A DNA stretch of 64,000 nt from Amycolatopsis sp. 195334CR (GTDB lineage: Bacteria > Actinomycetota > Actinomycetes > Mycobacteriales > Pseudonocardiaceae). Shown piece by piece: positions 1 to 64,000 of this stretch (positions are counted from its first letter, which is position 1; every line of letters begins with the position of its first letter). Location of the stretch: assembly GCF_017309385.1 (NCBI RefSeq), contig NZ_JAFJMJ010000001.1:868001-932000 (forward strand). Direction: 5' to 3'. A program made the translations under genes and the position numbers. Under the pieces are notes generated by a model that saw nothing but the letters and a program-made list of their open reading frames with translations, made no database searches and was not told the origin of the DNA.

Positions 1-2384
1 ACCGCGCGCTGCAGGCCGATGCTCGCCAGATCACCGTGCTCGCCCCGCCCACCGTCGATCCCGCCGGCGGAGCCGCGGTCTGGTCCAACCTCGTCGGACT
101 CCTGCGCCCCGCCTGGCGACGTCTCTGGACCGGGCAACCCCACCTAGCGATGGAGTACGTGTTCGGCGAGCACGGCGTCACCGTCCAGTTGTGGGTCCCC
201 GGCGTCATCCCGCCCTCGCTGGTGGAACGCGCGGTCGAAGCCGCCTGGCCCGGCTCCCACACCCGCACCAACCCGGCCACATCCCCGTTCCCGGACCTGG
301 GAGCCGGGCGGCGGCGGATCACCGTCGGCGGGCAACTGCGCCTCGCCCGCTCCGAAGCCCTCCCGATCCGCACCAGCTTCGACGCCGACCCGATCCGCGG
401 GCTACTCGGCGCCCCGGTCGGGCTCGGCCGCGACGAACGCGCCTGCGTGCAGATCCTCGCCCGCCCCGTCACCGGCCGCCGCGTCGCCCAAGCCCGCCGC
501 GCCGCCCGCCGCGTGCACCACGGCACCTCAGGACGCGTCGGCGGCCGGATTCTCGACGCGATCACCCCCGGCGCGAACGCCACCCGCCCAGGACGGACTC
601 CGGACTCGCGCCGGATCAGTCAGGACCCGCAGCTGTCGCTGGAATATTCGGCGCAGAACAAGGCGATCGTGGGCAAGCAGCGCGGCTCGCAGTACGAGAC
701 CGTCGTGCGCTACGCCGTCGCCACCGATCTCCTCGCTGAGGCCGACGACGAACTGGCGCGTCAGGCCCGCGACACCGCGCGCGGGCGGGCGCACGCGCTG
801 GCCGCCGCGTTCGCCGCCTACACCGACCACAACCACTACACCCGCACCCGCCTGCACCACCCAGCCCGCGCGCTCGCCGCACGTCGCCTCGACCGCGGCG
901 ACCTGCTCTCGGTTCCCGAGCTCGCGGCGATCGCACACCTGCCCACCGACGCCGAGATCCCCGGCGTCGAACGCGCCGGCGCCAAAGCCGTCGCCCCGCC
1001 GCCCGGAATCGCCACGCCAGGGCCGGAAGTCAAACCGCTCGGGCGGTCCGATACCGGGCACGCCCGCCCCGTCGGGCTGCGGGTCGCGGACGCGCGCCAT
1101 CACTTGCACGTGCTGGGCGCCACCGGCTCCGGCAAATCCACGTTGCTGGGCAACATGATCCTCGACGACGCCGAGCACCATCGCGGCCTCGTCCTGATCG
1201 ACCCGAAAGGCGATCTGGTCACCGACGTCCTCAACCGGCTCCCCCGCAGCGCCGCGGAGCGGGTGGTGCTCTTCGACGCCGACTCCCTGCACCGCCCACC
1301 CGTCCTCAACCCCCTCGAAGGCGGCGAAACCGACCGTGAAGTCGACAACCTGGTCAGCGTGTTCCGGCGGGTGTATTCGGCGTTCTGGGGGCCGCGCACC
1401 GACGACCTCATGCGCGCCGCCTGCCTGACCCTGCGCGCACAGGAAAGCGTGCCCACGCTGGCCGACCTGCCGAAGCTCTTGTCCAGCGAGGCGTTCCGCT
1501 CCCGCATCACCGCCGGGCTGACCGACCCGGTGCTGACCGGCTTCTGGGAGTGGTACGACGAACTCACCGACAGCTCCCGCTCCCAGGTGATCTCACCACT
1601 GATGAACAAACTGCGCGCGTTCCTGCTACGCCCCTTCGTGAAAGAAGCCATCGCCGGAGGACGCTCCACAGTGGACATGTCCCAGGTACTCGACGAAGGC
1701 GGGATCTGCCTGGTCCGCATCCCCAAGGGCTCACTCGGAGAGGAAACAACCCGGCTGGTCGGATCGCTGGTCGTAGCCCGCACGTGGCAGGCCACCACCG
1801 CCCGCGCCCGCGTCCCGCAACGCCTGCGCCCCGACGCCAGCCTCATCGTCGACGAGTGCCACAACTTCCTGAACTTGCCCTACCCGCTGGAGGACATGCT
1901 CGCCGAAGCCCGCGGATTCCGCGTCTCGATGACACTGGCGCACCAGCACCTCGGACAGCTGACGCGCGAGCTGAAGGAAGGCATCTCCACCAACGCCCGC
2001 TCGAAGATCTTCTTCTCCGCCAGCCCGGAAGACGCCCGCGAACTCGCCCGCCACACCGCACCCCGGCTCTCCGACCACGACCTGTCCCACCTCGGCGTCT
2101 ACCACACCGCCACCCGGCTGGTCGTACGCGGCGAGGAAACCGAGCCGTTCACCATGACCACCACCCCGCTGCCCGACCCGACCCCCGGACGGGCACGGGA
2201 AATCCGCTCGATGCTGCGGGCCCGGCACCGCACGCACAGCGCAGCGACCGACGACGGCGGCACGGCAGCTCGCTCCGACGCTCCTGCCACCGCCACTACG
2301 GCAACAGCGCGCCCCGCCCCGGCCGGGCGCCGGGTTCCGCCGACCCGGCCGCCCAAGACCGACCCACGCCGCACCCGCCCCTGA
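1..2384 (+). CDS. VirD4/TraG-like conjugative coupling ATPase (5' end outside window)
   Basis: The reading frame is open to the left edge, so the start is not in the window; the first internal start codon is GTG at 36. About 360 residues after that GTG is a Walker A motif (GATGSGKST), followed by a strand ending in LIDPKGD, which is typical of HerA/VirD4/TraG-type DNA-pumping ATPases. Near residue 600 the Walker B-like LIVDECHNF is followed by a segment with HQHLGQL, as in the TraM-recognition part of coupling proteins. The N-terminal ~300 residues are Arg/Ala-rich and carry no motif I recognise; the last ~60 residues are a Pro/Thr/Arg-rich tail. Coupling proteins bring DNA to a conjugative export channel at the membrane. 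A replication-relaxation gene and a cell-wall hydrolase follow on the same strand, as in actinobacterial conjugative elements. A non-conjugative HerA-like ATPase is less likely. Confidence 0.85.
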   Translation, partial: RALQADARQITVLAPPTVDPAGGAAVWSNLVGLLRPAWRRLWTGQPHLAMEYVFGEHGVTVQLWVPGVIPPSLVERAVEAAWPGSHTRTNPATSPFPDLGAGRRRITVGGQLRLARSEALPIRTSFDADPIRGLLGAPVGLGRDERACVQILARPVTGRRVAQARRAARRVHHGTSGRVGGRILDAITPGANATRPGRTPDSRRISQDPQLSLEYSAQNKAIVGKQRGSQYETVVRYAVATDLLAEADDELARQARDTARGRAHALAAAFAAYTDHNHYTRTRLHHPARALAARRLDRGDLLSVPELAAIAHLPTDAEIPGVERAGAKAVAPPPGIATPGPEVKPLGRSDTGHARPVGLRVADARHHLHVLGATGSGKSTLLGNMILDDAEHHRGLVLIDPKGDLVTDVLNRLPRSAAERVVLFDADSLHRPPVLNPLEGGETDREVDNLVSVFRRVYSAFWGPRTDDLMRAACLTLRAQESVPTLADLPKLLSSEAFRSRITAGLTDPVLTGFWEWYDELTDSSRSQVISPLMNKLRAFLLRPFVKEAIAGGRSTVDMSQVLDEGGICLVRIPKGSLGEETTRLVGSLVVARTWQATTARARVPQRLRPDASLIVDECHNFLNLPYPLEDMLAEARGFRVSMTLAHQHLGQLTRELKEGISTNARSKIFFSASPEDARELARHTAPRLSDHDLSHLGVYHTATRLVVRGEETEPFTMTTTPLPDPTPGRAREIRSMLRARHRTHSAATDDGGTAARSDAPATATTATARPAPAGRRVPPTRPPKTDPRRTRP

Positions 2385-2512
2385 GCACCACGCGACACCC
2401 GCATTGCGCCGCACCAGCACGACACCGCCGAAACCACCGAACCCGAACGCGCAGAGTTCGGCCCGCCCACAACACGTGTCCACACCCTGTTGACAAACCG
2501 AGGAGCGCGCTC

Positions 2513-3601
2513 GTGATCACCACGACCACCCGCCAGCACAACCTGCGCAGCCATCTACCCGGCCGCCACACCGCCCGCGCCGCCAGTTCGGTCGAACACC
2601 AGGCCATGCTCGCCTCCCGCCTCACCACCCGCGACAAGTGGCTGCTGGCCTTGCTGCACGAACACCGGGTCCTGACCACACCCCAGATCCAGGACGCCGC
2701 CTTCCCCTCGGGCCGCTCGGCCCGCCAGCGCGTGCTCGATCTCTACCTCTGGCGCGCTGTCTCGAGGTTCCAGCCGTTTCGGCAGCTCGGTTCCGCGCCG
2801 ATGCACTACGTTCTCGGCCCCGCCGGGGCCGCGGTGCTCGCCGCCGAACACGGCCTGGAGGTCCGCGACCTCGGCTACCGGCACGACCGCGCCATGGCCA
2901 TCGCCCACAACCAGCGCCTCGCCCACACCGTCGGCGTCAACGACGTCTTCACCTCGCTGATCGCCCGCGCCCGCCACAGTACCGGCGAGGCGATGGTGGC
3001 CTGGTGGTCGGAAGCGCGCTGCGCCCGGCATTTCGGTGACCTCGTCATTCCCGACGGCTACGGCCGCTGGCGCACCCGCCACCGCGGCGGGGGCGCGCGG
3101 GAGGTGGAGTGGTTCCTCGAGTTCGACACCGGAACCGAGTCCCTGACCAAAGTCGGCCGCAAGCTGGCCGGCTACGCGCGGCTGGCCGAGTCCACCGGGA
3201 TCGCCACGCCGGTGCTGGTGTGGCTGCCCACCACCCGCCGCGAAGCCGGAGCCCGCACCGCTCTGGCCCGCGTGCACGCCGGACTCGACGACCCTCGTGC
3301 GGTGCCGGTGGCCACCGCCGCGGCCGAGCTGCTCGACCCCGCCGCCCCGCACCCGAGCCCGGCCGAGGCGGTGTGGCTGCCGCTGACCTCGGCACGCGCC
3401 GACCGCGCCGGCCCGCGGTACAGCCTCGCCGACCTCGCCGACGCCTGGCCCGGCCTGGCACCGCCAGCCGGCGGCGGCGAGGACGGTGACGGCGAGACCG
3501 ATGCCGGCGAGGCCGCGGTGGCCTCGCCGTATCGGCTGCCACCACCGAGTCCGATCCCGCCGCGGGCCACCCCGAACCGGGATGTTCGCGGCGAGCGCTG
3601 A
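2513..3601 (+). CDS. Replication-relaxation family protein
   Basis: The 362-residue product resembles the actinobacterial replication-relaxation (Replic_Relax) family. The N-terminal ~90 residues look like a winged helix (TTRDKWLLALLHEHRVLTT, then RSARQRVLDLYLW). The middle holds EVEWFLEFDTGTE and KLAGYARL, which recall the restriction-endonuclease-like core of this family. The tail is Pro-rich. GTG at 2513 is chosen because AGGAG lies 7 bases upstream; the frame is open much further left but overlaps the ATPase gene. Family members sit beside TraG-like ATPases in conjugative or plasmid elements and are thought to act on DNA at replication or transfer, though the biochemical role is not well defined. 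The 128 bases between this gene and the ATPase hold no other gene that I can see. Confidence 0.75.
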   Translation: MITTTTRQHNLRSHLPGRHTARAASSVEHQAMLASRLTTRDKWLLALLHEHRVLTTPQIQDAAFPSGRSARQRVLDLYLWRAVSRFQPFRQLGSAPMHYVLGPAGAAVLAAEHGLEVRDLGYRHDRAMAIAHNQRLAHTVGVNDVFTSLIARARHSTGEAMVAWWSEARCARHFGDLVIPDGYGRWRTRHRGGGAREVEWFLEFDTGTESLTKVGRKLAGYARLAESTGIATPVLVWLPTTRREAGARTALARVHAGLDDPRAVPVATAAAELLDPAAPHPSPAEAVWLPLTSARADRAGPRYSLADLADAWPGLAPPAGGGEDGDGETDAGEAAVASPYRLPPPSPIPPRATPNRDVRGER

Positions 3602-3692
3602 CACCACGGTTCTTCACGGTCCGTGTCCAGGAGGTTTCCGTGCTTGCGCGCTCGGGCGCCGTCCGTCACCGCGAAAGGGGAGCGATCTCACC

Positions 3693-4673
3693 ATGGGCAC
3701 CAAACTCGGGGCCGGTGCCGCCGCCCTGGTCCTCGCCGTCCCGCTACTCATCGCCGCCGGGCTCGCCGGCGTCGTCACCTCGCTGTTCGGCGGTAGCGGT
3801 TCGGCGAGTTCGCTGATCTGCACGCCCGAGGGCATACCGACCGGTACGGTGCCGGGCCTGACCGACGAGCAGATGGGCAACGCCGCCACCATCGTCGCGG
3901 TCGGCAAGCAGATGGGCGTGCCCGAACCGGGTTGGGTAGTCGCGATCGCCGCCGCGCTACAGGAAGCCGGTCTGCGCAACCTGCACCACGGTGACCGGGA
4001 CTCGCTCGGGTTGTTCCAGCAGCGGCCCTCGATGGGCTGGGGTACCCCGCAGCAGATCACCACACCGACCTACGCGGCAACAAAGTTCTTCGAACACCTC
4101 ACCGCCACACCGAACTGGCAGACGATGAGCGTCAACGACGCCGCCCAAGCCGTGCAGGGCTCGGGATTCCCGAACGCCTACGCCCAGCACGAGGACACCG
4201 CACGCCTCATCGTCTCCGCCGTGTCCGGCGTGCACTGTCAGCCCAGCCCCGTGATGGCCGGAACCGGGGACTGCACCACCATCCACGCACCCACCGCCGC
4301 CGCGATGACCGCGATCAACTACGCCTGCGGACAACGGGGACTGCCCTACGTCTGGGGCGGGAACGGGCCCGACGGCGGCCACGCCGGTTTCGACTGCTCC
4401 GCCCTGACCAAGGCCGCCTACGGCGCGGCGGGAATCACCCTGCCCCGCACCGCCCACACCCAGTTCCACGCCGGGCCACGGGTGCCCGACGGCCAGCCGC
4501 TGCTCCCCGGCGACCTCGTCTACTACGGCCCCACATCCAAAATCCGGCACGTCGGCCTCTACCTCGGCAACGGCAAAATGATCAACGCCCCCACCTTCGG
4601 CCAGCCCGTGCAAATCGACAACTACCGGCACACCGGCGACGACTACGCAGGCGCGACCCGTCCGAGTGCTTGA
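3693..4673 (+). CDS. NlpC/P60 peptidoglycan hydrolase with lysozyme-like domain
   Basis: The 326-residue protein begins with a hydrophobic anchor (about residues 5-35). Next comes a muramidase/transglycosylase-like stretch (LQEAGLRNL, then DSLGLFQQRPSMGWGT), then a C-terminal NlpC/P60 domain with YVWGGNGP, the catalytic Cys in FDCSALT (residue 235) and a His in RHVGLYLG (residue 286). It should cut the glycan and/or peptide parts of the cell wall from outside the membrane. Placement after a coupling ATPase and a replication-relaxation protein suggests it opens the wall for a conjugation channel; that role is inferred. ATG at 3693 is chosen because a GGGGAG site lies upstream and the product then starts with an anchor; upstream in-frame codons read as low-complexity sequence. 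The 295 bases that follow, before qatA, hold no convincing gene. Confidence 0.88.
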   Translation: MGTKLGAGAAALVLAVPLLIAAGLAGVVTSLFGGSGSASSLICTPEGIPTGTVPGLTDEQMGNAATIVAVGKQMGVPEPGWVVAIAAALQEAGLRNLHHGDRDSLGLFQQRPSMGWGTPQQITTPTYAATKFFEHLTATPNWQTMSVNDAAQAVQGSGFPNAYAQHEDTARLIVSAVSGVHCQPSPVMAGTGDCTTIHAPTAAAMTAINYACGQRGLPYVWGGNGPDGGHAGFDCSALTKAAYGAAGITLPRTAHTQFHAGPRVPDGQPLLPGDLVYYGPTSKIRHVGLYLGNGKMINAPTFGQPVQIDNYRHTGDDYAGATRPSA

Positions 4674-4968
4674 AGCACGCTACCTCCGACTTTACCGCCC
4701 GAGTCACCCGCTGACCGCCGCCCGCGAGAGCCGGATAATGCCACACATCTGGGATATTTAGATTCCATCAGCCCGTGGCATTCGACGCGATGTTGCTGGC
4801 CCGGAGCCGTTCAATAGTTGTCGCTGACTTCTTTCCGCAGAGACGATGGGTTGCTGCTGCACCATCATGTGGGCGTGTCGCACTGACTCCGAGTCCTACG
4901 TGACTGTCATGCTCAGGAGACGAGGGGTGACCGAGTCTATGCCGGTCACCGAGGATCATGGAGGTGCC

Positions 4969-6705
4969 GTGACGACCAGCCTGAACCCGGCCGGGATGGC
5001 CCTGTGGGATGACAACCCGTCGGCTGTCGACCTGCTGGGCTTCGACACGGTGGTCGCGGCCGTTGAAGGCGCCTTGGCGGTTGAGGGCCTGGACCCGCTC
5101 ACCATCGGTATCCATGCGCCTTGGGGCGGCGGGAAAACATCAGTGCTTGGGATGGTTGAAGAACGCCTCAAGGACCATCCAGGCTACGTAATCGTCCGTA
5201 CGGACCCGTGGGAGTATGACGACCATGATGATGTTCGTGGCACCCTAATCGCCGAAGTCCTGCATGAGCTAGAGAAGAAGTTTAAAGCAGACGGCCAGGT
5301 CAAGGAGAAGGTAAAGGACCTGGTCGAGCGCATTAGCTGGTCACGGGTTGCGAAGGCTGTCACTAAGGGCGCCATCTCGATGACGTGGAGCCCGGGCGAG
5401 ATCGTGGAGATTGTCAAAGCTTTCAAGCCCAAGGACCGTGAAACGCCAGAATCGATGTCGGGCTTTCGACCGGCGTTCGCGAAGTTCCTTGAAGAAAACC
5501 TTCCGCAGGTTAAGCGTGTGATTGTCCTCGTCGATGATCTCGACCGTTGCCTGCCCGATGCCGCGATGGCGACGCTCGAAGCCATCAAGCTGTTTCTGTC
5601 GGTGCCCAAGATGACCTTCGTCTTGGCGGCCGACCAGGAGATGGTCCGAGACGCCATCGCTGCGAGCCTCGACGCCAGCGGTCGGAGCGAGATCTTCGCG
5701 AATCGATACCTCGAAAAGATCGTCCAACTGCCGATCTCTCTGGCGCGGCTGACGGCGGACGAAACCTCAAACTACGTCGCCTTGCTCCTGGCATCAGGTT
5801 CCAGCCCTAACAAGGAGGCCTACACCAGCTTGGTGCAGCACTGCCGCGCACGCAGGCAGGCAGGTCAAACACCGCTCCTGGCAGACCTTGACCGGCTGGC
5901 TTGGCGACCGGATGAATCCCTGCTCAAGCTGGCTGATCAAATCGCCACCGGACTGTCGTCCGACAAGGCCAGCAACCCGCGGCACGTGAAGCGCTTCCTC
6001 AACGCATTCGGTGTCCGGACCCAGATCGCCAAGACGCACGGGCTGACAATCGCGCCGGCCGTGCTGGCCAAGCTCTACCTCCTCGAAGATCGGTTCCTCA
6101 ACGAGTTTGAACACTTGGTGAGCCTGTCCGAGGCAGAGCGCCGGGAGCTGCTCGCGGAATGGGAGAAGTGGGGTCGCGGGGAAACCGACGACGTGCCGGG
6201 CAAGGTCAGTGAGGAGACGCGGGACTGGGCTGCGGTCGAGCCGTGGTTGGCCACGGAGCCACTCGCGCAGTACCTCACTCTTGCCGCATCGCTCACCAGC
6301 CTGGTCGCCGGCGCCAACCTGACCGACGAGCAGGCGCAGCTGGTGGCTGACCTGTCCTCGCCGACGGAGACTATCCGGACCGACGCATTGGGCCGCATCA
6401 AGGTTAAGGCGCTCGCTGAGCAGCGTGCCGTCGTCGTCGGGCTATTCGGCCGCGTACGCAAGCTCGATACCATCGTGGACCTTGTCAGCTCGCTAGTGGA
6501 GATGGCCAAGGCTCGACCAGAACTGGCGGATGAGATCGCCGATGGTATCCGGCAGAGCTGCTGGCAGAGGCTCGAAATGGCCAGCGCCCTCGAATTGGCC
6601 GAGAGCACCGTACCCGTCCTGAGTGGTCTCGCCGACCTACTCGAAACCGACGAAACCGCCGATCCCGCCGCTCGTGAGGCCGTCCGAATGGCAAGGGGCC
6701 AATAA
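4969..6705 (+). CDS. qatA: QatA: KAP-family P-loop ATPase of the Qat anti-phage system
   Basis: The 578-residue protein is a KAP NTPase. It has Walker A GIHAPWGGGKTS at residues 47-58, a DPWEYD segment shortly after, and Walker B VIVLVDDLDRC near 184-194 followed by EAIKLFLSVPKMTFVLAAD, a signature of the KAP class. The C-terminal part is helical and uncharacterised. It is the first gene of four in the order ATPase, QatB, QueC-like, TatD-like, which defines the Qat system. It overlaps qatB by one base (TAATG). The start is uncertain: GTG 4969 has GGAGG four bases upstream and begins just before the conserved DNPSAVDLLGFD region, but in-frame GTG 4927 and ATG 4939 are possible. Codon choice in the first part is less GC-biased than in its neighbours, consistent with separate acquisition. 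In the known system the ATPase is required for defence; its exact action is unclear. Confidence 0.93.
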   Translation: MTTSLNPAGMALWDDNPSAVDLLGFDTVVAAVEGALAVEGLDPLTIGIHAPWGGGKTSVLGMVEERLKDHPGYVIVRTDPWEYDDHDDVRGTLIAEVLHELEKKFKADGQVKEKVKDLVERISWSRVAKAVTKGAISMTWSPGEIVEIVKAFKPKDRETPESMSGFRPAFAKFLEENLPQVKRVIVLVDDLDRCLPDAAMATLEAIKLFLSVPKMTFVLAADQEMVRDAIAASLDASGRSEIFANRYLEKIVQLPISLARLTADETSNYVALLLASGSSPNKEAYTSLVQHCRARRQAGQTPLLADLDRLAWRPDESLLKLADQIATGLSSDKASNPRHVKRFLNAFGVRTQIAKTHGLTIAPAVLAKLYLLEDRFLNEFEHLVSLSEAERRELLAEWEKWGRGETDDVPGKVSEETRDWAAVEPWLATEPLAQYLTLAASLTSLVAGANLTDEQAQLVADLSSPTETIRTDALGRIKVKALAEQRAVVVGLFGRVRKLDTIVDLVSSLVEMAKARPELADEIADGIRQSCWQRLEMASALELAESTVPVLSGLADLLETDETADPAAREAVRMARGQ

Positions 6706-7556
6706 TGGGTACCTCCGGATCGTACGGCGGCAGCGGCTCCACGAACTGGCAGAACGCCCGCCAGGGATTTGACGGTCTGGGCGGCGGAGGCGACGGTTCT
6801 GGAACCGATGCGCCGCCACCGCCTTCTGGCAACCAACAGCCGGACCCAGACGCCGCAGCAGCAGCCGTCGCAGCCGCGATTGCCGCGGCACTGCTTGCCG
6901 AAGACTCACAAGCGCGACGACCCGCCAGTTCGGTTCCACTGTCGACGTTGCTGCCACGAGGTCGTGGTGGCGGCGGTAGCGGGGGCGGAGGTACAACAGG
7001 CCGGAGCGGCACGTCGGGCCGAGCGGGAGGCAGATCGCGCCGGCAGATGATGTCCGGCGCTCGTCGCGGGGGTGCCGCGCTCGGTGGTGCGTACGCGCTT
7101 CGCAATGGTGATGCCGCCGGTCTCCGCGAACTGGGGCTCGATCTGGGCGAACTATCGCAGCTGTCGCCTCGTGTTCAGCTGGCCAAGATCATCGACGCCA
7201 CGATCGGAGAGGCCGGTCACCCCGACGACTATGCCCTCAAGCGGGCCACCATCGAGCATCTCAAGTCCGTGCTACTTGCCGACACACCCCCACCGCCCGA
7301 GGTCAGCATCCGCAACTTCGTCGCCGAATGGATCTTTCAGCAGAGCCTGGTTGAGCTCCAAGCCGCGCGAGCCACCCGCGGCCGCACCCAACAGCAGGTC
7401 GACAGCGCCGAACGCCAACTTCGTGATTGGCTGAAGCGGCGCGTGCAGCGCATCGCGGTGTCGACGCAGGACCGACCATCAGTGCAGAACCTGGCCGACA
7501 TCACAGCCAAAATCACCGGTGAAGCGCTGCGACTGATCAAAGCGGGTACGTCATGA
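6705..7556 (+). CDS. qatB: QatB: Qat anti-phage system protein
   Basis: The 283-residue protein starts MGTSGSYGGSGS and has a long Gly/Ala/Pro-rich low-complexity N-terminal third, including a run of nine alanine-rich residues near 45-65 and a Gly-rich patch near 85-105. A helical C-terminal half begins near residue 115 (SRRQMMSGARRGG). I recognise it as QatB mainly by position between qatA and qatC and by its Gly-Thr-Ser N-terminus. It has no enzymatic motif that I can see. Its ATG overlaps the qatA stop by one base, and its stop overlaps the qatC start (ATGA), so the four proteins are probably made together. The glycine right after the initiator Met may matter, because QueC-like partners in defence systems have been proposed to modify a partner's N-terminal glycine; that is inference here. 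Confidence 0.85.
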   Translation: MGTSGSYGGSGSTNWQNARQGFDGLGGGGDGSGTDAPPPPSGNQQPDPDAAAAAVAAAIAAALLAEDSQARRPASSVPLSTLLPRGRGGGGSGGGGTTGRSGTSGRAGGRSRRQMMSGARRGGAALGGAYALRNGDAAGLRELGLDLGELSQLSPRVQLAKIIDATIGEAGHPDDYALKRATIEHLKSVLLADTPPPPEVSIRNFVAEWIFQQSLVELQAARATRGRTQQQVDSAERQLRDWLKRRVQRIAVSTQDRPSVQNLADITAKITGEALRLIKAGTS

Positions 7557-8821
7557 GCCAGTTTGAACTCCTGCCCTCCGATGCCAGCCAATTCGATCCG
7601 GGCGCACGACCCCTGCACTGGAGCCGTACGAACAGGGGGACGGGCTCAGTCAGCGGCAACCTCGACTGGACCCTCACCCGGCTGGCAACGCCGCATCCCG
7701 TCGCAGCCGACCTGCTACGCATATGCGCCGGCGCCTACCTCGCGGACCGGCTGACCAGCCGAGGCCAGGCGTTCACCCGCACGATTGAGCTAACCGTACA
7801 TGTGACCGAGACGACGACCTGGACCGCCGACGCCGTCGAACAGGTCGCGGACCTCCTGTGGTGGCTGACGGCCGACGACTGGACCATCCGGGTCGTACCC
7901 ACCGAGCCAAGCGAAGCTTCCGAGCTTCCTGCCCAGCCGCCGATCGATGAGGTGGCTCTACTCAGCGGCGGTCTCGACTCCCTGTGTGGCGCCGTGGATC
8001 AGCTCAACGACGGAACCAGCCGCCTCCTTCTGAGCCACGCGGACGGCACAACGGCCATTCAACACGCCCAGCGCCAGATCCGCGACTGGATTACCGAACG
8101 CGCTACCAACCCGCCAGAGTTCCTGACCATCACATTCGCGCAGACCGGCGCGAAGGCGGAATCGTCAAGTCGGAGCCGGAGTCTGCTGTTCGCCGCCCTG
8201 GCAACCGCCGCCGCGACCGCCCGTGGCGCCAGCCGTGTGGTGGTGCCCGAGAACGGCTACACCAGCATCAATCCTCCACTCACAACCGCCCGAGGCGGTG
8301 CATTGTCAACGCGCTCAACGCATCCGACCACCTTCGCTCGCATCAACCGCCTTCTAACCACGCTCGGCATCGGCGTCGCCATCGACGACCCCTACCTTGG
8401 GCTCGCCAAAGGCGAACTCGTAGCCCAAGCAGCGGCACACGTAGATCCGGCGGCGTTTGCCCAAGTCGTCGCCACCTCGCTGTCCTGCGGCAAGCTGGAC
8501 GGGACGTACTACAAGGGCGGCAACCCCAACTACAGCTGCGGTCTGTGCGTTCCGTGCATCGTCCGAAGGGCCTCAATATCCGCGGCAGGCCTCGACGATC
8601 ACACGCCCTACCTAGTTGACACACTGCCAGCTGCGTCCCGCCCACGGCTAATCACCAATCGCTCCGACGATATCCAGGCGATCCAGGAGGCACTCCGCCG
8701 GGGCATCTCCGAAGATGAACTACTGGCCTGCGGCCCCTGGCCGGACGACTTTGACCTCGACGCCGCCGTAGCCCTGTGTGCACGCGGCCTGCAGGAGATT
8801 GCGCGTGTCCCTCTACCCTGA
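7553..8821 (+). CDS. qatC: QatC: QueC-like PP-loop enzyme of the Qat system
   Basis: The 422-residue protein carries the PP-loop ATP-pyrophosphatase motif SGGLDS at residues 138-143, as in QueC (7-cyano-7-deazaguanine synthase). Near residues 312-335 is a cysteine cluster (SCGKLDG, then YSCGLCVPC) matching the QueC zinc site. A segment with VVVPENGY and TTFARINRLL follows the pattern of QueC-like defence proteins. The ~130-residue N-terminal region is extra compared with house-keeping QueC, which is usually about 220-240 residues. No queD, queE or queF gene is nearby, so queuosine synthesis is unlikely. The gene overlaps qatB by four bases; qatD starts 17 bases before its end. The role is anti-phage defence with QatA, QatB and QatD, and the substrate is not visible from sequence. 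Confidence 0.92.
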   Translation: MSQFELLPSDASQFDPGARPLHWSRTNRGTGSVSGNLDWTLTRLATPHPVAADLLRICAGAYLADRLTSRGQAFTRTIELTVHVTETTTWTADAVEQVADLLWWLTADDWTIRVVPTEPSEASELPAQPPIDEVALLSGGLDSLCGAVDQLNDGTSRLLLSHADGTTAIQHAQRQIRDWITERATNPPEFLTITFAQTGAKAESSSRSRSLLFAALATAAATARGASRVVVPENGYTSINPPLTTARGGALSTRSTHPTTFARINRLLTTLGIGVAIDDPYLGLAKGELVAQAAAHVDPAAFAQVVATSLSCGKLDGTYYKGGNPNYSCGLCVPCIVRRASISAAGLDDHTPYLVDTLPAASRPRLITNRSDDIQAIQEALRRGISEDELLACGPWPDDFDLDAAVALCARGLQEIARVPLP

Positions 8822-9569
8822 CCTGCCCCGCCTCGACTGCCACGCCCACATCGCTCCCGACGTCACCACCGAGCAGGTCCGGCGACTCGGCGACTGCGTA
8901 GTTTTCGCCGTCTCCCGCACCCTAGATGAGGGTTACGCTGCCCTGCGGCGGCGCAACGACGATCGCCTGATCTGGGGCTGGGGTGCCCATCCAGCGGTGC
9001 CCGAGGCGCTCGACACTTTCACTCCGGAACGGGCAGCCACACTGACAGGCAGACTGCCGCTCGTCGGCGAGATCGGTCTTGATCGCCGCGGTTCGAAAGA
9101 ACGGCAGACCGAGGTATTCGCCGCCGCCCTGCAGGCGGCGCAGGGACAGCCGGTCCTGATCTCGGTCCATAGCACCGGTCGCACGGCCGCCGTGATCGAC
9201 ACGGTTCGCGCCCACCCTCATCCCGGTCTCGTCCTGCACTGGTTCCTTGGCACCCCCACGGAAGTGGCCGCCGCCGCCGCCGCTGGTTGCTATTTCTCGG
9301 TCAACGCGGCGATGCCTATCGATGTCCTGCGCCGCATCCCGCAGGACCGGATGCTGCCAGAGACAGACTTCCCGGCCGGTCGTCGCACCGGTGGCGGTCG
9401 AATGCCAGGCGACACCGAGCAAGTCGAGGTCAAGGTGGCTGACCTACTCAGCATGACGCCCTCGCACGTACGTCAGATCTTCTGGAAGAACTTGCGTGAC
9501 ATCTCAGTCGCAAGTGGAGCGTTGGAGCGCTATCCCGAGCTAGTCGCCGACATACTCCTAACTCTCTAA
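8805..9569 (+). CDS. qatD: QatD: TatD-like metal-dependent hydrolase of the Qat system
   Basis: The 254-residue TatD-family protein of the amidohydrolase fold has the HxH metal motif near the start (DCHAHI, His13 and His15), GEIGLD in the middle, then SVHSTGR, LHWFLG and LPETDFP, which hold the other metal ligands. TatD enzymes are metal-dependent nucleases, and the QatD version is part of the four-gene Qat defence set. GTG at 8805 is preferred because AGGAG lies 7 bases upstream and the product then begins just before the first catalytic strand; an earlier start would add only an Arg-rich stretch overlapping qatC. The gene ends the operon, and a minus-strand gene converges on it 138 bases downstream. 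All metal-ligand positions that I can recognise are intact, so the operon looks functional. Confidence 0.92.
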   Translation: MSLYPDLPRLDCHAHIAPDVTTEQVRRLGDCVVFAVSRTLDEGYAALRRRNDDRLIWGWGAHPAVPEALDTFTPERAATLTGRLPLVGEIGLDRRGSKERQTEVFAAALQAAQGQPVLISVHSTGRTAAVIDTVRAHPHPGLVLHWFLGTPTEVAAAAAAGCYFSVNAAMPIDVLRRIPQDRMLPETDFPAGRRTGGGRMPGDTEQVEVKVADLLSMTPSHVRQIFWKNLRDISVASGALERYPELVADILLTL

Positions 9570-9707
9570 GGTCAACACTACGAACAGTTCGAATACCGCC
9601 GCTCCGCCAGCGAGCTAACAACTATTACATTTCCGGGGCAGATGTGCGCATTTTCCGAGCACAAATGGAACATCGCGCGATGCATTTGCTCAGGCGATGC
9701 GGAAGGA

Positions 9708-10370
9708 TCACTGAAGGTCCGATACAGTGTTTGCGGGAGGTTGACGCTGCAGGTCATCTCGCAGCAGCGCGCGGGTGATCTGGCAGACAAGTACGCGCGC
9801 GTCGTCCCTGTCGGCGAACAGGGCTCCGCTATCAAGGAGTTCTCGCAGTGTGGCGGGGTCGTCGACGTGGTCCGGCCGATGTGAAGGTTGCGCCGCGACC
9901 GGTAGGCCGCAGTCGTCGAGAGCCACCGACCACGGCTCATGACTGTAGACAACCACCGCAGGACGGGCTAGAAGATGAAAGACCTCGGTCACCACGGACG
10001 TGTGATCGGCGCTCGGAGACAGGTAATCCTCGCGGCGGATACGTACCAGGGCGACAACTCCGTTCGAGTCACCCCTCCGCACCAGCACCACGTCGTCAAC
10101 CGGGTCTACGACCGGGTAGTCGAAAGGGATGGCCGTGACAAGTTTTAGCAGATCGTCGTGCACGTCGCCGAGTTCGTAACCGCGCCACCGGGGTTCGTAT
10201 GACAACAGCGGCCTGACTCCCATCCAATAGGTCACGGAGAGCGCTCCGTACACCAGGTAATCGTCGCTCTCGATTCGCCAGGATTCGCCGATAACGGCCG
10301 CGACGAACAGCACGTGCAGCAGGCACACCGCCGCATCAAGAAGGTGACGCACTATGCGCAGGAGCCGCAT
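9708..10370 (-). CDS. Unknown protein with N-terminal membrane segment
   Basis: The 220-residue product has one clear hydrophobic segment (about residues 8-28, HLLDAAVCLLHVLFVAAVIG) and a mostly hydrophilic remainder with no motif I recognise. Its ATG lies directly after the stop codon of the next gene upstream (TGA ends at 10371, ATG begins at 10370), so it is probably translated by coupling and belongs to a two-gene operon with it. The ribosome site is weak. A membrane-associated role is the only inference I would make. The 138 bases between this stop and the qatD stop are a convergent junction without a clear terminator hairpin. Confidence 0.6.
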   Translation of the reverse strand: MRLLRIVRHLLDAAVCLLHVLFVAAVIGESWRIESDDYLVYGALSVTYWMGVRPLLSYEPRWRGYELGDVHDDLLKLVTAIPFDYPVVDPVDDVVLVRRGDSNGVVALVRIRREDYLSPSADHTSVVTEVFHLLARPAVVVYSHEPWSVALDDCGLPVAAQPSHRPDHVDDPATLRELLDSGALFADRDDARVLVCQITRALLRDDLQRQPPANTVSDLQ

Positions 10371-10916
10371 TCAGCCCGCCGACTTCCCGGATCCAGAAAC
10401 CATGAGCGCTTCATGGCCGCGAGCGCTGCCACGCCAGTGAGGCACGTCGCCGGCCTCAAGCACATCAGTGTGCAATCCCATGATCGCCGCAGCGGTCGGC
10501 GCGAGTAGACGGGGCCAGTCCGTGCCCACTCCAGACCACAGGCCCACGCGCCGCCATCGCCCGCGATAAGCCAGTAGCATCTGGACATCGATCTGCTCGT
10601 CGAACTCGCGACCCGGTGACGGGCGGTCCGGTACTGTCAGGACAACGACCAGATCACCGTCGTGAGACTCGTCGGTCTTCGACCCTGTGGCCAGCCACGT
10701 TCCCGCCATGCGCACGACGTCACCCCCAAGGTCGACGTTCGGCTGTGTGGCGATGTCCACCTCGGTCACGAGCATGGCCCGCACGTCCGCCGGGAGACGC
10801 ATCGGTGGTGCAGCGGCGCCGGACACCAGGTCGACGTGGTTGCCCTGCCGGGAATCTTCTGAGTCACCGATCGGTGCGGGCGACGTGACGCGGCCGTGAT
10901 CAGCAAATCCGTCCAT
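10371..10916 (-). CDS. Unknown hydrophilic protein, first gene of a two-gene operon
   Basis: The 181-residue product has no recognised domain. The central part (LPADVRAMLVTEVDIATQ to DLVVVLTVPD) reads as alternating strands and helices of an ordinary globular protein. ATG at 10916 is chosen because GAGGAG lies 8 bases upstream; the frame is open further left but its extension is Pro/Arg-rich and non-coding in character. The gene is immediately followed by the membrane-segment gene. A promoter-like element shared with two other units in this region lies 48 bases upstream of the start, facing this gene. Function is not assignable. Confidence 0.62.
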   Translation of the reverse strand: MDGFADHGRVTSPAPIGDSEDSRQGNHVDLVSGAAAPPMRLPADVRAMLVTEVDIATQPNVDLGGDVVRMAGTWLATGSKTDESHDGDLVVVLTVPDRPSPGREFDEQIDVQMLLAYRGRWRRVGLWSGVGTDWPRLLAPTAAAIMGLHTDVLEAGDVPHWRGSARGHEALMVSGSGKSAG

Positions 10917-10963
10917 GGGGTAGCTCCTCAAGTTTCCAGGGAATCCGTTGTTGGACAAAACAT

Positions 10964-10990
10964 GGACGCTCCGTAAACGGGAAATGTCAA
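10964..10990 (-). promoter_or_regulatory. Shared promoter-like element, copy A
   Basis: Read on the minus strand this is TTGACA (10990-10985), 10 bases, then ACGGAGCGTCC (10974-10964). The same arrangement occurs at 11178-11215 and 13751-13788 on the plus strand. It points at the unit starting at 10916, 48 bases away. TTGACA is a good actinobacterial -35 box. The conserved downstream block covers the -10 area and may be an operator or an unusual -10; the assignment is inferred. Confidence 0.55.
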
Positions 10991-11177
10991 GCCATCTCCG
11001 TATTATTTCTCGATTCATACCTCCAGGCTCGATCCCGGGCCTCCGCCACAGGCGGGTTCGGCGGCAACTGCGGACGCCACACGGCTCGCGCGCTAAGTCA
11101 ACAGCGATGTCTCGTGTGGATAGTCGACGTGGTCCAGGGGAGCCACCACGCGGATCGAGGCAAAACCTGTGCCAGGC

Positions 11178-11215
11178 TTGACATTTCGGCACAGACGGAG
11201 CGTCCCTGGACGTGT
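11178..11215 (+). promoter_or_regulatory. Shared promoter-like element, copy B
   Basis: TTGACA (11178-11183), 11 bases, then ACGGAGCGTCC (11195-11205) followed by CTGGACGTGT. The CGTCC-CT-GGACG core is an inverted repeat. It matches copy C at 13751-13788, with the same 11-base spacing and the same trailing GACGTGT. It lies 46 bases before the ATG at 11261 and is back to back with copy A in the divergent 344-base gap 10917-11260; I see no gene in that gap. Confidence 0.6.
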
Positions 11216-11260
11216 CACAGCGCGGGTCGCGCACCACGTTGCCGAAGGGATTTATCTCGT

Positions 11261-11851
11261 ATGGACGGAGCGGGCGCTGCCGCGCCCGGATTGGCCGCGG
11301 CACTTCCGGTGTTGCCGGAGGGCGAGGTGTGGGTGGCGATGCCGTACAAACCGGCATTCCCCGGCATCGTCCCCGTCGATGAGACACCGCTGGGTGTCAT
11401 CACGGACCAGGCTCACTTCCCAGTACTTCGCGACCCGAGCAGTGAGGTCGAGATCGGGCTGCGGTGCCGACCCGCCGTCGCGCGCTGGATCGGGATCCAC
11501 CTGGAGGCGTTCTACGGCACCGACCAGTACCGCGTCACCTGGCGCGGGAAATCGCTGGAGATCTACGAGGACCCGGAGGGCGAGTCACGGGATGCCCAGC
11601 CGCGCGTGGTCCGCTCTGGGGACGACGGCCGCTACGAGATTCGTGACCTGTGGTACCCCGTGGCCCCAGCAGCGGTCGCCGAGCTGGGGCAACGGCACCC
11701 TGACGCGCTTGCCGCGCTGACGGGCGACGACGCCCCGGCACCGGTGTCGCACATGCTGGCGTACCTGACCGATCATCCCGGCGCCCCCTCGACGATGGGC
11801 CGGAACATCGAGGCTGCGCTGGCGAGGCTCGCCGCCGACCTGGGGCGGTGA
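11261..11851 (+). CDS. Unknown protein with a repeated-domain unit also found in 18012-18776
   Basis: The 196-residue product has no named domain that I recognise. Residues ~45-135 run from a FPVLRDPSSEVE strand through PAVARWIGIHLEAFYG to DDGRYEIRDLWYP. This follows the same plan as both halves of the protein encoded at 18012-18776 (FPAVVEP, VAEAVCEWLNLVY, EDGRYPLGELGRWYL). The similarity is by eye and modest, but order and spacing agree. ATG 11261 is chosen for the purine-rich GAAGGGA site; upstream in-frame sequence is non-coding in character. The gene is followed 6 bases later by the 378-residue gene, so the two are probably co-transcribed from promoter element B. Confidence 0.65.
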   Translation: MDGAGAAAPGLAAALPVLPEGEVWVAMPYKPAFPGIVPVDETPLGVITDQAHFPVLRDPSSEVEIGLRCRPAVARWIGIHLEAFYGTDQYRVTWRGKSLEIYEDPEGESRDAQPRVVRSGDDGRYEIRDLWYPVAPAAVAELGQRHPDALAALTGDDAPAPVSHMLAYLTDHPGAPSTMGRNIEAALARLAADLGR

Positions 11852-11857
11852 CCGTCG

Positions 11858-12994
11858 ATGGTGGCCGTCACGGCGCGCGACGTGCCCGAGATCCGGGCCC
11901 GGATGACCGAATGGGCCCGGGATCCCGGAGTGGACGGGGCGGGCAACTGGTTCCGGTTCTTCGTCGGTCCCCGGCCCGAGGACTCGGCGAGAGAGCCCGC
12001 GTTCCCGCCCCTGGACGATGTCGGTGCGACGATTGCGGACACGCTCGCCACCCAGCTGCCCGCCGCCGAGCTGTTCTACGTCTCCGCCGACCTGACCGAC
12101 CTCGCCAGCCACGCCGCCACCACCCTGGTCGACTACCGCCTTCATCCCGAAGACCTGCCCGCCCCCGTGGGGTTCATGGTCTACGAGCATCCGCCCGTCG
12201 CGGGGACCGCCTCAGCGCGGCACGACGCGGTCTCGCTGGTCTCGTGGGGTCCTGGGCGTGGCGGCCTCTGGGTGCAGAGCTGGGGGACCGTGCCCGACCC
12301 GGAGCCCGCAGCGGTTGAGGTGGGACGCAGGCTCGCTCGCCTGCCTCGCGACTATGCCCTGTCGCGACTGCGGAAGGCCGCCGCGCTGAACCTGCCACTG
12401 CCCGCCCCGGGCAACAAGCCCGCCAGTCACGAGGCGGCGGCCGACATTGGCGCCCGGCACATCCTGGCCACGTTCCTGCGCAACGCCGAACGCGCACCGA
12501 TTCCGCCGTCGTTCGTGCCGCCCCACGGCTACGAATGGTGCGGCCTCACGCCCATGCTGTTCACCGATATCACGGGCTGGCCCAGCGCGCTGGCCGAAGG
12601 AACCTCCGCCGCCGATATCGCCGCCCAGATCGCCCTGCAGCGCACCGTTCTCGCCACGTGGTTGCTGATGGGCCAGACCCTCGTGCGCTCTGAACGCACC
12701 ATCGCGCCCCGCCCCGCTCGCCGACGCATCGAGCGCTACGACCCCGCCCTCAACTCAGACGTCCGCATGGTCGACCTCCGGCGCGCCCGCACCGCACCCG
12801 CCGACCGCCACAGCGACGCCTTCGGCAAAGGCACCCGCGAATACCGTCACAGCTGGATCGTTCGCGGCCACTGGCGCAACCAGTACTACCGCAGCCGAGG
12901 TGACCACCGCCCCATCTGGATCGCCGACCACCTCGCCGGCCCGGAAGACAAACCCCTCATCGGCGGTGAACGCGTCAACGTCCTGCGCCGCTGA
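11858..12994 (+). CDS. Unknown 378-residue actinobacterial protein
   Basis: I do not recognise the family. The sequence is well-behaved globular protein with few low-complexity parts. Notable stretches are RHILATFLRNAERAPIPPSF and LATWLLMGQTLV, and a basic C-terminal region rich in Arg and His (GTREYRHSWIVRGHWRNQYY). The last of these recalls DNA- or RNA-binding tails of phage/plasmid-type proteins such as those that end in HWRxQ. That C-terminal pattern occurs in many actinobacterial mobile-element proteins of unknown role, but this is recollection and not a search result. The gene begins 6 bases after the preceding stop; a GTG three bases in is an alternative start. Confidence 0.65.
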   Translation: MVAVTARDVPEIRARMTEWARDPGVDGAGNWFRFFVGPRPEDSAREPAFPPLDDVGATIADTLATQLPAAELFYVSADLTDLASHAATTLVDYRLHPEDLPAPVGFMVYEHPPVAGTASARHDAVSLVSWGPGRGGLWVQSWGTVPDPEPAAVEVGRRLARLPRDYALSRLRKAAALNLPLPAPGNKPASHEAAADIGARHILATFLRNAERAPIPPSFVPPHGYEWCGLTPMLFTDITGWPSALAEGTSAADIAAQIALQRTVLATWLLMGQTLVRSERTIAPRPARRRIERYDPALNSDVRMVDLRRARTAPADRHSDAFGKGTREYRHSWIVRGHWRNQYYRSRGDHRPIWIADHLAGPEDKPLIGGERVNVLRR

Positions 12995-13116
12995 CCCCGG
13001 ACACAGCCACCACCCACTGCCCAGCCCCGCGGGCGGCGAGCTGGCTGCGACCTGTCCACCCCGAGACGTCCTGCAGTCGCAGGCGGCCTGCAAGAACAAA
13101 GGAAAGGAACAACCAC

Positions 13117-13605
13117 ATGACCACAACGACAAACGTCTACACCTCAGTCAAGGACGTAGTGCCCGCTCCGGTGGCAGTCGTGGGCGACTTCTACGACGAC
13201 ACCGCCGACCTGTCACTTCGCGACATCGCCACCCGCATCCGCGAGGACATCATCACCGTCCAGAACGACGACCTGATCCACGCCGACGCGAACTTCACGG
13301 TCACGATCGACGAAACCAGCCCCCAAAGCCAGATTCACATCACCATCTCCGGCCTACCCCACAGTGATCACGGCACCGCCGACACACCGAGCAGGGACAT
13401 CACCCGGGCTGCCTTCACCTCGGTGTTCGTGCTCGCCAGCCACTACAACCGCTTCACCAGCAGCCCCTACCAGCTGCGCTACCTCGTGGTCATCCGAGCC
13501 GTCCACGACAACGGCACCGTCTACGCCGAAGGCGTCGGCGCCATCGGACTCTGGGGCGAGCTGCCTCAGCCCGAGCCCGCGGAAACGCCTCTCCACGACG
13601 GGTAA
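13117..13605 (+). CDS. Unknown acidic 162-residue protein
   Basis: The start is well supported by AAAGGAAAGGA just upstream of ATG 13117. The product is acidic and looks like an alpha/beta fold. A Thr-rich start precedes LSLRDIATRIREDIITVQND, then strands (ANFTVTID, IHITISG) and a helix ending VFVLASHYNRFTSS. No catalytic motif is visible. It is separated by 122 bases from the gene before it and followed by a hairpin at 13634-13667, so it may be the last gene of the unit that starts at promoter element B. Function is not assignable. Confidence 0.65.
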   Translation: MTTTTNVYTSVKDVVPAPVAVVGDFYDDTADLSLRDIATRIREDIITVQNDDLIHADANFTVTIDETSPQSQIHITISGLPHSDHGTADTPSRDITRAAFTSVFVLASHYNRFTSSPYQLRYLVVIRAVHDNGTVYAEGVGAIGLWGELPQPEPAETPLHDG

Positions 13606-13633
13606 CGAGCATTCGAGGCGAGAACAGGGCCAT

Positions 13634-13667
13634 TACGGGGTGCAGCAGCCACAGGCCGCACCCCGTA
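13634..13667 (+). terminator. Hairpin terminator after the 13117-13605 gene
   Basis: TACGGGGTGC (13634-13643) and GCACCCCGTA (13658-13667) form a perfect 10-bp stem with a 14-base loop, 28 bases after the stop codon. There is no T-run, as is common for actinobacterial terminators. Confidence 0.65.
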
Positions 13668-13750
13668 GCCGCTTTCGGCAAACAACGTCGTCGCACACGC
13701 CCCATGCCGTCTAAGTCCACATGAGACACACGTCTTGTTTGACGGATCGC

Positions 13751-13788
13751 TTGACAATGTGGCGGTGACGAAGCGTCCATAGACGTGT
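13751..13788 (+). promoter_or_regulatory. Shared promoter-like element, copy C
   Basis: TTGACA (13751-13756), 11 bases, then ACGAAGCGTCC (13768-13778) followed by ATAGACGTGT. It matches copy B at nearly every fixed position with identical spacing; the CGTC-CATA-GACG core is an inverted repeat. It lies 88 bases before the ATG at 13876 and after the hairpin at 13634-13667, so it should start a new transcript. Confidence 0.6.
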
Positions 13789-13875
13789 AGCCCGAACAAC
13801 CGGATGCGCACCGGCGGGCAGCGCCCCGGCCGGGGCATGACCTTCCCTCTCCGTACCAACACTTTGGAGTTCGTC

Positions 13876-14841
13876 ATGTCCCGTAGGAACCACAAGAACC
13901 GCACCGCCACCGGCACGGAAAACCGCCACCTGCACGCTGTGGCCGATGATCCCGGCCAGCAGGACACGCAGACCACGGAGGACAAGGTCCGCGCCGCACT
14001 GGCCACCACTCCCGACTCCACAACTGCCGCGCTGGCGACGGCCGCCGGAGTCGGCCGATCGACCGCAGCGAAGATCCTGGCCCGATGGGGGCGCGACGGC
14101 ACCGCCATCCGCACCGCAGGAGACGGTCCGCGCAATCCCGACACTTGGACGCTCGCGCCCTCAAACCGCGACGCAGCCGCGCCCGACACCGAGGATGCGC
14201 AACTGGACACGACCGCGACGCCCAGCACCGATAGCCCGACCGAAAACACCAGTGACACCGACGACGACACGACCCAAGACCCTGTGGACGCCGAGGATGC
14301 CCTCACCGGACTCGACAACGCGACCGCTGAGGACACCGCCGCCGTGCACGAAGTCACCGCAGGTTCGGACGCCACCGCCTCCGAACCCGACGGCACCGCC
14401 ACCGACACGGCCGACGAGGCCGCCACGTCTTCGAATATCGACCCCGAAACCGACGACACCACCCAGCCGCCCGAGACCGCACTGGTGGATCCGGCCGACA
14501 GCGTGGCCGAGAACGAGACCGAACCGTCTCCGGCAGAACCGCCTGCGGTCACCGACACCGACACCAGCCGTGCAGACAAGGACCGACTGCCCAAGGGCGG
14601 GCTGCGCGCGTTGGTGGAGGAATACTTGACCAATCACGCTGGCAAGAGCTTCGGGCCAGCCGAGATCGGCAAGGACCTCAGCCGCTCGGGCGGCGCGGTC
14701 AACAACGCCCTGGAGAAACTCGTCACCGATGGGTACGCGATCAAAACCTGCGAGGCACCGAAACGCTTCTCGATCAACCCGGACAAGACCGACGTCCCGA
14801 GGATGGCCAAGGACGCCGCCGAACCCGCGCTGGAATCCTGA
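13876..14841 (+). CDS. Two winged-helix protein with long acidic linker
   Basis: The 321-residue protein has a helix-turn-helix near residues 35-80 (TTAALATAAGVGRSTAAKIL then RWGRDGTAI). A Thr/Asp/Glu/Ala-rich acidic linker of about 130 residues follows, then a second winged-helix-like region near residues 240-300 (FGPAEIGKDLSRSGGAVNNAL, then LVTDGYAI). The same helix plan occurs in the N-terminus of the MoxR ATPase at 26973-28118 (LTPGTIAAKLGG, AVGNALATLEARG). It is probably a DNA-binding or bridging protein of the element; the target is unknown. ATG 13876 has TTGGAG 6 bases upstream. It lies behind promoter element C and is followed by a strong terminator hairpin, so it is probably monocistronic. 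Confidence 0.7.
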   Translation: MSRRNHKNRTATGTENRHLHAVADDPGQQDTQTTEDKVRAALATTPDSTTAALATAAGVGRSTAAKILARWGRDGTAIRTAGDGPRNPDTWTLAPSNRDAAAPDTEDAQLDTTATPSTDSPTENTSDTDDDTTQDPVDAEDALTGLDNATAEDTAAVHEVTAGSDATASEPDGTATDTADEAATSSNIDPETDDTTQPPETALVDPADSVAENETEPSPAEPPAVTDTDTSRADKDRLPKGGLRALVEEYLTNHAGKSFGPAEIGKDLSRSGGAVNNALEKLVTDGYAIKTCEAPKRFSINPDKTDVPRMAKDAAEPALES

Positions 14842-14858
14842 CGCCCGCCCAACTCATC

Positions 14859-14906
14859 CGCGCGCAGGACCGCCGCCATCGATCTGCAGGCACGGTCCTG
14901 CGCGCG
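14859..14906 (+). terminator. Hairpin terminator after the winged-helix gene
   Basis: CGCGCGCAGGACCG (14859-14872) pairs perfectly with CGGTCCTGCGCGCG (14893-14906): a 14-bp stem with a 20-base loop, starting 18 bases after the stop codon. Confidence 0.75.
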
Positions 14907-15458
14907 GCTTCTCCTGACACCGGCCCCGCACATTCGAGTCGGACGAAACCGCCATCCCCCGTCAACCCCCTCCGCTGCCACAGTGGCGGGCAATACCGCG
15001 CGGCATCGTCGAGCAGCCGTCCGACACCAGAGCGCCCGACTCGCGCGCCGGGCCGCACCAACCCGGCGGCCCGGCGCGCGCAACCCTCCGCCCCTGGCCA
15101 GCGCCCCTCCGGCCATGACCGGGCAAGCAACAGGCTGGACCAGACAGGCGCCTTCATACGCCACACGCTTTGCCCTTGCTACCTGTGGCCTTCCATCACG
15201 GCGCAGCCACCCTCTTCCGTCAAGTCGAACACCTGATCGTAACCCTTGCCGTTCCTATTACCACTGAATGAAAGATCCAATCGACCATTAGGAGGCATCT
15301 ATGGAACACGGGGAACGATGATGCAAGGTTTAACCTGTTCGGACGCAGCGGTTCCTTGATCACGTGTTGTAGCTTGACGAAGCCCGCACAGCGCGGAAAT
15401 CACCTCGACGCGGAACGTGTAATTACCGCGCCGATCCAAATATTTCAGGAGGAGTTCG
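14907..15458. other. Gene-free stretch before the secreted-protein gene
   Basis: About 550 bases without a reading frame of convincing composition; long open frames here are Arg/Pro-rich shadows without ribosome sites. The second half, from about 15170, is less GC-rich and probably holds the promoter of the gene at 15459. I could not pick a clear -35/-10 pair. Confidence 0.5.
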
Positions 15459-16028
15459 ATGAAGCACGCCCGGAGAAGGCTTTCGTCCATGTTCGCGACA
15501 GCACTGCTCCTTCCCGCGATCGGAGTGTCGACGGCCGCCGCAGCTGAATCCAGCTCAGCAAAGCAGGAGGATACCTACTGCGCGATGGTCGTCGGCAAAG
15601 CAGGGCCCGGCGGCACACCCTCGCCAGTTCTCGCACAAGAGTGCTCCGCTTTGTCCCTGGACGACGCTGACACAAAACTGAGATCCAAGGTCAGCCAAGG
15701 CACCACGAGAGCGACAAACGCGGAACTGGCCAACATCCTCATGTACTGGTACGAGCACACCGACTTCAATAACAATAACACGGTACCGGGGCGCATAACG
15801 TCCATCTACGGTGGAGATGGCCCCTGCGACGCAGCAGGGTATCGCATCGAGCCGACCTCATGGTGGAAGGCCAACCTTTCCTCGATCATCGGGCAAAGCA
15901 ACTGCAGCTTCGCCCGCCTGACCAATATCGCCCTGACCAGCACCAGCGAACAGGCGATCTGGGGAGGCACCGGCAAGTACCTGGGCCAATACCACGACAA
16001 CGTCGGCATTAGCCAGCCGCACGCCTGA
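15459..16028 (+). CDS. Secreted protein of unknown function
   Basis: The 189-residue product begins with a clear signal peptide: basic KHARRR, hydrophobic FATALLLPAIGV, then a cleavage site after TAAAAE near residue 29. The mature part has four cysteines (TYC, EC, GPC, SNC) that could form two disulfides, an Asn-rich patch (DFNNNN) and a Trp/Tyr-rich end (IWGGTGKYLGQYHDN). The C-terminal ~60 residues recall a small beta-sandwich such as a crystallin-like domain, but I cannot assign it. GGAGG lies just upstream of the ATG, so the start is firm. A perfect 18-bp terminator hairpin follows within 20 bases. An export-related or antimicrobial role would be speculation. Confidence 0.75.
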   Translation: MKHARRRLSSMFATALLLPAIGVSTAAAAESSSAKQEDTYCAMVVGKAGPGGTPSPVLAQECSALSLDDADTKLRSKVSQGTTRATNAELANILMYWYEHTDFNNNNTVPGRITSIYGGDGPCDAAGYRIEPTSWWKANLSSIIGQSNCSFARLTNIALTSTSEQAIWGGTGKYLGQYHDNVGISQPHA

Positions 16029-16047
16029 CCCGAGCGGGCAGCCTGCC

Positions 16048-16100
16048 CCTGAACAGCTGGGTTCCCCCGAGGTAGACCCCACGGAACCCAGCTGTTCAGG
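16048..16100. terminator. Strong bidirectional terminator
   Basis: CCTGAACAGCTGGGTTCC (16048-16065) pairs perfectly with GGAACCCAGCTGTTCAGG (16083-16100): an 18-bp stem with a 17-base loop. It lies between the converging secreted-protein gene and the CU044_5270 gene and overlaps the last codon and stop of the latter, so it probably serves both. Confidence 0.85.
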
Positions 16101-17076
16101 GTCGAGCGTCCAGGTTCGCGACAAGGCCGTTGACGTCCCACAGCAGGTAACCGATGGTCGCCGGCACCGGCACCTCGGTGCCGAGAATTTCACTGTTAGC
16201 CGTCGTGGCGACGAACTCTGTCGCCAACAGCTGCCCGGTTTCCGGAGCGATCAGCAGGTAGTTCCGACTATCCGGGAAGCCGTTCCCCGGCTGGTGCGAG
16301 ACGGCCGAGACGGCGACAGCCGCCCGGCCACGACGATCAGTGGTCTGCCCTTCGACCGTGAGCCCGGGCTGCTCGGCGAGCACGTCCAGGAAGGCCGCGG
16401 CGGTCGCTGGCGCGTGCAACTGAGCACCCCAGCGCAACGTCGCCTCCATCCACCACGCCGCAGGCTGCCCCTGCCCTTCTTTCCTGAACCCTGCGACCAG
16501 TGCCTGCTGGTCGGCCCCCGGGAGCTGGCTCTGCCCGACCAGCGGGCGCTCCATCGGCGGCGGCCCCTCCCCTTCCGGGCTTTGCATCTCCCGCCCGGTG
16601 CCATCAGCGGCCAGCCACGTCTGAATCCGACGCTCGTAGAGCTGACTACCCAGGTCCTGACCGTTAGTGTCGATTTTCGTGGCGAAGATCCACTGGCTAC
16701 GTTCGGAAAAGAACACCTCACCAGATCCGGACGGGCCAGCTTGCCGCCGCGCTCGAGAAGCGAGATCGCGGAGCAGCGGTCCGGGATCCGAAGCCACCGC
16801 CGCGGGCGAGAACTGCAGCAGCGGCGGAGTGGATGTGGTGTGTCCAGGGCTGTTGAGAACTCGGCCGACCGCTAACGTTCCGGCGGCTACGGCAACCACG
16901 GCAGCGCCCGCGGTGAGCAGGACACGACGACGCCCCGGCGTCTTCTGGACAGCAACCCCTAGGTCAGCGCCTTGATTGTCGTCTCGCCAACTCGGCCGTT
17001 CTGAGGGAACTCGAACATCGTCGGACAACGCCTGAGCCGACAACCGGTCCATCGCCTCGGTGACACGTGCCCTCAT
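16096..17076 (-). CDS. CU044_5270 family membrane-anchored protein (sigma-factor partner)
   Basis: The 326-residue product resembles the CU044_5270 family of actinobacteria. It has a short cytoplasmic N-terminus with a RRR basic stop, one membrane segment near residues 52-72 (VLLTAGAAVVAVAAGTLAVG), then an extracytoplasmic domain with paired strands and Trp-rich motifs (AAWWMEATLRWG). Family members are typically encoded right after an ECF-like sigma factor. They have the layout of anti-sigma proteins, although an anti-sigma role is not proven for the family. Its ATG overlaps the sigma-factor stop (TAATG), so the two are translated together. It could sense an envelope signal and hold the sigma factor; that is inference. 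Confidence 0.82.
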   Translation of the reverse strand: MRARVTEAMDRLSAQALSDDVRVPSERPSWRDDNQGADLGVAVQKTPGRRRVLLTAGAAVVAVAAGTLAVGRVLNSPGHTTSTPPLLQFSPAAVASDPGPLLRDLASRARRQAGPSGSGEVFFSERSQWIFATKIDTNGQDLGSQLYERRIQTWLAADGTGREMQSPEGEGPPPMERPLVGQSQLPGADQQALVAGFRKEGQGQPAAWWMEATLRWGAQLHAPATAAAFLDVLAEQPGLTVEGQTTDRRGRAAVAVSAVSHQPGNGFPDSRNYLLIAPETGQLLATEFVATTANSEILGTEVPVPATIGYLLWDVNGLVANLDARP

Positions 17077-17621
17077 TACACAACCTTCCCGTTGATCGGA
17101 GCCTTCGTGGCGCCGCCCGCACTGGGCGTCGCGTCCAGGCGAGCGAGCGTGTCGGTAAACCGCCGGCGCGCCCGATGCAGCCGGACCGCGAACGCCGCAG
17201 CCGAACAACCGCTGACCTGCGCCGCCTCTCGAGTGGTCAAGCCGTCCCATTGAGCCAGCACGAGCGCTTCCCGGTCCTTCTCGGCGATCTCAGACAGAGC
17301 AGCCAGGACGGTCATCCGCTCCACCACAGCAGCCCCGACATCGCCGAGCGCGGCCATGGCCGACAGCCGCGTCAGCTCAGCGGTAAGAGCATCCTGGTAG
17401 CGCCCGCGGCGGCGTTGCTCCGCCAGCACATGCCGTGTCGTCACCAGCAACCAGGGAAGTACGCCATCTTCGGGAACTTCATCGCGCTTTCGCCAGGCGA
17501 CCAGGAACGCCTCGTCTACCGCTTCGTGAGCCACGTCGGATGAGGCGCGATGCAGGGCATACCTCACCACCCGGGGATGCAACTCAGCGTAGAGCCGGGT
17601 AAAGCTCTCCTTGTCGATCAC
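17076..17621 (-). CDS. ECF-type RNA polymerase sigma factor
   Basis: The 181-residue protein has the two-domain plan of extracytoplasmic-function sigma factors. Region 2 (residues ~5-70) runs from FTRLYAELHPRVVRYALHR through VDEAFLVAWRKRDEVP to LPWLLVTTRHVLAEQRRR. Region 4 (residues ~110-165) contains LSEIAEKDREALVLAQWDGL and TTREAAQVSGCSAAAFAVRL, which forms the helix-turn-helix that reads the -35 box. GTG at 17621 is chosen because AGGAAGG lies 6 bases upstream; longer in-frame starts have no ribosome site. The membrane-anchored partner follows with a one-base overlap. Such pairs often control their own promoter, so the target site should be looked for in 17622-17830. Confidence 0.9.
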   Translation of the reverse strand: MIDKESFTRLYAELHPRVVRYALHRASSDVAHEAVDEAFLVAWRKRDEVPEDGVLPWLLVTTRHVLAEQRRRGRYQDALTAELTRLSAMAALGDVGAAVVERMTVLAALSEIAEKDREALVLAQWDGLTTREAAQVSGCSAAAFAVRLHRARRRFTDTLARLDATPSAGGATKAPINGKVV

Positions 17622-18011
17622 CGTCCGCCTTCCTGCCCTCATCCCATCCTGCTCAGTACTGACATGGGAACAGCCGATATTTACCGTCTTCCCAGAGAAT
17701 TTTCTCCACGTCGCGTCTTGCCTGGTCAGAACGACCAAACCAGCCAAGTATTCGCATTTGCGAATGCGATGCGGTCAAGTTACGGCTTACCGCGTGTCCC
17801 ACAAACAGGCAAAGAGATAGTGACTGTCGTCCGGGGTGAGCATCGTCGACCTGCCTCCAGTCGCAGGCCGAACCACTACCAGACACGGCCCTCCGGTTCC
17901 CTGGCGTGGTAGAGGCCCCGGCGCGTGGAAAGGCTCACGTCGAACTGCTCGACCGAACCCCGATTGTCCAAGCCCACGGTGTGCTGCGGGGTTAGTCATC
18001 CTCCAGTTCGC
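17622..18011. other. 390-base gap upstream of the sigma-factor gene, with a palindrome at 17750-17765
   Basis: There is no gene here that I can support. At 17750-17765 is the inverted repeat ATTCGCA-TT-TGCGAAT, about 130 bases before the sigma-factor start and in a locally AT-richer stretch, so it is a candidate operator. The right part is the 3' side of the long minus-strand operon, but I see no clear terminator stem. Confidence 0.4.
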
Positions 18012-18776
18012 TCACGTGATCGCCACCTGAAACGCCCACTCGCCGCCCTCGATCCGGTAGTTCCCGTCCGGGTCGGGGTTGATGCGCCAGGGCAGGTAGG
18101 CGTCGCGGGAGCGCAGGTGCTGGTGGACGTGGATGAGGGTGTCGCGGTCGAAGTACACCAGCGGGTGCTCGTCGGGGGCGGTGTCGTGGTTCGTGGTGCA
18201 CCACACGGCTACGGCTTCGGCGATCTCGGGCCGGAACACCGGGACCCACGGCTGCCCGCGTGAGGTGTCGATCCGGGCGGGAAACCCGCTCACGGGCAGG
18301 TTGGCGGGGTCGCAGGTGACCACGGTTTCGCCAGGGCGCGGGTAGTGCCGTTCGGGGTCTCGTAGCACGGCGAGCTGGCGGGAGAACCGGTCGCGGGTGC
18401 GGGTCGGGGCGGAGAGGTACCAGCGGCCGAGCTCGCCGAGCGGGTAGCGGCCGTCCTCGCTGAGGGTGATCTCGTGGCGGTGGTGGGGGGCGTCTCCGGT
18501 GATCACCACGAGGAGGTCGTCTTCGAAGCGGGCCAGCGGGTACCAGTCCGGGTCGACCGGGTAGACCAGGTTGAGCCACTCGCACACCGCTTCGGCGACC
18601 TCGCGGCGCATCCGGGGCCGCACCCACAGGCCGTGGTGGCGGCGGGGTTCGACGACGGCGGGGAAGCTGATCTGGTGCGGCGCGGCGTGGGTGGCGGGCA
18701 CGAGTTCGATCCAGTACTCGCCGGCGGCGAGGTCGAGCGCCGCGGGCGAGGCGGCGTCGAGGGTTGTGGTGGTCAT
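18012..18776 (-). CDS. Unknown protein made of two copies of one domain
   Basis: The 254-residue product reads as an internal duplication. Residues ~38-130 and ~150-240 share the order: FPAV or FPAR strand, RPRMRREVAEAVCEWLN or RPEIAEAVAVWC helix, DWYPLARFEDDLLVVI or DEHPLVYFDRDTLIHV strand, EDGRYPLGELGRWYL or DGNYRIEGGEWAF. One copy of the same unit appears in the protein at 11261-11851. No catalytic motif is visible. GGAAGGAG upstream supports ATG 18776, and the upstream gene stops inside this start (ATGA). It is the last gene of a long minus-strand run that begins near 28719. Confidence 0.7.
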   Translation of the reverse strand: MTTTTLDAASPAALDLAAGEYWIELVPATHAAPHQISFPAVVEPRRHHGLWVRPRMRREVAEAVCEWLNLVYPVDPDWYPLARFEDDLLVVITGDAPHHRHEITLSEDGRYPLGELGRWYLSAPTRTRDRFSRQLAVLRDPERHYPRPGETVVTCDPANLPVSGFPARIDTSRGQPWVPVFRPEIAEAVAVWCTTNHDTAPDEHPLVYFDRDTLIHVHQHLRSRDAYLPWRINPDPDGNYRIEGGEWAFQVAIT

Positions 18777-19099
18777 GGTGAGTCTCCTTCCGGTGCTGGA
18801 GCAGTGGGTGAGGTGGGCTCGGTGCGGATCCAGCGGCGCGCGGCGGGATCCCAGGTGGCGTGGGTGTAGAGGCGGTTGAGGTCGGGCAGGCCGGGCCCGT
18901 ACAGCCAGCCGAACTCGGCGCATTCGGCTTCGCCGGGCCAGTGCCCGGTCCAGATGTCCTGCGGGCATCGGCACGAGTCGCCGTGGCCGCTGCGCTGCAG
19001 GCCGGTCGCCAGACACCGGGCGACATCGCACACTCCGGTGTGCTTCTCGCCGACGCGGGCCTCGCAGGTGGGACAACACGGTTGCGGCAGGCAGCTCAT
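18773..19099 (-). CDS. Small cysteine-rich protein
   Basis: The 108-residue protein has nine cysteines, mostly in the first 60 residues: CLPQPCCPTCEARVG, then GVCDVARC, then GDSCRCP, then ECAEFGWLYG. The CxxC and CxC pairs suggest a zinc-ribbon-like or other metal-binding fold. It overlaps both neighbours by four bases (ATGA at each end), so it is certainly part of a coupled operon. Family not recognised; it could bind a metal and contact nucleic acid or another operon protein, which is inference only. Confidence 0.65.
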   Translation of the reverse strand: MSCLPQPCCPTCEARVGEKHTGVCDVARCLATGLQRSGHGDSCRCPQDIWTGHWPGEAECAEFGWLYGPGLPDLNRLYTHATWDPAARRWIRTEPTSPTAPAPEGDSP

Positions 19100-19446
19100 G
19101 GCCTGGTCCCGGTGGTGGTGTGGCGGTCGCGGAGGAACTCGGTCCACCCGCTGGCCTCGGAGCCGACGTGGGTGGTGTGCAGGCGCACGTCGCTGGCGAG
19201 CAGTTGGCGGTGGGCCAGCACCATCTCGGTTCCGGCGGTGATGGCTTCGGCCAGGCGCAGGTGCAGGTGCGCCCAGTCGAGGCAGCGCTGGTATTCGTCC
19301 TGATTGACCGGGCGGGTGCTCAACGTTGAGTGAATCGCGCGAGCGCGGGCGAATAGGGCCTCGGCGGCGGCGCAGTGCCCGGCGGCGCTGCGCGGCTCGT
19401 TCGCCGTCGCCGTGGCTGGGGCGGTGGGTGCGGTGTCCGGGGACAT
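19096..19446 (-). CDS. Small helical protein of unknown function
   Basis: The 116-residue product has a Thr/Ala-rich start, then two or three long amphipathic helices (AAAEALFARARAIHSTLST, EYQRCLDWAHLHLRLAEAIT). GAAGGAG lies upstream of ATG 19446, and the stop overlaps the next start (ATGA). The stop of the upstream gene, if its frameshift is repaired, falls 14 bases before this ATG, which leaves just enough room for the ribosome site. No family recognised. Confidence 0.62.
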   Translation of the reverse strand: MSPDTAPTAPATATANEPRSAAGHCAAAEALFARARAIHSTLSTRPVNQDEYQRCLDWAHLHLRLAEAITAGTEMVLAHRQLLASDVRLHTTHVGSEASGWTEFLRDRHTTTGTRP

Positions 19447-19459
19447 GTGTCGGTCTCCT

Positions 19460-20291
19460 TCAGGTGTGCGGTAGTGGGCGGGTGGTGAGCACCGTGCGGG
19501 TGCGGGGATCGGCCAGCAGCGGGTGCGTGGTGGGGCGCTGGTCGTCGGCGATGAGCACGCGCACGCCGAAGCGCGGTTGGCCCGCCGGCGGGGTCGGTCC
19601 AGCCGTAGAGGGCGGGCAGCGCCAACAGGGCGTGCACGGTCTCCTCGCCGGCGAGATCGCCGTCGCGGTAGCCGAAGACCTCGATCTCCAGCTCGGCGGC
19701 CGCGTCGTCGGTGGTGACGGCGTAGCGCAGGTGTGGTGGCAGCGGGCCCCGGAGCGCGTCGAGGGCGCTGGGAGTACCGGGTTCCGCTGGCGCGGTCAGG
19801 TCGGCCAGGATCCGCAGGGCGAGCTGGTAGAGGTCGTGGCGGTGGGTCGCGCCGAGCAGCGGGCCGTAGCGGCGGGCGGTGGTGTCGGCGGCTGCGATCC
19901 CGGTATAACCGCACGTCGCGCGCCCGGGCGGGAACACCAGCGGCTGGTCACCCGGTCCGGGCGGCACGTCGACGCCCGCGCGCGCCGACCAGCGCTCTCC
20001 CCGCTGGGCGGTCCACACCGCGCCCTCGTCGAAGGCGTGGACGTAGTCGGTGCCGTGGCTGGTGGGCCACAGCCACGGCCACTGGCCGCCGTGTCCCCGG
20101 GCGACCTCGCCGGCCTGCTCCGCCTCGGCCATCTGGAGGAAGACGGTGACGAGGCAGGCGAAGGCGCCCGCGGACCAGGCTCGCGTGATCTCGTCGAGCC
20201 AGCGGCTGTCCGGGGTGCCGAGCCGGACCGAGCCGAGCCACTCCGCGCCCGGGCCGCGCCCGAGGTAGAAGTCGTGCGTCGTACCGCTCAT
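19460..20291 (-). pseudogene. DFYLGRG-type paralog 1, broken by an apparent one-base insertion
   Basis: The gene starts at ATG 20291 (MSGTTHDFYLGRGPGAEWLG) and reads well for about 235 residues to YGWTDPAGG. There the frame turns into His/Pro/Arg-rich sequence. Removing one base in the CCC run at 19581-19583 restores a sensible ending (QPRFGVRVLIADDQ, then TTHPLLADPRTRTVL) with a TGA at 19460-19462, just before the next gene's ribosome site. So the real product is probably about 276 residues, and the frameshift is either a sequencing error or a recent mutation. Shared features with the neighbours at 20288 and 21085 are the DFYxGxGxxAxWxGS start and the WPWLWPTSH-like motif. Function unknown. 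Confidence 0.7.
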
Positions 20292-20779
20292 CGGGTATCA
20301 CCGCCGATGGCAGGCAGGTCGGCGGGTGTGTCCCGCATCAGAGGCATCGGCACCGACGGTGGCGCGGCCGGATCACGCAGCCACGCGGCCAGGTCGGGCG
20401 GTCCGAGCGGGTCGTCCTCGCTGTCGGGAAACCAGGGGTTGCGCGGGTCGAGGCGGTGCCAGCGGACACCACCTCCCACGGTGGCGAACACCGCCGCGTC
20501 CTCGGGATCGAAGGTGATGATCCAGCTGCTGGCGTGACTGGAGTACCAGGGCCAGGGCCAGCCGAGTTCGGGCCGGTACCCGTGGCCCAGGCATTCGTCC
20601 TCCCACACGATGAGGGCGTCGGCGATCGCCGCGCGGAAGGTGCCTTCCTCGGTCGCGGTCAGCGCGAGCCGTACGGGTGGGACGGCGAGAAAGTTCTCGG
20701 GGTAGCACTCCCCGCGCAGGGAGCCGATCCATTCGGCGTGTTCGCCACGTCCGAGGTAGAAGTCGGTGTAGCTCGACAT
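20288..20779 (-). CDS. DFYLGRG-type paralog 2, intact
   Basis: The 163-residue protein is the intact member of a family of three tandem paralogs. It has TDFYLGRGEHAEWIGSL at the start, LGWPWPWYSSHASSWIITF in the middle, then WHRLDPRNPW and PDLAAWLRDPAAPP near the end. AAGGAGG upstream of ATG 20779 fixes the start. The stop overlaps the start of paralog 1 (ATGA). The family is not one I can name; the conserved Trp-Pro-Trp core suggests a structured binding pocket. The dose of related small proteins in one operon suggests that they form a complex or recognise related partners (inference). Confidence 0.7.
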   Translation of the reverse strand: MSSYTDFYLGRGEHAEWIGSLRGECYPENFLAVPPVRLALTATEEGTFRAAIADALIVWEDECLGHGYRPELGWPWPWYSSHASSWIITFDPEDAAVFATVGGGVRWHRLDPRNPWFPDSEDDPLGPPDLAAWLRDPAAPPSVPMPLMRDTPADLPAIGGDTR

Positions 20780-20793
20780 GATCCACTGCCTCC

Positions 20794-21021
20794 TTACCGT
20801 GGTGGCCCGTAGGGATTCCAGTGGGGTGATGGCGGCACGCAGGCGTACGGGTCGGGCGGCGGGCACGGCGGATACGGCGGCGCCTGGCCGTAGTGGTTGT
20901 CGGCAAGGTCGCGTTCGTTGGCGCGGCCGAGGAGGTAGGCCAGCACGATCACCGGGGTCCACGGTCCCGGCAGCAGTACGGCCAGCACCGTCCACACGAG
21001 ACGCTTCTTCCTGTCCTGCAT
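20794..21021 (-). CDS. Small membrane protein with Pro-rich tail
   Basis: The 75-residue protein has a basic start (MQDRKKRLVW), two short hydrophobic segments around a Pro (VLAVLLPGPWTPVIVLAYLLG, residues ~12-32) and a Pro/Tyr-rich tail (PPYPPCPPPDPYAC). It resembles the actinobacterial small SPW/PLDc_N-like hairpin proteins only in layout. GGAAAGGAG upstream supports ATG 21021. It lies between two members of the DFYLGRG family. Function unknown. Confidence 0.65.
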   Translation of the reverse strand: MQDRKKRLVWTVLAVLLPGPWTPVIVLAYLLGRANERDLADNHYGQAPPYPPCPPPDPYACVPPSPHWNPYGPPR

Positions 21022-21084
21022 CGCGGTCAGCTCCTTTCCAAGCGGGTGCGGCAGCGAGATAGGTGGCAAGCCGGGGTGGCGGGG

Positions 21085-21575
21085 TCACGGCTCTCGCCAC
21101 AGCAGGCGCGCGTAGTCGGTGGGTGGTGTACTGGGCGGGCGGTGCACCGGGAGCGGAACTGCTGGCGGTGCACCGGGATCGCGAAGCCACGCCGCGAAGT
21201 CGGGTGGGCCGCATCGCAACGGCGGGCGCGGGTGGTCGGGGTCGAGGCGGTGCCAGTGCTCGCCGCCGCCCGCTGTCATGTGCACCCCGCCGCCGGGCGG
21301 CCGAGGAAGGTGATGATCCAGTCGTTGCAGTGGCTGGTGTCCCATGGCCAGGGCCATCCGTGGCGTGGTTCGTGGGCGGCTCCGAGTCCCCGGACCGCCC
21401 ACATCATCAGCAAGTCCTGCACCGCCACGTAGTAGCGCGACGGGGCGATCGCGGTGAGCGCTTCGCGACCGTGGAAATCTTTGAGGAGGTTGTCCGGGTG
21501 ACAGGCGAACTGCAGCGAGCCGATCCACTGTGCCCGGGCGCCTTCGCCAGCGTAGAAGTCCGTGCGTGTGCTCAT
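21085..21575 (-). pseudogene. DFYLGRG-type paralog 3, broken by an apparent one-base deletion
   Basis: The gene starts at ATG 21575 (MSTRTDFYAGEGARAQWIGSL) with GGGAGG upstream and reads to NDWIITFLGRPAAG, where the frame meets a stop. Adding one base to the CCCC run at 21285-21288 joins it to GVHMTAGGGEHWHRLDPDHP and PDFAAWLRDPGAPPAVPLP, ending at 21085. The joined product is about 163 residues and matches paralog 2 over its whole length (WIITF, WHRLDP, AAWLRDP in the same order). So this is a full paralog with a single-base frameshift, or a sequencing error. It starts one base inside the stop of the upstream gene (TGATG). Confidence 0.7.
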
Positions 21576-22234
21576 CACTGGCCTCCCGCGACACTCGGGG
21601 TGTTGGCGGTCCGGGCAAGGTAGCCTCGCAGCGCCTGGGATAGTTCTCGTGCGCAGGCCACGGCGTCGCGGCTGGGCACGGAGAACGACAGTGGAATCCA
21701 CGCGTCGTCGACCTCGCTCCGGGCGTCACGGATCCGCGTGGCGGCCTCGCGTTGGAGGGCGCGGGCGGCCTCGCGTCGCTCGGCGATCAGCTCGGCGTGC
21801 CGCCTGCGTTCGAGCGCGCGATCGATCTCGGCGAGGTAATCGGGCACGAAGGTGTCGCGGATGTAGGCGGCGACCTCGTCGGGCGGCGTGTGCAGCGCGA
21901 ACCCGGGATGGGGGTGGGCGGTTTCGTCCGGCCAGCGGCAATACCCCACTGCTGGGCCCCGTGGCCGGAGCGGGTCGAGCCGGTACCCCCACTTGCGGCC
22001 CGGCCATATCCGCAGGCCGAACTCGATCCCCCGCTGCGGGCAGCGCAGGACGACCAGCCAGTACACCGACCAGTAGGTGGCCTCCCAGGTGTCGGGCAGC
22101 GCGGCGACGATCTCGCGAGCCACGGCGTCGAAACGCCGGTACTTCGGAGAATTCCGCAGTGCGCGCGGCATCTGCTCGCTCGGTTCGCTGCTGCACCGTG
22201 TCTCGGCATGCGTGGTGGTGCTGTTTGTGGCCAT
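21575..22234 (-). CDS. Unknown protein, paralog of the one at 23668-24420
   Basis: The 219-residue product has a shared core with the 250-residue protein at 23668-24420: FDAVAREIVAALPDTW versus FDRVALAAVHIATALPGQW, WGYRLDPLRPR versus WGFRLVPCAVPR, then HPGFALHTPPDEVAAYI versus HPGFAVGTPAAEVATYI. Both continue with a long charged coiled-coil-like helix (RRRHAELIAERREAARAL) and a final strand-rich segment (DAWIPLSFSVPSRDAVACAREL). No enzyme motif is visible. GAGGAG upstream supports the start; the stop overlaps the next ATG. Function unknown; it may be a structural or scaffold protein (inference). Confidence 0.68.
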   Translation of the reverse strand: MATNSTTTHAETRCSSEPSEQMPRALRNSPKYRRFDAVAREIVAALPDTWEATYWSVYWLVVLRCPQRGIEFGLRIWPGRKWGYRLDPLRPRGPAVGYCRWPDETAHPHPGFALHTPPDEVAAYIRDTFVPDYLAEIDRALERRRHAELIAERREAARALQREAATRIRDARSEVDDAWIPLSFSVPSRDAVACARELSQALRGYLARTANTPSVAGGQ

Positions 22235-22360
22235 GGTGGATTCAGCTCCTCATGTCGGTGGTGGCTGTGAAGGCAGGTGGTGGGGTGGCCGGGGTCGTGC
22301 TGGAACGGTGGAGGTGGTGCGTCCGGGTCGCCGTGGTCGGCGTGGCGTGCGGGTGCCTCA

Positions 22361-23152
22361 TCACCACCCCGAGGGCTCGGGCGGCGCCGTCTGCATGCGG
22401 GGTGCGTTGGCGAGTTCGGTGCGCAGGTCGGCCAGGAGGCGGTGGTCGCTGCTGCGGCGCCAGAGGTGCCAGCCGTTGACCGGGGTCCGAGTCAGCCGGG
22501 TCGCGAGCGCGGACACGGTGAACACGCCCTCCCCCACGGCGGCGGTGCTGTCGGGCAGCAGGGTGCCGCCCGCGACCACCATGGCGGTGTGCCCGTCGAA
22601 TTCGACCTGTTCGCCGATGCCGATGAGTCCGGCGGTGATCAGCGCCCGCAGCGCGTCCGGGCTCATGCGATCGTGTCCGTGGTGGCGGCAGCGGGACTCG
22701 TGCAGCGCCCTGTCGGCTTGGCTGCGCAGGTACAGGCTCACGCCGAAGGCCAGTTCCCGGGGCCAGTGCCCGGGGATCGGGGTCACCTGGTGGGCGGGGC
22801 GCCATTCGCCGTGGGAGGCGAGCAGGAGTTCGGTGTGGCTGCGGTCGCCGTGGGCAGGCGGGTGCAGCCGCAGCACGACGTCGCCCCGGTGTACCTCGGG
22901 TGCTGGCTCGTGGTTGAGCCACACCCCCGCGAGCAGGTCGGTCGGTTTGGCGTGCGCGGCGGCGGTGTCGCCGTGGCTGGCCAAGGCGGCGGACGCGTCG
23001 CGGGTGCGCCCGGCGATCATGAGCAGCCCCCATGCCCCGGGCGGCATGGTCGTGGATGCGCTCTCGGCCGAACTGGGGAGCAACCGCACCGCGTTCGGAG
23101 GTAAGGGCGGGTCGGCGGTGGCTGCGGCGCTGTCTGTATCGGTGTTGTTCAT
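22361..23152 (-). CDS. RAMA-domain protein
   Basis: The 263-residue protein has a C-terminal region (residues ~165-245) that reads as a RAMA domain: LRALITAGLIGIGEQVEFDG, a strand pair, then PVNGWHLWRR, the typical ending. RAMA modules are found with restriction-modification and other DNA-modification-linked proteins and are proposed to bind modified DNA. The first ~35 residues contain ADPPLPPNAVR, shared almost exactly with the start of the protein at 23668-24420, probably through local duplication. The middle (residues 75-145) has no motif I recognise. A gap of 126 bases separates it from the next gene. A role in sensing DNA modification, for example of incoming DNA, is inferred. Confidence 0.68.
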   Translation of the reverse strand: MNNTDTDSAAATADPPLPPNAVRLLPSSAESASTTMPPGAWGLLMIAGRTRDASAALASHGDTAAAHAKPTDLLAGVWLNHEPAPEVHRGDVVLRLHPPAHGDRSHTELLLASHGEWRPAHQVTPIPGHWPRELAFGVSLYLRSQADRALHESRCRHHGHDRMSPDALRALITAGLIGIGEQVEFDGHTAMVVAGGTLLPDSTAAVGEGVFTVSALATRLTRTPVNGWHLWRRSSDHRLLADLRTELANAPRMQTAPPEPSGW

Positions 23153-23191
23153 GGCTAGCGTTTCCTTCCTGTGCGGGCGTGGTCGGCGGGG

Positions 23192-23671
23192 TCAGGAGTC
23201 CTCAGAGCCCGGGCAGCCGGGCTTGTGCCCGATGTCGGATCCGAGTTCGAACGGCATGGGCACGTGCTGACCGCCGCTGCGGGCGTCGAGGAAACGGCCG
23301 AGCGTGGCGAGGTCGGTGGCCTCGGCCCGCGGCACCTCGCCGGCGCAATCCGGGCACGGGGCGAGCACGCGCAGGTCGTCCACCGTGCCGCCGAAGGAGG
23401 TGAACCGGTACTCGGCGCCGTCGTCGGTGATGGTCACGCGATACCAGCGCCACCCGCCGTGTTCGCGGTCGGGATCGTCGGTGACCGTCACCGCTGCGGG
23501 TGCGATTCCGAACACCTCGGTCACGTCCCGGACCAGTCGACGGCGGGTGATGGCGCGCTGGACGTCGCACGGGCGACGATCGAACGCGGGATCCTGACGG
23601 CGGGCCCGGTCGTAGCTGTCGGCCGCGCGGGCGGCGAGGGTGCCGCTGCCGGGGTTGGTGGTGGCGTTCAT
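23192..23671 (-). CDS. Unknown 159-residue protein with CxxC pair
   Basis: The hydrophilic product has a helical N-terminal half (AARAADSYDRARRQDPAFD, VQRAITRRRLVRDVTEVFG), then strands (GWRWYRVTITDDGAEYRFTS), then a possible metal site: CPDC near residue 113, and HKPGC near the end. This could be a single zinc-ribbon. ATG 23671 overlaps the stop of the upstream gene (ATGA). No family recognised. Confidence 0.62.
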   Translation of the reverse strand: MNATTNPGSGTLAARAADSYDRARRQDPAFDRRPCDVQRAITRRRLVRDVTEVFGIAPAAVTVTDDPDREHGGWRWYRVTITDDGAEYRFTSFGGTVDDLRVLAPCPDCAGEVPRAEATDLATLGRFLDARSGGQHVPMPFELGSDIGHKPGCPGSEDS

Positions 23672-24420
23672 CGGTGGCACTCCGTCGCGTGGTTGTCGTC
23701 GACTGGTGCGGTGAGGGCACGGGCGAGAGCGGGTGTGCAGGCGATCGCGTCGTCGAGTGGCATGACCAAGTCGATGCGCACGAGGTCGTCGGCCGCCTGG
23801 TAGTGAACAGTCACGGGCTGCTGGCAGCGCGCGCGTTCGCTTGCGGTCGCGGAGAACTCGCGGTGCAGCCGTTCGGCGACCTGGGCGCGGGCGACCCGCC
23901 TCCGGGCCTCGGCTTGGTCGCACTCTCGTTTGGCGGCTTCCGCGCGCGCGAGGGCGTGGTGGTAACGAGGGAGGAAATCCTCGTGGATGTAGGTGGCGAC
24001 CTCGGCGGCAGGGGTCCCGACGGCGAAGCCGGGATGGGCGTTTTTGTCGTCTTCGCGTGGCCACACGAAGTGGTTCACGAGCTCGCGTGGCACGGCGCAC
24101 GGTACGAGGCGAAAGCCCCACGTGCGGTGTCCCCACGGGCACAAAGCGATGCGGGCTCCGGTACTCAGGCACTCAATATCGGCGGCGTCGTCCGGCCCGC
24201 AACCACGGCCGATCGTCCACTGGCCCGGCAGGGCGGTGGCGATGTGGACTGCGGCGAGAGCCACTCGGTCGAACTTGGTGATGCGCGGCGGCGGTGCGCT
24301 CGATGTGGCGGTGTGTCCGGGCGGCGTGGTCGCAGGTGCGTTCTCGGCAGGGTCGGGGTGGAACCGCACCGCGTTCGGGGGCAGCGGCGGGTCGGCGGTG
24401 ACTGTGGTGGTGTCGTTCAT
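23668..24420 (-). CDS. Unknown protein, paralog of the one at 21575-22234
   Basis: The 250-residue product shares its central ~130 residues with the protein at 21575-22234 (see the WGFRLVP, HPGFAVGTP, EVATYI matches there). Its first ~25 residues (TADPPLPPNAVRF) match the start of the RAMA-domain protein. It therefore looks like a mosaic formed by local duplications. The long charged helix near residues 155-195 (RAEAAKRECDQAEARRRVAR) may be a coiled coil. AAGAGG upstream supports ATG 24420. Function unknown. Confidence 0.65.
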   Translation of the reverse strand: MNDTTTVTADPPLPPNAVRFHPDPAENAPATTPPGHTATSSAPPPRITKFDRVALAAVHIATALPGQWTIGRGCGPDDAADIECLSTGARIALCPWGHRTWGFRLVPCAVPRELVNHFVWPREDDKNAHPGFAVGTPAAEVATYIHEDFLPRYHHALARAEAAKRECDQAEARRRVARAQVAERLHREFSATASERARCQQPVTVHYQAADDLVRIDLVMPLDDAIACTPALARALTAPVDDNHATECHR

Positions 24421-24463
24421 GGCGGTGCCTCTTTTCGTTGCTGTGGCTGGGTGTGGTTGTTTG

Positions 24464-24703
24464 TTAGGCGAGCCACGGCTCGTCGGTGCGGTTGCGGAAT
24501 TGAGCGGGTGGGATGCCGTTGGTGAGGTGGCCGGACGCGCACCGCACCTTGAAATGCACCCCGCTGGATACGAGTTCGCCCGTCTCGACGGTGTTCTCGG
24601 GGGTCGGGCACCGAGACAGTGAGCACGCCCAGGTGATGTCCTTGAAGAACTCCTGGTATTTCCTGGCCGAGTCGGGAGCGTTGTCGCGGAAGAAGAACTG
24701 CAT
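24464..24703 (-). CDS. Small unknown protein (79 residues)
   Basis: The start is supported by AGGAAGG upstream of ATG 24703. The product is hydrophilic with three cysteines (WACSLSRC, RCASGHLTNG) and an aromatic N-terminus (MQFFFRDNAPDSARKYQEFF). No motif beyond a possible single metal-binding Cys/His cluster. It sits in the same minus-strand run as its neighbours with a 43-base gap downstream. Confidence 0.58.
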   Translation of the reverse strand: MQFFFRDNAPDSARKYQEFFKDITWACSLSRCPTPENTVETGELVSSGVHFKVRCASGHLTNGIPPAQFRNRTDEPWLA

Positions 24704-24826
24704 CGGATTGCCTTCCTGGCCGTTGGGCTGCGGTCAACCGCCCAGCGGGGACGGTCACCCAGGTGGGCCCGGTCGCGGTGGTCGCCTTGCGGTGCCGGGA
24801 ACAGCGACCACCACGATGGGGCGCGG

Positions 24827-25081
24827 TTAGGCCTCGTCGTCGCGTGCGGCCGCGTCCACGAGGTCGGTCAGTGTGGTGACGAGTGCCGTGAGGTCGCGCG
24901 CGGCCCAGTCCAGTGCGGTGATGGCGTCACGGCCAGCGCTCACACCTTGGCCCTTGGCGAACAGGTTGAGGTTCTGCTCGGCGTCGTCGAGGACCTCATG
25001 GAGTTCCTCCAGGGTGCCTAGTTGTTCGTCGAGGTCGATGTCGGCGGCAGAGGTGGTTGACTGGGCGGGCGTGGTAGCCAT
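24827..25081 (-). CDS. Small acidic helical protein
   Basis: The 84-residue protein is strongly acidic and helical: a Ser/Thr-rich start, then LDEQLGTLEELHEVLDDAEQNLN and ALDWAARDLTALVTTLTDLV. It resembles small dimerising or adaptor proteins. GGAAAGGA upstream fixes ATG 25081. It lies directly downstream of the protease-vWA gene (gap 75 bases) and could be its partner or inhibitor, which is inference from position only. Confidence 0.6.
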   Translation of the reverse strand: MATTPAQSTTSAADIDLDEQLGTLEELHEVLDDAEQNLNLFAKGQGVSAGRDAITALDWAARDLTALVTTLTDLVDAAARDDEA

Positions 25082-25156
25082 TGGTTCGTCCTTTCCGTTG
25101 TGGTGTCGGTTCCTTGTGGTCACCCGGGGGCGGGGCGGGCCCGCCCCCGGATGGGT

Positions 25157-26923
25157 TCAGCGGGTGGCTCGCAGGGCGGCCGTGGCGGCCTGCCCAATGG
25201 CGCGGGCGGTGGCGGCCGGGTCGGTCAGGGTGTGCACGGTGGCGCCGTTCATGGGTTTGGTGCCCCTCTTGTCGGGTGCCAGCCACAGCACCGCGCACCC
25301 GCTCTCGCGCAACCGGTCGAGCATTTTCTGGCCTGGTATCCGGGTGGTGTCCTCGAATTGGCCGTCGGAGATGATCACCAGCAGTCGCGCGGCGGTTGGG
25401 CGGGACAGGTCGAGGGCACCGTCGAGGGCGTTGATCGCGGTGTCGATGACGTGCCCGCACATGGCGGTGCCGAATTCGGTCACCTTCGGGGGTGTGACGC
25501 CGGGGCGGGTGATCGCGGTGACGATGCCCGCGCCGAAGGTCACGGTCGCGGTGGTGGTGGGCACGGTGGTGTAGCGGGCGGCGTGGGCGAGGATCCAGGC
25601 CGCCGAGGCCACGGGAGCGGTGAAGGCCTTCATGGAATCGGTGACGTCACAGATGATGCCGAGCCGTAGTGGCGGGGCTGGCACGACATTGCGGGTGGTG
25701 CGGGTGAAGGGTTCGGCGGTGGGGATCGCGCCCGCCGCGCGCTGGGCGTCGACGGTCATCGCGCCGCGCATCCGCAACCGCCCCGGGGGCACTGCCGAGC
25801 GGGTTTTGGTGGCGGTGCGGTCGCGGTGTCCGGCGGTGGTCAGCGCGCGGGCGAGGTGCCGCGCGGCGCTGTGTTCGGTCGCGTTCGGCGCGCGGGTGCC
25901 GAGGATGTGGCGGGCGGTCGGGTTGTACCCGGTGCCCGTACCGCTGAAGACCTCCTTCGCGGAGTCCTGTGCCCGTTGGCGTGCTTTGTCGTCGGCGGCA
26001 CGCGCGTCCATGGCTTGGGTGATGGGGTCGGTGGGCGCGGGTTCGGCGACGATCGCGCTACCGATCGCGCCGACGGCGTTGGTGATCGCGTTCGCCAGCG
26101 GCGACCGCGACGGCATCTTGTTCCCCGCCCCGTTCTGGTTCGTGGCGTTGGGGTCGGGGGTGTCGGGTGGTTCGTCCGGGTCGGTGCCGATCGCTTCGCA
26201 CCATTGGCGCCCGAGGTCGATCATGCGCTGGGCGTCGTCGTCGGCGGTGCGGTGCGCGGCGCGCCAGATTCGGCGCAGTGTCGCGAGTGTGTCGGTGCCG
26301 AGAATGTCGCGCACCACGCGCTCGACGCGGGCGACTTCGCTGCGGTTGAGGATGCCGCCGTCCACTCGTGCCAGCACCAGCGCGGCACTGCGGGCGGCGT
26401 CCTGGGGGGTCATCCGCGGTGCTGCGGTGGGGTCGTTGGCGCGGGTATCGGCGAGGATGAGGTTGGTGGTGCTGGCGCGCAGCCAGTATCGGTCACCCGG
26501 GCGGCGGCGCACCTGTGCCGCTTCCATGCGGGACTCTTCCAGCAGGTCCGCCGCCGCGACCGCGCCCGGGGGCGCGCCTTGGGGTGCCTGCCACACGGAG
26601 TGTTTGGCGTGGCCGCATTCGTGGGTCAGCAGTCCCCATGCGGTGCGGTAGCGCTTGCGGTCCCCGACCCGGTGCGGGGCGACCGTGGCGGGGTCGACCC
26701 CGGTGTCGAGGTGGACGCCGTCGACCTCGATGGTGGACTTGTCGGGGAAGTAGCAGGCCGGGGACCCGTGGCCAGCGCCCGGGGCGACCGTGACGACCAG
26801 GTTGTCACAGTCGGCGATGGCGGGTGTCTCGTCGCCGAATGCGGCGGACAGGGCAAGCCATCCGGGAGTGGTCGGGAAAATCGCGGTGGGAGCGGCGGTG
26901 GCTGCGGCTACGTGAATGCTCAT
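25157..26923 (-). CDS. Metalloprotease-like HExxH plus vWA domain protein
   Basis: The 588-residue protein carries a zincin motif HECGH at residues 101-105 (preceded by LLT, followed by AKHSVW) and a C-terminal von Willebrand A domain. In the vWA, the MIDAS-like motif DVTDSM is near residue 427, RLLVIISDGQFEDT supplies a further metal site, and strands and helices alternate as expected. Between them is a helical, Ala-rich region of ~250 residues. The partner just upstream is a MoxR-type AAA ATPase, a pairing known from MoxR/vWA systems in which the ATPase remodels a target held by the vWA protein. A protease-like head on the vWA partner is unusual. An enzyme activated by its AAA partner is a reasonable inference; substrates are unknown. 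FtsH-like or CobT-like roles seem less likely. Confidence 0.8.
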   Translation of the reverse strand: MSIHVAAATAAPTAIFPTTPGWLALSAAFGDETPAIADCDNLVVTVAPGAGHGSPACYFPDKSTIEVDGVHLDTGVDPATVAPHRVGDRKRYRTAWGLLTHECGHAKHSVWQAPQGAPPGAVAAADLLEESRMEAAQVRRRPGDRYWLRASTTNLILADTRANDPTAAPRMTPQDAARSAALVLARVDGGILNRSEVARVERVVRDILGTDTLATLRRIWRAAHRTADDDAQRMIDLGRQWCEAIGTDPDEPPDTPDPNATNQNGAGNKMPSRSPLANAITNAVGAIGSAIVAEPAPTDPITQAMDARAADDKARQRAQDSAKEVFSGTGTGYNPTARHILGTRAPNATEHSAARHLARALTTAGHRDRTATKTRSAVPPGRLRMRGAMTVDAQRAAGAIPTAEPFTRTTRNVVPAPPLRLGIICDVTDSMKAFTAPVASAAWILAHAARYTTVPTTTATVTFGAGIVTAITRPGVTPPKVTEFGTAMCGHVIDTAINALDGALDLSRPTAARLLVIISDGQFEDTTRIPGQKMLDRLRESGCAVLWLAPDKRGTKPMNGATVHTLTDPAATARAIGQAATAALRATR

Positions 26924-26972
26924 GGCCTGTGTCCTTTCCGGACGGTCGCGCGGGCGGTACGGTGGTCGTGGG

Positions 26973-28118
26973 CTAGGCGAACTGTGACCCCAGCGACAAC
27001 GGGGCGACATTCGCGCCGAACACGTTGCACACGGCTTCGGCGACCACGGCCCGGTCCTCTTCGGGTGCGATGCCGACCAGGTTCCCGGCGGCCGCGAGGG
27101 TGCCCAGCACGTCGGCTATCCGGTTGAACGCGATCAGTTCCCGCAGCTGCGGCGCCCAACCGATCTCGCCCTTGCCCTGCCGTTGGGCCAGATTCCGCGC
27201 CACGCGCACCGCTTTCGGGTCGATGTTGAGCTGGGTGGCGAGGTCGTAGTCGGTCGACACGTGGATCTGCGCGGAGAACCGTGACGAGAGCGCGTCGGTG
27301 AGCACCGCGCCGTGCACCCCGGGGTTGTGTCCGGCCACGACGTAGAACCCGGGGGCGGCGTCGACCACCTCGTTTTTATGGGTTTTGATCAGGATCTGGC
27401 GGCGTCCGTCCATCGCGGGATAGACCACCGCGAGCACGGTCGGCGGTATGAGCGTGGCGTCATCGATGAACAGTGCGCGCCCCTCACGCATCGCGGTCAC
27501 CAGCGGCCCGTAGGTGAATTCGTAACGCCCGTCCGGGGTTTGGGTGTAGGAGCCGACGAAATCGTCGGTGACGGTGTCGGAATCCCCTTGCAGGGTCACG
27601 ATGTCCGGGAACGCGGCTTCCACCACCGACGTTTTCCCGGTGCCGGGCGGGCCGTACATGAGCGCGGACACCCCCGCGTCCCGTAACCGCCGTAGCGCGG
27701 TCACATCGGACAGTCCGGACAGTTTGCGCGGGTGGTACATCTGCCCGTTCGGGCGGCGTACGGGACCGGTCACCAGCGCGGGCGGGGCGGGCGGGGCGGC
27801 GGGTGTGGTGCCGCGCGGGGCGACCGTGGTGACTGTGGCGGCGTCGGCGGTTGTGTCGGTCGCACGGTAGGTGACCGGGTTGACGCCGACTTTTTTGGCT
27901 TCCCCGCGCGCTTCCAGTGTGGCCAGCGCGTTGCCGACCGCGCCGGACGATTTCCCGCCGAGTTTGGCCGCGATGGTGCCGGGGGTGAGTGCGGCGGTGG
28001 GGTCGTGGGCGAGTTGTTCGGCCACCATGCGGCGAAGTTCGCCGTTGCGCAGTCGGTGTGCCGCGCCCGGGGCGGCGGGCGTGCTGCCCGTGGCCGGAAT
28101 CGTGACTGGCGTGGTCAT
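26973..28118 (-). CDS. MoxR/CobS-type AAA ATPase with N-terminal winged helix
   Basis: The 381-residue protein has Walker A YGPPGTGKTS (residues ~155-164), Walker B ALFIDDATLI (~215-224) and sensor region YVVAGHNPGVHGAVLTDALSSRF (read in two parts, ~250-272), matching the MoxR/CobS branch of AAA proteins. The first ~85 residues form a winged helix (LTPGTIAAKLGGKSSGAVGNAL), the same type as in the protein at 13876-14841. It is followed 49 bases later by the HExxH-vWA gene, so the two form an ATPase plus vWA module. Such modules act as chaperone-like or metal-insertion machines, or as part of conflict systems. AAAGGA upstream supports ATG 28118. Confidence 0.87.
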   Translation of the reverse strand: MTTPVTIPATGSTPAAPGAAHRLRNGELRRMVAEQLAHDPTAALTPGTIAAKLGGKSSGAVGNALATLEARGEAKKVGVNPVTYRATDTTADAATVTTVAPRGTTPAAPPAPPALVTGPVRRPNGQMYHPRKLSGLSDVTALRRLRDAGVSALMYGPPGTGKTSVVEAAFPDIVTLQGDSDTVTDDFVGSYTQTPDGRYEFTYGPLVTAMREGRALFIDDATLIPPTVLAVVYPAMDGRRQILIKTHKNEVVDAAPGFYVVAGHNPGVHGAVLTDALSSRFSAQIHVSTDYDLATQLNIDPKAVRVARNLAQRQGKGEIGWAPQLRELIAFNRIADVLGTLAAAGNLVGIAPEEDRAVVAEAVCNVFGANVAPLSLGSQFA

Positions 28119-28197
28119 GGTGTCGGGTCCTTTCGCGTGGTTCGGTCGGCGGGGCGGGGACCGGGGGGTGCGGTCGGTTTTCTTGCGGTGGCGTGGT

Positions 28198-28521
28198 TTA
28201 GCTGCGGCCGAACCCGTTGGTCAGTGCGTGGACCGCGTGGTATTCGTCGTGGGCGTCGTAGTGCTTCCCGTCGGGGGTCACCACCCGCCAGCGGTCACCG
28301 CGCACGGGGTCGGCGGGGTAGTAGCTTCCGGCGAACGTGCCGTCGGCGCGGGTGACCGTGCCGTACAACATTTGTTGCGCGTCGGCGGGGTCGATCACCA
28401 CACCCGTGACGGTGCAACCGTTTTCCACGGATTGCCGCACCACGATGTCGGGCAGTGGCGCGGGGTCGGCGGCGGGGTCGACCACGTACACGGCGCGGGT
28501 GTCGGTGGCGTTGTGGTTCAT
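28198..28521 (-). CDS. Small unknown protein (107 residues)
   Basis: The hydrophilic, strand-rich product runs from TRAVYVVDPAADPAPLPDIV through GCTVTGVVID and DRWRVVTPDGKHYDAHDEYH to a helix ending ALTNGFGRS. No family recognised. GAAAGGG lies upstream of ATG 28521. It sits near the start of the long minus-strand run, just before the MoxR ATPase gene. Confidence 0.6.
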   Translation of the reverse strand: MNHNATDTRAVYVVDPAADPAPLPDIVVRQSVENGCTVTGVVIDPADAQQMLYGTVTRADGTFAGSYYPADPVRGDRWRVVTPDGKHYDAHDEYHAVHALTNGFGRS

Positions 28522-28554
28522 GGCGTGCCCTTTCGGCGGCTGGGTGGTTGCGGG

Positions 28555-28719
28555 TCAGTGGGTGGCGGCGGGTTCGGTTTCGGTGGCGTCGGCGTTGCGC
28601 TGGTGGGTTTCGGCGGCGTAGTCGGCGGCGTCGGGGGTGGCGTGTTCTTCGACCCACCCGCAGTAGCAAAACGCGGTGGCGGTGCCGTCGGCGTTGGTGG
28701 TGGTGTCGGCGTAGCACAT
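28555..28719 (-). CDS. Small protein with CxC motif (54 residues), probable first gene of the operon
   Basis: The product begins MCYADTTTNADGTATAFCYCGWVEEHATP, with three cysteines including CYC, followed by Ala/Glu/His-rich sequence. The ribosome site is weak (ACGGGGA). It is the furthest-upstream gene of the minus-strand run, with 947 bases of gene-free sequence before it. It may be a small metal-binding protein. An upstream in-frame extension exists but is non-coding in character. Confidence 0.5.
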   Translation of the reverse strand: MCYADTTTNADGTATAFCYCGWVEEHATPDAADYAAETHQRNADATETEPAATH

Positions 28720-28916
28720 AGCGATCCCCGTTCGTGAATTGGTGTTTCCGGCTTCCCGGTGGAACTGATTCGCACCCGGGGCGGTAGTTGGTTTTTGGTT
28801 TCGCTTCCGGTTTTCCCGGTGACACAACAAACGTAACCCGACCCCCGGGCGCCGCGCAATAGTTTTCCGGGGTGAATTTCGGGAAATTTTGGCCGCATTT
28901 TCAGTGCAGCTGCCAC

Positions 28917-28932
28917 AATTCCGCGCGGAATT
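28917..28932. promoter_or_regulatory. Perfect 16-bp palindrome AATTCCGCGCGGAATT
   Basis: Both halves match exactly. It lies about 200 bases upstream of the 28719 start in AT-richer sequence and is a good size for a dimeric repressor site. No partner is known; the winged-helix proteins in the window are candidates. Confidence 0.5.
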
Positions 28933-29159
28933 TTTGTGCAGGTCAGGCAATTGCAGGCCGACCAGAAATGGGGGCGCCGGTCACGTATCGAACCGCGGAT
29001 AGACGTAGTTGTTTTTATTAACTTGAATGAAAGACCGGAATAGGGGGAGGTGAGTTGAGATGCCGTGGTGAGCCGTGGTGAAACGATGACGGGGCCGCGT
29101 GACATCGGCGCCGGGCCTGATGTGTTCACCTGCTTGGTGTCACGCGAGTCTGGGATACC

Positions 29160-29231
29160 GGTGGATCCCCTTGCAGGGGGTGTGACCTGCGGAGATGGCG
29201 GACACGGGGGGATCCACCTTAGGTGGATACC
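29160..29231. repeat. Cluster of GGTGGATNCC repeats in both orientations
   Basis: GGTGGATCCC occurs at 29160-29169, its complement GGGATCCACC at 29209-29218, and GGTGGATACC at 29222-29231; a related GGGATACC precedes the first. The first and second copies form an 11-bp inverted repeat with a 37-base loop. The layout could be a binding-site array, an origin-like element or an att-like site. Confidence 0.45.
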
Positions 29232-29666
29232 GGAGGACGAGGCTGATAGGCCGGGTCGGCGGCCCCGCGGTTGGCAGTCACCGTCCGCGTCTCCGAGGTG
29301 CGCGAGCCCGGCAGCGGGTAGCGACATGGAGGCGCGAGGTGGACCGCCCGGAATACCGTTCTCGATTCGACCATGGCAGTCACTACGGTCGCCGGAGACT
29401 GTCTTCGCGGTGCGTGGATGTCGCGCCCAGCACTCGGCACGAAACGTCTTCGGCATTGTCTCGGAATACGAGAACACGTCCACAGATGTCTTTTTCTTCG
29501 ACCTCGACAGTTGCACTACCACGGTCGACGCTAGCATCGACGCGCACGAGTTAGCGGCCCAGAATCGAGGTATTTCACTGTTCCGCACAAATGCCTCGAC
29601 GGCACGAGAATCGCACCTCGATCGCCGTGCCCGGCATGCGCGTCCGGGAACCCTCGATGCGTCCAT

Positions 29667-32615
29667 TCATGGCGCCGTGGTTCGGGAGAATTCGTCGACC
29701 GGGATCCCGGTGTCGCGGGCGCGCAGCCGCTGGGCGAGGTCGATGGTGTCCGCGGTGGGTGTGGTGTCGACTTCGGTCAGGCGGGTGCGCAGGAGGGTCA
29801 GGGTGCGGGAGATGGCGTCGTGCCGGCCGAGTGTGTGTTGCAGGCGCATGATGTCGCGGTAGAGCAGCTCGTTGTGCGGGTCGAACGCGCGCGCGGTTTC
29901 CAGCAGATCCAGGGTGTAGTCCGGGTCGGCCTCGACGCGGGCGCGGGCGAGCGCGGCCACGGCGTCGAGGGCGTCGCGGCGGGTCGCTTCCCGGGCGGCG
30001 ACGAGCCACTCGGCGTCCAGGCCCTCGGCCAGGGGGCCGCCGTAGTGCGCCACGATCGCCTCGTAGGCGTCGGTGCGCTGCACGGGCGCGATTGTGGCGC
30101 GTCGGCGGGTGACCGCGTCGGCGAAGGCCCAATAGTCCACCTCCACCACGGCCGGGTCGAGCCGGTACTGGCCGTGCTCGGCCAGCACGAGCTCGCCGAC
30201 GGCACCGCCGGTCGCGTGATCAAGGGCGCGGCGGATCCGGGACAGGACGGTGCGCAGCACGCTGGCGGGATTGCGGGGCGGTTCGTCGGGCCACAGGGCG
30301 TCCACAATCGCGTTCCGCGACACCCCGCTGGGATGCACGGCGAGAAACACCAACAGTTCGACCGGGCGGCTGCTCAGTGCGCCGGACAGATCGCGCGGTT
30401 CGATCTCGGGGCGTGCCGGGTTGGGTCGCCAGTGCAGGGCCGGGGCGCCGAAGACCGTCAGCGCCAGCGGCACCGGTATCCCCGGGGCCGTGTTCGCCCC
30501 TCCTGGGCGCGGCGGGCCGCCAGGGTCACTGTGCCCGGCTGGTTCCGGTGCCGGGGCTTCCGCCGTGATCTCCAGGCGATCCGGGCCGCCTCCGGTGTTC
30601 TCATGCGAGGGCGGGGCGGCTGCGTGCGGTGGCGCGGGGGTGATGCTGTGAGGGCCGGCGTCCTCGCTCTCGCCGTCGTCGTGGTGCGGCTGGGCGGTGC
30701 GCAGGAGGTCGAGCACGTCGCGGGTCGCGGTCGCGGGCAGGGTGAAGGCGCGGGTGCCGCGCAGCGGTTCGCCGAGCCCCGGGTCGGTCGCGGAGATGAC
30801 CCCGGAGGCGGTGACGTAGACGGTCACTCCGGGGCGCCATTGACCCAGCAGCAGCGCGGCGAGCCCGTGCTGGCCGTGATTGTCGAGCATCTGCTGCAGT
30901 CGAGCCTGCTGCCCCGTTTCGCGCGGCGGGGCCGTGATCAGGACGGCAGGCCGGTGCGCTGGGGTGTCGAGGTCGGCTAGGGCGCTGTCCAGATCGGCCA
31001 CGACGGTGATCGCCTCCGGCGTGGCGGTGGCCGGGTAGGGCACGCCGAGTAGGCGCCCCAGGTCCGCGGCGGGAATGAGCACTCTCGGCGCCGGCGTGTC
31101 CGCCGCGGTGGTGAGGAGGGTGAGCAGCAGGGCGCGGGCTGCGGCGTAGCCACCGGGCCCGACCAGGCCGAGGCCGTGCACGCGGGCCAGGTCGAGGGCG
31201 ATCTGGCTGCTCGGGCCTGCCACAGACGCGGCGGTCTCACCGCCGTCAGTGGCGGGAGTAGTCGCGTCGAGCGCGATGTCGACTACGGACGGGGGCGTCT
31301 CCGGCCCGGCGGGGCGGCCGGTGGACGTGGCGGCGCCGATCACGCGGCGGGTGCGGGGTGTGAGAACCCGCAGCCGGGTGTCGCTCGCGGTGTCCGCGCG
31401 CTCCGGCGTGCCGGTGCGTGATCGTGGTGGCGAGGCGGAACCGGCGGGCGCACGAGGATGCGCCTCGCAGGTGGCCGCATCGGCGGTCTCGGTGTCCAGT
31501 TCGAGGTCGTCGTCGTGGCGCTGAGTGCGCAGGTGGGCCAGGCGCAGCTGGTAGACCACCGGCGCGACGGGCAGGTCATCGCCGCGCCGGCCGCTGCCGG
31601 GCCGGTAGCGCGCGTAGCGGCGCCGTCGCGCGAGCACGAGCAGGGCACTGACCGCCGCTGCCAGACCGAGGCTGACGAACACCTCGCCGCTGCCCCAGGT
31701 CACCGCGCCCGCGGGCGGTTCGCCTGCCGCGTGGTGAGCGGGTCGCGCGGTCGGTGCGGTGGCCGGGGCAGGCGCTGAGGGCGGCGACATGGACGTGCTC
31801 GGCGGAGCTGGGGATGGTGGTTCGGTGGCGGGAGGCGATGGCAGCGGTGTTAATCCTTCGGGGCCTGGTGGCGCAGGCGGCGAGGAAAGAGCGTCGGTCG
31901 CGGGGAGGCGGAGGGTGTCGCCGGGGTGGATTCGATGTGGGTTGGTCAGCACCCGTCCGCCGGGCTGGGTGCTGCCCTCGTTGAGGGCCCAGATCTGTGG
32001 CCAGCGATCCCCGTCGCCGAGGCAGCGCTGCGCGATCCGCCACAGGGAGTCGTGCACCCCGTTCTCCGGTGGCCTGGCGCGTTCGGTCCCGGGTTCGGTC
32101 GTGCGTAGGGACGGCGTAGGGCGCTCGCTGGTGGCCGGTGTGGCCGCGGCGGGGGCGGTCGCGACCGCCGGGGCGTGGCCAGCCGGACGGGCCGCGTCAG
32201 CGGGGGTGATGGGTGCGGCGGTGGCGGTGCGGCCCAGCACCGTGATCAGCAGGGCGCCGACGAGCCCGGCCGCCACGCGCCGCACCGGGCCCGTGTGCCG
32301 TCGCAGTTCCGGCCACCGGGCGCCCCGGGCCACCTCGGCCGCGCAGGCGGCGACGTCGATCACGAAGACCAGCCACAACCCCCATGCCAGGCAGGCGAGC
32401 GTGTCGAGCAGGAACCGGCTCGACATCGGCGCCATCAGCACAGAGCCGACCTCATCCAGGCTCGGCAGCCGGTCCGGCAACGGCCAGCCCACACCAAGAA
32501 TCAACGCCGCCGGAAGCCCTGCCACGAGCGCGGCGAGCAGGATGCCCGCGAGCAGTCCACGCCCCGCCCGGCCCAGCAACCGCGCGGTACGCGCGCTCGC
32601 CGTACGGCTGACCAT
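29667..32615 (-). CDS. Membrane protein with LysM and BTAD (SARP-like) domains, Tad locus
   Basis: The 982-residue protein has N-terminal membrane segments (residues ~18-42, 68-92 and 110-128), then a Pro-rich stretch. A LysM-like domain follows near residues 188-235 (SLWRIAQRCLGDGDRWPQIWALN, then RIHPGDTLRLP in separate parts), then another membrane segment near residue 308-325 and an Ala/Thr-rich middle. The C-terminus is a bacterial transcriptional activator domain (residues ~735-975: VDALWPDEPPRNPASVLRTVLS, TPTADTIDLAQRLRA). LysM-BTAD proteins are a regular companion of actinobacterial Tad/Flp pilus loci. It may sense wall or assembly state, but a DNA-binding role is unproven because the protein is membrane-anchored. 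Its start overlaps the stop of the 140-residue gene (TGATG). Confidence 0.82.
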   Translation of the reverse strand: MVSRTASARTARLLGRAGRGLLAGILLAALVAGLPAALILGVGWPLPDRLPSLDEVGSVLMAPMSSRFLLDTLACLAWGLWLVFVIDVAACAAEVARGARWPELRRHTGPVRRVAAGLVGALLITVLGRTATAAPITPADAARPAGHAPAVATAPAAATPATSERPTPSLRTTEPGTERARPPENGVHDSLWRIAQRCLGDGDRWPQIWALNEGSTQPGGRVLTNPHRIHPGDTLRLPATDALSSPPAPPGPEGLTPLPSPPATEPPSPAPPSTSMSPPSAPAPATAPTARPAHHAAGEPPAGAVTWGSGEVFVSLGLAAAVSALLVLARRRRYARYRPGSGRRGDDLPVAPVVYQLRLAHLRTQRHDDDLELDTETADAATCEAHPRAPAGSASPPRSRTGTPERADTASDTRLRVLTPRTRRVIGAATSTGRPAGPETPPSVVDIALDATTPATDGGETAASVAGPSSQIALDLARVHGLGLVGPGGYAAARALLLTLLTTAADTPAPRVLIPAADLGRLLGVPYPATATPEAITVVADLDSALADLDTPAHRPAVLITAPPRETGQQARLQQMLDNHGQHGLAALLLGQWRPGVTVYVTASGVISATDPGLGEPLRGTRAFTLPATATRDVLDLLRTAQPHHDDGESEDAGPHSITPAPPHAAAPPSHENTGGGPDRLEITAEAPAPEPAGHSDPGGPPRPGGANTAPGIPVPLALTVFGAPALHWRPNPARPEIEPRDLSGALSSRPVELLVFLAVHPSGVSRNAIVDALWPDEPPRNPASVLRTVLSRIRRALDHATGGAVGELVLAEHGQYRLDPAVVEVDYWAFADAVTRRRATIAPVQRTDAYEAIVAHYGGPLAEGLDAEWLVAAREATRRDALDAVAALARARVEADPDYTLDLLETARAFDPHNELLYRDIMRLQHTLGRHDAISRTLTLLRTRLTEVDTTPTADTIDLAQRLRARDTGIPVDEFSRTTAP

Positions 32616-33037
32616 CAGGGGCTCGCGGCGCCGACCGCGACCCCGCCCGCGCGAGTGGACTCAGGTTCGGGCGGCGCCGGGGCCACAGGGCGCCCCGCAC
32701 GCGGCTCGGGGCCCGTCCGGGCGCCGAGGCTGGCGTTCTTCTTCGGGCTCGGGCGTGTGCGCTTGCCGCGGGAGGGTTTGGCGGCCTGGTCACGCCAGCG
32801 GGTGAGGTCTGCGGCAGGGACGTCGGTGACCTGGGCCAGCTCGGGCACGTCAATCACGTCGCCGGCCGCGGTCAGAACCTCGCCGAGCTCGCGTTCTAGG
32901 TCGGCGAGCTGGGCGGCGAGCTCGGTGTGCCGGCGGGCCAGCTCGCCGACGGTGGTGGCCGCCTGCGCACGGCGCGCGCTGCGGGCGGAGTCGCGTTCCT
33001 TCAGGCGGCGGGTGATCTCGTCTTGCGTGGTGACCAT
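32615..33037 (-). CDS. Small coiled-coil, HTH-like protein
   Basis: The 140-residue product starts MVTTQDEITRRLKERDSARS and continues with a coiled-coil-like helix (ELARRHTELAAQLADLEREL). A short helix-turn-helix-like segment follows (VPELAQVTDVPAADLTRW), then a basic Lys/Arg/Pro-rich tail. GGAAGGAG lies upstream of ATG 33037. It is coupled to the LysM-BTAD gene by a one-base overlap. A DNA-binding or bridging role is suggested by the tail and turn, but I do not recognise the family. Confidence 0.68.
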   Translation of the reverse strand: MVTTQDEITRRLKERDSARSARRAQAATTVGELARRHTELAAQLADLERELGEVLTAAGDVIDVPELAQVTDVPAADLTRWRDQAAKPSRGKRTRPSPKKNASLGARTGPEPRAGRPVAPAPPEPESTRAGGVAVGAASP

Positions 33038-33078
33038 GCCCGTGTTTCTCCTTCCGCGAATCGGTGCAGCGCGCGTGG

Positions 33079-33468
33079 TCAGGGCTCGATGCCGGTGACC
33101 CCGCGCTGTGGGTGGGCGGCGCCCCGCCCGTGGGTCTGGATGTCCTCGATCCCGACTAGCGACAGCAGTTGGGTCCGGTAGATGGCGGTGACCTCGACCG
33201 TCACGGTGTCCCCGGCGACCTGCACTGTGCCGGTGGCGCCGACGCCGGCCAGGTACCACTGCGCCAGCTCGCGTGCCCGCCCTGGATCGAGCCGAACAGT
33301 GCCGTTGGCGCGATAGGTGGCGAGGTCGAGGGCCTGGGCGCCGGCGCGGGCGGCGGATTCGGCCTGCCCGCCGGCGCGGACCTTGCTCGCCAGCGCGAGG
33401 CCGCCGTCCAGGCTCAGCCCGGTCAGGGCGAGCAGCCCGATCAGCAGGGCGAGCACGAAGGCGGTCAC
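33079..33468 (-). CDS. TadG/TadE-like minor pilin
   Basis: The 129-residue product begins with a hydrophobic segment typical of Tad minor pilins (VTAFVLALLIGLLALTGLSL, then DGGLALASKV). A small extracytoplasmic domain follows (RANGTVRLDPGRARELAQWY, GDTVTVEVTAIYRTQLLSL). In related proteins the segment follows Gly-Arg/Ser-Val-Thr; here EEGRVTAF is encoded and GTG 33468 begins at VTAF, leaving the charged leader upstream. GAGGAAGG lies 5 bases before that GTG, but an upstream non-standard start that keeps the leader is possible. It would be a prepilin-like protein placed in the membrane before assembly. Confidence 0.68.
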   Translation of the reverse strand: MTAFVLALLIGLLALTGLSLDGGLALASKVRAGGQAESAARAGAQALDLATYRANGTVRLDPGRARELAQWYLAGVGATGTVQVAGDTVTVEVTAIYRTQLLSLVGIEDIQTHGRGAAHPQRGVTGIEP

Positions 33469-33552
33469 CCGGCCTTCCTCAGCTCGCCACCACCCCCGCA
33501 GCTGGCGCCTCGCCGTCGCGCTGGCGACGCCAGTGCGTGAGGAGCTGCCGCG

Positions 33553-34098
33553 GTGAGCAGAATGGTCGCCGTGACCGCGCCGCAGACGCAGGAATCGCCG
33601 GTGGTGGGCGAGGAGTACCTGACCGCGTGGCACGAGGCCGGGCACGCGGTCGTCTACCTGCTGCAGGGCCGGTCGCTGCGCTACGTCACGCTGCGGCCCC
33701 GCACCGCCGGGCGGGTCGGGTTCACCGCGGTCCGGCCCCGCCGGGTCGAGCTGTCGACGCTGGCGGTCGTCGCGCACGCCGGCCCGCTCGCCCAGGCCCG
33801 CTATGTTCTCGACACGACCAGCGCGGCCGAACGACTCCGCGAGGGCATCACGGCCGGCGACGTCCGCGTCGGCGCCTACCTGCATGGCGGCCACGACGAC
33901 CTGGCCGTGATCGCGCAGGCCCGCCGCGCCTACGGCCTCGCCGCGGGCCAGTCCGACCTGTGGGCGGGCATCGCGCAGGACTTGATCGACCGGTACTGGA
34001 CCGAGATCGGCCGTGTCGCCGCGGAGTTGCTCGAGCATCGGACGTTGACCGGTGCGCAGCTCCGTGCCTGCGTCCCGGGGCACCGATTCGCGCGCTGA
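33553..34098 (+). CDS. HEAGH zinc-protease-like protein on the opposite strand inside the Tad locus
   Basis: The 181-residue protein has WHEAGHAVVYLLQGRSL near residues 25-41, an HExxH zincin motif of the kind seen in FtsH/M41-like and other peptidase families. RYVTLRPRTAGRVGF and a second helical half with LWAGIAQDLIDRYW follow. No AAA domain and no membrane segment are visible, so this is not a normal FtsH. It is the only plus-strand gene among ~14 minus-strand pilus genes, diverging from the TadG-like gene and converging on the TadE-like gene at 34107. GTG 33553 has AGGAG 8 bases upstream; ATG 33562 is an alternative. Either an inserted gene or a locus-specific protease; family assignment is uncertain. 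Confidence 0.7.
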   Translation: MSRMVAVTAPQTQESPVVGEEYLTAWHEAGHAVVYLLQGRSLRYVTLRPRTAGRVGFTAVRPRRVELSTLAVVAHAGPLAQARYVLDTTSAAERLREGITAGDVRVGAYLHGGHDDLAVIAQARRAYGLAAGQSDLWAGIAQDLIDRYWTEIGRVAAELLEHRTLTGAQLRACVPGHRFAR

Positions 34099-34106
34099 GC
34101 CGGCCA

Positions 34107-34574
34107 TCAGGCACCCGTGCCCTGAGGCGAGGACCGGTAGGTGTCGACGACTTCGCTGGCGGTCGACTCCAGGGCTTTCCCGCCGGGGACACCGAGCAGC
34201 AGCGCCTGGCCGAAGTCGACGGTGCAGCGCACCCGCACGGTGACGGTCCCAGAGGGAACGAGCGAGCCGGACATCGTGGTGGCCACGCCCTGGCAGACCA
34301 GTCCGGCACGGGCGAGTGCGGCGCCGGCGGTGTCGCGGGCGGCGGCGGTGGCGGCCGGGGTGCTGCGGTGCAGGGTGGCGGCGCGGGCGGCCTGGTGCGC
34401 GGCGTCGTCGAGCCGCAGCCGGGCATCGACGCCCCGGTGCACCACGACCGCGAGGAACACCAGCAGCAGGACCAGGATCGGTGTCACGAGAACGACCTCG
34501 GCGGTCACCGAGCCGCGCTCGGCGACCCACCACCGCCACCACGCCGCACTCGCCCTCGGCCCGCGCCCGGTCAC
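34107..34574 (-). CDS. TadE-like minor pilin
   Basis: The 155-residue product has a short charged leader and the class III pilin-like signal [20 protein letters not shown], with Gly before the cut and Glu at +5. A 30-residue helix that holds the protein in the pilus and an extracytoplasmic part ([38 protein letters not shown]) follow. TadE proteins are processed by the dedicated prepilin peptidase (encoded here at 42575-43204) and are minor components of Flp pili. GTG 34574 has GGGGAGGGG upstream and overlaps the stop of the next gene upstream (GTGA). Confidence 0.82.
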
Positions 34575-35542
34575 GACAGCCCCTCCCCTGACCAGGCGCG
34601 CCGCACCAGTGCCCTCCCGGATAAGGCGCCGCGGCTGAGCCCGCGGAGCAGGACGCGGCGAAGCCGTGACCACGACGAGGGCGGCTGTTCCCACGGGAAT
34701 ACCCCCGCGCCGGTGATGTCGCGGGCAGCGGTGATGTAGGCGAACACGCTCTGCGGCAACGCTTGCGCGGCCTCGGACAGCCACCGAACCTCGCTGGGGC
34801 TGGGCAGGTCGGCGAGGGTGCTCTCGGTGCGGGTGGCGAGTTCGCCGTGGCGCAGTTTCGCCTCCCAAGCCCGGGTCAGCACCAGGCAGCCGTGCACGTG
34901 CCGCACGACCTCGTCCACAGCGTCGTCGATCACCTTCACCGCCTCGCGTGCCGCGGCGGCCAGCTCACCGACCTCAGTGTCGGGGTCGGCGGCGAGGTCG
35001 CCGGCCAGGCTCCGGGCGGCACGGGTGCGGTCCAGGCAGCACAACACCTGCCACACCACCTGATGCACCTCACGCGGCACACCCGAATCGATCCACGCCC
35101 GGGCCGGGCTGCGATGCAACTCGTCCACGCCCGCGATCAGGGCCCGGACCGCATGGCCGGCGGTACCGAGGTCGGTGAAATCACGGCTACGGAAGAAGAA
35201 CGCGCCCCGCGCGCGATCCAGACGGCAAGAACTGCCCGGGCCGTGGCGGTGGTCGGTAAGCACCCGAGCGGCGTGATAGCAGCCGGCGAACACACTCGCG
35301 CTCACCGCGAGGATCCCCACGCCGAGCGCGCCGACCGCGGCGCCGGCCACCACCGCGAGCACGACCAAGGCAACACCGGCGAGTCCGGTGAGGACAATCC
35401 GCGGACGCAGCCCCGCGCGGACTCGCTCACCACGCCACTGCGACTCGGTGATGCCTGGATTGAGCAGCATCGAATCCGGCCCGTCCGGAAACGTCGCCGC
35501 CCGCACCGGCATCATGACATCCGCCGAGCTGTGTTGTGTCAT
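34571..35542 (-). CDS. Membrane protein of unknown function in the Tad locus
   Basis: The 323-residue product has two adjacent membrane segments (residues ~48-92: [20 protein letters not shown], then [20 protein letters not shown]). A cytoplasmic-looking part follows, rich in helices with many charged and aliphatic residues ([30 protein letters not shown]). No enzyme motif is visible. It overlaps the TadE-like gene by four bases, so it is co-translated with it. Proteins like this occur in actinobacterial Tad loci without a known role. Confidence 0.65.
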
Positions 35543-35590
35543 CAGGGTTTCCTTTCGACTGGTCGCCTTGATCGCCGCTGTGGCAAGGAA

Positions 35591-36031
35591 TTACGACGCT
35601 GTGTCCGGCACGAAACGTTCAACCTCACCGGAGGCTTCGGCGTGCACGTGCAGGTGCACGCCGGGCAGCACCGCGGTGGCCTCGCCACGGATACTCACCG
35701 ACACCGCGGTCGCGCCGCGGGACACGGTGAGGTGGGGATCGCACAGGGGCCCGGTGGCGAGGTCGGCGAGCAGGCGCTGCCCGGCGGTGTGCCCGGCGCT
35801 GGCGGTGCCGTCGTGGGTGCGGGCGGCGGCCAAGGCCTGGGACGCGGCGGCCTGGGCGACGTGGGTGGCGTGCGACCACACGGCGAACTGGATGATCGCC
35901 AGCAACGCCAGCAGCAACAACGGGGTCGCGATCACCAACTCCACGGTGACCTCGCCCCGGTCTCCGTGCAGCGCGCGCCGGACACGCTCGGCCAGCGCGC
36001 CGGCACGATCGCGGGCGGCTCGGGTGGGCAT
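35591..36031 (-). CDS. TadE-like minor pilin
   Basis: The 146-residue product has a positively charged start, then GDRGEVTVELVIATPLLLLALL, where Glu at +5 after the Gly matches prepilin peptidase substrates. A short transmembrane helix and a small extracytoplasmic domain with two cysteines at most (LCDPHLTV) follow. A TadE-like protein, assembled with the Flp-like gene just upstream (2-base gap) and with TadC-TadB-TadA. ATG 36031 follows a purine-rich stretch. Confidence 0.8.
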   Translation of the reverse strand: MPTRAARDRAGALAERVRRALHGDRGEVTVELVIATPLLLLALLAIIQFAVWSHATHVAQAAASQALAAARTHDGTASAGHTAGQRLLADLATGPLCDPHLTVSRGATAVSVSIRGEATAVLPGVHLHVHAEASGEVERFVPDTAS

Positions 36032-36033
36032 CC

Positions 36034-36345
36034 TCAGCCGCCCAGGCCGAGGTCGATCGAGTTCGCCTTGGCGGTCAGTTTCGCCACGATGATCGCGATG
36101 ATGGCGATCGCGGCGATGGCCATCAGGGCGGTGACGATGACGGTGGTGGTGATCTCCCCGCGCTCCGGCTCGAGACGCAGCAAGGTGACGCGAGCGCGGC
36201 TGAGTTCCCAGAGCGTGTGGACGTACGGGACCGCAGCGGAACCTTCTGTTTCCTGGCCTGCGAACCATTCTTTATTGCGGGCGGAGCATGGTGCCGAACG
36301 GGCGTGCCGCTGGTACCGTGGCTGGGAAAACTGAACTTTGCGCAT
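36034..36345 (-). CDS. Small Flp-like pilin with N-terminal extension
   Basis: The 103-residue product carries ERGEITTTVIVTALMAIAAIA near residues 65-85, then a hydrophobic helix and a short tail (AKLTAKANSIDLGLGG). The Gly-Glu processing-like site and hydrophobic stretch are those of Flp or TadE-type prepilins. The ~60-residue Arg/Ser-rich extension before it is longer than usual, so the true start may be further in. ATG 36345 is chosen for GAGGAGG about ten bases upstream. Main pilin subunit is the likely role, by size and position. Confidence 0.62.
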   Translation of the reverse strand: MRKVQFSQPRYQRHARSAPCSARNKEWFAGQETEGSAAVPYVHTLWELSRARVTLLRLEPERGEITTTVIVTALMAIAAIAIIAIIVAKLTAKANSIDLGLGG

Positions 36346-36408
36346 CGCAGCGATGCCTCCTCTTGGATCGACGAACACAGATGCCGAAATCGTGAACCCG
36401 TAAACCTC

Positions 36409-37302
36409 CTAGAGTCCATTGAGGACTTGGATTACCGCGGGGTAGGCGATGAATCCGAGGAAGCCGAGGAACAGCAACGTGACCGGCAGAGCCATGCGTT
36501 CGGTGGCGGCCTGGGCGTCGGCTTCGGCGTCGGTGACCTGGTGGGTCCGCAGGGCTTGCGCTTTCGCGGCCAGCGAGGCACGCACCCGGGCGCCTTCGGT
36601 GCCTGCCAGCGAGATCGAGGCGGCGAGTTCGGACAGTTCGGCGATGTCGAGTTCCTCGCCGAGTTGGCGCAGCGTGTTCCACGGGGTGGTGCGGGTCAGT
36701 TGCGCGGTGTGCAGGGCGCGGCGGATCTTGGCGACGGCCGGACCGCTTCCGACGGCCGCGGCGTCGACGAGGGCGGCCTCGACCCCGGCACCCCCGGCCA
36801 GGGTGATCCACACCAGATCGAGGAACGCGGAGAGAACGTCGCGGAACTCGCGCCGCAGTCGAGTGGCCTTGGCCCGGACGTCGAGATCCGGGGTCAGGAA
36901 GCCGACGGCGGCGAGCATAAGCCCGGCCAGCAGAGACACTTCGCCCCCGAGCGAGAACCCGCCCACGGCGAGCAGGGCGTGCAGCAGCCACGGCGCCAGC
37001 AACCCGGCCACGGCGAGCAGCGCTTTCGACGCCAGGTGGGTATCCACGCCGCGGCCGGTGACCCGCAGATCGGCCTCGATCGTCGCGCCGGGCAGACCGA
37101 GCATGCGGAGACCGGGGACGAATATCCGGCCCCAGCGGCGGACCCAGGCGGCGTCCGCCGCGAGGACGATCGGTGTGGCCGGTGGCCGCGAGCTGAGCTG
37201 GGCGAGCCGGTCGCTGAGTGCTGGTGCCGGTGGCAGGGCCCAGGTCAGCAGCAACCACAGACCAGCTCCGACCCCGGCGCCGAACAGCAGGGCGGGGATC
37301 AT
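36409..37302 (-). CDS. tadC: TadC-like pilus assembly membrane protein
   Basis: The 297-residue type II secretion F-domain protein has a membrane start (ALLFGAGVGAGLWLLLTW), paired segments (LLAVAGLLAPWLLHALLAVG; VSLLAGLMLAAVGFLT), a cytoplasmic F domain with LRREFRDVLSAFLDLVWITL and GAGVEAALVDAA, and a final pair ending GFLGFIAYPAVIQVLNGL. TadC with TadB forms the inner-membrane platform on which the TadA ATPase acts. The ATG overlaps the TadB stop by four bases. Confidence 0.9.
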   Translation of the reverse strand: MIPALLFGAGVGAGLWLLLTWALPPAPALSDRLAQLSSRPPATPIVLAADAAWVRRWGRIFVPGLRMLGLPGATIEADLRVTGRGVDTHLASKALLAVAGLLAPWLLHALLAVGGFSLGGEVSLLAGLMLAAVGFLTPDLDVRAKATRLRREFRDVLSAFLDLVWITLAGGAGVEAALVDAAAVGSGPAVAKIRRALHTAQLTRTTPWNTLRQLGEELDIAELSELAASISLAGTEGARVRASLAAKAQALRTHQVTDAEADAQAATERMALPVTLLFLGFLGFIAYPAVIQVLNGL

Positions 37303-38231
37303 GACCGTTCACCTCCGCCAGCCGTCACGGCGTCGCCGTCAGGCGTCCTTGTCAGGTCCGGGGCGTCGAGCGCGAGCACCCGCGGCTGTCCGCCGCTGGT
37401 GGCAATCCGGGCGAGCCAAGCGAACCCGCCGGCGAACAGGCCGCCGATGCCCAGCAGGACGAGCTGGCCGGTGGCGGTGTTGTAGACGTCGAGGTAGGCG
37501 CGGTTGAACAGCACGACCCCGGCGGCGAAGGCGAGGGTGGTGGCGACGATGACCCGCACCGACGTGCGGGTCCGGGCGCGGCCGGTTTCCACCCGCATGC
37601 GCATCGCGGCCTGTCCGCGGGCGGTGGTGGCCAGGGAGCCGAGCAGGTCGCCGAGCTGGCGGGCCTGGTGCTCGGCGGCGAGGACGAGGGCGGCGAGGAC
37701 GAGGTCCGCGGTTGGGTCGTCCAGCTCGCGCGCCAGCGTTCGCAGCGCCGGCGGCAGGCGCTGCCCGCTTTCCAGCCTCGCGGCCAGCGTGGCGACCTCG
37801 CCGCGGATCGCCGCCGGCGCGAGTGGAGCGGTGGCGAGAATGGCTTGCTCGAGCCCGGCCGCGGCGGACAGGACGTCGCGCAGCATCTCCGTCCACGACG
37901 CGATCGCCTCGATCCGCGCGACCCGCCGCCGGTGGGCGCGGTCCGGGCCGACCATCCGGGGCAGGAACCACACCGCCGCTGCGGCCAGCACCGCGCCGAC
38001 GATCCACCCGGTCACGGCCCCGGTCAGCACGCCCGCGCCGACCGCCACGACCAGGCGCAGCAGAGCACGCCGGTCGCCGGCCTGGCCGCGCGCGGCGCGA
38101 GCCCACGTGCGAGGACGCGAGGGCGACGACACCGCCGCGGGCCGGCGCCAGGCGGCCACGACCAGCAGTACGCCGGCGGCGGCACCGAGACCGAGCGCGG
38201 CGGCAAAAATGGTGGTGGTGTCGAGGCTCAT
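37299..38231 (-). CDS. tadB: TadB-like pilus assembly membrane protein
   Basis: The 310-residue type II secretion F-domain protein has an N-terminal membrane segment (TIFAAALGLGAAAGVLLVVA), an Arg-rich loop and a second pair (VVAVGAGVLTGAVTGWIVGA; VLAAAAVWFLPRMV). The cytoplasmic F domain (IASWTEMLRDVLSAAAGLEQAI, ELDDPTADLVLAALVLAAEH) and a C-terminal pair follow. It starts inside the tadA stop (ATGA at 38228-38231) and ends inside the tadC start, so tadA, tadB and tadC are strictly coupled. Its role is the membrane platform for Flp pilus assembly. Confidence 0.9.
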   Translation of the reverse strand: MSLDTTTIFAAALGLGAAAGVLLVVAAWRRPAAVSSPSRPRTWARAARGQAGDRRALLRLVVAVGAGVLTGAVTGWIVGAVLAAAAVWFLPRMVGPDRAHRRRVARIEAIASWTEMLRDVLSAAAGLEQAILATAPLAPAAIRGEVATLAARLESGQRLPPALRTLARELDDPTADLVLAALVLAAEHQARQLGDLLGSLATTARGQAAMRMRVETGRARTRTSVRVIVATTLAFAAGVVLFNRAYLDVYNTATGQLVLLGIGGLFAGGFAWLARIATSGGQPRVLALDAPDLTRTPDGDAVTAGGGERS

Positions 38232-39607
38232 GGCGTCCACCACCCCTCCGGCCGACTGAGCAGATCCGGGTCGAATCCGGCGGCGACGAGGTCGTCGAGG
38301 GTGTCCGCACGCAACGCCCCGGCCACCGGGACGGCGCGGCGGTCCGGACCTTGGCGGTAGACCTCGTTGGAGATCACCGACCCGGCCTCGGCATCGACCA
38401 CCTCGCGAATAGAGGCGATCACGCGCGTGGTGCGATCGGCGGCACGGTCGAGGTGCACCACGAAATGCACCGCGCTCCCGACCAGCAAGGCGGTGGCTTC
38501 CAGCGGCAACCGTTCCGGACCCTGCGCGGCGTAGGAGGCGAGCCGGGTGAACGCGATCTTCGAACTGCTCGCGTGCAAGGTGGCCATGGAGCCGTCGTTG
38601 CCCTGGGACATGGCGTTGCACATCGGGATGACTTCGGCGCCGCGGATCTCGCCGACGATCACGCGGTCCGGGGACATGCGCAGCCCCCAGCGCACGAGTT
38701 CGGCTTGGTCGATCGCGCCCTCGCCCTCGACGTTGGGTTCGCGGGCCTGCAGGGCGGTGACATCGGCGTGCAGCTGCGGGTCCAGCCCGAGGCCGAGTTC
38801 GAAGGCGTCCTCGACGGTGACGACGCGTTCGAGGGGATCCATCTCCGCGGCCAGGCCCCGCAGGAGCGTGGTTTTCCCGGCGCCGGTGCCGCCGGTGATG
38901 AGCACGTTCTTGCGGGCTCGTACCAGCGCGCGCAGGAAGCGCTCCAGGCCGACGTCGAGGGTTCCGCGGCGGCGCAGCTGGGCGAGGGTGGCGGTGAGGT
39001 AGCCGTGCCGGCGGATCGTGCACGCCGTCACCCCACCCGCAGTCAGGCCGAGCACCGCGAAGAGCCGTTCGCCGCCGGGCAGTTGCAGGTTCAGCGCCGG
39101 GGAGCCGCGGTCGAACCGGCGCTCCTCGGATGAGGCGCGCGCCGCGAGCGTGCGAATCAGGTCGGTGAGTTCCTCGTTCGAGGCCGCCACCGGCGCAGCC
39201 TGGGTGCGGCTTCCGTCGTTGTACTGGACGAACACCCGGTCGTAGCGATTGACCGCGATCGTCTCCACCGACTGATCGGCCAGCAACGGCTGCAGACCTC
39301 CGAGGCCGAACATCTCGTCCAGCAGCTGCTCGACCACTCTCCGCTCGGTCTCGGAATCGAGCAGCGCGTGCCCGGCGAACAATTCGTCCTCGGTGTGCGC
39401 GGCACTCGCCTCGTCGAGGAGTTCACGACCGATCTCCCTGCGCTGCGACAAGCTCAATGGGCCACCACCGACGCCGGTGACTGCAGCAACTCGAGCCGGC
39501 AGGTCGGTATGCAGCGCCATCTGGAGTCGCGCGCGTAGCCGCTGTTCCGCGCCGGACATCCCTGCCTCGGATTGAGGTGCATGGCGCAGTTGCTTTATCG
39601 AGTTCAT
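38228..39607 (-). CDS. tadA: TadA/CpaF-type pilus assembly ATPase
   Basis: The 459-residue secretion ATPase has a conserved N-terminal domain (DEMFGLGGLQPLLADQSVETI), Walker A GGTGAGKTT (residues ~239-247), an acidic box near VVTVEDAFEL, Walker B-like RVIVGEIRGAEV, and the His box SMATLHASSS. It should hydrolyse ATP as a hexamer in the cytoplasm and drive Flp pilus assembly. ATG 39607 is chosen over the one three codons earlier because the upstream TadZ-like gene stops in a 4-base overlap with it (ATGA) and the GGAAAGG site then has normal spacing. Confidence 0.95.
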   Translation of the reverse strand: MNSIKQLRHAPQSEAGMSGAEQRLRARLQMALHTDLPARVAAVTGVGGGPLSLSQRREIGRELLDEASAAHTEDELFAGHALLDSETERRVVEQLLDEMFGLGGLQPLLADQSVETIAVNRYDRVFVQYNDGSRTQAAPVAASNEELTDLIRTLAARASSEERRFDRGSPALNLQLPGGERLFAVLGLTAGGVTACTIRRHGYLTATLAQLRRRGTLDVGLERFLRALVRARKNVLITGGTGAGKTTLLRGLAAEMDPLERVVTVEDAFELGLGLDPQLHADVTALQAREPNVEGEGAIDQAELVRWGLRMSPDRVIVGEIRGAEVIPMCNAMSQGNDGSMATLHASSSKIAFTRLASYAAQGPERLPLEATALLVGSAVHFVVHLDRAADRTTRVIASIREVVDAEAGSVISNEVYRQGPDRRAVPVAGALRADTLDDLVAAGFDPDLLSRPEGWWTP

Positions 39608-40479
39608 GGGCGCCATTCCTTTCCAGCGGCGGCGGACGGCAGTGGCGGCGCTCGCAACGGCTGCGGACCGGGCGCGACCGTGCCGTCGGGTTGGCGCACC
39701 AGTTGGGGCGGCACGCCTGGCACAGCTACCTCTGTGTTGGGCACCAGCGGTCCGGCTGGAGTGGGTGCTGCGAGGGCACGGGCGAGGGCGGCCGTCTGCC
39801 GTGCGAGACCTCTCGCGCCGCGACGGCGTTCCCGCGGCGGGTGTCCGGTCAGAGCGGCGGCAGCGGCCGGATCATGCGGGATGCGGCCGATCGTCGGCAC
39901 GCCGAGTTCACGCTCGACTTCGGCGGTCGCATAGCCGTCGCCAACGAGCAGCAGACCGGGACGCGGCGTCCAACGAGCCAGGTCACCCAGCCGGGCCGCG
40001 GTGTGGGCGAGGTCGTCGGCTCGGGAACCGGTCACCACGACCAGCGCGTCGGCACGGCGCGCAATCGGTTCCGCCGGTGAACCGGGATCGATGCGCCCGC
40101 AATCGGCCAGCACCACCACCCCCGGTTCCTGCGACACGGCCTGCACCAACGCCCCGCCCTGCGCGGCGACCAACGTGCACAACACGGCACGCGCATGTGT
40201 CCCGCCGGGCGGGGCCACCAACGCCCGCGCACCGCCAGGCAAGAACTGGGTGTGTTCCCAGACCACCGCCGGTTTCTGCGGGCGACGCGAGGCAGCAGCG
40301 AGGCTGACCAGGCCCGGTGTGATCGGCAACCCGAACCGCATCGCCAGATCACCCCCGGCCGGATCGACCTCGGCGACCAGCCGAGCGACGACGTCTGCCT
40401 TCGGCCACTGCCAGACGAGCGCCACGGCCAGGGCCGTCACGCCGGGCGAGCCGTGCAGCGAGCACAACGCGATCAGCAT
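39604..40479 (-). CDS. TadZ/CpaE-like MinD/ParA-type protein
   Basis: The 291-residue ParA/MinD-fold protein of the TadZ/CpaE type starts MLIALCSLHGSPGVTALAVA, where the usual GKGGxGKT P-loop is replaced by HGSPGVT, lacking the lysines. This loss is known in several TadZ-like proteins. Later segments (VAEVDPAGGDLAMRFGLP, VVVLADCGRIDP, ADALVVVTGSRADDL) follow the MinD plan with an intact DPAGGD switch-like motif. Such proteins place the pilus machine at a pole or site in the cell. The C-terminal ~60 residues are Pro-rich. The start overlaps the stop of the SAF-domain gene by one base (TGATG). Confidence 0.85.
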   Translation of the reverse strand: MLIALCSLHGSPGVTALAVALVWQWPKADVVARLVAEVDPAGGDLAMRFGLPITPGLVSLAAASRRPQKPAVVWEHTQFLPGGARALVAPPGGTHARAVLCTLVAAQGGALVQAVSQEPGVVVLADCGRIDPGSPAEPIARRADALVVVTGSRADDLAHTAARLGDLARWTPRPGLLLVGDGYATAEVERELGVPTIGRIPHDPAAAAALTGHPPRERRRGARGLARQTAALARALAAPTPAGPLVPNTEVAVPGVPPQLVRQPDGTVAPGPQPLRAPPLPSAAAGKEWRP

Positions 40480-41174
40480 CAGCGCCCACCGCCCGCCGGC
40501 TGCATCACCAGCGCCACCTGCTCCGCTGGCACCAGGGCGAGTTGCGAGGCGCTTGTCGAGTCCAGTTCCAGGGAAACCACCCTGGTCTGGTCAGTACCGG
40601 GAGGTGTGACGCCGACGACGGTCGCACGCCAGGAGGTGCCAGGACCGTACTTCTGCTCCACGGTCGATGCGCCACCCGCGGCGACCACGGCACTCACCAC
40701 CGTTCCGGCAGCTACCTCGGGCGGAGCTTGTCCGGGCCCGATAGCCACCGCCAGCACCGCACGTCCAGCCGCGGGAACCGCGGGTTTGCCCACCGCGTCC
40801 TGGCTCAGCAGTGCTCCGGGACCGAGGCTGGTCGCCATCGGGCGCCCCACCACACTCGCCGCCTGGTCGACGTGAACCAGTGCCGCGCCGGACCCCGCGG
40901 AGACCTCGATGGTGCGCAGATCGGATGAGGTCAGGATGTGCCCGACCGTGACCGGGCGCGCCAGCGCCAGCATCGGCACCCGTTCTTGCATGCTGGTCGT
41001 CCACCAAAGCGCGCCGCCGACGCACAACACGACCAACAGCGATCCAGTGACCAGATGCGGTACCTGCCGCCTTCGGCCTCGGTGCAGCCCCGAACCAGCC
41101 GGGTGCAGCCAGGATGAGGCGCGCGATTCGTGGTGAGGACCAGGGCGGTGTACAGGGGTTTCGGTGCTGGCCAC
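40479..41174 (-). CDS. CpaB/RcpC-like SAF-domain protein
   Basis: The 231-residue product has a basic start, one membrane segment (HLVTGSLLVVLCVGGALWW, residues ~42-60) and a SAF-like domain in which PMLALARPVTVGHILTSSDL and the later AAGRAVLAVAIGPGQAPPEV are typical of the CpaB family. CpaB/RcpC proteins are thought to act in the secretin-related part of Tad loci. Gram-positives lack an outer membrane, so here it would act at the membrane face. GTG 41174 has GGAGG 7 bases upstream. It is tightly packed with its neighbours. Confidence 0.82.
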   Translation of the reverse strand: MASTETPVHRPGPHHESRASSWLHPAGSGLHRGRRRQVPHLVTGSLLVVLCVGGALWWTTSMQERVPMLALARPVTVGHILTSSDLRTIEVSAGSGAALVHVDQAASVVGRPMATSLGPGALLSQDAVGKPAVPAAGRAVLAVAIGPGQAPPEVAAGTVVSAVVAAGGASTVEQKYGPGTSWRATVVGVTPPGTDQTRVVSLELDSTSASQLALVPAEQVALVMQPAGGGR

Positions 41175-41214
41175 GGCCAACCTCCAGGCGTGGATCGAAG
41201 GGGAAGAGCCGGTC

Positions 41215-42057
41215 CTATTCGGTTCCGAGCGCGTGCGATTCGGCGACTCTGAACGTCGTGGCCGCACTCGTGGTCAAGTCAGGCAAGGCGCCGGACTCGC
41301 CGGCACCGGACCAGGTGATCCGCCAGCGAACCGTCGCGCTTACGGGGAATCGCTCGTCCGGAACTCCAGCCGATGAGCGGTGGTAGGTGTGCCCGCAGTC
41401 CGGTGACGCGGCGTGCGGGTTCCCTCCCCCGAGATAGGGCGTTCCCGCGCCGGTGCAGGTCACCGTGGCGCCGTCGCCCATCGACCAGGCGACATCGACC
41501 GGGGCGGCGGTCACGGTGACCGATACCCCTGGTACTGAGGCGGTTGACGAGTACGGGCGCCAGGAGCTCCGGTCGAGCCACAGCCAGGTCGGCACCTCCA
41601 CCAGCTGAGTCCCAGCCGGATTCGAGCCGACTCGCGGCCTCGGCAGCCGCAGCTGAGCGCGCGCGAGACGCGCTACCTCGCCCGGCGTGAGCTGAGGAAT
41701 CTGCACCGGCAGGCGGGCGCGCCCGTCGACCTGACCTCCCATCGTGCACTCGTGCACGTACCAAGGGCCAGGTGCCGAACCGGCTGGTGCGGTATACCCG
41801 CTGGCGACGTAAGTGCAGTTCGACGGCGACCCGCCAGTTGCCGGCGTGCCCGCGTCCCCTGGCGCCTTCCCTTTGGCAGGCGGTCCGGAAACCCGGTTCC
41901 CGGTCGAACCGGGAGTTCCGACCGTCACGTCACAGCTCGGCTGTCCGCTCTGGGTGCAGTCGATGTCGCTCCACGGGCCATCGGCGGCAGCGATTCCCGC
42001 CCCGGCGATGGACACACCGAGTGCGCACACGGTGACGCGCATCGCCGCGGTCAACAT
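41215..42057 (-). CDS. Secreted Tad-locus protein with signal peptide
   Basis: The 280-residue product begins MLTAAMRVTVCALGVSIAGAGIAAADGP, a signal peptide with cleavage near residue 26. The mature part is Cys-poor but has pairs that could form disulfides (DIDCTQSGQPSCDVTV; NCTY; HECTMGG) and a late domain with VTVTAAPVDVAWSMGDGATVTC, reminiscent of PKD or Ig-like repeats. The middle (YVHECTMGGQVDGRARLPVQ) has a strand-rich look. Actinobacterial Tad loci often encode such an exported protein of unknown task. Its start overlaps the end of the next gene upstream by seven bases; ATG 42042 (MRVTVC) is an alternative start. Confidence 0.72.
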   Translation of the reverse strand: MLTAAMRVTVCALGVSIAGAGIAAADGPWSDIDCTQSGQPSCDVTVGTPGSTGNRVSGPPAKGKAPGDAGTPATGGSPSNCTYVASGYTAPAGSAPGPWYVHECTMGGQVDGRARLPVQIPQLTPGEVARLARAQLRLPRPRVGSNPAGTQLVEVPTWLWLDRSSWRPYSSTASVPGVSVTVTAAPVDVAWSMGDGATVTCTGAGTPYLGGGNPHAASPDCGHTYHRSSAGVPDERFPVSATVRWRITWSGAGESGALPDLTTSAATTFRVAESHALGTE

Positions 42058-42578
42058 GACCCTGGCTCGCGAATGCCGAACTCCGTGACGCGCCAGACGC
42101 CGTCGACTTGCTTCTCCACCACGGCGTTGATGTGCCGTCGGCCGTCTGGTTCCTCGTCCGCGAGTGCACCGGTGTCCGCGCGGTACAGCAGCCAGTTGGT
42201 GCTGTCGCCACAGTCTTCGATCATGATCTTTCCCAGCTTGGCCGTGCGCGCTCGGGGAGAATTCTTGGGTCGTCCCTTGCTGACGAGGCCGTTGGCGTGG
42301 TGCGAGTACATGCCGCGAGTGATGGTGGTGAGAGCGATTCCGGTCGCGTGACGCGCCAAGACTGGGTTCCGCCAGTCCGCTGTTTCTCCCGCGACGGCCA
42401 TGTCGTTCCACATACCTACGTAGGCATCGATGGCCAACTGCTCGGCTGTGGCCGCACTCGGGTTCGCTGGCGAAGCCGGTGGGCTGGGCGACGGCGCGGC
42501 AGCTGGAACAGCTGTCGGCGCTGGCTCATCAGCAGCTGAACAGGCAGGTGCACTGATAACCGCGCTCGCCAACGTCAA
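42051..42578 (-). CDS. Exported protein of the Tad locus, start uncertain
   Basis: The mature-looking part runs from EQLAIDAYVGMWNDMAVAGE through DWRNPVLARHATGIALTTIT to DGVWRVTEFGIREPG. There is no ATG or GTG in the coding phase near the 5' end. TTG at 42578 overlaps the stop of the prepilin-peptidase gene (TTGA) and is given here. The hydrophobic sequence just before it (VRIVALALTLASAVISAPAC) looks like the core of a signal peptide with a lipobox-like ending, so translation may begin upstream at a rarer start codon such as CTG. Otherwise it would be a secreted lipoprotein-like or scaffold protein of unknown function. Confidence 0.62.
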   Translation of the reverse strand: MTLASAVISAPACSAADEPAPTAVPAAAPSPSPPASPANPSAATAEQLAIDAYVGMWNDMAVAGETADWRNPVLARHATGIALTTITRGMYSHHANGLVSKGRPKNSPRARTAKLGKIMIEDCGDSTNWLLYRADTGALADEEPDGRRHINAVVEKQVDGVWRVTEFGIREPGSC

Positions 42579-43204
42579 GGCCAGAGCAACGATCCGAACA
42601 GGCCACCGACGAGAAACGGCCCAAAGGCCACGGACGAAACAGACGGGCTCCGGCAGATCGCCGCGCGGAGGCCAAGCAGGACCGCTGCGCTGGCGGTAGC
42701 GGCGAACATCGTCAGCGCGACCGACGGCCAACTGAACCACCCTGACAGCAGACCGATCACGCCGCCGAGCTTTACGTCGCCCGCGCCGACCCCGCCGGTA
42801 GCCACCGCCAGCAACAGCAACAGCAACGTCACCACCACCGCGGCCATCATCGCGCGCAGCGCGCTCGTACCATCCGCACGTTCCCAGGCGGCGATCGCCA
42901 AGAGCGCGGCCGTCAGGCAGGCCAGCGGCCGGATCAAGGCCGATGGTAACCGGTGCTCGAGCAAATCGAGCACTACCAACGGCACCGAGAACAGTGCTGC
43001 CACAAGGAAGACGACAAGTTCGTAATCCCATCCCAGGTTCAGCGCCGGCGCGGTGATGAGCCCAGCGGTCCCCGCGGCGCCCGTCCCGGGCGAACTCCAC
43101 CATCCGGTGGACGGATCGGTCAGCAGCCTGCGTGTCACAGCGGACATACCCGCGCCCACTACCGCCGCAAGGCCGAGAAGCAAAACCATCGGACAGATTT
43201 GCAT
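42575..43204 (-). CDS. Prepilin peptidase (A24 type)
   Basis: The 209-residue integral membrane protein has about six hydrophobic segments. The two aspartates of A24 peptidases are visible: VLDLLEHRLPSAL and GVGAGDVKLGGVIG. It should cut Flp and TadE-like prepilins encoded nearby (35591-36345 and 34107-34574) at the Gly before their hydrophobic helix. GTG at 43225 is an alternative start with little ribosome-site support; ATG 43204 gives a normal length. The gene ends in a 4-base overlap with the TTG start of the next one. Confidence 0.85.
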   Translation of the reverse strand: MQICPMVLLLGLAAVVGAGMSAVTRRLLTDPSTGWWSSPGTGAAGTAGLITAPALNLGWDYELVVFLVAALFSVPLVVLDLLEHRLPSALIRPLACLTAALLAIAAWERADGTSALRAMMAAVVVTLLLLLLAVATGGVGAGDVKLGGVIGLLSGWFSWPSVALTMFAATASAAVLLGLRAAICRSPSVSSVAFGPFLVGGLFGSLLWP

Positions 43205-43287
43205 GTTCGTCGCCCTGCTCCGCACGAACGCTCATGACATTCTCCCATCGAATAGAGGGTCTTGTTCCTCTGGTTTGCCGGGGGTGC

Positions 43288-43327
43288 GGGTGGCGGGCGC
43301 CGGGGAGGGTTCGAGCGCCCGCCACCC
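43288..43327. terminator. Hairpin between the Tad locus and the DUF6355-like gene
   Basis: GGGTGGCGGGCGC (43288-43300) pairs perfectly with GCGCCCGCCACCC (43315-43327), giving a 13-bp stem with a 14-base loop. It lies downstream of the minus-strand gene at 43386 and probably ends that transcript before the pilus operon. Confidence 0.7.
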
Positions 43328-43385
43328 TCGCGCGACACCAGGTGGGGGCCTGGCGTCGTGGTCACGGTGTTGATGAGCTTCGGGG

Positions 43386-43742
43386 TCAATGACGGCCGGG
43401 CGTACAGCCCACGCCGCCGTTCCACCAGGCTCCCGAGATCCGATAGGTGACGTAGGGCTGCAGGTCGGTGATGCCGGGGCGCACGCAGACGTGGGTGATG
43501 CCGCCCCACAGGTCTTCGACGTCGAGCATCACGGTGGATCTCGTGCCACCATCGCAGTGGTTGTAGCGGCCACCACCGAGATAACCGCATCTCTCGCTCA
43601 CGGAGACTGGTGACGCTGAGGTCGGCGAAGCCGCTCCTACCGCCACGAGGATCCCTGCCATCAAGGCCATGACGAACGCCAGCCCGCGGCGCACGAAGAG
43701 ACCTCGTGCAGCGCCGTCGCAACGGTCGATAAAAGGTCGCAT
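43386..43742 (-). CDS. DUF6355-like small secreted protein
   Basis: The 118-residue product has a long signal region (GLFVRRGLAFVMALMAGILV, then cleavage after TSAS or similar near residue 43). The mature part of ~75 residues has three Cys, in the sequence SERCGYLGGGRYNHCDGG, THVCVRPGI and GGVGC. The spacing and CGYxxxG-x-HC arrangement recall the DUF6355 natural-product-associated family. GGAGAG upstream supports the start at 43742. It is a stand-alone gene followed by a terminator hairpin. Its role is unknown; the family name says nothing firm about function. Confidence 0.65.
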   Translation of the reverse strand: MRPFIDRCDGAARGLFVRRGLAFVMALMAGILVAVGAASPTSASPVSVSERCGYLGGGRYNHCDGGTRSTVMLDVEDLWGGITHVCVRPGITDLQPYVTYRISGAWWNGGVGCTPGRH

Positions 43743-43970
43743 GGTGCTCTCTCCAAAAGGTCCGCATCAATCCATGATTTGGTCAGAAATCTGTTTCGGC
43801 ACATATGAGACGCATTTGCCGTTTCAGTGCATGACCTAATTTTGGACGATGTGACACCTTCTGCGTAGAGAGCGATGAGCACAAGCTTGTCCTCATCCTG
43901 TGCCCACTTTGTACTCATGGCACCGGACCAGAATCGACCCCACCAGGGGTCGCGCACGGTGCGTTGATAT

Positions 43971-43988
43971 GTAGCTGGTACCAGCTAC
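43971..43988. repeat. Perfect 18-bp palindrome at the 3' end of the NB-ARC gene
   Basis: GTAGCTGGTACCAGCTAC reads the same on both strands and overlaps the stop codon of the HTH-NB-ARC gene (43985). It may be a stem of a terminator with no loop, or a binding site for a dimeric protein. The 242 bases from here to 43742 contain no supportable gene and are AT-richer near 43780-43850, probably the promoter of the 43742 gene. Confidence 0.5.
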
Positions 43989-46210
43989 TGGACAGGCCGG
44001 AGGCGCGCAGCAAGCGTGGTCGCGTGGACCCGCGCTTCGGCTGCTCGAGGGTCACCCAGTCCAGCCAGAATACGAGCCGCTTGCTCGTAGGATTCAACCG
44101 CCGCGGTGTCCTCGCGAAGAGCGGCCAGGCTGTCGGCGCGGGCAGCCAGCGTTTCGGCTTGCGCGAGGCGTTCGTTTTCGTTCCCGCGTAGAGCGAGCGC
44201 CGCGTCGAACGCGCCGAGCGCGGCGCGGTGTCGTTGCTGGAACTGCAGCACGAGGCCGCGTCGATGTTGAACGAACGCGGTGACCGACGAGGAGCCGAAC
44301 CGCTGCGCACGAGCGAGGGCGTCTTCGGCTGTCGCGCCAGCCACTTCGCTGACGCCAAGCTGTTGGAGCACAACGGAAAGCAGACTGCGAACCACGATCA
44401 CGCCAAGCTCGAACTGGTGCTCGACGAACAACTCGTCTGCGCGCTGAAATGCACGTCGGGCATCCGCGAAGCGGCCGTCGGTCTCGTAACAGGCGGCCTG
44501 ACGCAAGGTCGTCCAGGCCAGACCCCGGTAATCGCTGAGCGCGCTCTGGTGCTCAGCCGCTGTGGAGAGATGACGCAGGGCGTCCTCGGTGCGACCGAGT
44601 TCGTGCAGGACCCAGCCGAAGCTGTGAGAACAAGCGGCAATCCCGCGCCGGCTGCCTGCATCACGAGCGGCGGCCAGTCCCTCACTGGCGACGATCAGCC
44701 ACGACTCCCGGGCCCCTGCCAGGTAGAAGTAGGGCGACAACGCGGCGATGAGGTCGAAGACCGCCTCGTCGGCGTTGCCGTACTGTCGAATGATGTGAAC
44801 GACCGTAGGCACCTCTGCGCCACACCACGCGAGAGCCCGGTCGTAGTCGAAGTCGATCGCCACCCCGGCTGTTGGCGAACGTGGCGTGCTTGTCCAGCCA
44901 GGCGCCAGCGCGTTGCTCGCGGCCCGCGCCGTTTCGGCGTACCAGCGCAGCAGGCGGCCATGCGCCACCTCGACATCGCCCGGGGAATCCTCGACAGCGC
45001 TTCTATGCCGCCCGTAGGCTCGGATGACCGCGTTCAGCCGCAAACGATCCGCCTCGGCCTCTTCGATCAGGTGCGTTTGCCGAAGCGCGGTGAGGGCGCT
45101 CTGCGTCTCGACGAGGTCTAAGCCAGCCAGGGCGGCAGTCGCCCGGACATCGGCATGTAGAGCCGGACTGACAGCCAGGAGCCGAAACACTCGCTGGGCG
45201 ACCGGGGTGAGGCCCTGGTAAGCGCCTCCCACGGCGCGCTGGACGTTCAGCGTGGGATCGGGCGAGACCAGCACGGACATGGCCTGGCCGCCCAGCTCGT
45301 CCGCCAGTGCGGCCATGGTCAGGTGTTGTTGTTCCAGGAACTCGGCCGCGAGCAGGAGCGCCGCGGGCAAGCCCGCGCAGCGATCGACGACAGTGTCGGC
45401 GGCACGTGGATCCACGGCCACTCGCGCATCACCGAGGCGACGTCGCAGCAACATCAGCGCGTCATCGCGGCCGAGCGGGTTCAGGTCGGCCAACAATCCC
45501 CCGGTATGCAGGAGCAGCGCGGCCTGGTGCACGCGACTGGTGACGACTGCGACGCTCCCCGGTCCTGGCAGCAGGTCGCGGACCTGGCCGTAGTCCGTGA
45601 CACCGTCCAAAATGACCAACGTGGGCTGTTGCGCCAGCATCGACCGATACCACGCCGCTCGCTCCGCGAGCGAACCCGCGAGTACTTCCGGCGTCGCCCC
45701 CAAAGCCCGCAGAAACCCGTCCAGCACGGTCGACGACGAACTACCGTCGGAACAACCTTCCAGGTTCGCGAACAGGCAGCCGCCTGGAAACCGGGCTTGC
45801 ACCCGGGCCGCCCAGCGTAGGGCCAGCGCGGTCTTGCCCACCCACGGTCCACCCTCGATCACGACGATCGTGGCCGAGTCGCCCGCCGGGTCGTGTTGCA
45901 CCAGTGCGGTGTCGAGCGCGTGGAATTCAGCGGTGCGGCCGACCCACAACGTGGGCGCCGGGGGCAGCTGCATGGGGCGGGGACACGAGTCAGCCGTTCC
46001 CGGCCCGTCCACGAACTGGAGCAGTTCACCGTCGGCCTGCACCGCGGCATCGATCAACCGCACGAGGTCCGGCGACAACTTCCGATGACCGTGCAGCAGT
46101 TTGGACAGGTAGCTGCGGCTGAGATTGGTCCTCACCGCAACATCGCCCACGGTGAGACCGCGGTCCCGGCGATGCCGCTCCACGGCCGCGGCAAAGTCTC
46201 TGCCTTTCAC
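43985..46210 (-). CDS. HTH - NB-ARC - TPR signalling protein
   Basis: The 741-residue STAND-type protein has an XRE-like helix-turn-helix at residues ~8-60 (GLTVGDVAVRTNLSRSYLSK). An NB-ARC ATPase follows with Walker A EGGPWVGKTAL (~119-129), Walker B-like TLVILDGV (~197-204) and SVAVVTSRVHQAALL (sensor). A winged-helix segment and then a C-terminal TPR array near residues 520-740 (AEHQSALSDYRGLAWTTLRQ, LVLQFQQRHRAALGAFDAAL) complete it. STAND proteins of this kind are conditional switches that fold open on ligand binding; in actinomycetes they act as regulators, sometimes of secondary metabolism. It diverges from the EspR/ImmA cassette on the other side of a 311-base gap. Confidence 0.87.
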   Translation of the reverse strand: MKGRDFAAAVERHRRDRGLTVGDVAVRTNLSRSYLSKLLHGHRKLSPDLVRLIDAAVQADGELLQFVDGPGTADSCPRPMQLPPAPTLWVGRTAEFHALDTALVQHDPAGDSATIVVIEGGPWVGKTALALRWAARVQARFPGGCLFANLEGCSDGSSSSTVLDGFLRALGATPEVLAGSLAERAAWYRSMLAQQPTLVILDGVTDYGQVRDLLPGPGSVAVVTSRVHQAALLLHTGGLLADLNPLGRDDALMLLRRRLGDARVAVDPRAADTVVDRCAGLPAALLLAAEFLEQQHLTMAALADELGGQAMSVLVSPDPTLNVQRAVGGAYQGLTPVAQRVFRLLAVSPALHADVRATAALAGLDLVETQSALTALRQTHLIEEAEADRLRLNAVIRAYGRHRSAVEDSPGDVEVAHGRLLRWYAETARAASNALAPGWTSTPRSPTAGVAIDFDYDRALAWCGAEVPTVVHIIRQYGNADEAVFDLIAALSPYFYLAGARESWLIVASEGLAAARDAGSRRGIAACSHSFGWVLHELGRTEDALRHLSTAAEHQSALSDYRGLAWTTLRQAACYETDGRFADARRAFQRADELFVEHQFELGVIVVRSLLSVVLQQLGVSEVAGATAEDALARAQRFGSSSVTAFVQHRRGLVLQFQQRHRAALGAFDAALALRGNENERLAQAETLAARADSLAALREDTAAVESYEQAARILAGLGDPRAAEARVHATTLAARLRPVQ

Positions 46211-46396
46211 GTTTACTCCCCCTCATCAGCCGCCTTCGCCACGACGGCCTACCGCAGCGCGGCCCGGACGAGCTCCTGGAAAGTCGCCGTCACTCGATGC
46301 GGTGAACACCGTCATCGAGGCCAGGGTCCCGTTTCGCCCGCATACCAGGAAAACCGCACTGCAAACCAGTCGGATATGAAGTCCTTTCAGTTTCAT

Positions 46397-46455
46397 CTCA
46401 GTTGAAGTACGTAATTTCGGACTGTAAACTCATGCGAGAGACGAATTCAACTGAG
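46397..46455 (+). promoter_or_regulatory. Promoter with inverted-repeat operator for the EspR/ImmA cassette
   Basis: A -35 box TTGAAG (46402-46407) and a -10 box TAAACT (46425-46430) are 17 bases apart, pointing at the gene at 46522. CTCAGTTGAA (46397-46406), which covers the -35, is repeated as its complement TTCAACTGAG at 46446-46455, a perfect 10-bp inverted repeat with 39 bases between. Autoregulation by the HTH protein of the cassette is inferred. Confidence 0.7.
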
Positions 46456-46521
46456 GAAAAAGTAGTCACCCGAACGGGTGCTCCTCAGTACTCCACCGCC
46501 GGAGCACCGGAGGCGACCGTT

Positions 46522-46980
46522 GTGAATCACGGGAAGCGTGGTCTTGCTGGCAAGCTGAATCGCCTGTTCGCAGCAGTGCCCAGACCGGACGGGAAGGAGT
46601 ACACCAACGAGCAGGTCGCCGAAGCGGTCCGTGCTTCCAAACTGGTGAAGACGATTTCTCAGAGCTACATCTGGCAGTTGCGCAACGGTGTCAAGGACAA
46701 CCCCACGTTCGCACACCTTCGTGGCCTGGCCGCCTTTTTCGAGGTGCCGGTCAGCTACTTCGTCGACGACGAAGTAGCTGACCGCATCGATGAGAAGCTC
46801 GCCGCCCTGCGGGCGGAACGAGAACGGATAGCCGAGCTGGCCAGCGACAGCGAGGCACGTCTGATCGCCATGCGAGCAGGTGAGCTGTCGCCGCAGGGTC
46901 GCCGGCAAGTCATGGACCTGCTCAACGTGGTCCACGAGTTGGAACTGTCCAAGCGGGGTGGAGAGGTGCCAGAGCCATGA
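46522..46980 (+). CDS. EspR-like XRE-family regulator
   Basis: The 152-residue protein resembles the N-terminal half of EspR-type regulators. KRGLAGKLNRLFAAVPRPDG and EYTNEQVAEAVRASKLVKTIS lead into a helix-turn-helix with SYIWQLRNGVKDNPTFAHLR, followed by AAFFEVPVSYFVDDEVADRI and a short helical dimerisation tail. GTG 46522 is chosen because GGAGG lies 8 bases upstream; the first in-frame ATG would add ~40 residues of non-conserved sequence. It ends in a 4-base overlap with the ImmA/IrrE-like gene (ATGA), so the two are a pair. A promoter with a palindromic operator is upstream, consistent with autorepression. Confidence 0.82.
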   Translation: MNHGKRGLAGKLNRLFAAVPRPDGKEYTNEQVAEAVRASKLVKTISQSYIWQLRNGVKDNPTFAHLRGLAAFFEVPVSYFVDDEVADRIDEKLAALRAERERIAELASDSEARLIAMRAGELSPQGRRQVMDLLNVVHELELSKRGGEVPEP

Positions 46981-47531
46981 TGGGGACAGAACGCCAGCTG
47001 CGGCGCCAATGCAGGCAACTCCTGCGCAGGCTTGACATACGCCCGCCGCTGGACGTAGCCGAGCTGTGCAACCGGGCCGGCACGCTCCGCGGGAAGCGGA
47101 TTCGCCTGGTCGCCCATCCCATCCCGGTACCTGGGCCGTTCGGCGTGTGGATCGCCACCAACAACGTCGACTACATCCTGTACCAGGAAGAAACCAGCAA
47201 GCTACACCAGGACCACATCGTCCTCCATGAGCTCGGCCACATCCTCGCCGGACACCAGAGCGACGAGGAGGACGACAGCCTGCTGGCCGAGCTGTACCCG
47301 ACCATGACGCCCGACCGCCTGCGTGAGCAGTACTCGGACATCGGGCCCGAGGCTGTTCGCCGAGCGCTCCGTCGTGCGTCCTTCGGTACCCGCCAGGAAC
47401 GCGAGGCCGAAACTGTCGCCACCATCATCCTGGAGTGGGCATCGGTCCTCGATGTCGCCGCGCCACGCCCGTCACTGGGCGCGGTGCGCGGGATGGACAC
47501 CGCACTCGGCGCCCGGGTGGGATGGCTATGA
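46977..47531 (+). CDS. ImmA/IrrE-like metalloprotease
   Basis: The 184-residue product has the zinc motif HELGH at residues 84-88 (within HIVLHELGHILAGH), a leading basic helical region and a C-terminal helical part containing RQEREAETVATIILEWASVL, whose glutamates may supply the third metal ligand. ImmA/IrrE proteases typically cut a paired HTH repressor when a signal is sensed. The HTH gene is the one overlapping upstream, so the pair is a probable repressor-protease switch. It overlaps the next gene by four bases. Confidence 0.85.
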   Translation: MMGTERQLRRQCRQLLRRLDIRPPLDVAELCNRAGTLRGKRIRLVAHPIPVPGPFGVWIATNNVDYILYQEETSKLHQDHIVLHELGHILAGHQSDEEDDSLLAELYPTMTPDRLREQYSDIGPEAVRRALRRASFGTRQEREAETVATIILEWASVLDVAAPRPSLGAVRGMDTALGARVGWL

Positions 47532-48637
47532 GCTGGCTGATCGGCGAGCTCCTCGCCGCGTGCCTGGCCGTCGCCCTAGTCTGGAAGGGTGCGCAGCTGG
47601 CCCGGCGGCCACAGGACGTGCCGTTGCAGGCGATCGTCGCCTTCCTGGCGTTCGCGCTTCTGGGCCAGCTCTCCCGCGAGTTGGCCGGCGAGGCCACGTT
47701 GTCCCAGGGTGGCCCCGTGTGGGCCGCCGTCCTGTGGCACGGCTCGGTGGCCGCCGCCTGCGTCGCACTGCTGTGCTTCTTCGACGCCGCCACGCTCACC
47801 CCGGCCGCGACCCGCCGGCGAACGCTGCGCAACATCCCAGCCCTGCTGGTCGCGCTCGTGGTGATGGCAGGAGCAGCGATGGCCGCCCCGCTCCCGGTGT
47901 CAAAGCCCCACATGTCGATCATCTACTTCACGGCGAACCTGTTCATGTGCGTGGTGTTCGTGGCGTGCACGCGTTCGGCGTTGCGTTATGCGCGGCAGGC
48001 CGAGCCCCGCCTCGCTTGGGGGTTGCGACTCGCCGCCGCCGGGTTCGCACTCGTGGCGGCCGCACTGGCCGCGTTTCTGGTGGTTGTCACCACTTACTGG
48101 TTCACCGGCACGGTCCCGCTGCCGTTCACCACGGTCAACGGCTCTGTCGCCATCCTCGGGCTGGTCGCGATCGTGATCGGCCTGCTGTACCCGGCAGCAC
48201 GAATGCGATTGGCCGCACTCGCGGTGTGGTGGCGCCATCGCCGGGCGTTCCACGACCTCGACGCCCTGTGGACCGCGCTGCACAACGAGTTTCCCGACGA
48301 CACACTGAGTCGTGTCACGCGCAAGCCGTGGGACGTTCTCGGCGTTGCCGGCGTCCATCGCCGCTACTACCGCCGGGTCATCGAATGCCGCGACGGCCTC
48401 GTCCGGATCAGCCCCTACATCAGTCAACTCCGTAACCAACACCGAAAGGACGCCTCTGTGGCCGAACTACTGCAACACGCCCTGCGCGCCCACTCCACGG
48501 GGCAGCTGGCACCAGGCCACGCCATACCGATCGCGATCCCCGCCACGACCGGCGTCGACGCGGACGTCGCTGAACTGCTCACTCTGTCGAAGAGCCTCGG
48601 ACGTCCCAAGACCACCGCACAGGGAGGTGCGGCATGA
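47528..48637 (+). CDS. MAB_1171c family membrane protein
   Basis: The 369-residue protein has seven or so membrane segments in its first 230 residues (IGELLAACLAVALVWKG; IVAFLAFALLGQLS; SVAAACVALLCFFDAA; LVALVVMAGAAMAAPL; ANLFMCVVFVACTR; AAAGFALVAAALAAFLVVVT; ILGLVAIVIGLLYPAARMRL). A soluble C-terminal region with AFHDLDALWTALHNEF and VHRRYYRRVIECRDGLVRI follows, matching the pattern of the MAB_1171c/DUF6545 family, often named a putative transporter. Its substrate is unknown. It overlaps the ImmA gene and the monooxygenase gene by 4 bases each, so its expression is tied to both. Confidence 0.8.
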   Translation: MSWLIGELLAACLAVALVWKGAQLARRPQDVPLQAIVAFLAFALLGQLSRELAGEATLSQGGPVWAAVLWHGSVAAACVALLCFFDAATLTPAATRRRTLRNIPALLVALVVMAGAAMAAPLPVSKPHMSIIYFTANLFMCVVFVACTRSALRYARQAEPRLAWGLRLAAAGFALVAAALAAFLVVVTTYWFTGTVPLPFTTVNGSVAILGLVAIVIGLLYPAARMRLAALAVWWRHRRAFHDLDALWTALHNEFPDDTLSRVTRKPWDVLGVAGVHRRYYRRVIECRDGLVRISPYISQLRNQHRKDASVAELLQHALRAHSTGQLAPGHAIPIAIPATTGVDADVAELLTLSKSLGRPKTTAQGGAA

Positions 48638-49806
48638 GCGTGCGTGCCGTGATCATCGGAGGAGGAATCGCCGGGGCGGCGACCGCGTTGGCACTGCGCA
48701 AGGCAGGCCACACGGCGACGGTCTACGAGGCTCGGCCGGCGGGTGACAACCATGTCGGTGCGGCTCTGCGGCTGCCCCGCAACGGTCTCGCCGCACTCCG
48801 GGCGATCGACGCCCACCAGGCGGTCATCGACGCCTCCGCACCGCTCTCCAGGACGGACCTGTGGTCAGCGAGCAGTCGTCCGCTCGGCACGATCGGGCTC
48901 AGCGACGGTCCGGAACAAGAGAAGCCACGCGCCATCACCCGCGCCAAATTGGCGGAGGTACTGCGCGAACTAGCCGCACGCCAAGGTGCCACGACCGAGT
49001 TCGGCAAGAAGCTCGCAACTGCCGAAGTCACCGGTAGCGGCGGGGTGCAGGCGTCCTTCGAAGACGGCTCCACCGCCGAGGGCGACGTCCTGATCGGCGC
49101 GGACGGTGTGCATTCGACCGTACGTCGGCTAGTTGATCCTTCGGCGCCTGATCCACGCTTCATCGGCACGCACATCCTCTACGGCTACACCCCGAGCACG
49201 GTCGACGCGCCGCCGTCGCCGGACGCGTTCAACATGTACTGGGGCAAGAAGGCGACCTTCGGCTACACCAGCGCCGCCGGCGACTACTACTGGTTCGGCA
49301 GCATTCCAGCCGAGGCCCCGATGGGTTCCGAGACGACCGACGACACCGAGCAACTCCGCAACAGGCTACTCACGCTGTTCCGCGGCGATCGCACACCGGC
49401 CAAGACCATCATCCGTGAAGCGGACGTCATCCTGGCGACCAACCCGCGCATGCTTCAAGGGCTGTCAAGCTGGCACCGCGGCCCCATGGTCGTGATCGGC
49501 GACGCCGCACACGCCCTGCCACCAGCCAGCGAGCAAGGCGCGGCCCTGGCCCTCGAGGACGCCGTCACACTCGGCAAATGCTTCCGCGACATCGACGACA
49601 CGAACCAGGCACTGGCCGCCTTCCAATCGGCCCAGCAGGAACGAGTTGAAAAGGTGGCCGCCCGCGGAGCCGGCCGCACGGCGCAGCGACAGACCGGCCC
49701 GCAGTGGCTCGTCCGCCGCAAGCGCGACCAGGCAATCGCTCGAGCGGCTCAGAGCGGCGCCATGAAACCACCCGCGTGGCTGCATGACCACGAGATCGGC
49801 TGGTGA
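48634..49806 (+). CDS. FAD-dependent monooxygenase
   Basis: The 390-residue flavoprotein of the PheA/TetX/UbiH type has GGGIAGAATALALRKAG at residues ~9-25 for the FAD adenine, DGSTAEGDVLIGADGVHSTV in the middle, and VVIGDAAHALPPASEQGAAL (in two parts) near the end, the second FAD-binding motif. It should hydroxylate an aromatic or other small substrate using NAD(P)H and oxygen. It is the last gene of the four-gene cassette and may act on a compound handled by the membrane protein; the substrate cannot be told from sequence. Confidence 0.87.
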   Translation: MSVRAVIIGGGIAGAATALALRKAGHTATVYEARPAGDNHVGAALRLPRNGLAALRAIDAHQAVIDASAPLSRTDLWSASSRPLGTIGLSDGPEQEKPRAITRAKLAEVLRELAARQGATTEFGKKLATAEVTGSGGVQASFEDGSTAEGDVLIGADGVHSTVRRLVDPSAPDPRFIGTHILYGYTPSTVDAPPSPDAFNMYWGKKATFGYTSAAGDYYWFGSIPAEAPMGSETTDDTEQLRNRLLTLFRGDRTPAKTIIREADVILATNPRMLQGLSSWHRGPMVVIGDAAHALPPASEQGAALALEDAVTLGKCFRDIDDTNQALAAFQSAQQERVEKVAARGAGRTAQRQTGPQWLVRRKRDQAIARAAQSGAMKPPAWLHDHEIGW

Positions 49807-49835
49807 CAACACCTCACAACGGCAACTGAACCTCG

Positions 49836-49868
49836 GCCGCGGGATCACCGTCGAGGTGGTCCCGCGGC
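49836..49868. terminator. Bidirectional hairpin between the monooxygenase and YdcF genes
   Basis: GCCGCGGGATCACC (49836-49849) pairs with GGTGGTCCCGCGGC (49855-49868) over 14 bp with one G-T pair and a 5-base loop. It lies between converging genes and probably ends both transcripts. Confidence 0.75.
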
Positions 49869-49882
49869 GTTCTGAGAAGCCC

Positions 49883-50542
49883 TCACGGCAGGAGCTTCGA
49901 GACGAAGCCCGCGTTGACCAGCCGGTTGTACGCGGCCATCACCGGAACCGGGACGTCCTGCTCGATGGTGAAGCCGGCTGCGGCGTGGCGCCAGATCCGC
50001 TGCAGGTCTCCCACCAGTTCGTCGATGGTCTTGCGGGGGTCGCCGATGCCGGCGATGTAGTCGGCGAGCGTGACCGGCTCCGACGCACAGACCACCTCAA
50101 CCTCGGGCCATTGCTTCACGCAGGTGGCATAGGCCCGTCGCTGCATGTACGGCATGCTGATCAGCATCACGCTGTCCGCCTCGACGTCGTGCTGACGCAG
50201 CACCTGCCGGGAGAACTCGATGTTCTGCCCGGTGTTCGCGGCGCGTGGTTCGACGAGGATCGCCTCGTCGGGCACCCCGAGAGACAGAGCGTGGTCGCGG
50301 TACTCGACCGCCTCTCCGCGCGGAAAGCGATCGATGGTGGTGGTGCTGGTCGCACCGGTGAACACCAGAACCGGGAAGTAGCCGTCCTTGAATAAGCTCG
50401 CCGCACAGGTGGCCACTCCCAGGTCGAAGCTGCCCAGCGCGATCGCAGCGGAAACGGGTCGAAGCTCGTGTCCGAGCTGGTGGTAGTCCCAGATCACCTG
50501 AACGTCAGCCCAGTCCTGCTCGGTGATCTCCCTGTCGGCCAC
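49883..50542 (-). CDS. YdcF-like (DUF218) protein
   Basis: The 219-residue product resembles the DUF218/YdcF/SanA family. AIALGSFDLGVATCAASLF leads in, then FPVLVFTGATSTTT, then HALSLGVPDEAILVEPRAANTGQNI with the typical acidic residues and Asn-Thr-x-x-Asn motif, and VMLISMPYMQRRAYATCVKQ near the end. These proteins may handle envelope or nucleotide-sugar intermediates; the role is not settled. GTG 50542 has GGGGAGGG 5 bases upstream and is preferred to the ATGs at 50557 and 50563. It is 32 bases after the XRE-TPR gene, so the two are an operon. Confidence 0.8.
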   Translation of the reverse strand: MADREITEQDWADVQVIWDYHQLGHELRPVSAAIALGSFDLGVATCAASLFKDGYFPVLVFTGATSTTTIDRFPRGEAVEYRDHALSLGVPDEAILVEPRAANTGQNIEFSRQVLRQHDVEADSVMLISMPYMQRRAYATCVKQWPEVEVVCASEPVTLADYIAGIGDPRKTIDELVGDLQRIWRHAAAGFTIEQDVPVPVMAAYNRLVNAGFVSKLLP

Positions 50543-50574
50543 TCGCGCCCTCCCCATCGTCATCCGCGGGGAGG

Positions 50575-51636
50575 TTACCCGGCCAGCGCCGCCTCGATCT
50601 TGCGGATGCTGCTGAGCTGGTGACCGAGTTGATGGCGCGCGGCCAGTTCGGCGGCTTCTTCCAGCAAGGCCATGCCGTGGGCCAGGTTGCCCGGATCGCT
50701 GCCGGTGATGTGACCTCGCGCGGTGGTGAGACGAACACGATGCAGCGGCGACGGGGAACGGTTGCTGTTGGCGGCGGTGTCTATCGCGCGGGCTGCCTGG
50801 TCCAGCTTGCCGACCCCGCGGTGCGCAAGGGCCAGCTTCTCGTGGGTGACCGCCCAATCCTCCTGTTCGCCCAGCCGCTCGAACTGCCGGATACCGCTCT
50901 CGAAGATCGTTTCCGCCTGCTGGTGGTCGCCGGCCTTGCTGATCGCGGTGCCCACCCAGATTCCAGCTCGCGCGCGGTCTCGGGGGCTGAGCCTGGCGTC
51001 GGTGGCCAAGTGCCGGTACTGATTCGCGGCCTCGTCCAGTTCCCCGGCCATCTCCGCCACGACAGCCAATTCCAGGTCCACCTGGGCGGCCCGGCGCGGC
51101 ATTCGCTGTGCCGCGAAGACCTCGCGCGCCTTCTGGTAGGGCTGCCGCGCCTGGTCCAGCGCTCCCTGCTGACCCCGCAGGTCGCCGAGCAGGAACAACG
51201 ACCGTCCATACAGGGCCATGGCCCGGCTACCGGCGCCACCGGCCTCGAAACCGGCCAGCCACCTCAGCAACAGCGACTCCGCGAAGGTGAACTCCTGGCA
51301 GGCCAGATAGGCGGCCGTGCGCTCCAGGTCCTCCTCCCACCCGTCACAGTCCAAGTCACCCCGCACCGGCTCAACACGCCCACCGCCTGCCTTGCCCCAC
51401 AGATCTAACAGGGCCCCTTCACCACCGAGTTCACGATCGAGCGCGGCGATGATGGTCTCCGGTGGTAGCTCGCGCGTCGACTCGGCCATGGAAACGTACT
51501 GGCGGGAGTACCCGATGCGCGTGCCCAGTGCCTGTTGTGTGAGCCTTCGCCGCGTCCGGTAGTCCCTGACCGCGGCTGCGAGCTGTCGAGCAGCCTCTTG
51601 CTCCTGCTCGACCTGAGACTCGAAGTTGCTCGCCAT
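50575..51636 (-). CDS. XRE-family HTH plus TPR regulator
   Basis: The 353-residue protein has an N-terminal helix-turn-helix (residues ~18-65: LTQQALGTRIGYSRQYVSMAE). A tetratricopeptide-type helical array follows to the end (LFLLGDLRGQQGALDQARQPYQ; AVTHEKLALAHRGVGKLDQA). This layout is common in actinomycetes for regulators of a neighbouring gene, here YdcF just downstream. ATG 51636 has GGAGAC 6 bases upstream; a longer frame is open but encodes non-protein-like sequence. Upstream there are two direct repeats and an inverted repeat that may be its operator. Confidence 0.82.
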   Translation of the reverse strand: MASNFESQVEQEQEAARQLAAAVRDYRTRRRLTQQALGTRIGYSRQYVSMAESTRELPPETIIAALDRELGGEGALLDLWGKAGGGRVEPVRGDLDCDGWEEDLERTAAYLACQEFTFAESLLLRWLAGFEAGGAGSRAMALYGRSLFLLGDLRGQQGALDQARQPYQKAREVFAAQRMPRRAAQVDLELAVVAEMAGELDEAANQYRHLATDARLSPRDRARAGIWVGTAISKAGDHQQAETIFESGIRQFERLGEQEDWAVTHEKLALAHRGVGKLDQAARAIDTAANSNRSPSPLHRVRLTTARGHITGSDPGNLAHGMALLEEAAELAARHQLGHQLSSIRKIEAALAG

Positions 51637-51672
51637 GGCGTCTCCACGTCGATCGATCGCCAGCTGCCCGTA

Positions 51673-51819
51673 CGTAATGTAGCTAGGCAACCTCTTTGCG
51701 TAATAGTAGCGGATTCGCCGTTGCACCAGCCAGCCCGCGCACGCCAATGCCCGGTCTTGGCATTTGCCAGCAGGATTAGCACCCCGAGCCAGTCCGGTCA
51801 TGGTCGTATTAGACCGGAC
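51673..51819. promoter_or_regulatory. Operator-like repeats between two divergent regulator genes
   Basis: CGTAATGTAG (51673-51682) and CGTAATAGTAG (51699-51709) are near-direct repeats 16 bases apart, just upstream of the 51636 start. GTCCGGTC (51792-51799) and GACCGGAC (51812-51819) form an 8-bp inverted repeat near the gene at 51851. The 214-base gap holds both promoters. Binding by the XRE proteins on either side is inferred. Confidence 0.45.
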
Positions 51820-51850
51820 CTGGACACGAAACGGGGGCGTCCATAGCGAA

Positions 51851-52069
51851 ATGACCGATCATTCAACCGAGACAGAAGCCGTGACCGACACCCTGGCACG
51901 CGGACTTCAAGACATCGATCCCGCATTACGTGGAGTCATGCTGAGGTTAATCAGGGAAATCGACGAAGCCTCACTCGACCTCGCCCAACTGCAGCAGTTG
52001 CAAGACCTCCTTAAACACCTCGACTTCCAAATCTCTGACCGGCTCAACTCTGCCGGAGGACGGGACTGA
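51851..52069 (+). CDS. Small acidic helical protein next to a DUF5753 regulator
   Basis: The 72-residue product is acidic and helical (VTDTLARGLQDIDPALRGVM; LDLAQLQQLQDLLKHLDFQI) and ends 4 bases before the next gene's start, so it is co-transcribed with it. It has little ribosome-site support (weak purines at 51846-51850), so it may be a leaderless or weakly expressed gene. It may be a partner of the regulator. Family unknown. Confidence 0.55.
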   Translation: MTDHSTETEAVTDTLARGLQDIDPALRGVMLRLIREIDEASLDLAQLQQLQDLLKHLDFQISDRLNSAGGRD

Positions 52070-52073
52070 ACTC

Positions 52074-53207
52074 ATGGTCTCTTCTGTCACTACGCACACA
52101 TGCGACCGCGAACCGGAGCTGTCCGGTTCGGCTGGAGAACCACACCAGCCAGATCCACGCCGGTACAGCGAGCGGCTGGGCGACGAACTGCGGCAGTACC
52201 GCCAGCACAAGGGCTTCACCTCGGAGGCTGCAGCCGACCACATGTCCTGGAGCCACGGCATGCTGTCCGACGCCGAGTCGGGCACCCGACGGGTCAGGCG
52301 GGCCGAGCTCGACGCCCTGATCGACGTGTACGAGATCGGTTCCAGCGACGCCAAGCGATTGCGTGACCTTCGCGCCCGCGCCAGCAAGGAGGGCCCCGCC
52401 GTCGCGGTGCCCACCCGCTACCGTCAATTCCACCCCCTGCAGGCGACCGCGGTGGTGCAGCGAACCTACGCGTCGAGCTTGCTGCCCTCGATCTGCAGGA
52501 TCGAGGAGTATGCCTCCGCGTTGGCGGAATCCGCTCCGCTAACCAACCGGGAGATCGCGGCAGACTCCGCGCACTACGAAGTGCGGCAGGCCCTCTGGTT
52601 GCTGAACCGCGACCAGCCGCCGGAAGTACACCTCGTCCTCGGCGAGGCCGCCCTCTACAACCTCGCGGGCAGCCGACGAACTCAGCTCGCGCAACTCGAC
52701 CACTTGGCCAAGCTGGCCCGGCTCCCCCACTTCCACCTGCAGATCCTGCCGTTCGACGAAACCGGGCACGCCGCGGCCGACACCGGGTGGACCCTGCTCA
52801 CCCAGCCCCACGCCGGCACCTGGCTCTGCGTCGACAACCTGCTCACCACCACCTGCACCGACGACCCCGACGTCACAAGAGCCCACCAGGACGCGTTCAA
52901 CATGCTCTCCACCCGGGCACTCGGACAGCAGGACAGCATCGATCGGCTGCTCGGCGTGCGACGCGCCCACGCCACGTCAGTCCAGCGAAGGATCGGCATC
53001 GACACCGCGGCCTGCCGTCGTCTCCACAACCAATTCAACCTCACCCTTGCCCAGCTGAGCACCGTGTTCGACTGCTCCACCGAGACCATCTCCCAGCACC
53101 TGCGCCGGTACGATCCGCGCGACGCGCTAGCCGAACCCGTGCCGGGCAACCCGGCTGAACCGTGGCGGCCCCCGACGCCACGGACGCCCGTGCGGCCCGC
53201 CGAATGA
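52074..53207 (+). CDS. XRE-family HTH with DUF5753 (Scr1-type) domain
   Basis: The 377-residue protein begins with an HTH at residues ~30-85 (ELRQYRQHKGFTSEAAADHM). A DUF5753 domain follows with FHPLQATAVVQRTYASSLLP and, later, LHNQFNLTLAQLSTVFDCST. DUF5753 proteins are widespread in actinomycetes, often with a short DUF397-type or other small partner, and are treated as antitoxin-like or developmental regulators. No DUF397 gene follows here. GGAGG near the start supports ATG 52074. A convergent gene of unknown function follows 47 bases later. Confidence 0.82.
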   Translation: MVSSVTTHTCDREPELSGSAGEPHQPDPRRYSERLGDELRQYRQHKGFTSEAAADHMSWSHGMLSDAESGTRRVRRAELDALIDVYEIGSSDAKRLRDLRARASKEGPAVAVPTRYRQFHPLQATAVVQRTYASSLLPSICRIEEYASALAESAPLTNREIAADSAHYEVRQALWLLNRDQPPEVHLVLGEAALYNLAGSRRTQLAQLDHLAKLARLPHFHLQILPFDETGHAAADTGWTLLTQPHAGTWLCVDNLLTTTCTDDPDVTRAHQDAFNMLSTRALGQQDSIDRLLGVRRAHATSVQRRIGIDTAACRRLHNQFNLTLAQLSTVFDCSTETISQHLRRYDPRDALAEPVPGNPAEPWRPPTPRTPVRPAE

Positions 53208-53253
53208 TCACGAGATCGCCTGGCAACCGCGCTTGTTACCGGAGCAGGTACGA

Positions 53254-53736
53254 CTACGCGCGCTCCCGATAGTTCGCCTCCCTGACCCAGTCGAAGAACG
53301 CGGGGCGGAAAGCACGGGCCCCGGCGTCCGCTGACCAGGCATGGCGGCCGCCGGAAGCGCCCCGTCCAGTGTCGACGCAGTGGAAGCGCTCCTCCGGGCT
53401 TACCGACGCGAGTGCCTGCGCTCGATGTGGTGTCGCCAGCCCGCCTGGGTGCCTACGCGCAGAAAGGTCGGCCTCCTCGGCTGCCACGCTGTCATACAAT
53501 TCCACCATTTCTCGCAACGCAGCGCGCAGCAGCCCCGCCGAAAGCGGCCGAAGCCTGAGGGTTTCTCCATCGCCGATTCTGAGCTGCAAACCGCCGTCCC
53601 CGACGGCCACGTGAATGGTCGTCCGACAGCCACGCTGATCGCGGCAAGGTACCGACCGCGCGTAGCGCTTTTGTGACAGCCCCCAGCGACCCAACACTGA
53701 CACCACACCGAATCGTCGCCTACGTCGTCGCCGCAT
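53254..53736 (-). CDS. Unknown 160-residue protein, possible small-molecule/nucleic-acid binder
   Basis: The product has a very basic start (MRRRRRRRFGVVSVLGRWGL), a strand-rich middle (TTIHVAVGDGGLQLRIGDGE), a helical part (AGLLRAALREMVELYDSVAA) and an aromatic-rich end (FRPAFFDWVREANY). No family recognised. AGGAG lies 10 bases before ATG 53736, and composition is normal, so a real gene is likely. An earlier start would add a short extension. Confidence 0.55.
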   Translation of the reverse strand: MRRRRRRRFGVVSVLGRWGLSQKRYARSVPCRDQRGCRTTIHVAVGDGGLQLRIGDGETLRLRPLSAGLLRAALREMVELYDSVAAEEADLSARRHPGGLATPHRAQALASVSPEERFHCVDTGRGASGGRHAWSADAGARAFRPAFFDWVREANYRERA

Positions 53737-53838
53737 AGTGCCACTCCTATTCCTGCGGTTGACAGCACAAATGTAAGCAGTGGAATCACGGAGTGGAATC
53801 ATTCGAACGGAGAGCCTCTATATTGACCCCGGCCGGGG

Positions 53839-54711
53839 TCAGTGCGCTGTCCAGGCGGGCACCGGGTTCTCCCGCAGCGTGGTGATTCGGTGATGAAGCT
53901 GGCGGAGCGCATCGTCATCACCATGCTGGGCTCGGCGGATAAACGATCCCAGCGTGTGCAGATCACGCATCCCGGTCAGGACCGTGAGACCTGGCCAAGT
54001 TCGGGGGTCGTGGCCGTAAGCATCGGCAAATGCGTCTACGTCGTGCACGCTGCGGCCGAACCGCATTCCCTGGACGGTGTTGGCAAGGTCGAGCTCACGA
54101 GGGCCGGTGGCCACCTCATCCCAATCCCCGAGGATAGGTCCCGTTGGGGTGTGGAGCAGGTTTCCGGGGTAGGCGTCGCCGTGGATGAGGCCGCCGCCGA
54201 GTACGGATTCCAGGTTGGTGTATTGGGCACGGAGTTCGGTGGTCCGGGTGGTGAGCCAGGACAGCGTGTCTGGTTCGAGGACAGTGGTGGTGGCGAGCGT
54301 GGCCATCAGGTCAGCGAGCGGCGCGTACTCCGGCAGAGCGACGTCCGGCTCGGGTAGCTGGTGAAGTGCCTTGAGCAGGGCGCCCAGGGCGGCTGGTTTT
54401 GGTGGCGTAGCAGCCGTTTGCCGGTAGTGCCGCCAGAAGGTGACGGTGGTACCGTCGGTGTCCACGGGCTGTTCGACGGGGAGCGGCTCGGTGGCGGGGA
54501 AGCCGGTGGCGACGAGCCAGCGGGTGATGGTGACGGCGCGCCGGGCGCGGGCCGCGGCGACGGGTCCGTGCGCGATCTTGGCGACGGCGTTCTCGGCGGC
54601 GAGCAGGTAGACGTCGTTGGCGTGCCGGCGCAGCGTAGTGGCGTCGTGGCAGCGCAGACCGGCGTGAGCGCAGGCGGTACGCAGGACGTCGTCAGCGGGA
54701 AGAGAGAGCAC
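53839..54711 (-). CDS. Aminoglycoside-phosphotransferase-like kinase
   Basis: The 290-residue protein has the APH/ChoK fold. GLIHGDAYPGNLLHTPTGPI contains the Brenner-type HGD plus N, and LGDWDEVATGPRELDLA has the metal-binding Asp. An N-terminal lobe with AVAKIAHGPVAAARA supplies a Lys that would bind ATP. The substrate could be an aminoglycoside-like compound, homoserine-like amino acid or another hydroxyl group; sequence alone does not decide. GTG 54711 lacks a clear ribosome site and overlaps the end of the next regulator gene by 20 bases, so translation is probably coupled to it. Confidence 0.8.
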   Translation of the reverse strand: MLSLPADDVLRTACAHAGLRCHDATTLRRHANDVYLLAAENAVAKIAHGPVAAARARRAVTITRWLVATGFPATEPLPVEQPVDTDGTTVTFWRHYRQTAATPPKPAALGALLKALHQLPEPDVALPEYAPLADLMATLATTTVLEPDTLSWLTTRTTELRAQYTNLESVLGGGLIHGDAYPGNLLHTPTGPILGDWDEVATGPRELDLANTVQGMRFGRSVHDVDAFADAYGHDPRTWPGLTVLTGMRDLHTLGSFIRRAQHGDDDALRQLHHRITTLRENPVPAWTAH

Positions 54712-56116
54712 GTGCAGATGGTAGAGCGGGCCGCGTGGTGAGCGCGGCGGACAGCTGCGTGCCGAGTTCCGCGGCCGCGCTGTGGCCGCGGTTTCCCAGT
54801 TGCAGGGCGAAGCTCCGGGTGCGATCGAGCGCGCTGTAGAGCTGGCTGATGCGGCGCGGCGCCGACAACGTGAGGATCGGGGTCAGGGCTTCCCGCGCAC
54901 CGTCGGGGTCACCGAGGGCGAGGCGGGCGTTGACCACGTCGAGCCAGGCGAGCGCCTCGTCACCGTAGGAGCGTTCTTCCTGGAGCCCGGTTTCGTAGGC
55001 GGTGATGGCGGCGCTCGCGTGCTGTTCGGACTGCTCGTGGTGGCCGAGCAGTCCGTGGGTGCTGCCGAGGTAGTAGACACGTTTGGCGTCGGGGAAGGTC
55101 AGCAAGCCACCGAGTGCGGTGACGTCGTCCTCGGTGTCAGCGGAATCCAGGCTGTCCATGCGGTCGAGCGCCCGGGCCGCGGTGTTGCGGTCACCGGCGC
55201 GTGCGGCCGCGCGGGCTTCGATGGCGAGCAACCTCGTCTGGGTCGTCGACGACGCGGCGCACCGCTGGCCCTGGCGGGCGAGGTCGACCGCGTCGTTGTG
55301 CCGGCGGGTCCATTCGTGGATCAGGGCCGAAGTGCCGAAAACCCAGGCGCGTAGTGGGTCGTGGTCGGCGACCTCGGCCAGCTCGTCAGCGGCCTGGAGC
55401 TGGTCGTGGGCAGCGCGGGAGTCACCGGCGTTCTGTGCTGCGTGGGCGAGCATGAGGCAGGCCGCGCCAGCCAAGAAATACGCCTCTCGCGCCGCGACGG
55501 GGCGCAGGGGCGATTCCAGCAGCGCGATCGCGTCGTCTCGCCCCTGCACGAGGTCACCGACGACGTCGCCGAGCGGACTGTGGACGTATTGGGAGGCGGC
55601 GAGGCTCAGATCGGCGCGGAGCTTGCGCAGCGCGGCTCCGCGGTCGGCCAGGTGCGCCAGCGTGCCGGTGAAGCGCAGGGACTCGCGAGCCGCGGCGGCC
55701 GTGTCCTTCTCGGGAGTCGCCGTGGCGGGCAGGAACCAGTGCAGTTCGGGCGGCAGGTGCAGTGTTCGGGCGATGGTCATCGCGTCTTCGAGGCCACAGG
55801 TGCACGCACCGCGTTCGAGGCGGCTCAGCTGGGCTTGGCTCATCGACAACCAGCTCGCCAGGCTGGCCTGGGGCAGCGGGGTGCCACCGTGGAAGGGATG
55901 TTTGCGGTAGGCGCGCAGGAGAGCGCCGAACTGTTGCTTGCCCACAGCGTCGCGAATGGCGGGATGGTCCCAGAAGTCTGCGGGCACCTGCGGCACCCCG
56001 GCTTGCGGATCTCGGCGGCGCCGCCGACACGGCGAGCACCACATCGAGGTGTGATCCTTGGCCAGCGCCGTACCGCACGGGCATACTCTGGTCACGGACC
56101 CGACACGTACGACCAT
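54692..56116 (-). CDS. Zn-ribbon, HTH and TPR-containing regulator
   Basis: The 474-residue product begins with a Cys pair (RVCPCGTALAKDHTSMWCSPCRR: CPC and CSPC, a likely zinc ribbon). An XRE-type HTH follows near residues 75-125 (GTPLPQASLASWLSMSQAQLSRL), then a helical TPR-like region to the end. It is a regulator likely to control the phosphotransferase gene that overlaps its end. ATG 56116 has GAAGGGGAAG upstream, while the upstream extension is non-coding in character. The zinc-ribbon start is uncommon among XRE-TPR proteins. Confidence 0.78.
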   Translation of the reverse strand: MVVRVGSVTRVCPCGTALAKDHTSMWCSPCRRRRRDPQAGVPQVPADFWDHPAIRDAVGKQQFGALLRAYRKHPFHGGTPLPQASLASWLSMSQAQLSRLERGACTCGLEDAMTIARTLHLPPELHWFLPATATPEKDTAAAARESLRFTGTLAHLADRGAALRKLRADLSLAASQYVHSPLGDVVGDLVQGRDDAIALLESPLRPVAAREAYFLAGAACLMLAHAAQNAGDSRAAHDQLQAADELAEVADHDPLRAWVFGTSALIHEWTRRHNDAVDLARQGQRCAASSTTQTRLLAIEARAAARAGDRNTAARALDRMDSLDSADTEDDVTALGGLLTFPDAKRVYYLGSTHGLLGHHEQSEQHASAAITAYETGLQEERSYGDEALAWLDVVNARLALGDPDGAREALTPILTLSAPRRISQLYSALDRTRSFALQLGNRGHSAAAELGTQLSAALTTRPALPSARALSSR

Positions 56117-56519
56117 GGCTTCCCCTTCCGTCCCGAGCGGGCTTCCCCTGTTTCGTAGCAAACCAGTTTCCGGTCAGCTAGTCAGATTTGGATAGCGTTT
56201 ATTCAAATCAGAATAACCGACCGCCCACCCTGGCGCCAGAATGGTTGTCACAGCACCAACGAAGCGCCCATCCGGATTTCATTTCGCCATTGGATCGGCG
56301 CTTGCGCACGACGAGGGAGGTTTGCCATGCCCATCGTGGTTCTCAACCCGATCGCGATAACGACCGGCCGTCACAGTGTCTCCGGCACGAGAAATCCTGG
56401 TTCGCACCTGAGAATCATCGCTCCGTCGAAAGACGACCTTATCAGCTGGGACAGCACGTTCCCGTCAATCGGGACGGACCTCACTCACATACCGCCGTCT
56501 TCGCCAAGGAGTGGTTTCC
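56117..56519. other. 403-base divergent gap
   Basis: This gap lies between the minus-strand regulator and the plus-strand set of tiny genes. It is AT-richer at 56180-56220 and near 56300-56360. A GGAGG-preceded ATG at 56327 opens a frame that runs into the 56612 gene in the same phase, but its middle reads like a shadow of the 56520 gene, so I do not call it. No clear promoter pair. Confidence 0.45.
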
Positions 56520-56615
56520 GTGGACATACCCGGGTGGGTCGCCGCCGCGATACCCACGCTGCCTGTGCTCGTCCTCGTCGGCCCGGTGGCCATGGCGCAC
56601 CGGCGCAGGCCGTGA
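56520..56615 (+). CDS. Tiny single-pass membrane protein (31 residues)
   Basis: GTG 56520 is preceded by AAGGAG at 56506-56511. The product is VDIPGWVAAAIPTLPVLVLV followed by GPVAMAHRRRP, a single membrane helix with a basic end. It ends in a 4-base overlap with the next gene (GTGA), and third positions are GC-rich, so it looks translated. Possibly a small regulator or structural peptide of this operon. Confidence 0.55.
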   Translation: MDIPGWVAAAIPTLPVLVLVGPVAMAHRRRP

Positions 56616-56917
56616 CCGACCTCTGCCCTGGCGGAAACGGCGCAACGGCGGCCCGTGCCGGAACCGTGGCACCCCGCCGCGCCAACGGCTCGAACCTACT
56701 GCTCTCCTGTCGACCCGGTGGGCACCAGTCCCCTGGTGGACGCGTGCGGTGCCCCGACCCGGCACGCGTCCACCAGGTTCCAGACCAAGCTGACGCCCCG
56801 CTCGCCCTCGCCACCATGACAGCTTCCGACCCCACGTTAGATACCGACGAGTGGGTCGCGTACCCAGGCGATGCCGCCGTCGAGGCCATCGACACGAGCG
56901 CGAGGGCCGACGAGTGA
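56612..56917 (+). CDS. Small unknown protein (101 residues) in a coupled operon
   Basis: GTG 56612 overlaps the stop of the tiny membrane-protein gene and its own stop overlaps the next start (GTGA at 56914). The product is Arg/Gly/Pro-rich for the first 60 residues, then acidic (TASDPTLDTDEWVAYPGDAA). The N-terminal part is less protein-like, so translation might begin later, for example at ATG 56817. No domain recognised. Confidence 0.5.
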   Translation: MTDLCPGGNGATAARAGTVAPRRANGSNLLLSCRPGGHQSPGGRVRCPDPARVHQVPDQADAPLALATMTASDPTLDTDEWVAYPGDAAVEAIDTSARADE

Positions 56918-57447
56918 CCGCTGCGCAATTCAGCCAGTGGCGGCCGAGCCCCATCCCGCGCCTCCGACCGAGCAGGCGCCTCGACCCCGACCACGTCGCT
57001 GGCGTCTTCCAGACCCGGTACCACCGGGTCGTCACCCAGTTCACCTCATACCGGCTAACCGGCCGCCACGCGACCGAGCTCGGCTGGTCCGGGCGTTACG
57101 TCCTGTTCGCCGCATGCGGGGCGGTGTGCTGGGTGGACATCACCGACAGCGCCGCCACGACGCTGAAGCGATGTCCGGCCTGCTGGAGCCACAGCACCGA
57201 CGGCAGGTCGCGGCAACACCAGCCCACAGTGACCTCAGATCCCGACCGCCGAGCCGGTCCGGAGGTCGGGCTTCCGTTCGCCGCCGTCCGCGCTGAGGAT
57301 TCCGAGGCTTTCGAACGGCTCTCCCCCGCGGTCTCCGCCTACGTCCACGCCCGCTCCCAGAACACCGAATACCTGGTCAGCAGCATATTTCTGCGCACCG
57401 ACCGCGCCCCTGCGCAACGGTTCACGGCCGCACGAAGGCAACCGTAG
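56914..57447 (+). CDS. Unknown protein with Cys pair (177 residues)
   Basis: The product contains ALFAACGAVCWVDITDSAATTL-like sequence (from about residue 68, with Cys-x3-Cys) and CPACWSHS. The four Cys in CGAVC and CPAC could bind one zinc. A basic N-terminus and a Ser/Arg-rich tail surround it. It is coupled to the genes before and after by overlapping start/stop codons. No family recognised. Confidence 0.6.
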   Translation: MTAAQFSQWRPSPIPRLRPSRRLDPDHVAGVFQTRYHRVVTQFTSYRLTGRHATELGWSGRYVLFAACGAVCWVDITDSAATTLKRCPACWSHSTDGRSRQHQPTVTSDPDRRAGPEVGLPFAAVRAEDSEAFERLSPAVSAYVHARSQNTEYLVSSIFLRTDRAPAQRFTAARRQP

Positions 57448-57536
57448 TGGCTACCTACACCCCGGTCGCCCACGCCACTCGCGCCCACCCCGCCGACGAT
57501 CTCGACGAAACGCTCACCGACACCCCGCACCACTGA
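57447..57536 (+). CDS. Possible tiny gene (29 residues)
   Basis: GTG 57447 overlaps the stop of the preceding gene (TAGTG) and continues to TGA 57534-57536. The product is Ala/Thr/Asp/His-rich without a motif. It is only supported by coupling, so this is a weak call. The 87 bases that follow hold only the ribosome site of the next gene. Confidence 0.3.
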   Translation: MATYTPVAHATRAHPADDLDETLTDTPHH

Positions 57537-57623
57537 CGAACACGCCGAGCCAGGTCGAGCACCTGTATCTGACCATCGCCCACCGGCACCGGCCCGAACC
57601 ACACGAACAACGAGGCGTCTCTG

Positions 57624-58151
57624 ATGAAACAAACCGATCTGCGCCGCTCAGCGCACATGCCCAACTCACATGATTCGCTGCCCCTCGGTCCTGGCACCGA
57701 CAACATCCTGGACTGGTTCAGCACACGCGGCTGGCAGTTGGTCGACTACGACAAACTCGGCGTCCGGGTCGTCTACACCGGTTCATTCGGCGGGCTATGG
57801 CCCCACGCCGCCTCTACCACCAGCATCCACACGGTGCGCCTACAACCACTCGATTGCTTCATCACCCCCGCAGCCGGTGGCCTGGCCGCCGACATCGGCA
57901 CCTGCGGAGTCCTCAAGGGCTGCCAGAAGCATCGCGAGGGTGACCTGCTTAGCCTCGACCCCACCAGCCCACGCTTTGTCGACGTGTTGCGCGAACAGGA
58001 ACTGCGCGCTCGGAACTGGGCCACGCCCGAGACGGCGTTCTGCCTTCTGTTCGGCATGTGCAACATCCTCGGCACCGACGGCCCACTACTGCACAACGCG
58101 GCGCTGCCTTCGAACGGTGCTGGAGATTTCGTATCCGTGCCCAGTTCCTGA
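57624..58151 (+). CDS. Unknown protein (175 residues)
   Basis: The product starts MKQTDLRRSAHMPNSHDSLP, continues with WFSTRGWQLVDYDKLGVRVV and a middle with four Cys (DCFI; GTCGVLKGCQKHREG; FCLLFGMCNIL). These may bind metal or form disulfides; no family recognised. GAGG lies 8 bases before ATG 57624. It is followed directly by a transposase remnant, so the downstream end of this unit has been disturbed. Confidence 0.6.
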   Translation: MKQTDLRRSAHMPNSHDSLPLGPGTDNILDWFSTRGWQLVDYDKLGVRVVYTGSFGGLWPHAASTTSIHTVRLQPLDCFITPAAGGLAADIGTCGVLKGCQKHREGDLLSLDPTSPRFVDVLREQELRARNWATPETAFCLLFGMCNILGTDGPLLHNAALPSNGAGDFVSVPSS

Positions 58152-58169
58152 GGTGCCCGCAGACTGGCT

Positions 58170-58445
58170 GGTCGGAGGCGCTTCTCGGTAACTATTCAGG
58201 GGCGCCGGTTCATCTTCCAGGGCGTGTTCTGGCTGCTCTGGCGGCGATGATCACCGACGGGGGACGCGCTGGCCCACCTGGGGACGCTGCAGGACCAGGA
58301 CAAACTGTTCGGGCCGCAGGCCAGTGACGCCACCGCCTGGCGAGTGCTGGAACGGGTCAACGCGGAGGAGCACCTGGCTCGCCTGCGATCGGTCCGGTCG
58401 ACTGCCGCAGAGTTGGTCCCGTGCATTCACCCCGGACGACCCTGA
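58170..58445 (+). pseudogene. IS1380-type transposase remnant
   Basis: Two adjacent pieces in different frames together match the N-terminal part of IS1380-family transposases: VLAALAAMITDGG in one frame (58220-58262 approximately), then DALAHLGTLQDQDKLFGPQASDATAWRVLE in another, ending at a stop near 58445. The join needs a frameshift after the DGG, and no full-length transposase or clear inverted repeats remain. It marks a decayed insertion next to the CRISPR array. Confidence 0.6.
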
Positions 58446-58531
58446 TCGATGCCGCGATGGAACACTGCGAGGCCAGCAACTGAAAGCGCGCGCGAGCCCA
58501 CCGGCCGCGCTCGTGACAAGGAGTCATAAGC

Positions 58532-58981
58532 GTGGACTGCGAGCAGATCGGACCTCCTGCCCCGCGACCGTGTGCTTCCTGTCCGTACCGGCGCGATGTC
58601 CCCTCGGGCGTCTGGCACACAGACGAGTACGAGAAGCTTCCTCGCTACGACGCCGAGACCGGGGAGCAGCCCCGCGTCCTGTTCCTGTGCCATCAGAACG
58701 ACGGTGATGACAAGCATCGGCGCATGTGCGCAGGCTGGGCGGGATGCCACGACGGCGACGAACTCCTGGCCGTGCGACTGGCCGTCCTTGCCGGAAACAT
58801 CAGCCCGGAAACCGCGCAGGCCGTGGTGGACTACCAGTCCCCGGTCCCACTGTTCGACAGCGGCGCAGAAGCCGCCGAACACGGCGTACGCGACATCAAC
58901 ACCCCAGATTCAGAGGCTCTCCGCACGATGGAAAAGATCCGGCGAGTCCGCAGCGACATCATCGAGACCGAGCCGGCCTAA
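58532..58981 (+). CDS. DUF6283-like protein
   Basis: The 149-residue product has CASCPYRRDVPSGVW near residues 14-28, a Cys-x2-Cys-Pro-Tyr-Arg motif, then FLCHQNDGDDKHRRMCAGWAGCHDGDEL. The Cys and His residues (C-x2-C, CHQ, CAGWAGCH) could bind an iron-sulfur cluster or zinc. The pattern is that of the DUF6283 family of actinobacteria and their phages. GTG 58532 has AGGAG upstream. It lies just before the CRISPR array but is not a known cas gene. Confidence 0.75.
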   Translation: MDCEQIGPPAPRPCASCPYRRDVPSGVWHTDEYEKLPRYDAETGEQPRVLFLCHQNDGDDKHRRMCAGWAGCHDGDELLAVRLAVLAGNISPETAQAVVDYQSPVPLFDSGAEAAEHGVRDINTPDSEALRTMEKIRRVRSDIIETEPA

Positions 58982-59057
58982 CCCACGCGTTCGCGAATCC
59001 GAACCAACCCTCCCACCAACGTTGCATCCGCAACCGGCGCCCTACCGGAGCAGCCAG

Positions 59058-60063
59058 GTGGCCCCCGCGCGAGCGGGCGTAGTCCGGCATGGACCGCCAC
59101 AGTGCGGAAAATCGCCGCGTGGCCCCTGCACGAACGGGGTGCTCCCCCGGTGATGCTGGACTCCACCAGGATTTCCATGTCTTCCCCGCGCAAGCGGAGG
59201 TGGCTCCACGTCCGCCAGGTTTGCGAGATCGGTGAACGCGTGGTCCGGGCGCGAGCAGAGGTGGTCCGCTCTGGCCGAGCGCGCAGAAGAAGGTCGAGGG
59301 GTTTGTCTCAGCACGGACCTGCCTCTGGTCTTCCCCGCACAAACGGGGATGGCCCCAAGTGACTCCACCTGCTCGGAGCGAAGCTCCGATCCTTCCCGCG
59401 CGAGCGGGGTCGTCCCTGCACGGCACGCACACCCGCGGCCGTACGGTGGTGGTCCCCGCGCGAGCGGGGGTGGTCCGTCGCCGACAGCTCGACGCTGCGG
59501 TCGTCAACGTGATCCCCGCGCGAGCGAAGGTGGTCCCTGCACCGTGCCCGCCATCGGCCCGGACCGCGCGTGGTCCCCCGCGCGAGCGGGGGCGGTCCCC
59601 TGTCGTACGTATCGGACCTCAAAGCGAATCTGTCGTCCCCGCGCGAGCGGGGTGGTCCCACAGACGGGCGCCGGAGCCGGTCGTGAGCTAGTCGTAGCCG
59701 CGCGAGCGGGGGTGGCCCTTCGAGTGCCAGGGTCTGCTCGGCGTCGCGGCCGTGGTACCCGCGCGAGCGGGGGTGGCCCCGAGGAACCCGGAGTGTCCGA
59801 CTGGAACCCCCGGTGGTCCCCGTGCGAGCGGGGGTGGCCCGTCCAGGTTCTCGGTCACGGAAACTATCTGCTTGTGGTCCCCGCGCTGTGGTCGCCGCGC
59901 GAGCGGGGTGTCCCAGCGCACGCGCTTGGCGTTCGCGATCCGGCATGTCGTCCCCGCGCGAGCGGGGGTGGTCCCAGCCCCGTGTGGTCCATCGGGACCG
60001 GCGCGAGCGGACTGACGACGTAGGTCTCGAACCGGGTCGTCCCGGCGCGAGCGAGGGTGGTCC
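59058..60063 (+). CRISPR. Decayed type I-E-like CRISPR array, no cas genes in the window
   Basis: About 16 recognisable repeats with consensus GTGGTCCCCGCGCGAGCG then GGGGTGGTCC (28 bases), spaced by 32-33-base spacers in a 61-base period. Clear repeats begin at 59058, 59119, 59179, 59240, 59328, 59388, 59449, 59509, 59570, 59632, 59691, 59752, 59813, 59888, 59947 and 60036; a degenerate one may lie at 59992. Only the repeat at 59449 equals the consensus; most others differ by 1-8 bases. Two intervals are 60-61 bases (after 59267 and after 59974). The repeat at 59888 is preceded by a partial duplicate (59874-59886). The GC-palindromic repeat is that of type I-E arrays. The inferred leader is left, but 58982-59057 is not AT-rich. 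The 216 bases after the array hold no gene. Confidence 0.93.
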
Positions 60064-60279
60064 GATCCCGTCCTGGTTGAGCGCGCTGCGGATTTGCCCA
60101 ATCCGAACGGGATCACTCGGTCTACAGCGATAGTGAACGGGTTCCGCCCATCTCACCGCGCGGTGCGGCAGGTGCGATTCTAGCCCGAACGCGCAGCCGT
60201 TAGCACTGGCTCGGTCAGCGCCGCTGCACGCGACCAGCCGCAGGTCAACTCTCGCGGCTGCACCGGGGCGCAGCCTCGG

Positions 60280-60762
60280 CTACTCGCGCTCGGCTCCGTC
60301 TGGCCAGACGACGGTGACTGGCAGACCGCGTCCACGAGCAGCGTCGACCACGTCAGCGGTACCGCCGTGGCCACCGGATGGCCCGCCGTCCCACACCGCG
60401 ACCATCGCGTCTACGTGGTCGAGAACGTGTTCGGAGGCGGCCATGTAGGCCTCGCGGTTCGATTCGGCGAACGGCATGGTGTGCACCGCTGCCGCCTTGC
60501 CGATCAGGTCGTCGAATTCGGCGGCGTTGCCCGGCTTGACCTTGCGCTCGCGGTAGTCGGCCGCGGGCAGCACCACTTCGACCGTGCCGGCGAGGTCGAG
60601 CACGACGCGGGTGAACACCTGGTCGGCGCCGCGGGCCAGGCAGCTCACCCCGACCAGGTCGCTGCCCGGGTGCCTGGCCAGGGCGGTGCGGATGCCGTCG
60701 GCGACCAGCGGCACGGTGGCGGCGGTCAGGTTCGAGTGGCCGGTGATTCCGATGCGGGGCAA
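60280..60762 (-). CDS. SLOG-fold protein
   Basis: The 160-residue product has the SLOG/LOG-type nucleotide fold. It starts PRIGITGHSNLTAATVPLVA, continues GVSCLARGADQVFTRVVLD, VEVVLPAADY, and ends with VAVWDGGPSGGHGGTADVVDAA, where the Gly-Gly loops would bind a nucleotide or ADP-ribose-like ligand. SLOG proteins include DprA/LOG-like enzymes and ligand sensors of defence systems. ATG 60762 is well placed. It begins 13 bases after the end of the next gene upstream, so co-transcription is likely. Confidence 0.75.
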   Translation of the reverse strand: MPRIGITGHSNLTAATVPLVADGIRTALARHPGSDLVGVSCLARGADQVFTRVVLDLAGTVEVVLPAADYRERKVKPGNAAEFDDLIGKAAAVHTMPFAESNREAYMAASEHVLDHVDAMVAVWDGGPSGGHGGTADVVDAARGRGLPVTVVWPDGAERE

Positions 60763-60775
60763 CAGGGTTCTTCTC

Positions 60776-61852
60776 CTACGCGGCGATCAGGTCAGCGATG
60801 GTCTCACGGGCCTCGCGCACGGCGCCGACGCTGGTGAACGGGGCGGCTTCGCGGTGGAAGTCGCGCAACTTCACCCCGACCCGGCCGGTCGTCCAGGCGC
60901 TGGCCAGCGGCACCGCCGCTTGGATCAGCTCGGCCGCCCGGCCTGGTTCTCGGGTGACCAGGTGCGCGCGGGCGAGCCCGATCAGGTCGAACGCGCGGTT
61001 ACGCGCACGGCCCGGGTTGCGCAACTGCAGCGCCCGGCTGATGTAGTCCTGGGCGCGGCGGGCGTGCTGGGGGACGTAGCGGGCCAGGTCCCGGTAGCGG
61101 GCGCCGATCACCCCGGCCAGTTCGGCGGCGTCGAGGCTGCGCGCAGTCGGTGTGGTGGCGTCGCGGTCCTGGGTGCCGTCGGCGTGGTAGTCCTCGGCCA
61201 GGCCGACCGCCCGCTGGAAGGCCCGGACATCGCCTTGCTGGGCGTAGGCCCAGGCTTCGCGGGTGGCGAGCACCGCTCGCAGGCGGGGTGTGGCGGTGCG
61301 CCGGGTGCCGTACTGGGCGAGCTGGACGACCTCGAGGCCGTCCGCGGGGCGTCCCAGGTCGAAGCACTGGCGCGCGAGCGACGCGAGCGCCACCGCGGCG
61401 AGGGCGTCGTCTCCGGCGGTGTGGGCGAGCTGGGCGGCCAGCACGAAGTAGCGCTGGGCGGTGCAATGCTCGCCGGCGTCCCAGGCCATGGTGGCGGCGA
61501 TGTCGGCCAGCTCGGCGCCGATGCGGAACCCGCGCAGGGTCTCCGCAGTGCCTTGCGGGGCGGCGCGCAGCCGGTTCACGTGGGCGCTGAGTTGCGCGGC
61601 GACGGTGGCGCGGGCGACGGTGCCGCGGGTGGTGTGCCAGGTCCGGAGCACGCTGACGAACTGCTCGGCGGCGTCCAGTTCCGGGGCGATGAAGGCGGTG
61701 CCGCGGCGGTCGGGCGTGACGAGCACGGGGTGGAGGAAGGGGTGCAGTTCGGCGGCGAGGGTGGCGCCGGTGAGCAGGGTCGCGCTCAGCACGCTCCGGC
61801 GGGACAGGGGCACCAGGTCATGATCGGTGATGCGGCCCGCGTGCTCCAGCAC
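60776..61852 (-). CDS. TPR-containing regulator-like protein lacking an HTH
   Basis: The 358-residue product starts with PLSRRSVLSATLLTGATLAA, the linker often seen after the HTH in actinomycete XRE-TPR regulators. A helical TPR-like array follows (HCTAQRYFVLAAQLAHTAGD; ALASLARQCFDLGRPADGLEV; AGVIGARYRDLARYVPQHAR). GTG 61852 has GGGAG upstream; the frame extends further left but as low-complexity sequence. No HTH remains, so it is either a truncated regulator or a free TPR partner. The SLOG gene follows it closely. Confidence 0.7.
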   Translation of the reverse strand: MLEHAGRITDHDLVPLSRRSVLSATLLTGATLAAELHPFLHPVLVTPDRRGTAFIAPELDAAEQFVSVLRTWHTTRGTVARATVAAQLSAHVNRLRAAPQGTAETLRGFRIGAELADIAATMAWDAGEHCTAQRYFVLAAQLAHTAGDDALAAVALASLARQCFDLGRPADGLEVVQLAQYGTRRTATPRLRAVLATREAWAYAQQGDVRAFQRAVGLAEDYHADGTQDRDATTPTARSLDAAELAGVIGARYRDLARYVPQHARRAQDYISRALQLRNPGRARNRAFDLIGLARAHLVTREPGRAAELIQAAVPLASAWTTGRVGVKLRDFHREAAPFTSVGAVREARETIADLIAA

Positions 61853-61984
61853 CAGCCCCGGCTCCCAGCCTGCAGAGCCCAGCGAGGTCGGTGGCGGTTT
61901 CACCGTGCTGTCCGGTCGTCGGGGCGGCACGAAGCCGAGCGCGGCGCCGACAGCCTGCGCGCCGCCAGGCGGGAACACCGGCTG

Positions 61985-62116
61985 GTGAACAACCTCATCC
62001 ACACCTCCGACGATCCCGCCGCGGCCTGGCGCGAGGTGCATATCTGGTTCGGCGGCCACCGCGCCGCCCACCTACTCGGCACCGCCCCGCGTCCCGCGCA
62101 GGCGTCCGCCCCCTGA
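61985..62116 (+). CDS. Possible small gene (43 residues), may be longer
   Basis: The frame beginning at GTG 61985 encodes VNNLIHTSDDPAAAWREVHI and then WFGGHRAAHLLGTAPRPAQA, which looks like real protein sequence of a hydrophilic small protein. Coding-like sequence continues upstream in phase (SLRAARREHR) without an ATG or GTG, so it may be the C-terminal end of a broken gene, possibly related to the regulator on the opposite strand. A weak call. Confidence 0.35.
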   Translation: MNNLIHTSDDPAAAWREVHIWFGGHRAAHLLGTAPRPAQASAP

Positions 62117-62206
62117 CCACCACTCCCGGACGGGCGGGCCGCACCGACCCCCACCGCCACGCACCCGTCCATCAGGACCTGGTTTTACGTTGTCCGACAA
62201 AGAGAA

Positions 62207-63388
62207 ATGAGCCCTACCTTGCCTCTTTCCTCGCCCCGCACGCGATCGTTACCGATGCTGAGCGCCGCAGACATCGCCGCGCTCGAGCCTTCGCTCGCGG
62301 ACCCGATCGAGTACCGCAAGTCCGGCTTGTCGCTCAACCACGTCATCGGCTGCCCGCTGAACTGCGGCTACTGCGTGCGCCACGTCTTCGACAACTTCGC
62401 GATGAAGCTCCCGCGCCGGCTGATGACCGACGCCGACGCCGTCGCGCTGCTGACCAGCCACCGCTACTTCCGGCCCCACACCACACCGATCCAGCTGTTC
62501 AACCGCGCGACCGATCCGATGCTGCCGGTGGTCAAGCCCCACACCTTCGCCGTGCTGGGCATGCTCGACGCTCTCGGCCTGACCAACCACGTCCTGGTCA
62601 TCACCCGCTGGCGGGTCACCGCCGAGGACTGCGCGGTCCTCAACAGCTTCGGCAACATCACCCTGACCGTCCTGGTCACCCACTCCGGCATCGACCACCC
62701 CGGCATCGAACCGGTGGACTCCTCCATCGCCGCCACCAGCCTCACGACGCTGTTCGCCCACGCCGAGCGCTACCGCACCGTGCTCTACTGGCGCCCGATC
62801 GTGCCCGGCCTCAACGACATCGACGCCCACCTCCAGCGCGCCCGCGAGCTGTCCCGCCACGCCCACGCCACGGTGTTCACCGGCCTGTTCTACCGCCAGC
62901 AGATCGCCGACTACTACCGCGAACTCGGCCTGCCCGAACCCTACGAGGACACCGCGCGGCGCAAGATCATGCCCGAAACCCTCGAACACCGCATCCTCAC
63001 CGCCTTCGGCCAAGACACCGACCACCGCGCGGCCGGGGGCGCGTTGTTCCGCAAGACCAGCTGCGCGGTCGCCTACGCCCACCGGGTGGCCGACTACAAC
63101 GGCCACTACGGCATCCGGGAACTGTGCGACATCTGCCCGGCCGCCCAACAGCAGCGCTGCGCGAATGCCTGGCGCGCACCCGACAGGGACCTGGTTGTCA
63201 CCCAGGCGCGCGACTACGGCGCGGTGGGCGAGGTGGAACTGACCGACCGGGCAATCATGGTGGCGGGCCTGGACGAACCACCCCGCTACGCGATCCAGCA
63301 CCGCTTCGGGTTCCAGGTCCACGACCGGGACAAGCCCCACCACTACAAACGGCACGGCCGCGCCGACCTCGGCTGGCCCACCGTCTAG
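62207..63388 (+). CDS. Radical SAM protein
   Basis: The 393-residue protein has the radical SAM motif CPLNCGYC (C49, C53, C56), a following GGE-like region around LFNRATDPMLP and VLVITRWR, and a second Cys group near the end (ELCDICPAAQQQRCANAW) that could bind an auxiliary cluster or zinc. The LFNRATDP pattern recalls spore photoproduct lyase-like members. Its substrate is unknown. It is followed 8 bases later by a DnaQ-like exonuclease gene, which suggests a nucleic-acid-related task (inference). ATG 62207 has AAAGAG upstream. Confidence 0.85.
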   Translation: MSPTLPLSSPRTRSLPMLSAADIAALEPSLADPIEYRKSGLSLNHVIGCPLNCGYCVRHVFDNFAMKLPRRLMTDADAVALLTSHRYFRPHTTPIQLFNRATDPMLPVVKPHTFAVLGMLDALGLTNHVLVITRWRVTAEDCAVLNSFGNITLTVLVTHSGIDHPGIEPVDSSIAATSLTTLFAHAERYRTVLYWRPIVPGLNDIDAHLQRARELSRHAHATVFTGLFYRQQIADYYRELGLPEPYEDTARRKIMPETLEHRILTAFGQDTDHRAAGGALFRKTSCAVAYAHRVADYNGHYGIRELCDICPAAQQQRCANAWRAPDRDLVVTQARDYGAVGEVELTDRAIMVAGLDEPPRYAIQHRFGFQVHDRDKPHHYKRHGRADLGWPTV

Positions 63389-63396
63389 GAGAACGC

Positions 63397-63996
63397 ATGG
63401 ATTTCGGTACCTGGCCGCGGCTGCTCGTCGTCGACGTCGAAGGCAACGGCGCCACCCCGCCCGAGGCCGTCGAAGTCGCGCTGCTCCCGTTCGCCGACGG
63501 CCAGCCCGACCCGCAGGCGGTGTTCAGCACGCTGATCCAGCCGGTCACGCCGATCTCCCGGTTCGTCACCCGGATCCACGGCATCACCAACGACGACGTC
63601 GCCCACGCGCCTCGCTGGGACGAGGCCGGCCCGAAGGTCGCGGCGCGGCTGGGCACCGCATGGATCGCCGCCCACAGCGCCGCCACCGAGTACTCCGTGC
63701 TGCGCCGTCACCTACCCCACTGGCAGCCCACCGGCGTGCTCGACACCCTCCGCCTCGCCCGCCGCGCCTTCCCCACTGCGGACGGGTACTCGCTCGACGC
63801 GCTGCTCCAGCACATCGGCATCGACACAAGCGGCATCGACGGGCAGCGCCACCGGGCCGCCTTCGACGCCCACCTCACCGCGCTGCTGCTGCGCGAGATC
63901 GCCGCCACCTACCCCAGCTGGGACGCCCTCATCGCCGACGGCGTCCCGCCCGGCAAACCGGGCACCCCCACCCACGAAGGAGACACCCTATGGTGA
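63397..63996 (+). CDS. DnaQ-like DEDDh 3'-5' exonuclease
   Basis: The 199-residue protein has ExoI VVDVEGNG (D13, E15), ExoII-like RIHGITNDDVAHAPRWDE with AAHSAATEYSVL, and ExoIII-like HRAAFDAHLTALLL (His and Asp). These are the DEDDh exonuclease residues in the DnaQ family. It is of a size seen in single-domain exonucleases. AGGAGA lies upstream of ATG 63397. Its end overlaps the start of a further gene at 63990. With the radical SAM gene it forms a probable small operon whose purpose could be repair or defence. Confidence 0.86.
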   Translation: MDFGTWPRLLVVDVEGNGATPPEAVEVALLPFADGQPDPQAVFSTLIQPVTPISRFVTRIHGITNDDVAHAPRWDEAGPKVAARLGTAWIAAHSAATEYSVLRRHLPHWQPTGVLDTLRLARRAFPTADGYSLDALLQHIGIDTSGIDGQRHRAAFDAHLTALLLREIAATYPSWDALIADGVPPGKPGTPTHEGDTLW

Positions 63997-64000
63997 TCCA
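63990..64000 (+). CDS. Start of a further gene, cut by the window edge
   Basis: ATG 63990 follows GAAGGAGACACC and overlaps the exonuclease stop by 7 bases. The first residues are MVI. Nothing more can be said; it continues the radical SAM/exonuclease operon. Confidence 0.5.

Follow-up and report, generated by a model that had tools for sequence, protein, structure and literature searches.

Qat and related systems

The closest described relatives of the operon considered here are the qatABCD operons of Pseudomonas aeruginosa and Escherichia coli (PMC13279940; PDB 9zee, 9vlk, 9vll, 9y01). Their QatB proteins have an MGTS start and a helical fold, and their QatC proteins carry an SGGxDS motif, zinc-binding cysteines and sequence that flanks a QueC core. 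QatC has been proposed to attach 7-carboxy-7-deazaguanine (CDG) to QatB (PMC13279940). QatB modification in these species is itself a proposal; attempts to reconstitute QatC activity did not succeed, and the crystal structure of QatBC with ATP is without CDG although it was present at 1 mM in the drop (PMC13279940). QatB and QatC are enough for defence against lambda-vir, and the changes G2D and S156A/S161A abolish Qat defence; partial defence persists without QatA or QatD (PMC13279940).

Type IV CBASS Cap9-Cap10 also combines a QueC-like enzyme with a partner that has an N-terminal glycine (PMC11996544; Cap9 as described in PMC13279940). This system has a CD-NTase partner with an MGGS start. 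The use of CDG has been shown for Cap9, where a Tyr and an Asp residue bind the nucleobase. A third point of reference is canonical QueC, which functions in preQ0 synthesis and has an ATP-pyrophosphatase motif and zinc-binding cysteines.

The qatABCD operon of Amycolatopsis sp. 195334CR

The window, a stretch of 64,000 nucleotides, encodes QatA, QatB, QatC and QatD in that order at positions 4969-9569. The gene order is that of the P. aeruginosa and E. coli operons, and all four genes are on the plus strand and overlap. qatA (4969..6705) ends on the first base of qatB (6705..7556), an overlap of 1 base; qatC (7553..8821) overlaps the qatB stop at 7556 by 4 bases, and the GTG start of qatD (8805..9569) overlaps the qatC stop at 8821 by 17 bases. 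A preliminary description of this DNA had reported KAP ATPase, QatB, QueC-like and TatD-like genes in the Qat order with overlaps of these lengths and intact motifs, and the coordinates as well as the motifs are confirmed. It had also proposed a profile search against Qat models. The best-matching NCBIfam family is the corresponding Qat family for each of the four proteins, though all fall below the equivalog cut-offs: QatA has 299 bits with NF041923 (cut-off 600), QatB 23 bits with NF041924 (100), QatC 263.8 bits with NF041925 (280) and QatD 107 bits with NF041926 (230). Because of these scores, Qat is used here in the sense of a diverged actinobacterial branch. In a PADLOC profile search of the operon, QatA (E 3e-77), QatC and QatD were matched and QatB was not.

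QatA is a KAP P-loop NTPase with 578 amino acids from a GTG at 4969, which is four bases 3' of GGAGG. An alternative in-frame ATG is found at 4846, 5' of this start. The protein has 155.5 bits with PF07693, NF041923 is its sole NCBIfam match, and its translation contains what we take to be the P-loop and Walker B motifs. QatD is a TatD-family hydrolase of 254 amino acids from the GTG at 8805 (91 bits with PF01026); the frame is open from another GTG upstream, at 8778, as well. The metal ligands of QatD, read by eye as HxH, E, H, H and ETD and presumably equivalent to those of TatD, are intact.

The order A-B-C-D on one strand is found in all 37 loci that match all four proteins, this operon included. 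These were drawn from 89 scanned loci, which had any match or were fetched. A match to all four genes means that phmmer matched each of the window proteins and does not imply that the genes are intact; one of the loci (L030) has its QatA divided between two frames. In some QatC-positive genomes (e.g. G018, G234 and G252), QatC has no QatB match next to it, and these may be something other than Qat.

That KAP, QueC-like and TatD genes stand in a row by chance is ruled out by the kept order, the MGTS start and the QatB fold. Type IV CBASS is also ruled out, as none of the four genes has a CD-NTase hit. In contrast to that system, the only transglycosylase-family gene seen near the operon is a DpdA gene 16 kb upstream. 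The operon is a real and complete qatABCD of a diverged actinobacterial branch.

QatB and QatC

QatB, of 283 amino acids, is the putative substrate of QatC. It is the weakest of the four proteins by sequence (E 4.6e-5 with NF041924), and its helical core follows an MGTS N-terminus, the motif of known QatB proteins. A profile of its family matches the solved QatB 9vll_A with E 4e-10. The best PDB match to an AF2 model of the window protein is 9y01_A (probability 1.00, E 0.06), which is the QatB of the QatB-QatC complex; this is the only high-probability match, the next listed having 0.09. The profile, the solved structure and the predicted fold together support the placement of this protein in the QatB family. 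A QatB match is present at 44 loci; since L001 and L007 each represent this operon, 43 of them are distinct. Two of these are cut before the start, and Gly2-Thr3 is found in all 41 whose start is readable.

QatC, of 422 amino acids, is a QueC-like ATP-dependent enzyme and matches the QatC structures 9vlk (E 1e-44) and 9zee (E 6e-42). It has the ATP-pyrophosphatase motif and zinc-binding cysteines in common with canonical QueC, in the form of SGGLDS and C-x16-CGLCVPC, but differs by QatC-specific extensions before and after the QueC core and by a score of 17 bits with the Pfam QueC model, below the cut-off of 22.

Thr278 and Thr280 of QatC have been reported to be invariant in the substrate site (PMC13279940). 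The equivalent of Thr278 (T253) is kept in the window QatC, whereas the equivalent of Thr280 is S255, a conservative change. A serine is found at this position in 120 of the 120 listed QatC protein rows, query included; the rows were chosen without the TRSTHP pattern but are close relatives only. The genome loci are biased to serine here because one of the two patterns with which they were found contains TRSTHP. The Thr280-to-Ser change, fixed in this branch, is taken to mark a variant rather than to define the system. The QatC tree was made by a quick tree method. TRSTHP stands where Cap9 has its Tyr/Asp CDG site, and these two residues are replaced in other QatC proteins as well.

The mobile element

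The operon was thought from the outset to travel on a mobile element, since VirD4-like, Replic_Relax and NlpC genes had been noted beside it. Profile searches find all three upstream on the plus strand. They encode a VirD4/TraD-like coupling protein (36..2384; TrwB_AAD_bind 26 bits, TraG-D_C 22.5 bits, and 41.8 bits with conju_CD1115, cut-off 250), a Replic_Relax protein (1550..3601; PF13814, 181.8 bits) and an NlpC/P60 family protein of the conjugation module (3486..4673; PF00877, 86.7 bits). The open frame of the coupling protein begins before the window, and that of Replic_Relax is longer than the likely gene, with the domain at residues 366-554. An integrase, Replic_Relax and VirB4- and VirD4-type ATPases are found in one block. 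A TadA/VirB11-like transfer-associated ATPase (38228..39616, minus strand; TIGR03819, 227 bits, cut-off 373) is in a downstream shared block and is 54% identical to the copy in Actinokineospora diospyrosa.

A comparison with A. diospyrosa, which has the nearest qat found, supports the proposed mobility. By blastn, a qat cargo block (4703..9571, plus strand), whose end lies 2 bases beyond the qatD stop, has 90.1% DNA identity between the two, whereas the common conjugation backbone has ~65-80% where alignable. The association with mobile elements is evident in the DNA itself: two genera have a conjugative backbone in common, and the qat block on it is far more alike than the backbone. This supports the view that a type-IV-secretion integrative conjugative element carries qatABCD as its cargo. 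Between related conjugative elements, Qat probably moves as a compact cassette. A tRNA scan of 104 kb for attachment sites of the element gave none, and no clear flanking direct repeat was found that would represent its ends. A prophage is ruled out by the conjugation genes upstream and by QatC matches in only 2 of 50,697 phage records. DpdA, which is also on the element, is found in 6 of 56 genomes, a count without a class-wide baseline.

This raises the question of whether the operon mainly serves the element, e.g. against rival plasmids or elements, with phage defence secondary. qat follows the conjugation module in both elements, and QatC relatives occur in 110 of 72,556 plasmid records (26 cover at least 80% of the query), which fits such a role. 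However, the characterised Qat operons act on phages, and a principal role in service of the element seems improbable.

CDG supply and the substrate of QatC

The host genome has a QueD-family (PTPS) gene, but differs from the hosts of the known qatABCD operons in having no detectable QueE (two models, TIGR04508 and TIGR03365) and no canonical QueC, the only candidates being three weak PF06508 hits that were read as asparagine-synthase-like. With neither QueE nor canonical QueC found, a canonical queuosine operon is ruled out; because the QueD-family gene is present, the host might have a diverged CDG route.

In most of the actinobacterial Qat carriers that were examined, no gene is seen for making CDG, the nucleobase precursor that QatC has been proposed to use. 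QueE was called at at least 43 bits with TIGR04508 or at least 49 bits with TIGR03365. By these two models and in draft genomes, it is present in 3 of the 35 actinobacterial genomes that match all four genes and absent from 32, and 19 of the 35 have neither a QueD-family gene nor QueE; locus L031 also matches all four genes and is outside the 35. The same cut-offs give QueE in 9 of the 56 genomes, and in seven of the nine a QueD hit lies no more than 3 kb away. One hit passes the model's own cut-off with TIGR04508 and none with TIGR03365. Weaker matches at E<=1e-3 were called radical-SAM background and add one genome with TIGR04508 (22 bits) and eight with TIGR03365 (19.5-25.2 bits). In a sample of the class, TIGR03365 is matched at E<=1e-3 by 96 of 394, of which 21 reach at least 70 bits and a few others have 32-42 bits. 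There are 17 QueD-only genomes, and the seven examined (the host and six others) have nothing that resembles QueE next to the QueD-family gene. Few frames near that gene have CxxxCxxC or Cx14CxxC, and by eye none of them looks like QueE, unlike the positive controls L096-L099, which comprise three different genes. Host-made CDG is unlikely as the general substrate of QatC because QueE is missing from 32 of the 35 four-gene genomes and from the host.

QatC might nevertheless use CDG that is obtained by uptake or from an unrecognised synthase. The features that PMC13279940 names for a deazaguanylation substrate are retained in QatB, A. diospyrosa has both QueD and QueE, and DpdA, of a 7-deazaguanine DNA family, suggests that such bases are sometimes around. 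This has to be set against the gene counts, the frames beside the QueD-family genes, the published structure without CDG and the replaced recognition residues, which make the use of CDG doubtful.

The reading preferred here, which we hold with high confidence, is an anti-phage qatABCD of a diverged branch, carried as cargo of an integrative conjugative element, whose QatC would join a carboxylate, probably not host CDG, to QatB. The operon itself provides the gene families, a QatB with the Gly2 start, and the residues of the ATP and zinc sites. By analogy with Pseudomonas and E. coli Qat, QatB would be modified and phage defence would take place here as well. The initiator methionine would be removed from QatB, and the Gly2 tail would enter the active site of QatC, which, using ATP, would activate the carboxylate and couple it to this glycine. 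Once modified, the QatB-QatC complex would block phage growth, and QatA, a DNA-binding NTPase, and QatD, a TatD hydrolase, may set the range. The part of QatA and QatD in defence is unsure because published defence partly persists without either. The carboxylate in this branch is probably other than host-made CDG because most carriers examined, host included, show no QueE.

A more specific proposal is slightly favoured over its converse: QatC of this lineage would not perform deazaguanylation with host CDG, Qat would function in cells unable to make CDG, and Gly2 would receive another carboxylate or CDG supplied by the phage. If this is the case, the Thr280-to-Ser branch and the lost Tyr/Asp nucleobase site would mark a change of substrate. 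Actinobacterial Qat in hosts without a detectable CDG synthase makes the question of the QatC substrate easier to test, with a yes-or-no answer.

The complete route to CDG can be encoded by phages. In queuosine-less hosts, phages with 7-deazaguanine DNA might bring CDG with them, and QatC could be looked at as a sensor of such phages. Among 50,697 phage records, 399 encode a relative of the DpdA of the element; 391 belong to mycobacteriophages, and in none does the match extend over 80% of its length. The sensor role has a low probability, however, as published Qat works on lambda-vir in E. coli, a host with QueE; E. coli QueE was detected as a control with both QueE models.

The Qat operon and its gene order

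The window spans contig 1:868001–932000. The four qat genes are co-directional on the plus strand at window positions 4969–9569, and the overlaps of 1, 4 and 17 bases claimed in the preliminary description are borne out. Its assignment of the genes to the Qat families holds as well. QatA, QatB, QatC and QatD are the best NCBIfam families of the respective proteins, with bit scores that all lie below the equivalog cut-offs (299 against 600, 23 against 100, 264 against 280 and 107 against 230). PADLOC profiles match QatA, QatC and QatD, with no match to QatB, and both solved QatC sequences are matched by the window QatC (PDB 9vlk, E 1e-44; 9zee, E 6e-42). The operon is a variant of the already known Qat system. 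The exact qatABCD order, also part of the earlier claim, recurs: an alignment search with QatC gave 75 genome loci, all four proteins are matched at 37 scanned loci, and in 37/37 the order is A-B-C-D on one strand. Genome-level counts cover 36 of these 37 loci, of which 35 are actinobacterial, the window genome included.

Association with a mobile element

Upstream of qat are genes for a tyrosine integrase, a Recombinase-family protein and DNA methylases, together with one for a VirB4-like ATPase that scores 283 bits (cut-off 325). The VirD4-like, Replic_Relax and NlpC genes named in the preliminary description are there as well. Synteny with Actinokineospora diospyrosa supports the proposed tie to a mobile element. 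This genome has an integrase relative with 33% identity, and its conjugation genes as far as NlpC keep the same order, with qat following 1.6 kb later, and a further common block at window 36–42 kb includes a VirB11/TadA-type ATPase. Backbone proteins are 33–68% identical between the two, as against 90–93% for the qat proteins. The DNA block that is 90.1% identical spans window 4703–9571 and ends two bases past the qatD stop; GC content is 64.6% in the qat genes versus 68.9% in the window. The simplest reading of these comparisons is that qat was swapped as a cassette between related elements, a transfer that we infer. A tRNA scan of 104 kb and a search for flanking direct repeats did not locate the element ends.

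A gene of the DpdA 7-deazaguanine DNA transglycosylase family (PF23859, 279 bits) is found about 16 kb upstream of qatA in the same stretch, on the minus strand (contig 1:856119–857222; 8119–9222 of locus L093), and adjoins the DNA methylases of the element. A second copy, with its match split over three frames, is 45 kb further upstream (contig 1:810841–811562). Relatives of the element's DpdA in phage records are mostly from mycobacteriophages. DpdA occurs in six of 56 genomes with a QatC match, a count that stands without a baseline rate.

QatB and QatC sequences

A single-sequence PDB search with QatB gave weak non-QatB matches alone, the best on Gly-rich stretches; a 29-sequence family profile matches 9vll chain A, the QatC partner in that entry (E 4e-10). 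The AlphaFold2 model of QatB has a mean pLDDT of 82.5, with values <50 at residues 1–8, 30–34 and 88–108. Its sole high-probability PDB match is the QatB chain in 9y01, a QatB-QatC complex (probability 1.00; Foldseek E 0.06; TM 0.58 when scaled to target length); the next listed probability is 0.09.

QatB begins MGTSGSYGGS. Of the 44 QatB-matching loci, L001 and L007 are both the window operon and two more are cut off before the start. The Gly2-Thr3 start is present in 41/41 remaining distinct loci: 36 read GTS behind an ATG or GTG start codon, two MGTN, two GTQ and one MGTC. PMC13279940 reports Gly2 as essential in Pseudomonas aeruginosa QatB, where G2D abolishes defence.

QatC keeps SGGLDS and cysteines C312, C329, C332 and C335, and has the loop equivalent to P. 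aeruginosa N265–H282. T278 and T280 of P. aeruginosa, described as invariant and shown to be jointly essential (PMC13279940), align with T253 and S255. The T280 equivalent is Ser in 120/120 listed rows, query included (TRSTHP or TKSTHP). On three non-actinobacterial plasmids the Qat copies have TRTTHP or TRTAHP instead, and four actinobacterial QatC copies form a separate Thr branch. The Ser form thus marks a stable lineage within the actinobacteria and is not damage to the window copy. One 680-residue relative on a public contig (P0109) is a QatC-QatD fusion.

Supply of 7-carboxy-7-deazaguanine (CDG)

The interest of the operon is that its actinobacterial lineage bears on QatC chemistry. By analogy with Cap9, QatC is proposed to join CDG to QatB Gly2; the same paper adds that CDG is not visible in the crystal, that the CDG-reading Tyr/Asp are replaced and that attempts to reconstitute activity were unsuccessful (PMC13279940). 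CDG synthesis requires QueD and QueE, according to passages of PMC13329287. Those passages do not discuss Qat carriers lacking QueE, and the word queE is absent from the main text of PMC13279940.

The 56 genomes with a QatC match were surveyed for both enzymes. The QueD family (PF01242) is found in 26/56, and QueE at E<=1e-3 in 10 (TIGR04508) and 17 (TIGR03365), nine of these genomes being called real carriers by score. Both QueE models detect their controls in E. coli, B. subtilis, Caulobacter and archaea, with most scores short of the curated cut-offs. QueE is present in 4/4 non-actinobacterial genomes of the set. Among the 35 actinobacterial genomes matching all four qat genes, three have QueE, 16 a QueD-family gene and 19 neither. 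Absence from any single genome is weak evidence, because the 56 include some draft assemblies and metagenome bins; the overall pattern is not weak.

The host assembly (9.9 Mb, seven contigs; tool-reported completeness 100%, contamination 2.6%) has one QueD-family gene (35 bits on the QueD model, cut-off 89) and, despite its DpdA, no detected preQ0 genes, canonical QueC or QueE match (TIGR04508, TIGR03365). Its three weak PF06508 matches, in frames of 646–758 residues, are by reading putatively asparagine-synthase-like. No QueE-like frame lies beside the QueD-family gene in the six examined of 16 other QueD-only genomes. In A. diospyrosa, genes for QueE and QueD (G394:C1 577–580 kb, locus L116) lie at a distance of about 30 kb from the qat operon, with a neighbour that, by eye, we take to be FolE-like; its gene content makes it one of the few Qat carriers with the potential to make CDG.

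In the sample of 394 Actinomycetes genomes, QueE scores at least 70 bits in 21, and a QueE match of any strength occurs in 0 of the 11 QatC-positive genomes (Fisher p = 1). Since QueE is rare, the sample shows no QatC-QueE avoidance; what it does show is QatC occurring without QueE.

Distribution of QatC

One of those 11 QatC matches is weak, and a QatB match is seen in only five of the 11, from short loci; L012–L014 are long enough to show the neighbour, yet have no QatB match. Plasmid records match QatC in 110/72,556 cases (34 conjugative, 16 mobilizable, 60 non-mobilizable) and phage records in 2/50,697. Loci L012–L014, L058–L060, L062, L065 and similar ones hold a QatC-like gene with SGGLDS and an HP signature, and show no QatA, QatB or QatD match alongside. 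L058 is from Pseudonocardiaceae and many are from Armatimonadota. Possibly these represent another QueC-like system, or their partners are too diverged to match.

Repeats elsewhere in the window

A degenerate CRISPR-like array is found at window 59315–60067, with a repeat near GTGGTCCCCGCGCGAGCGGGGGTGGTCC, many mutated copies and a spacing often of about 61 bases; on the contig this repeat turns up again about 108 kb upstream. A segment of about 830 bases is present in two closely similar copies about 90 kb apart, at window ~60151–60985 and contig 1 ~838072–838907.
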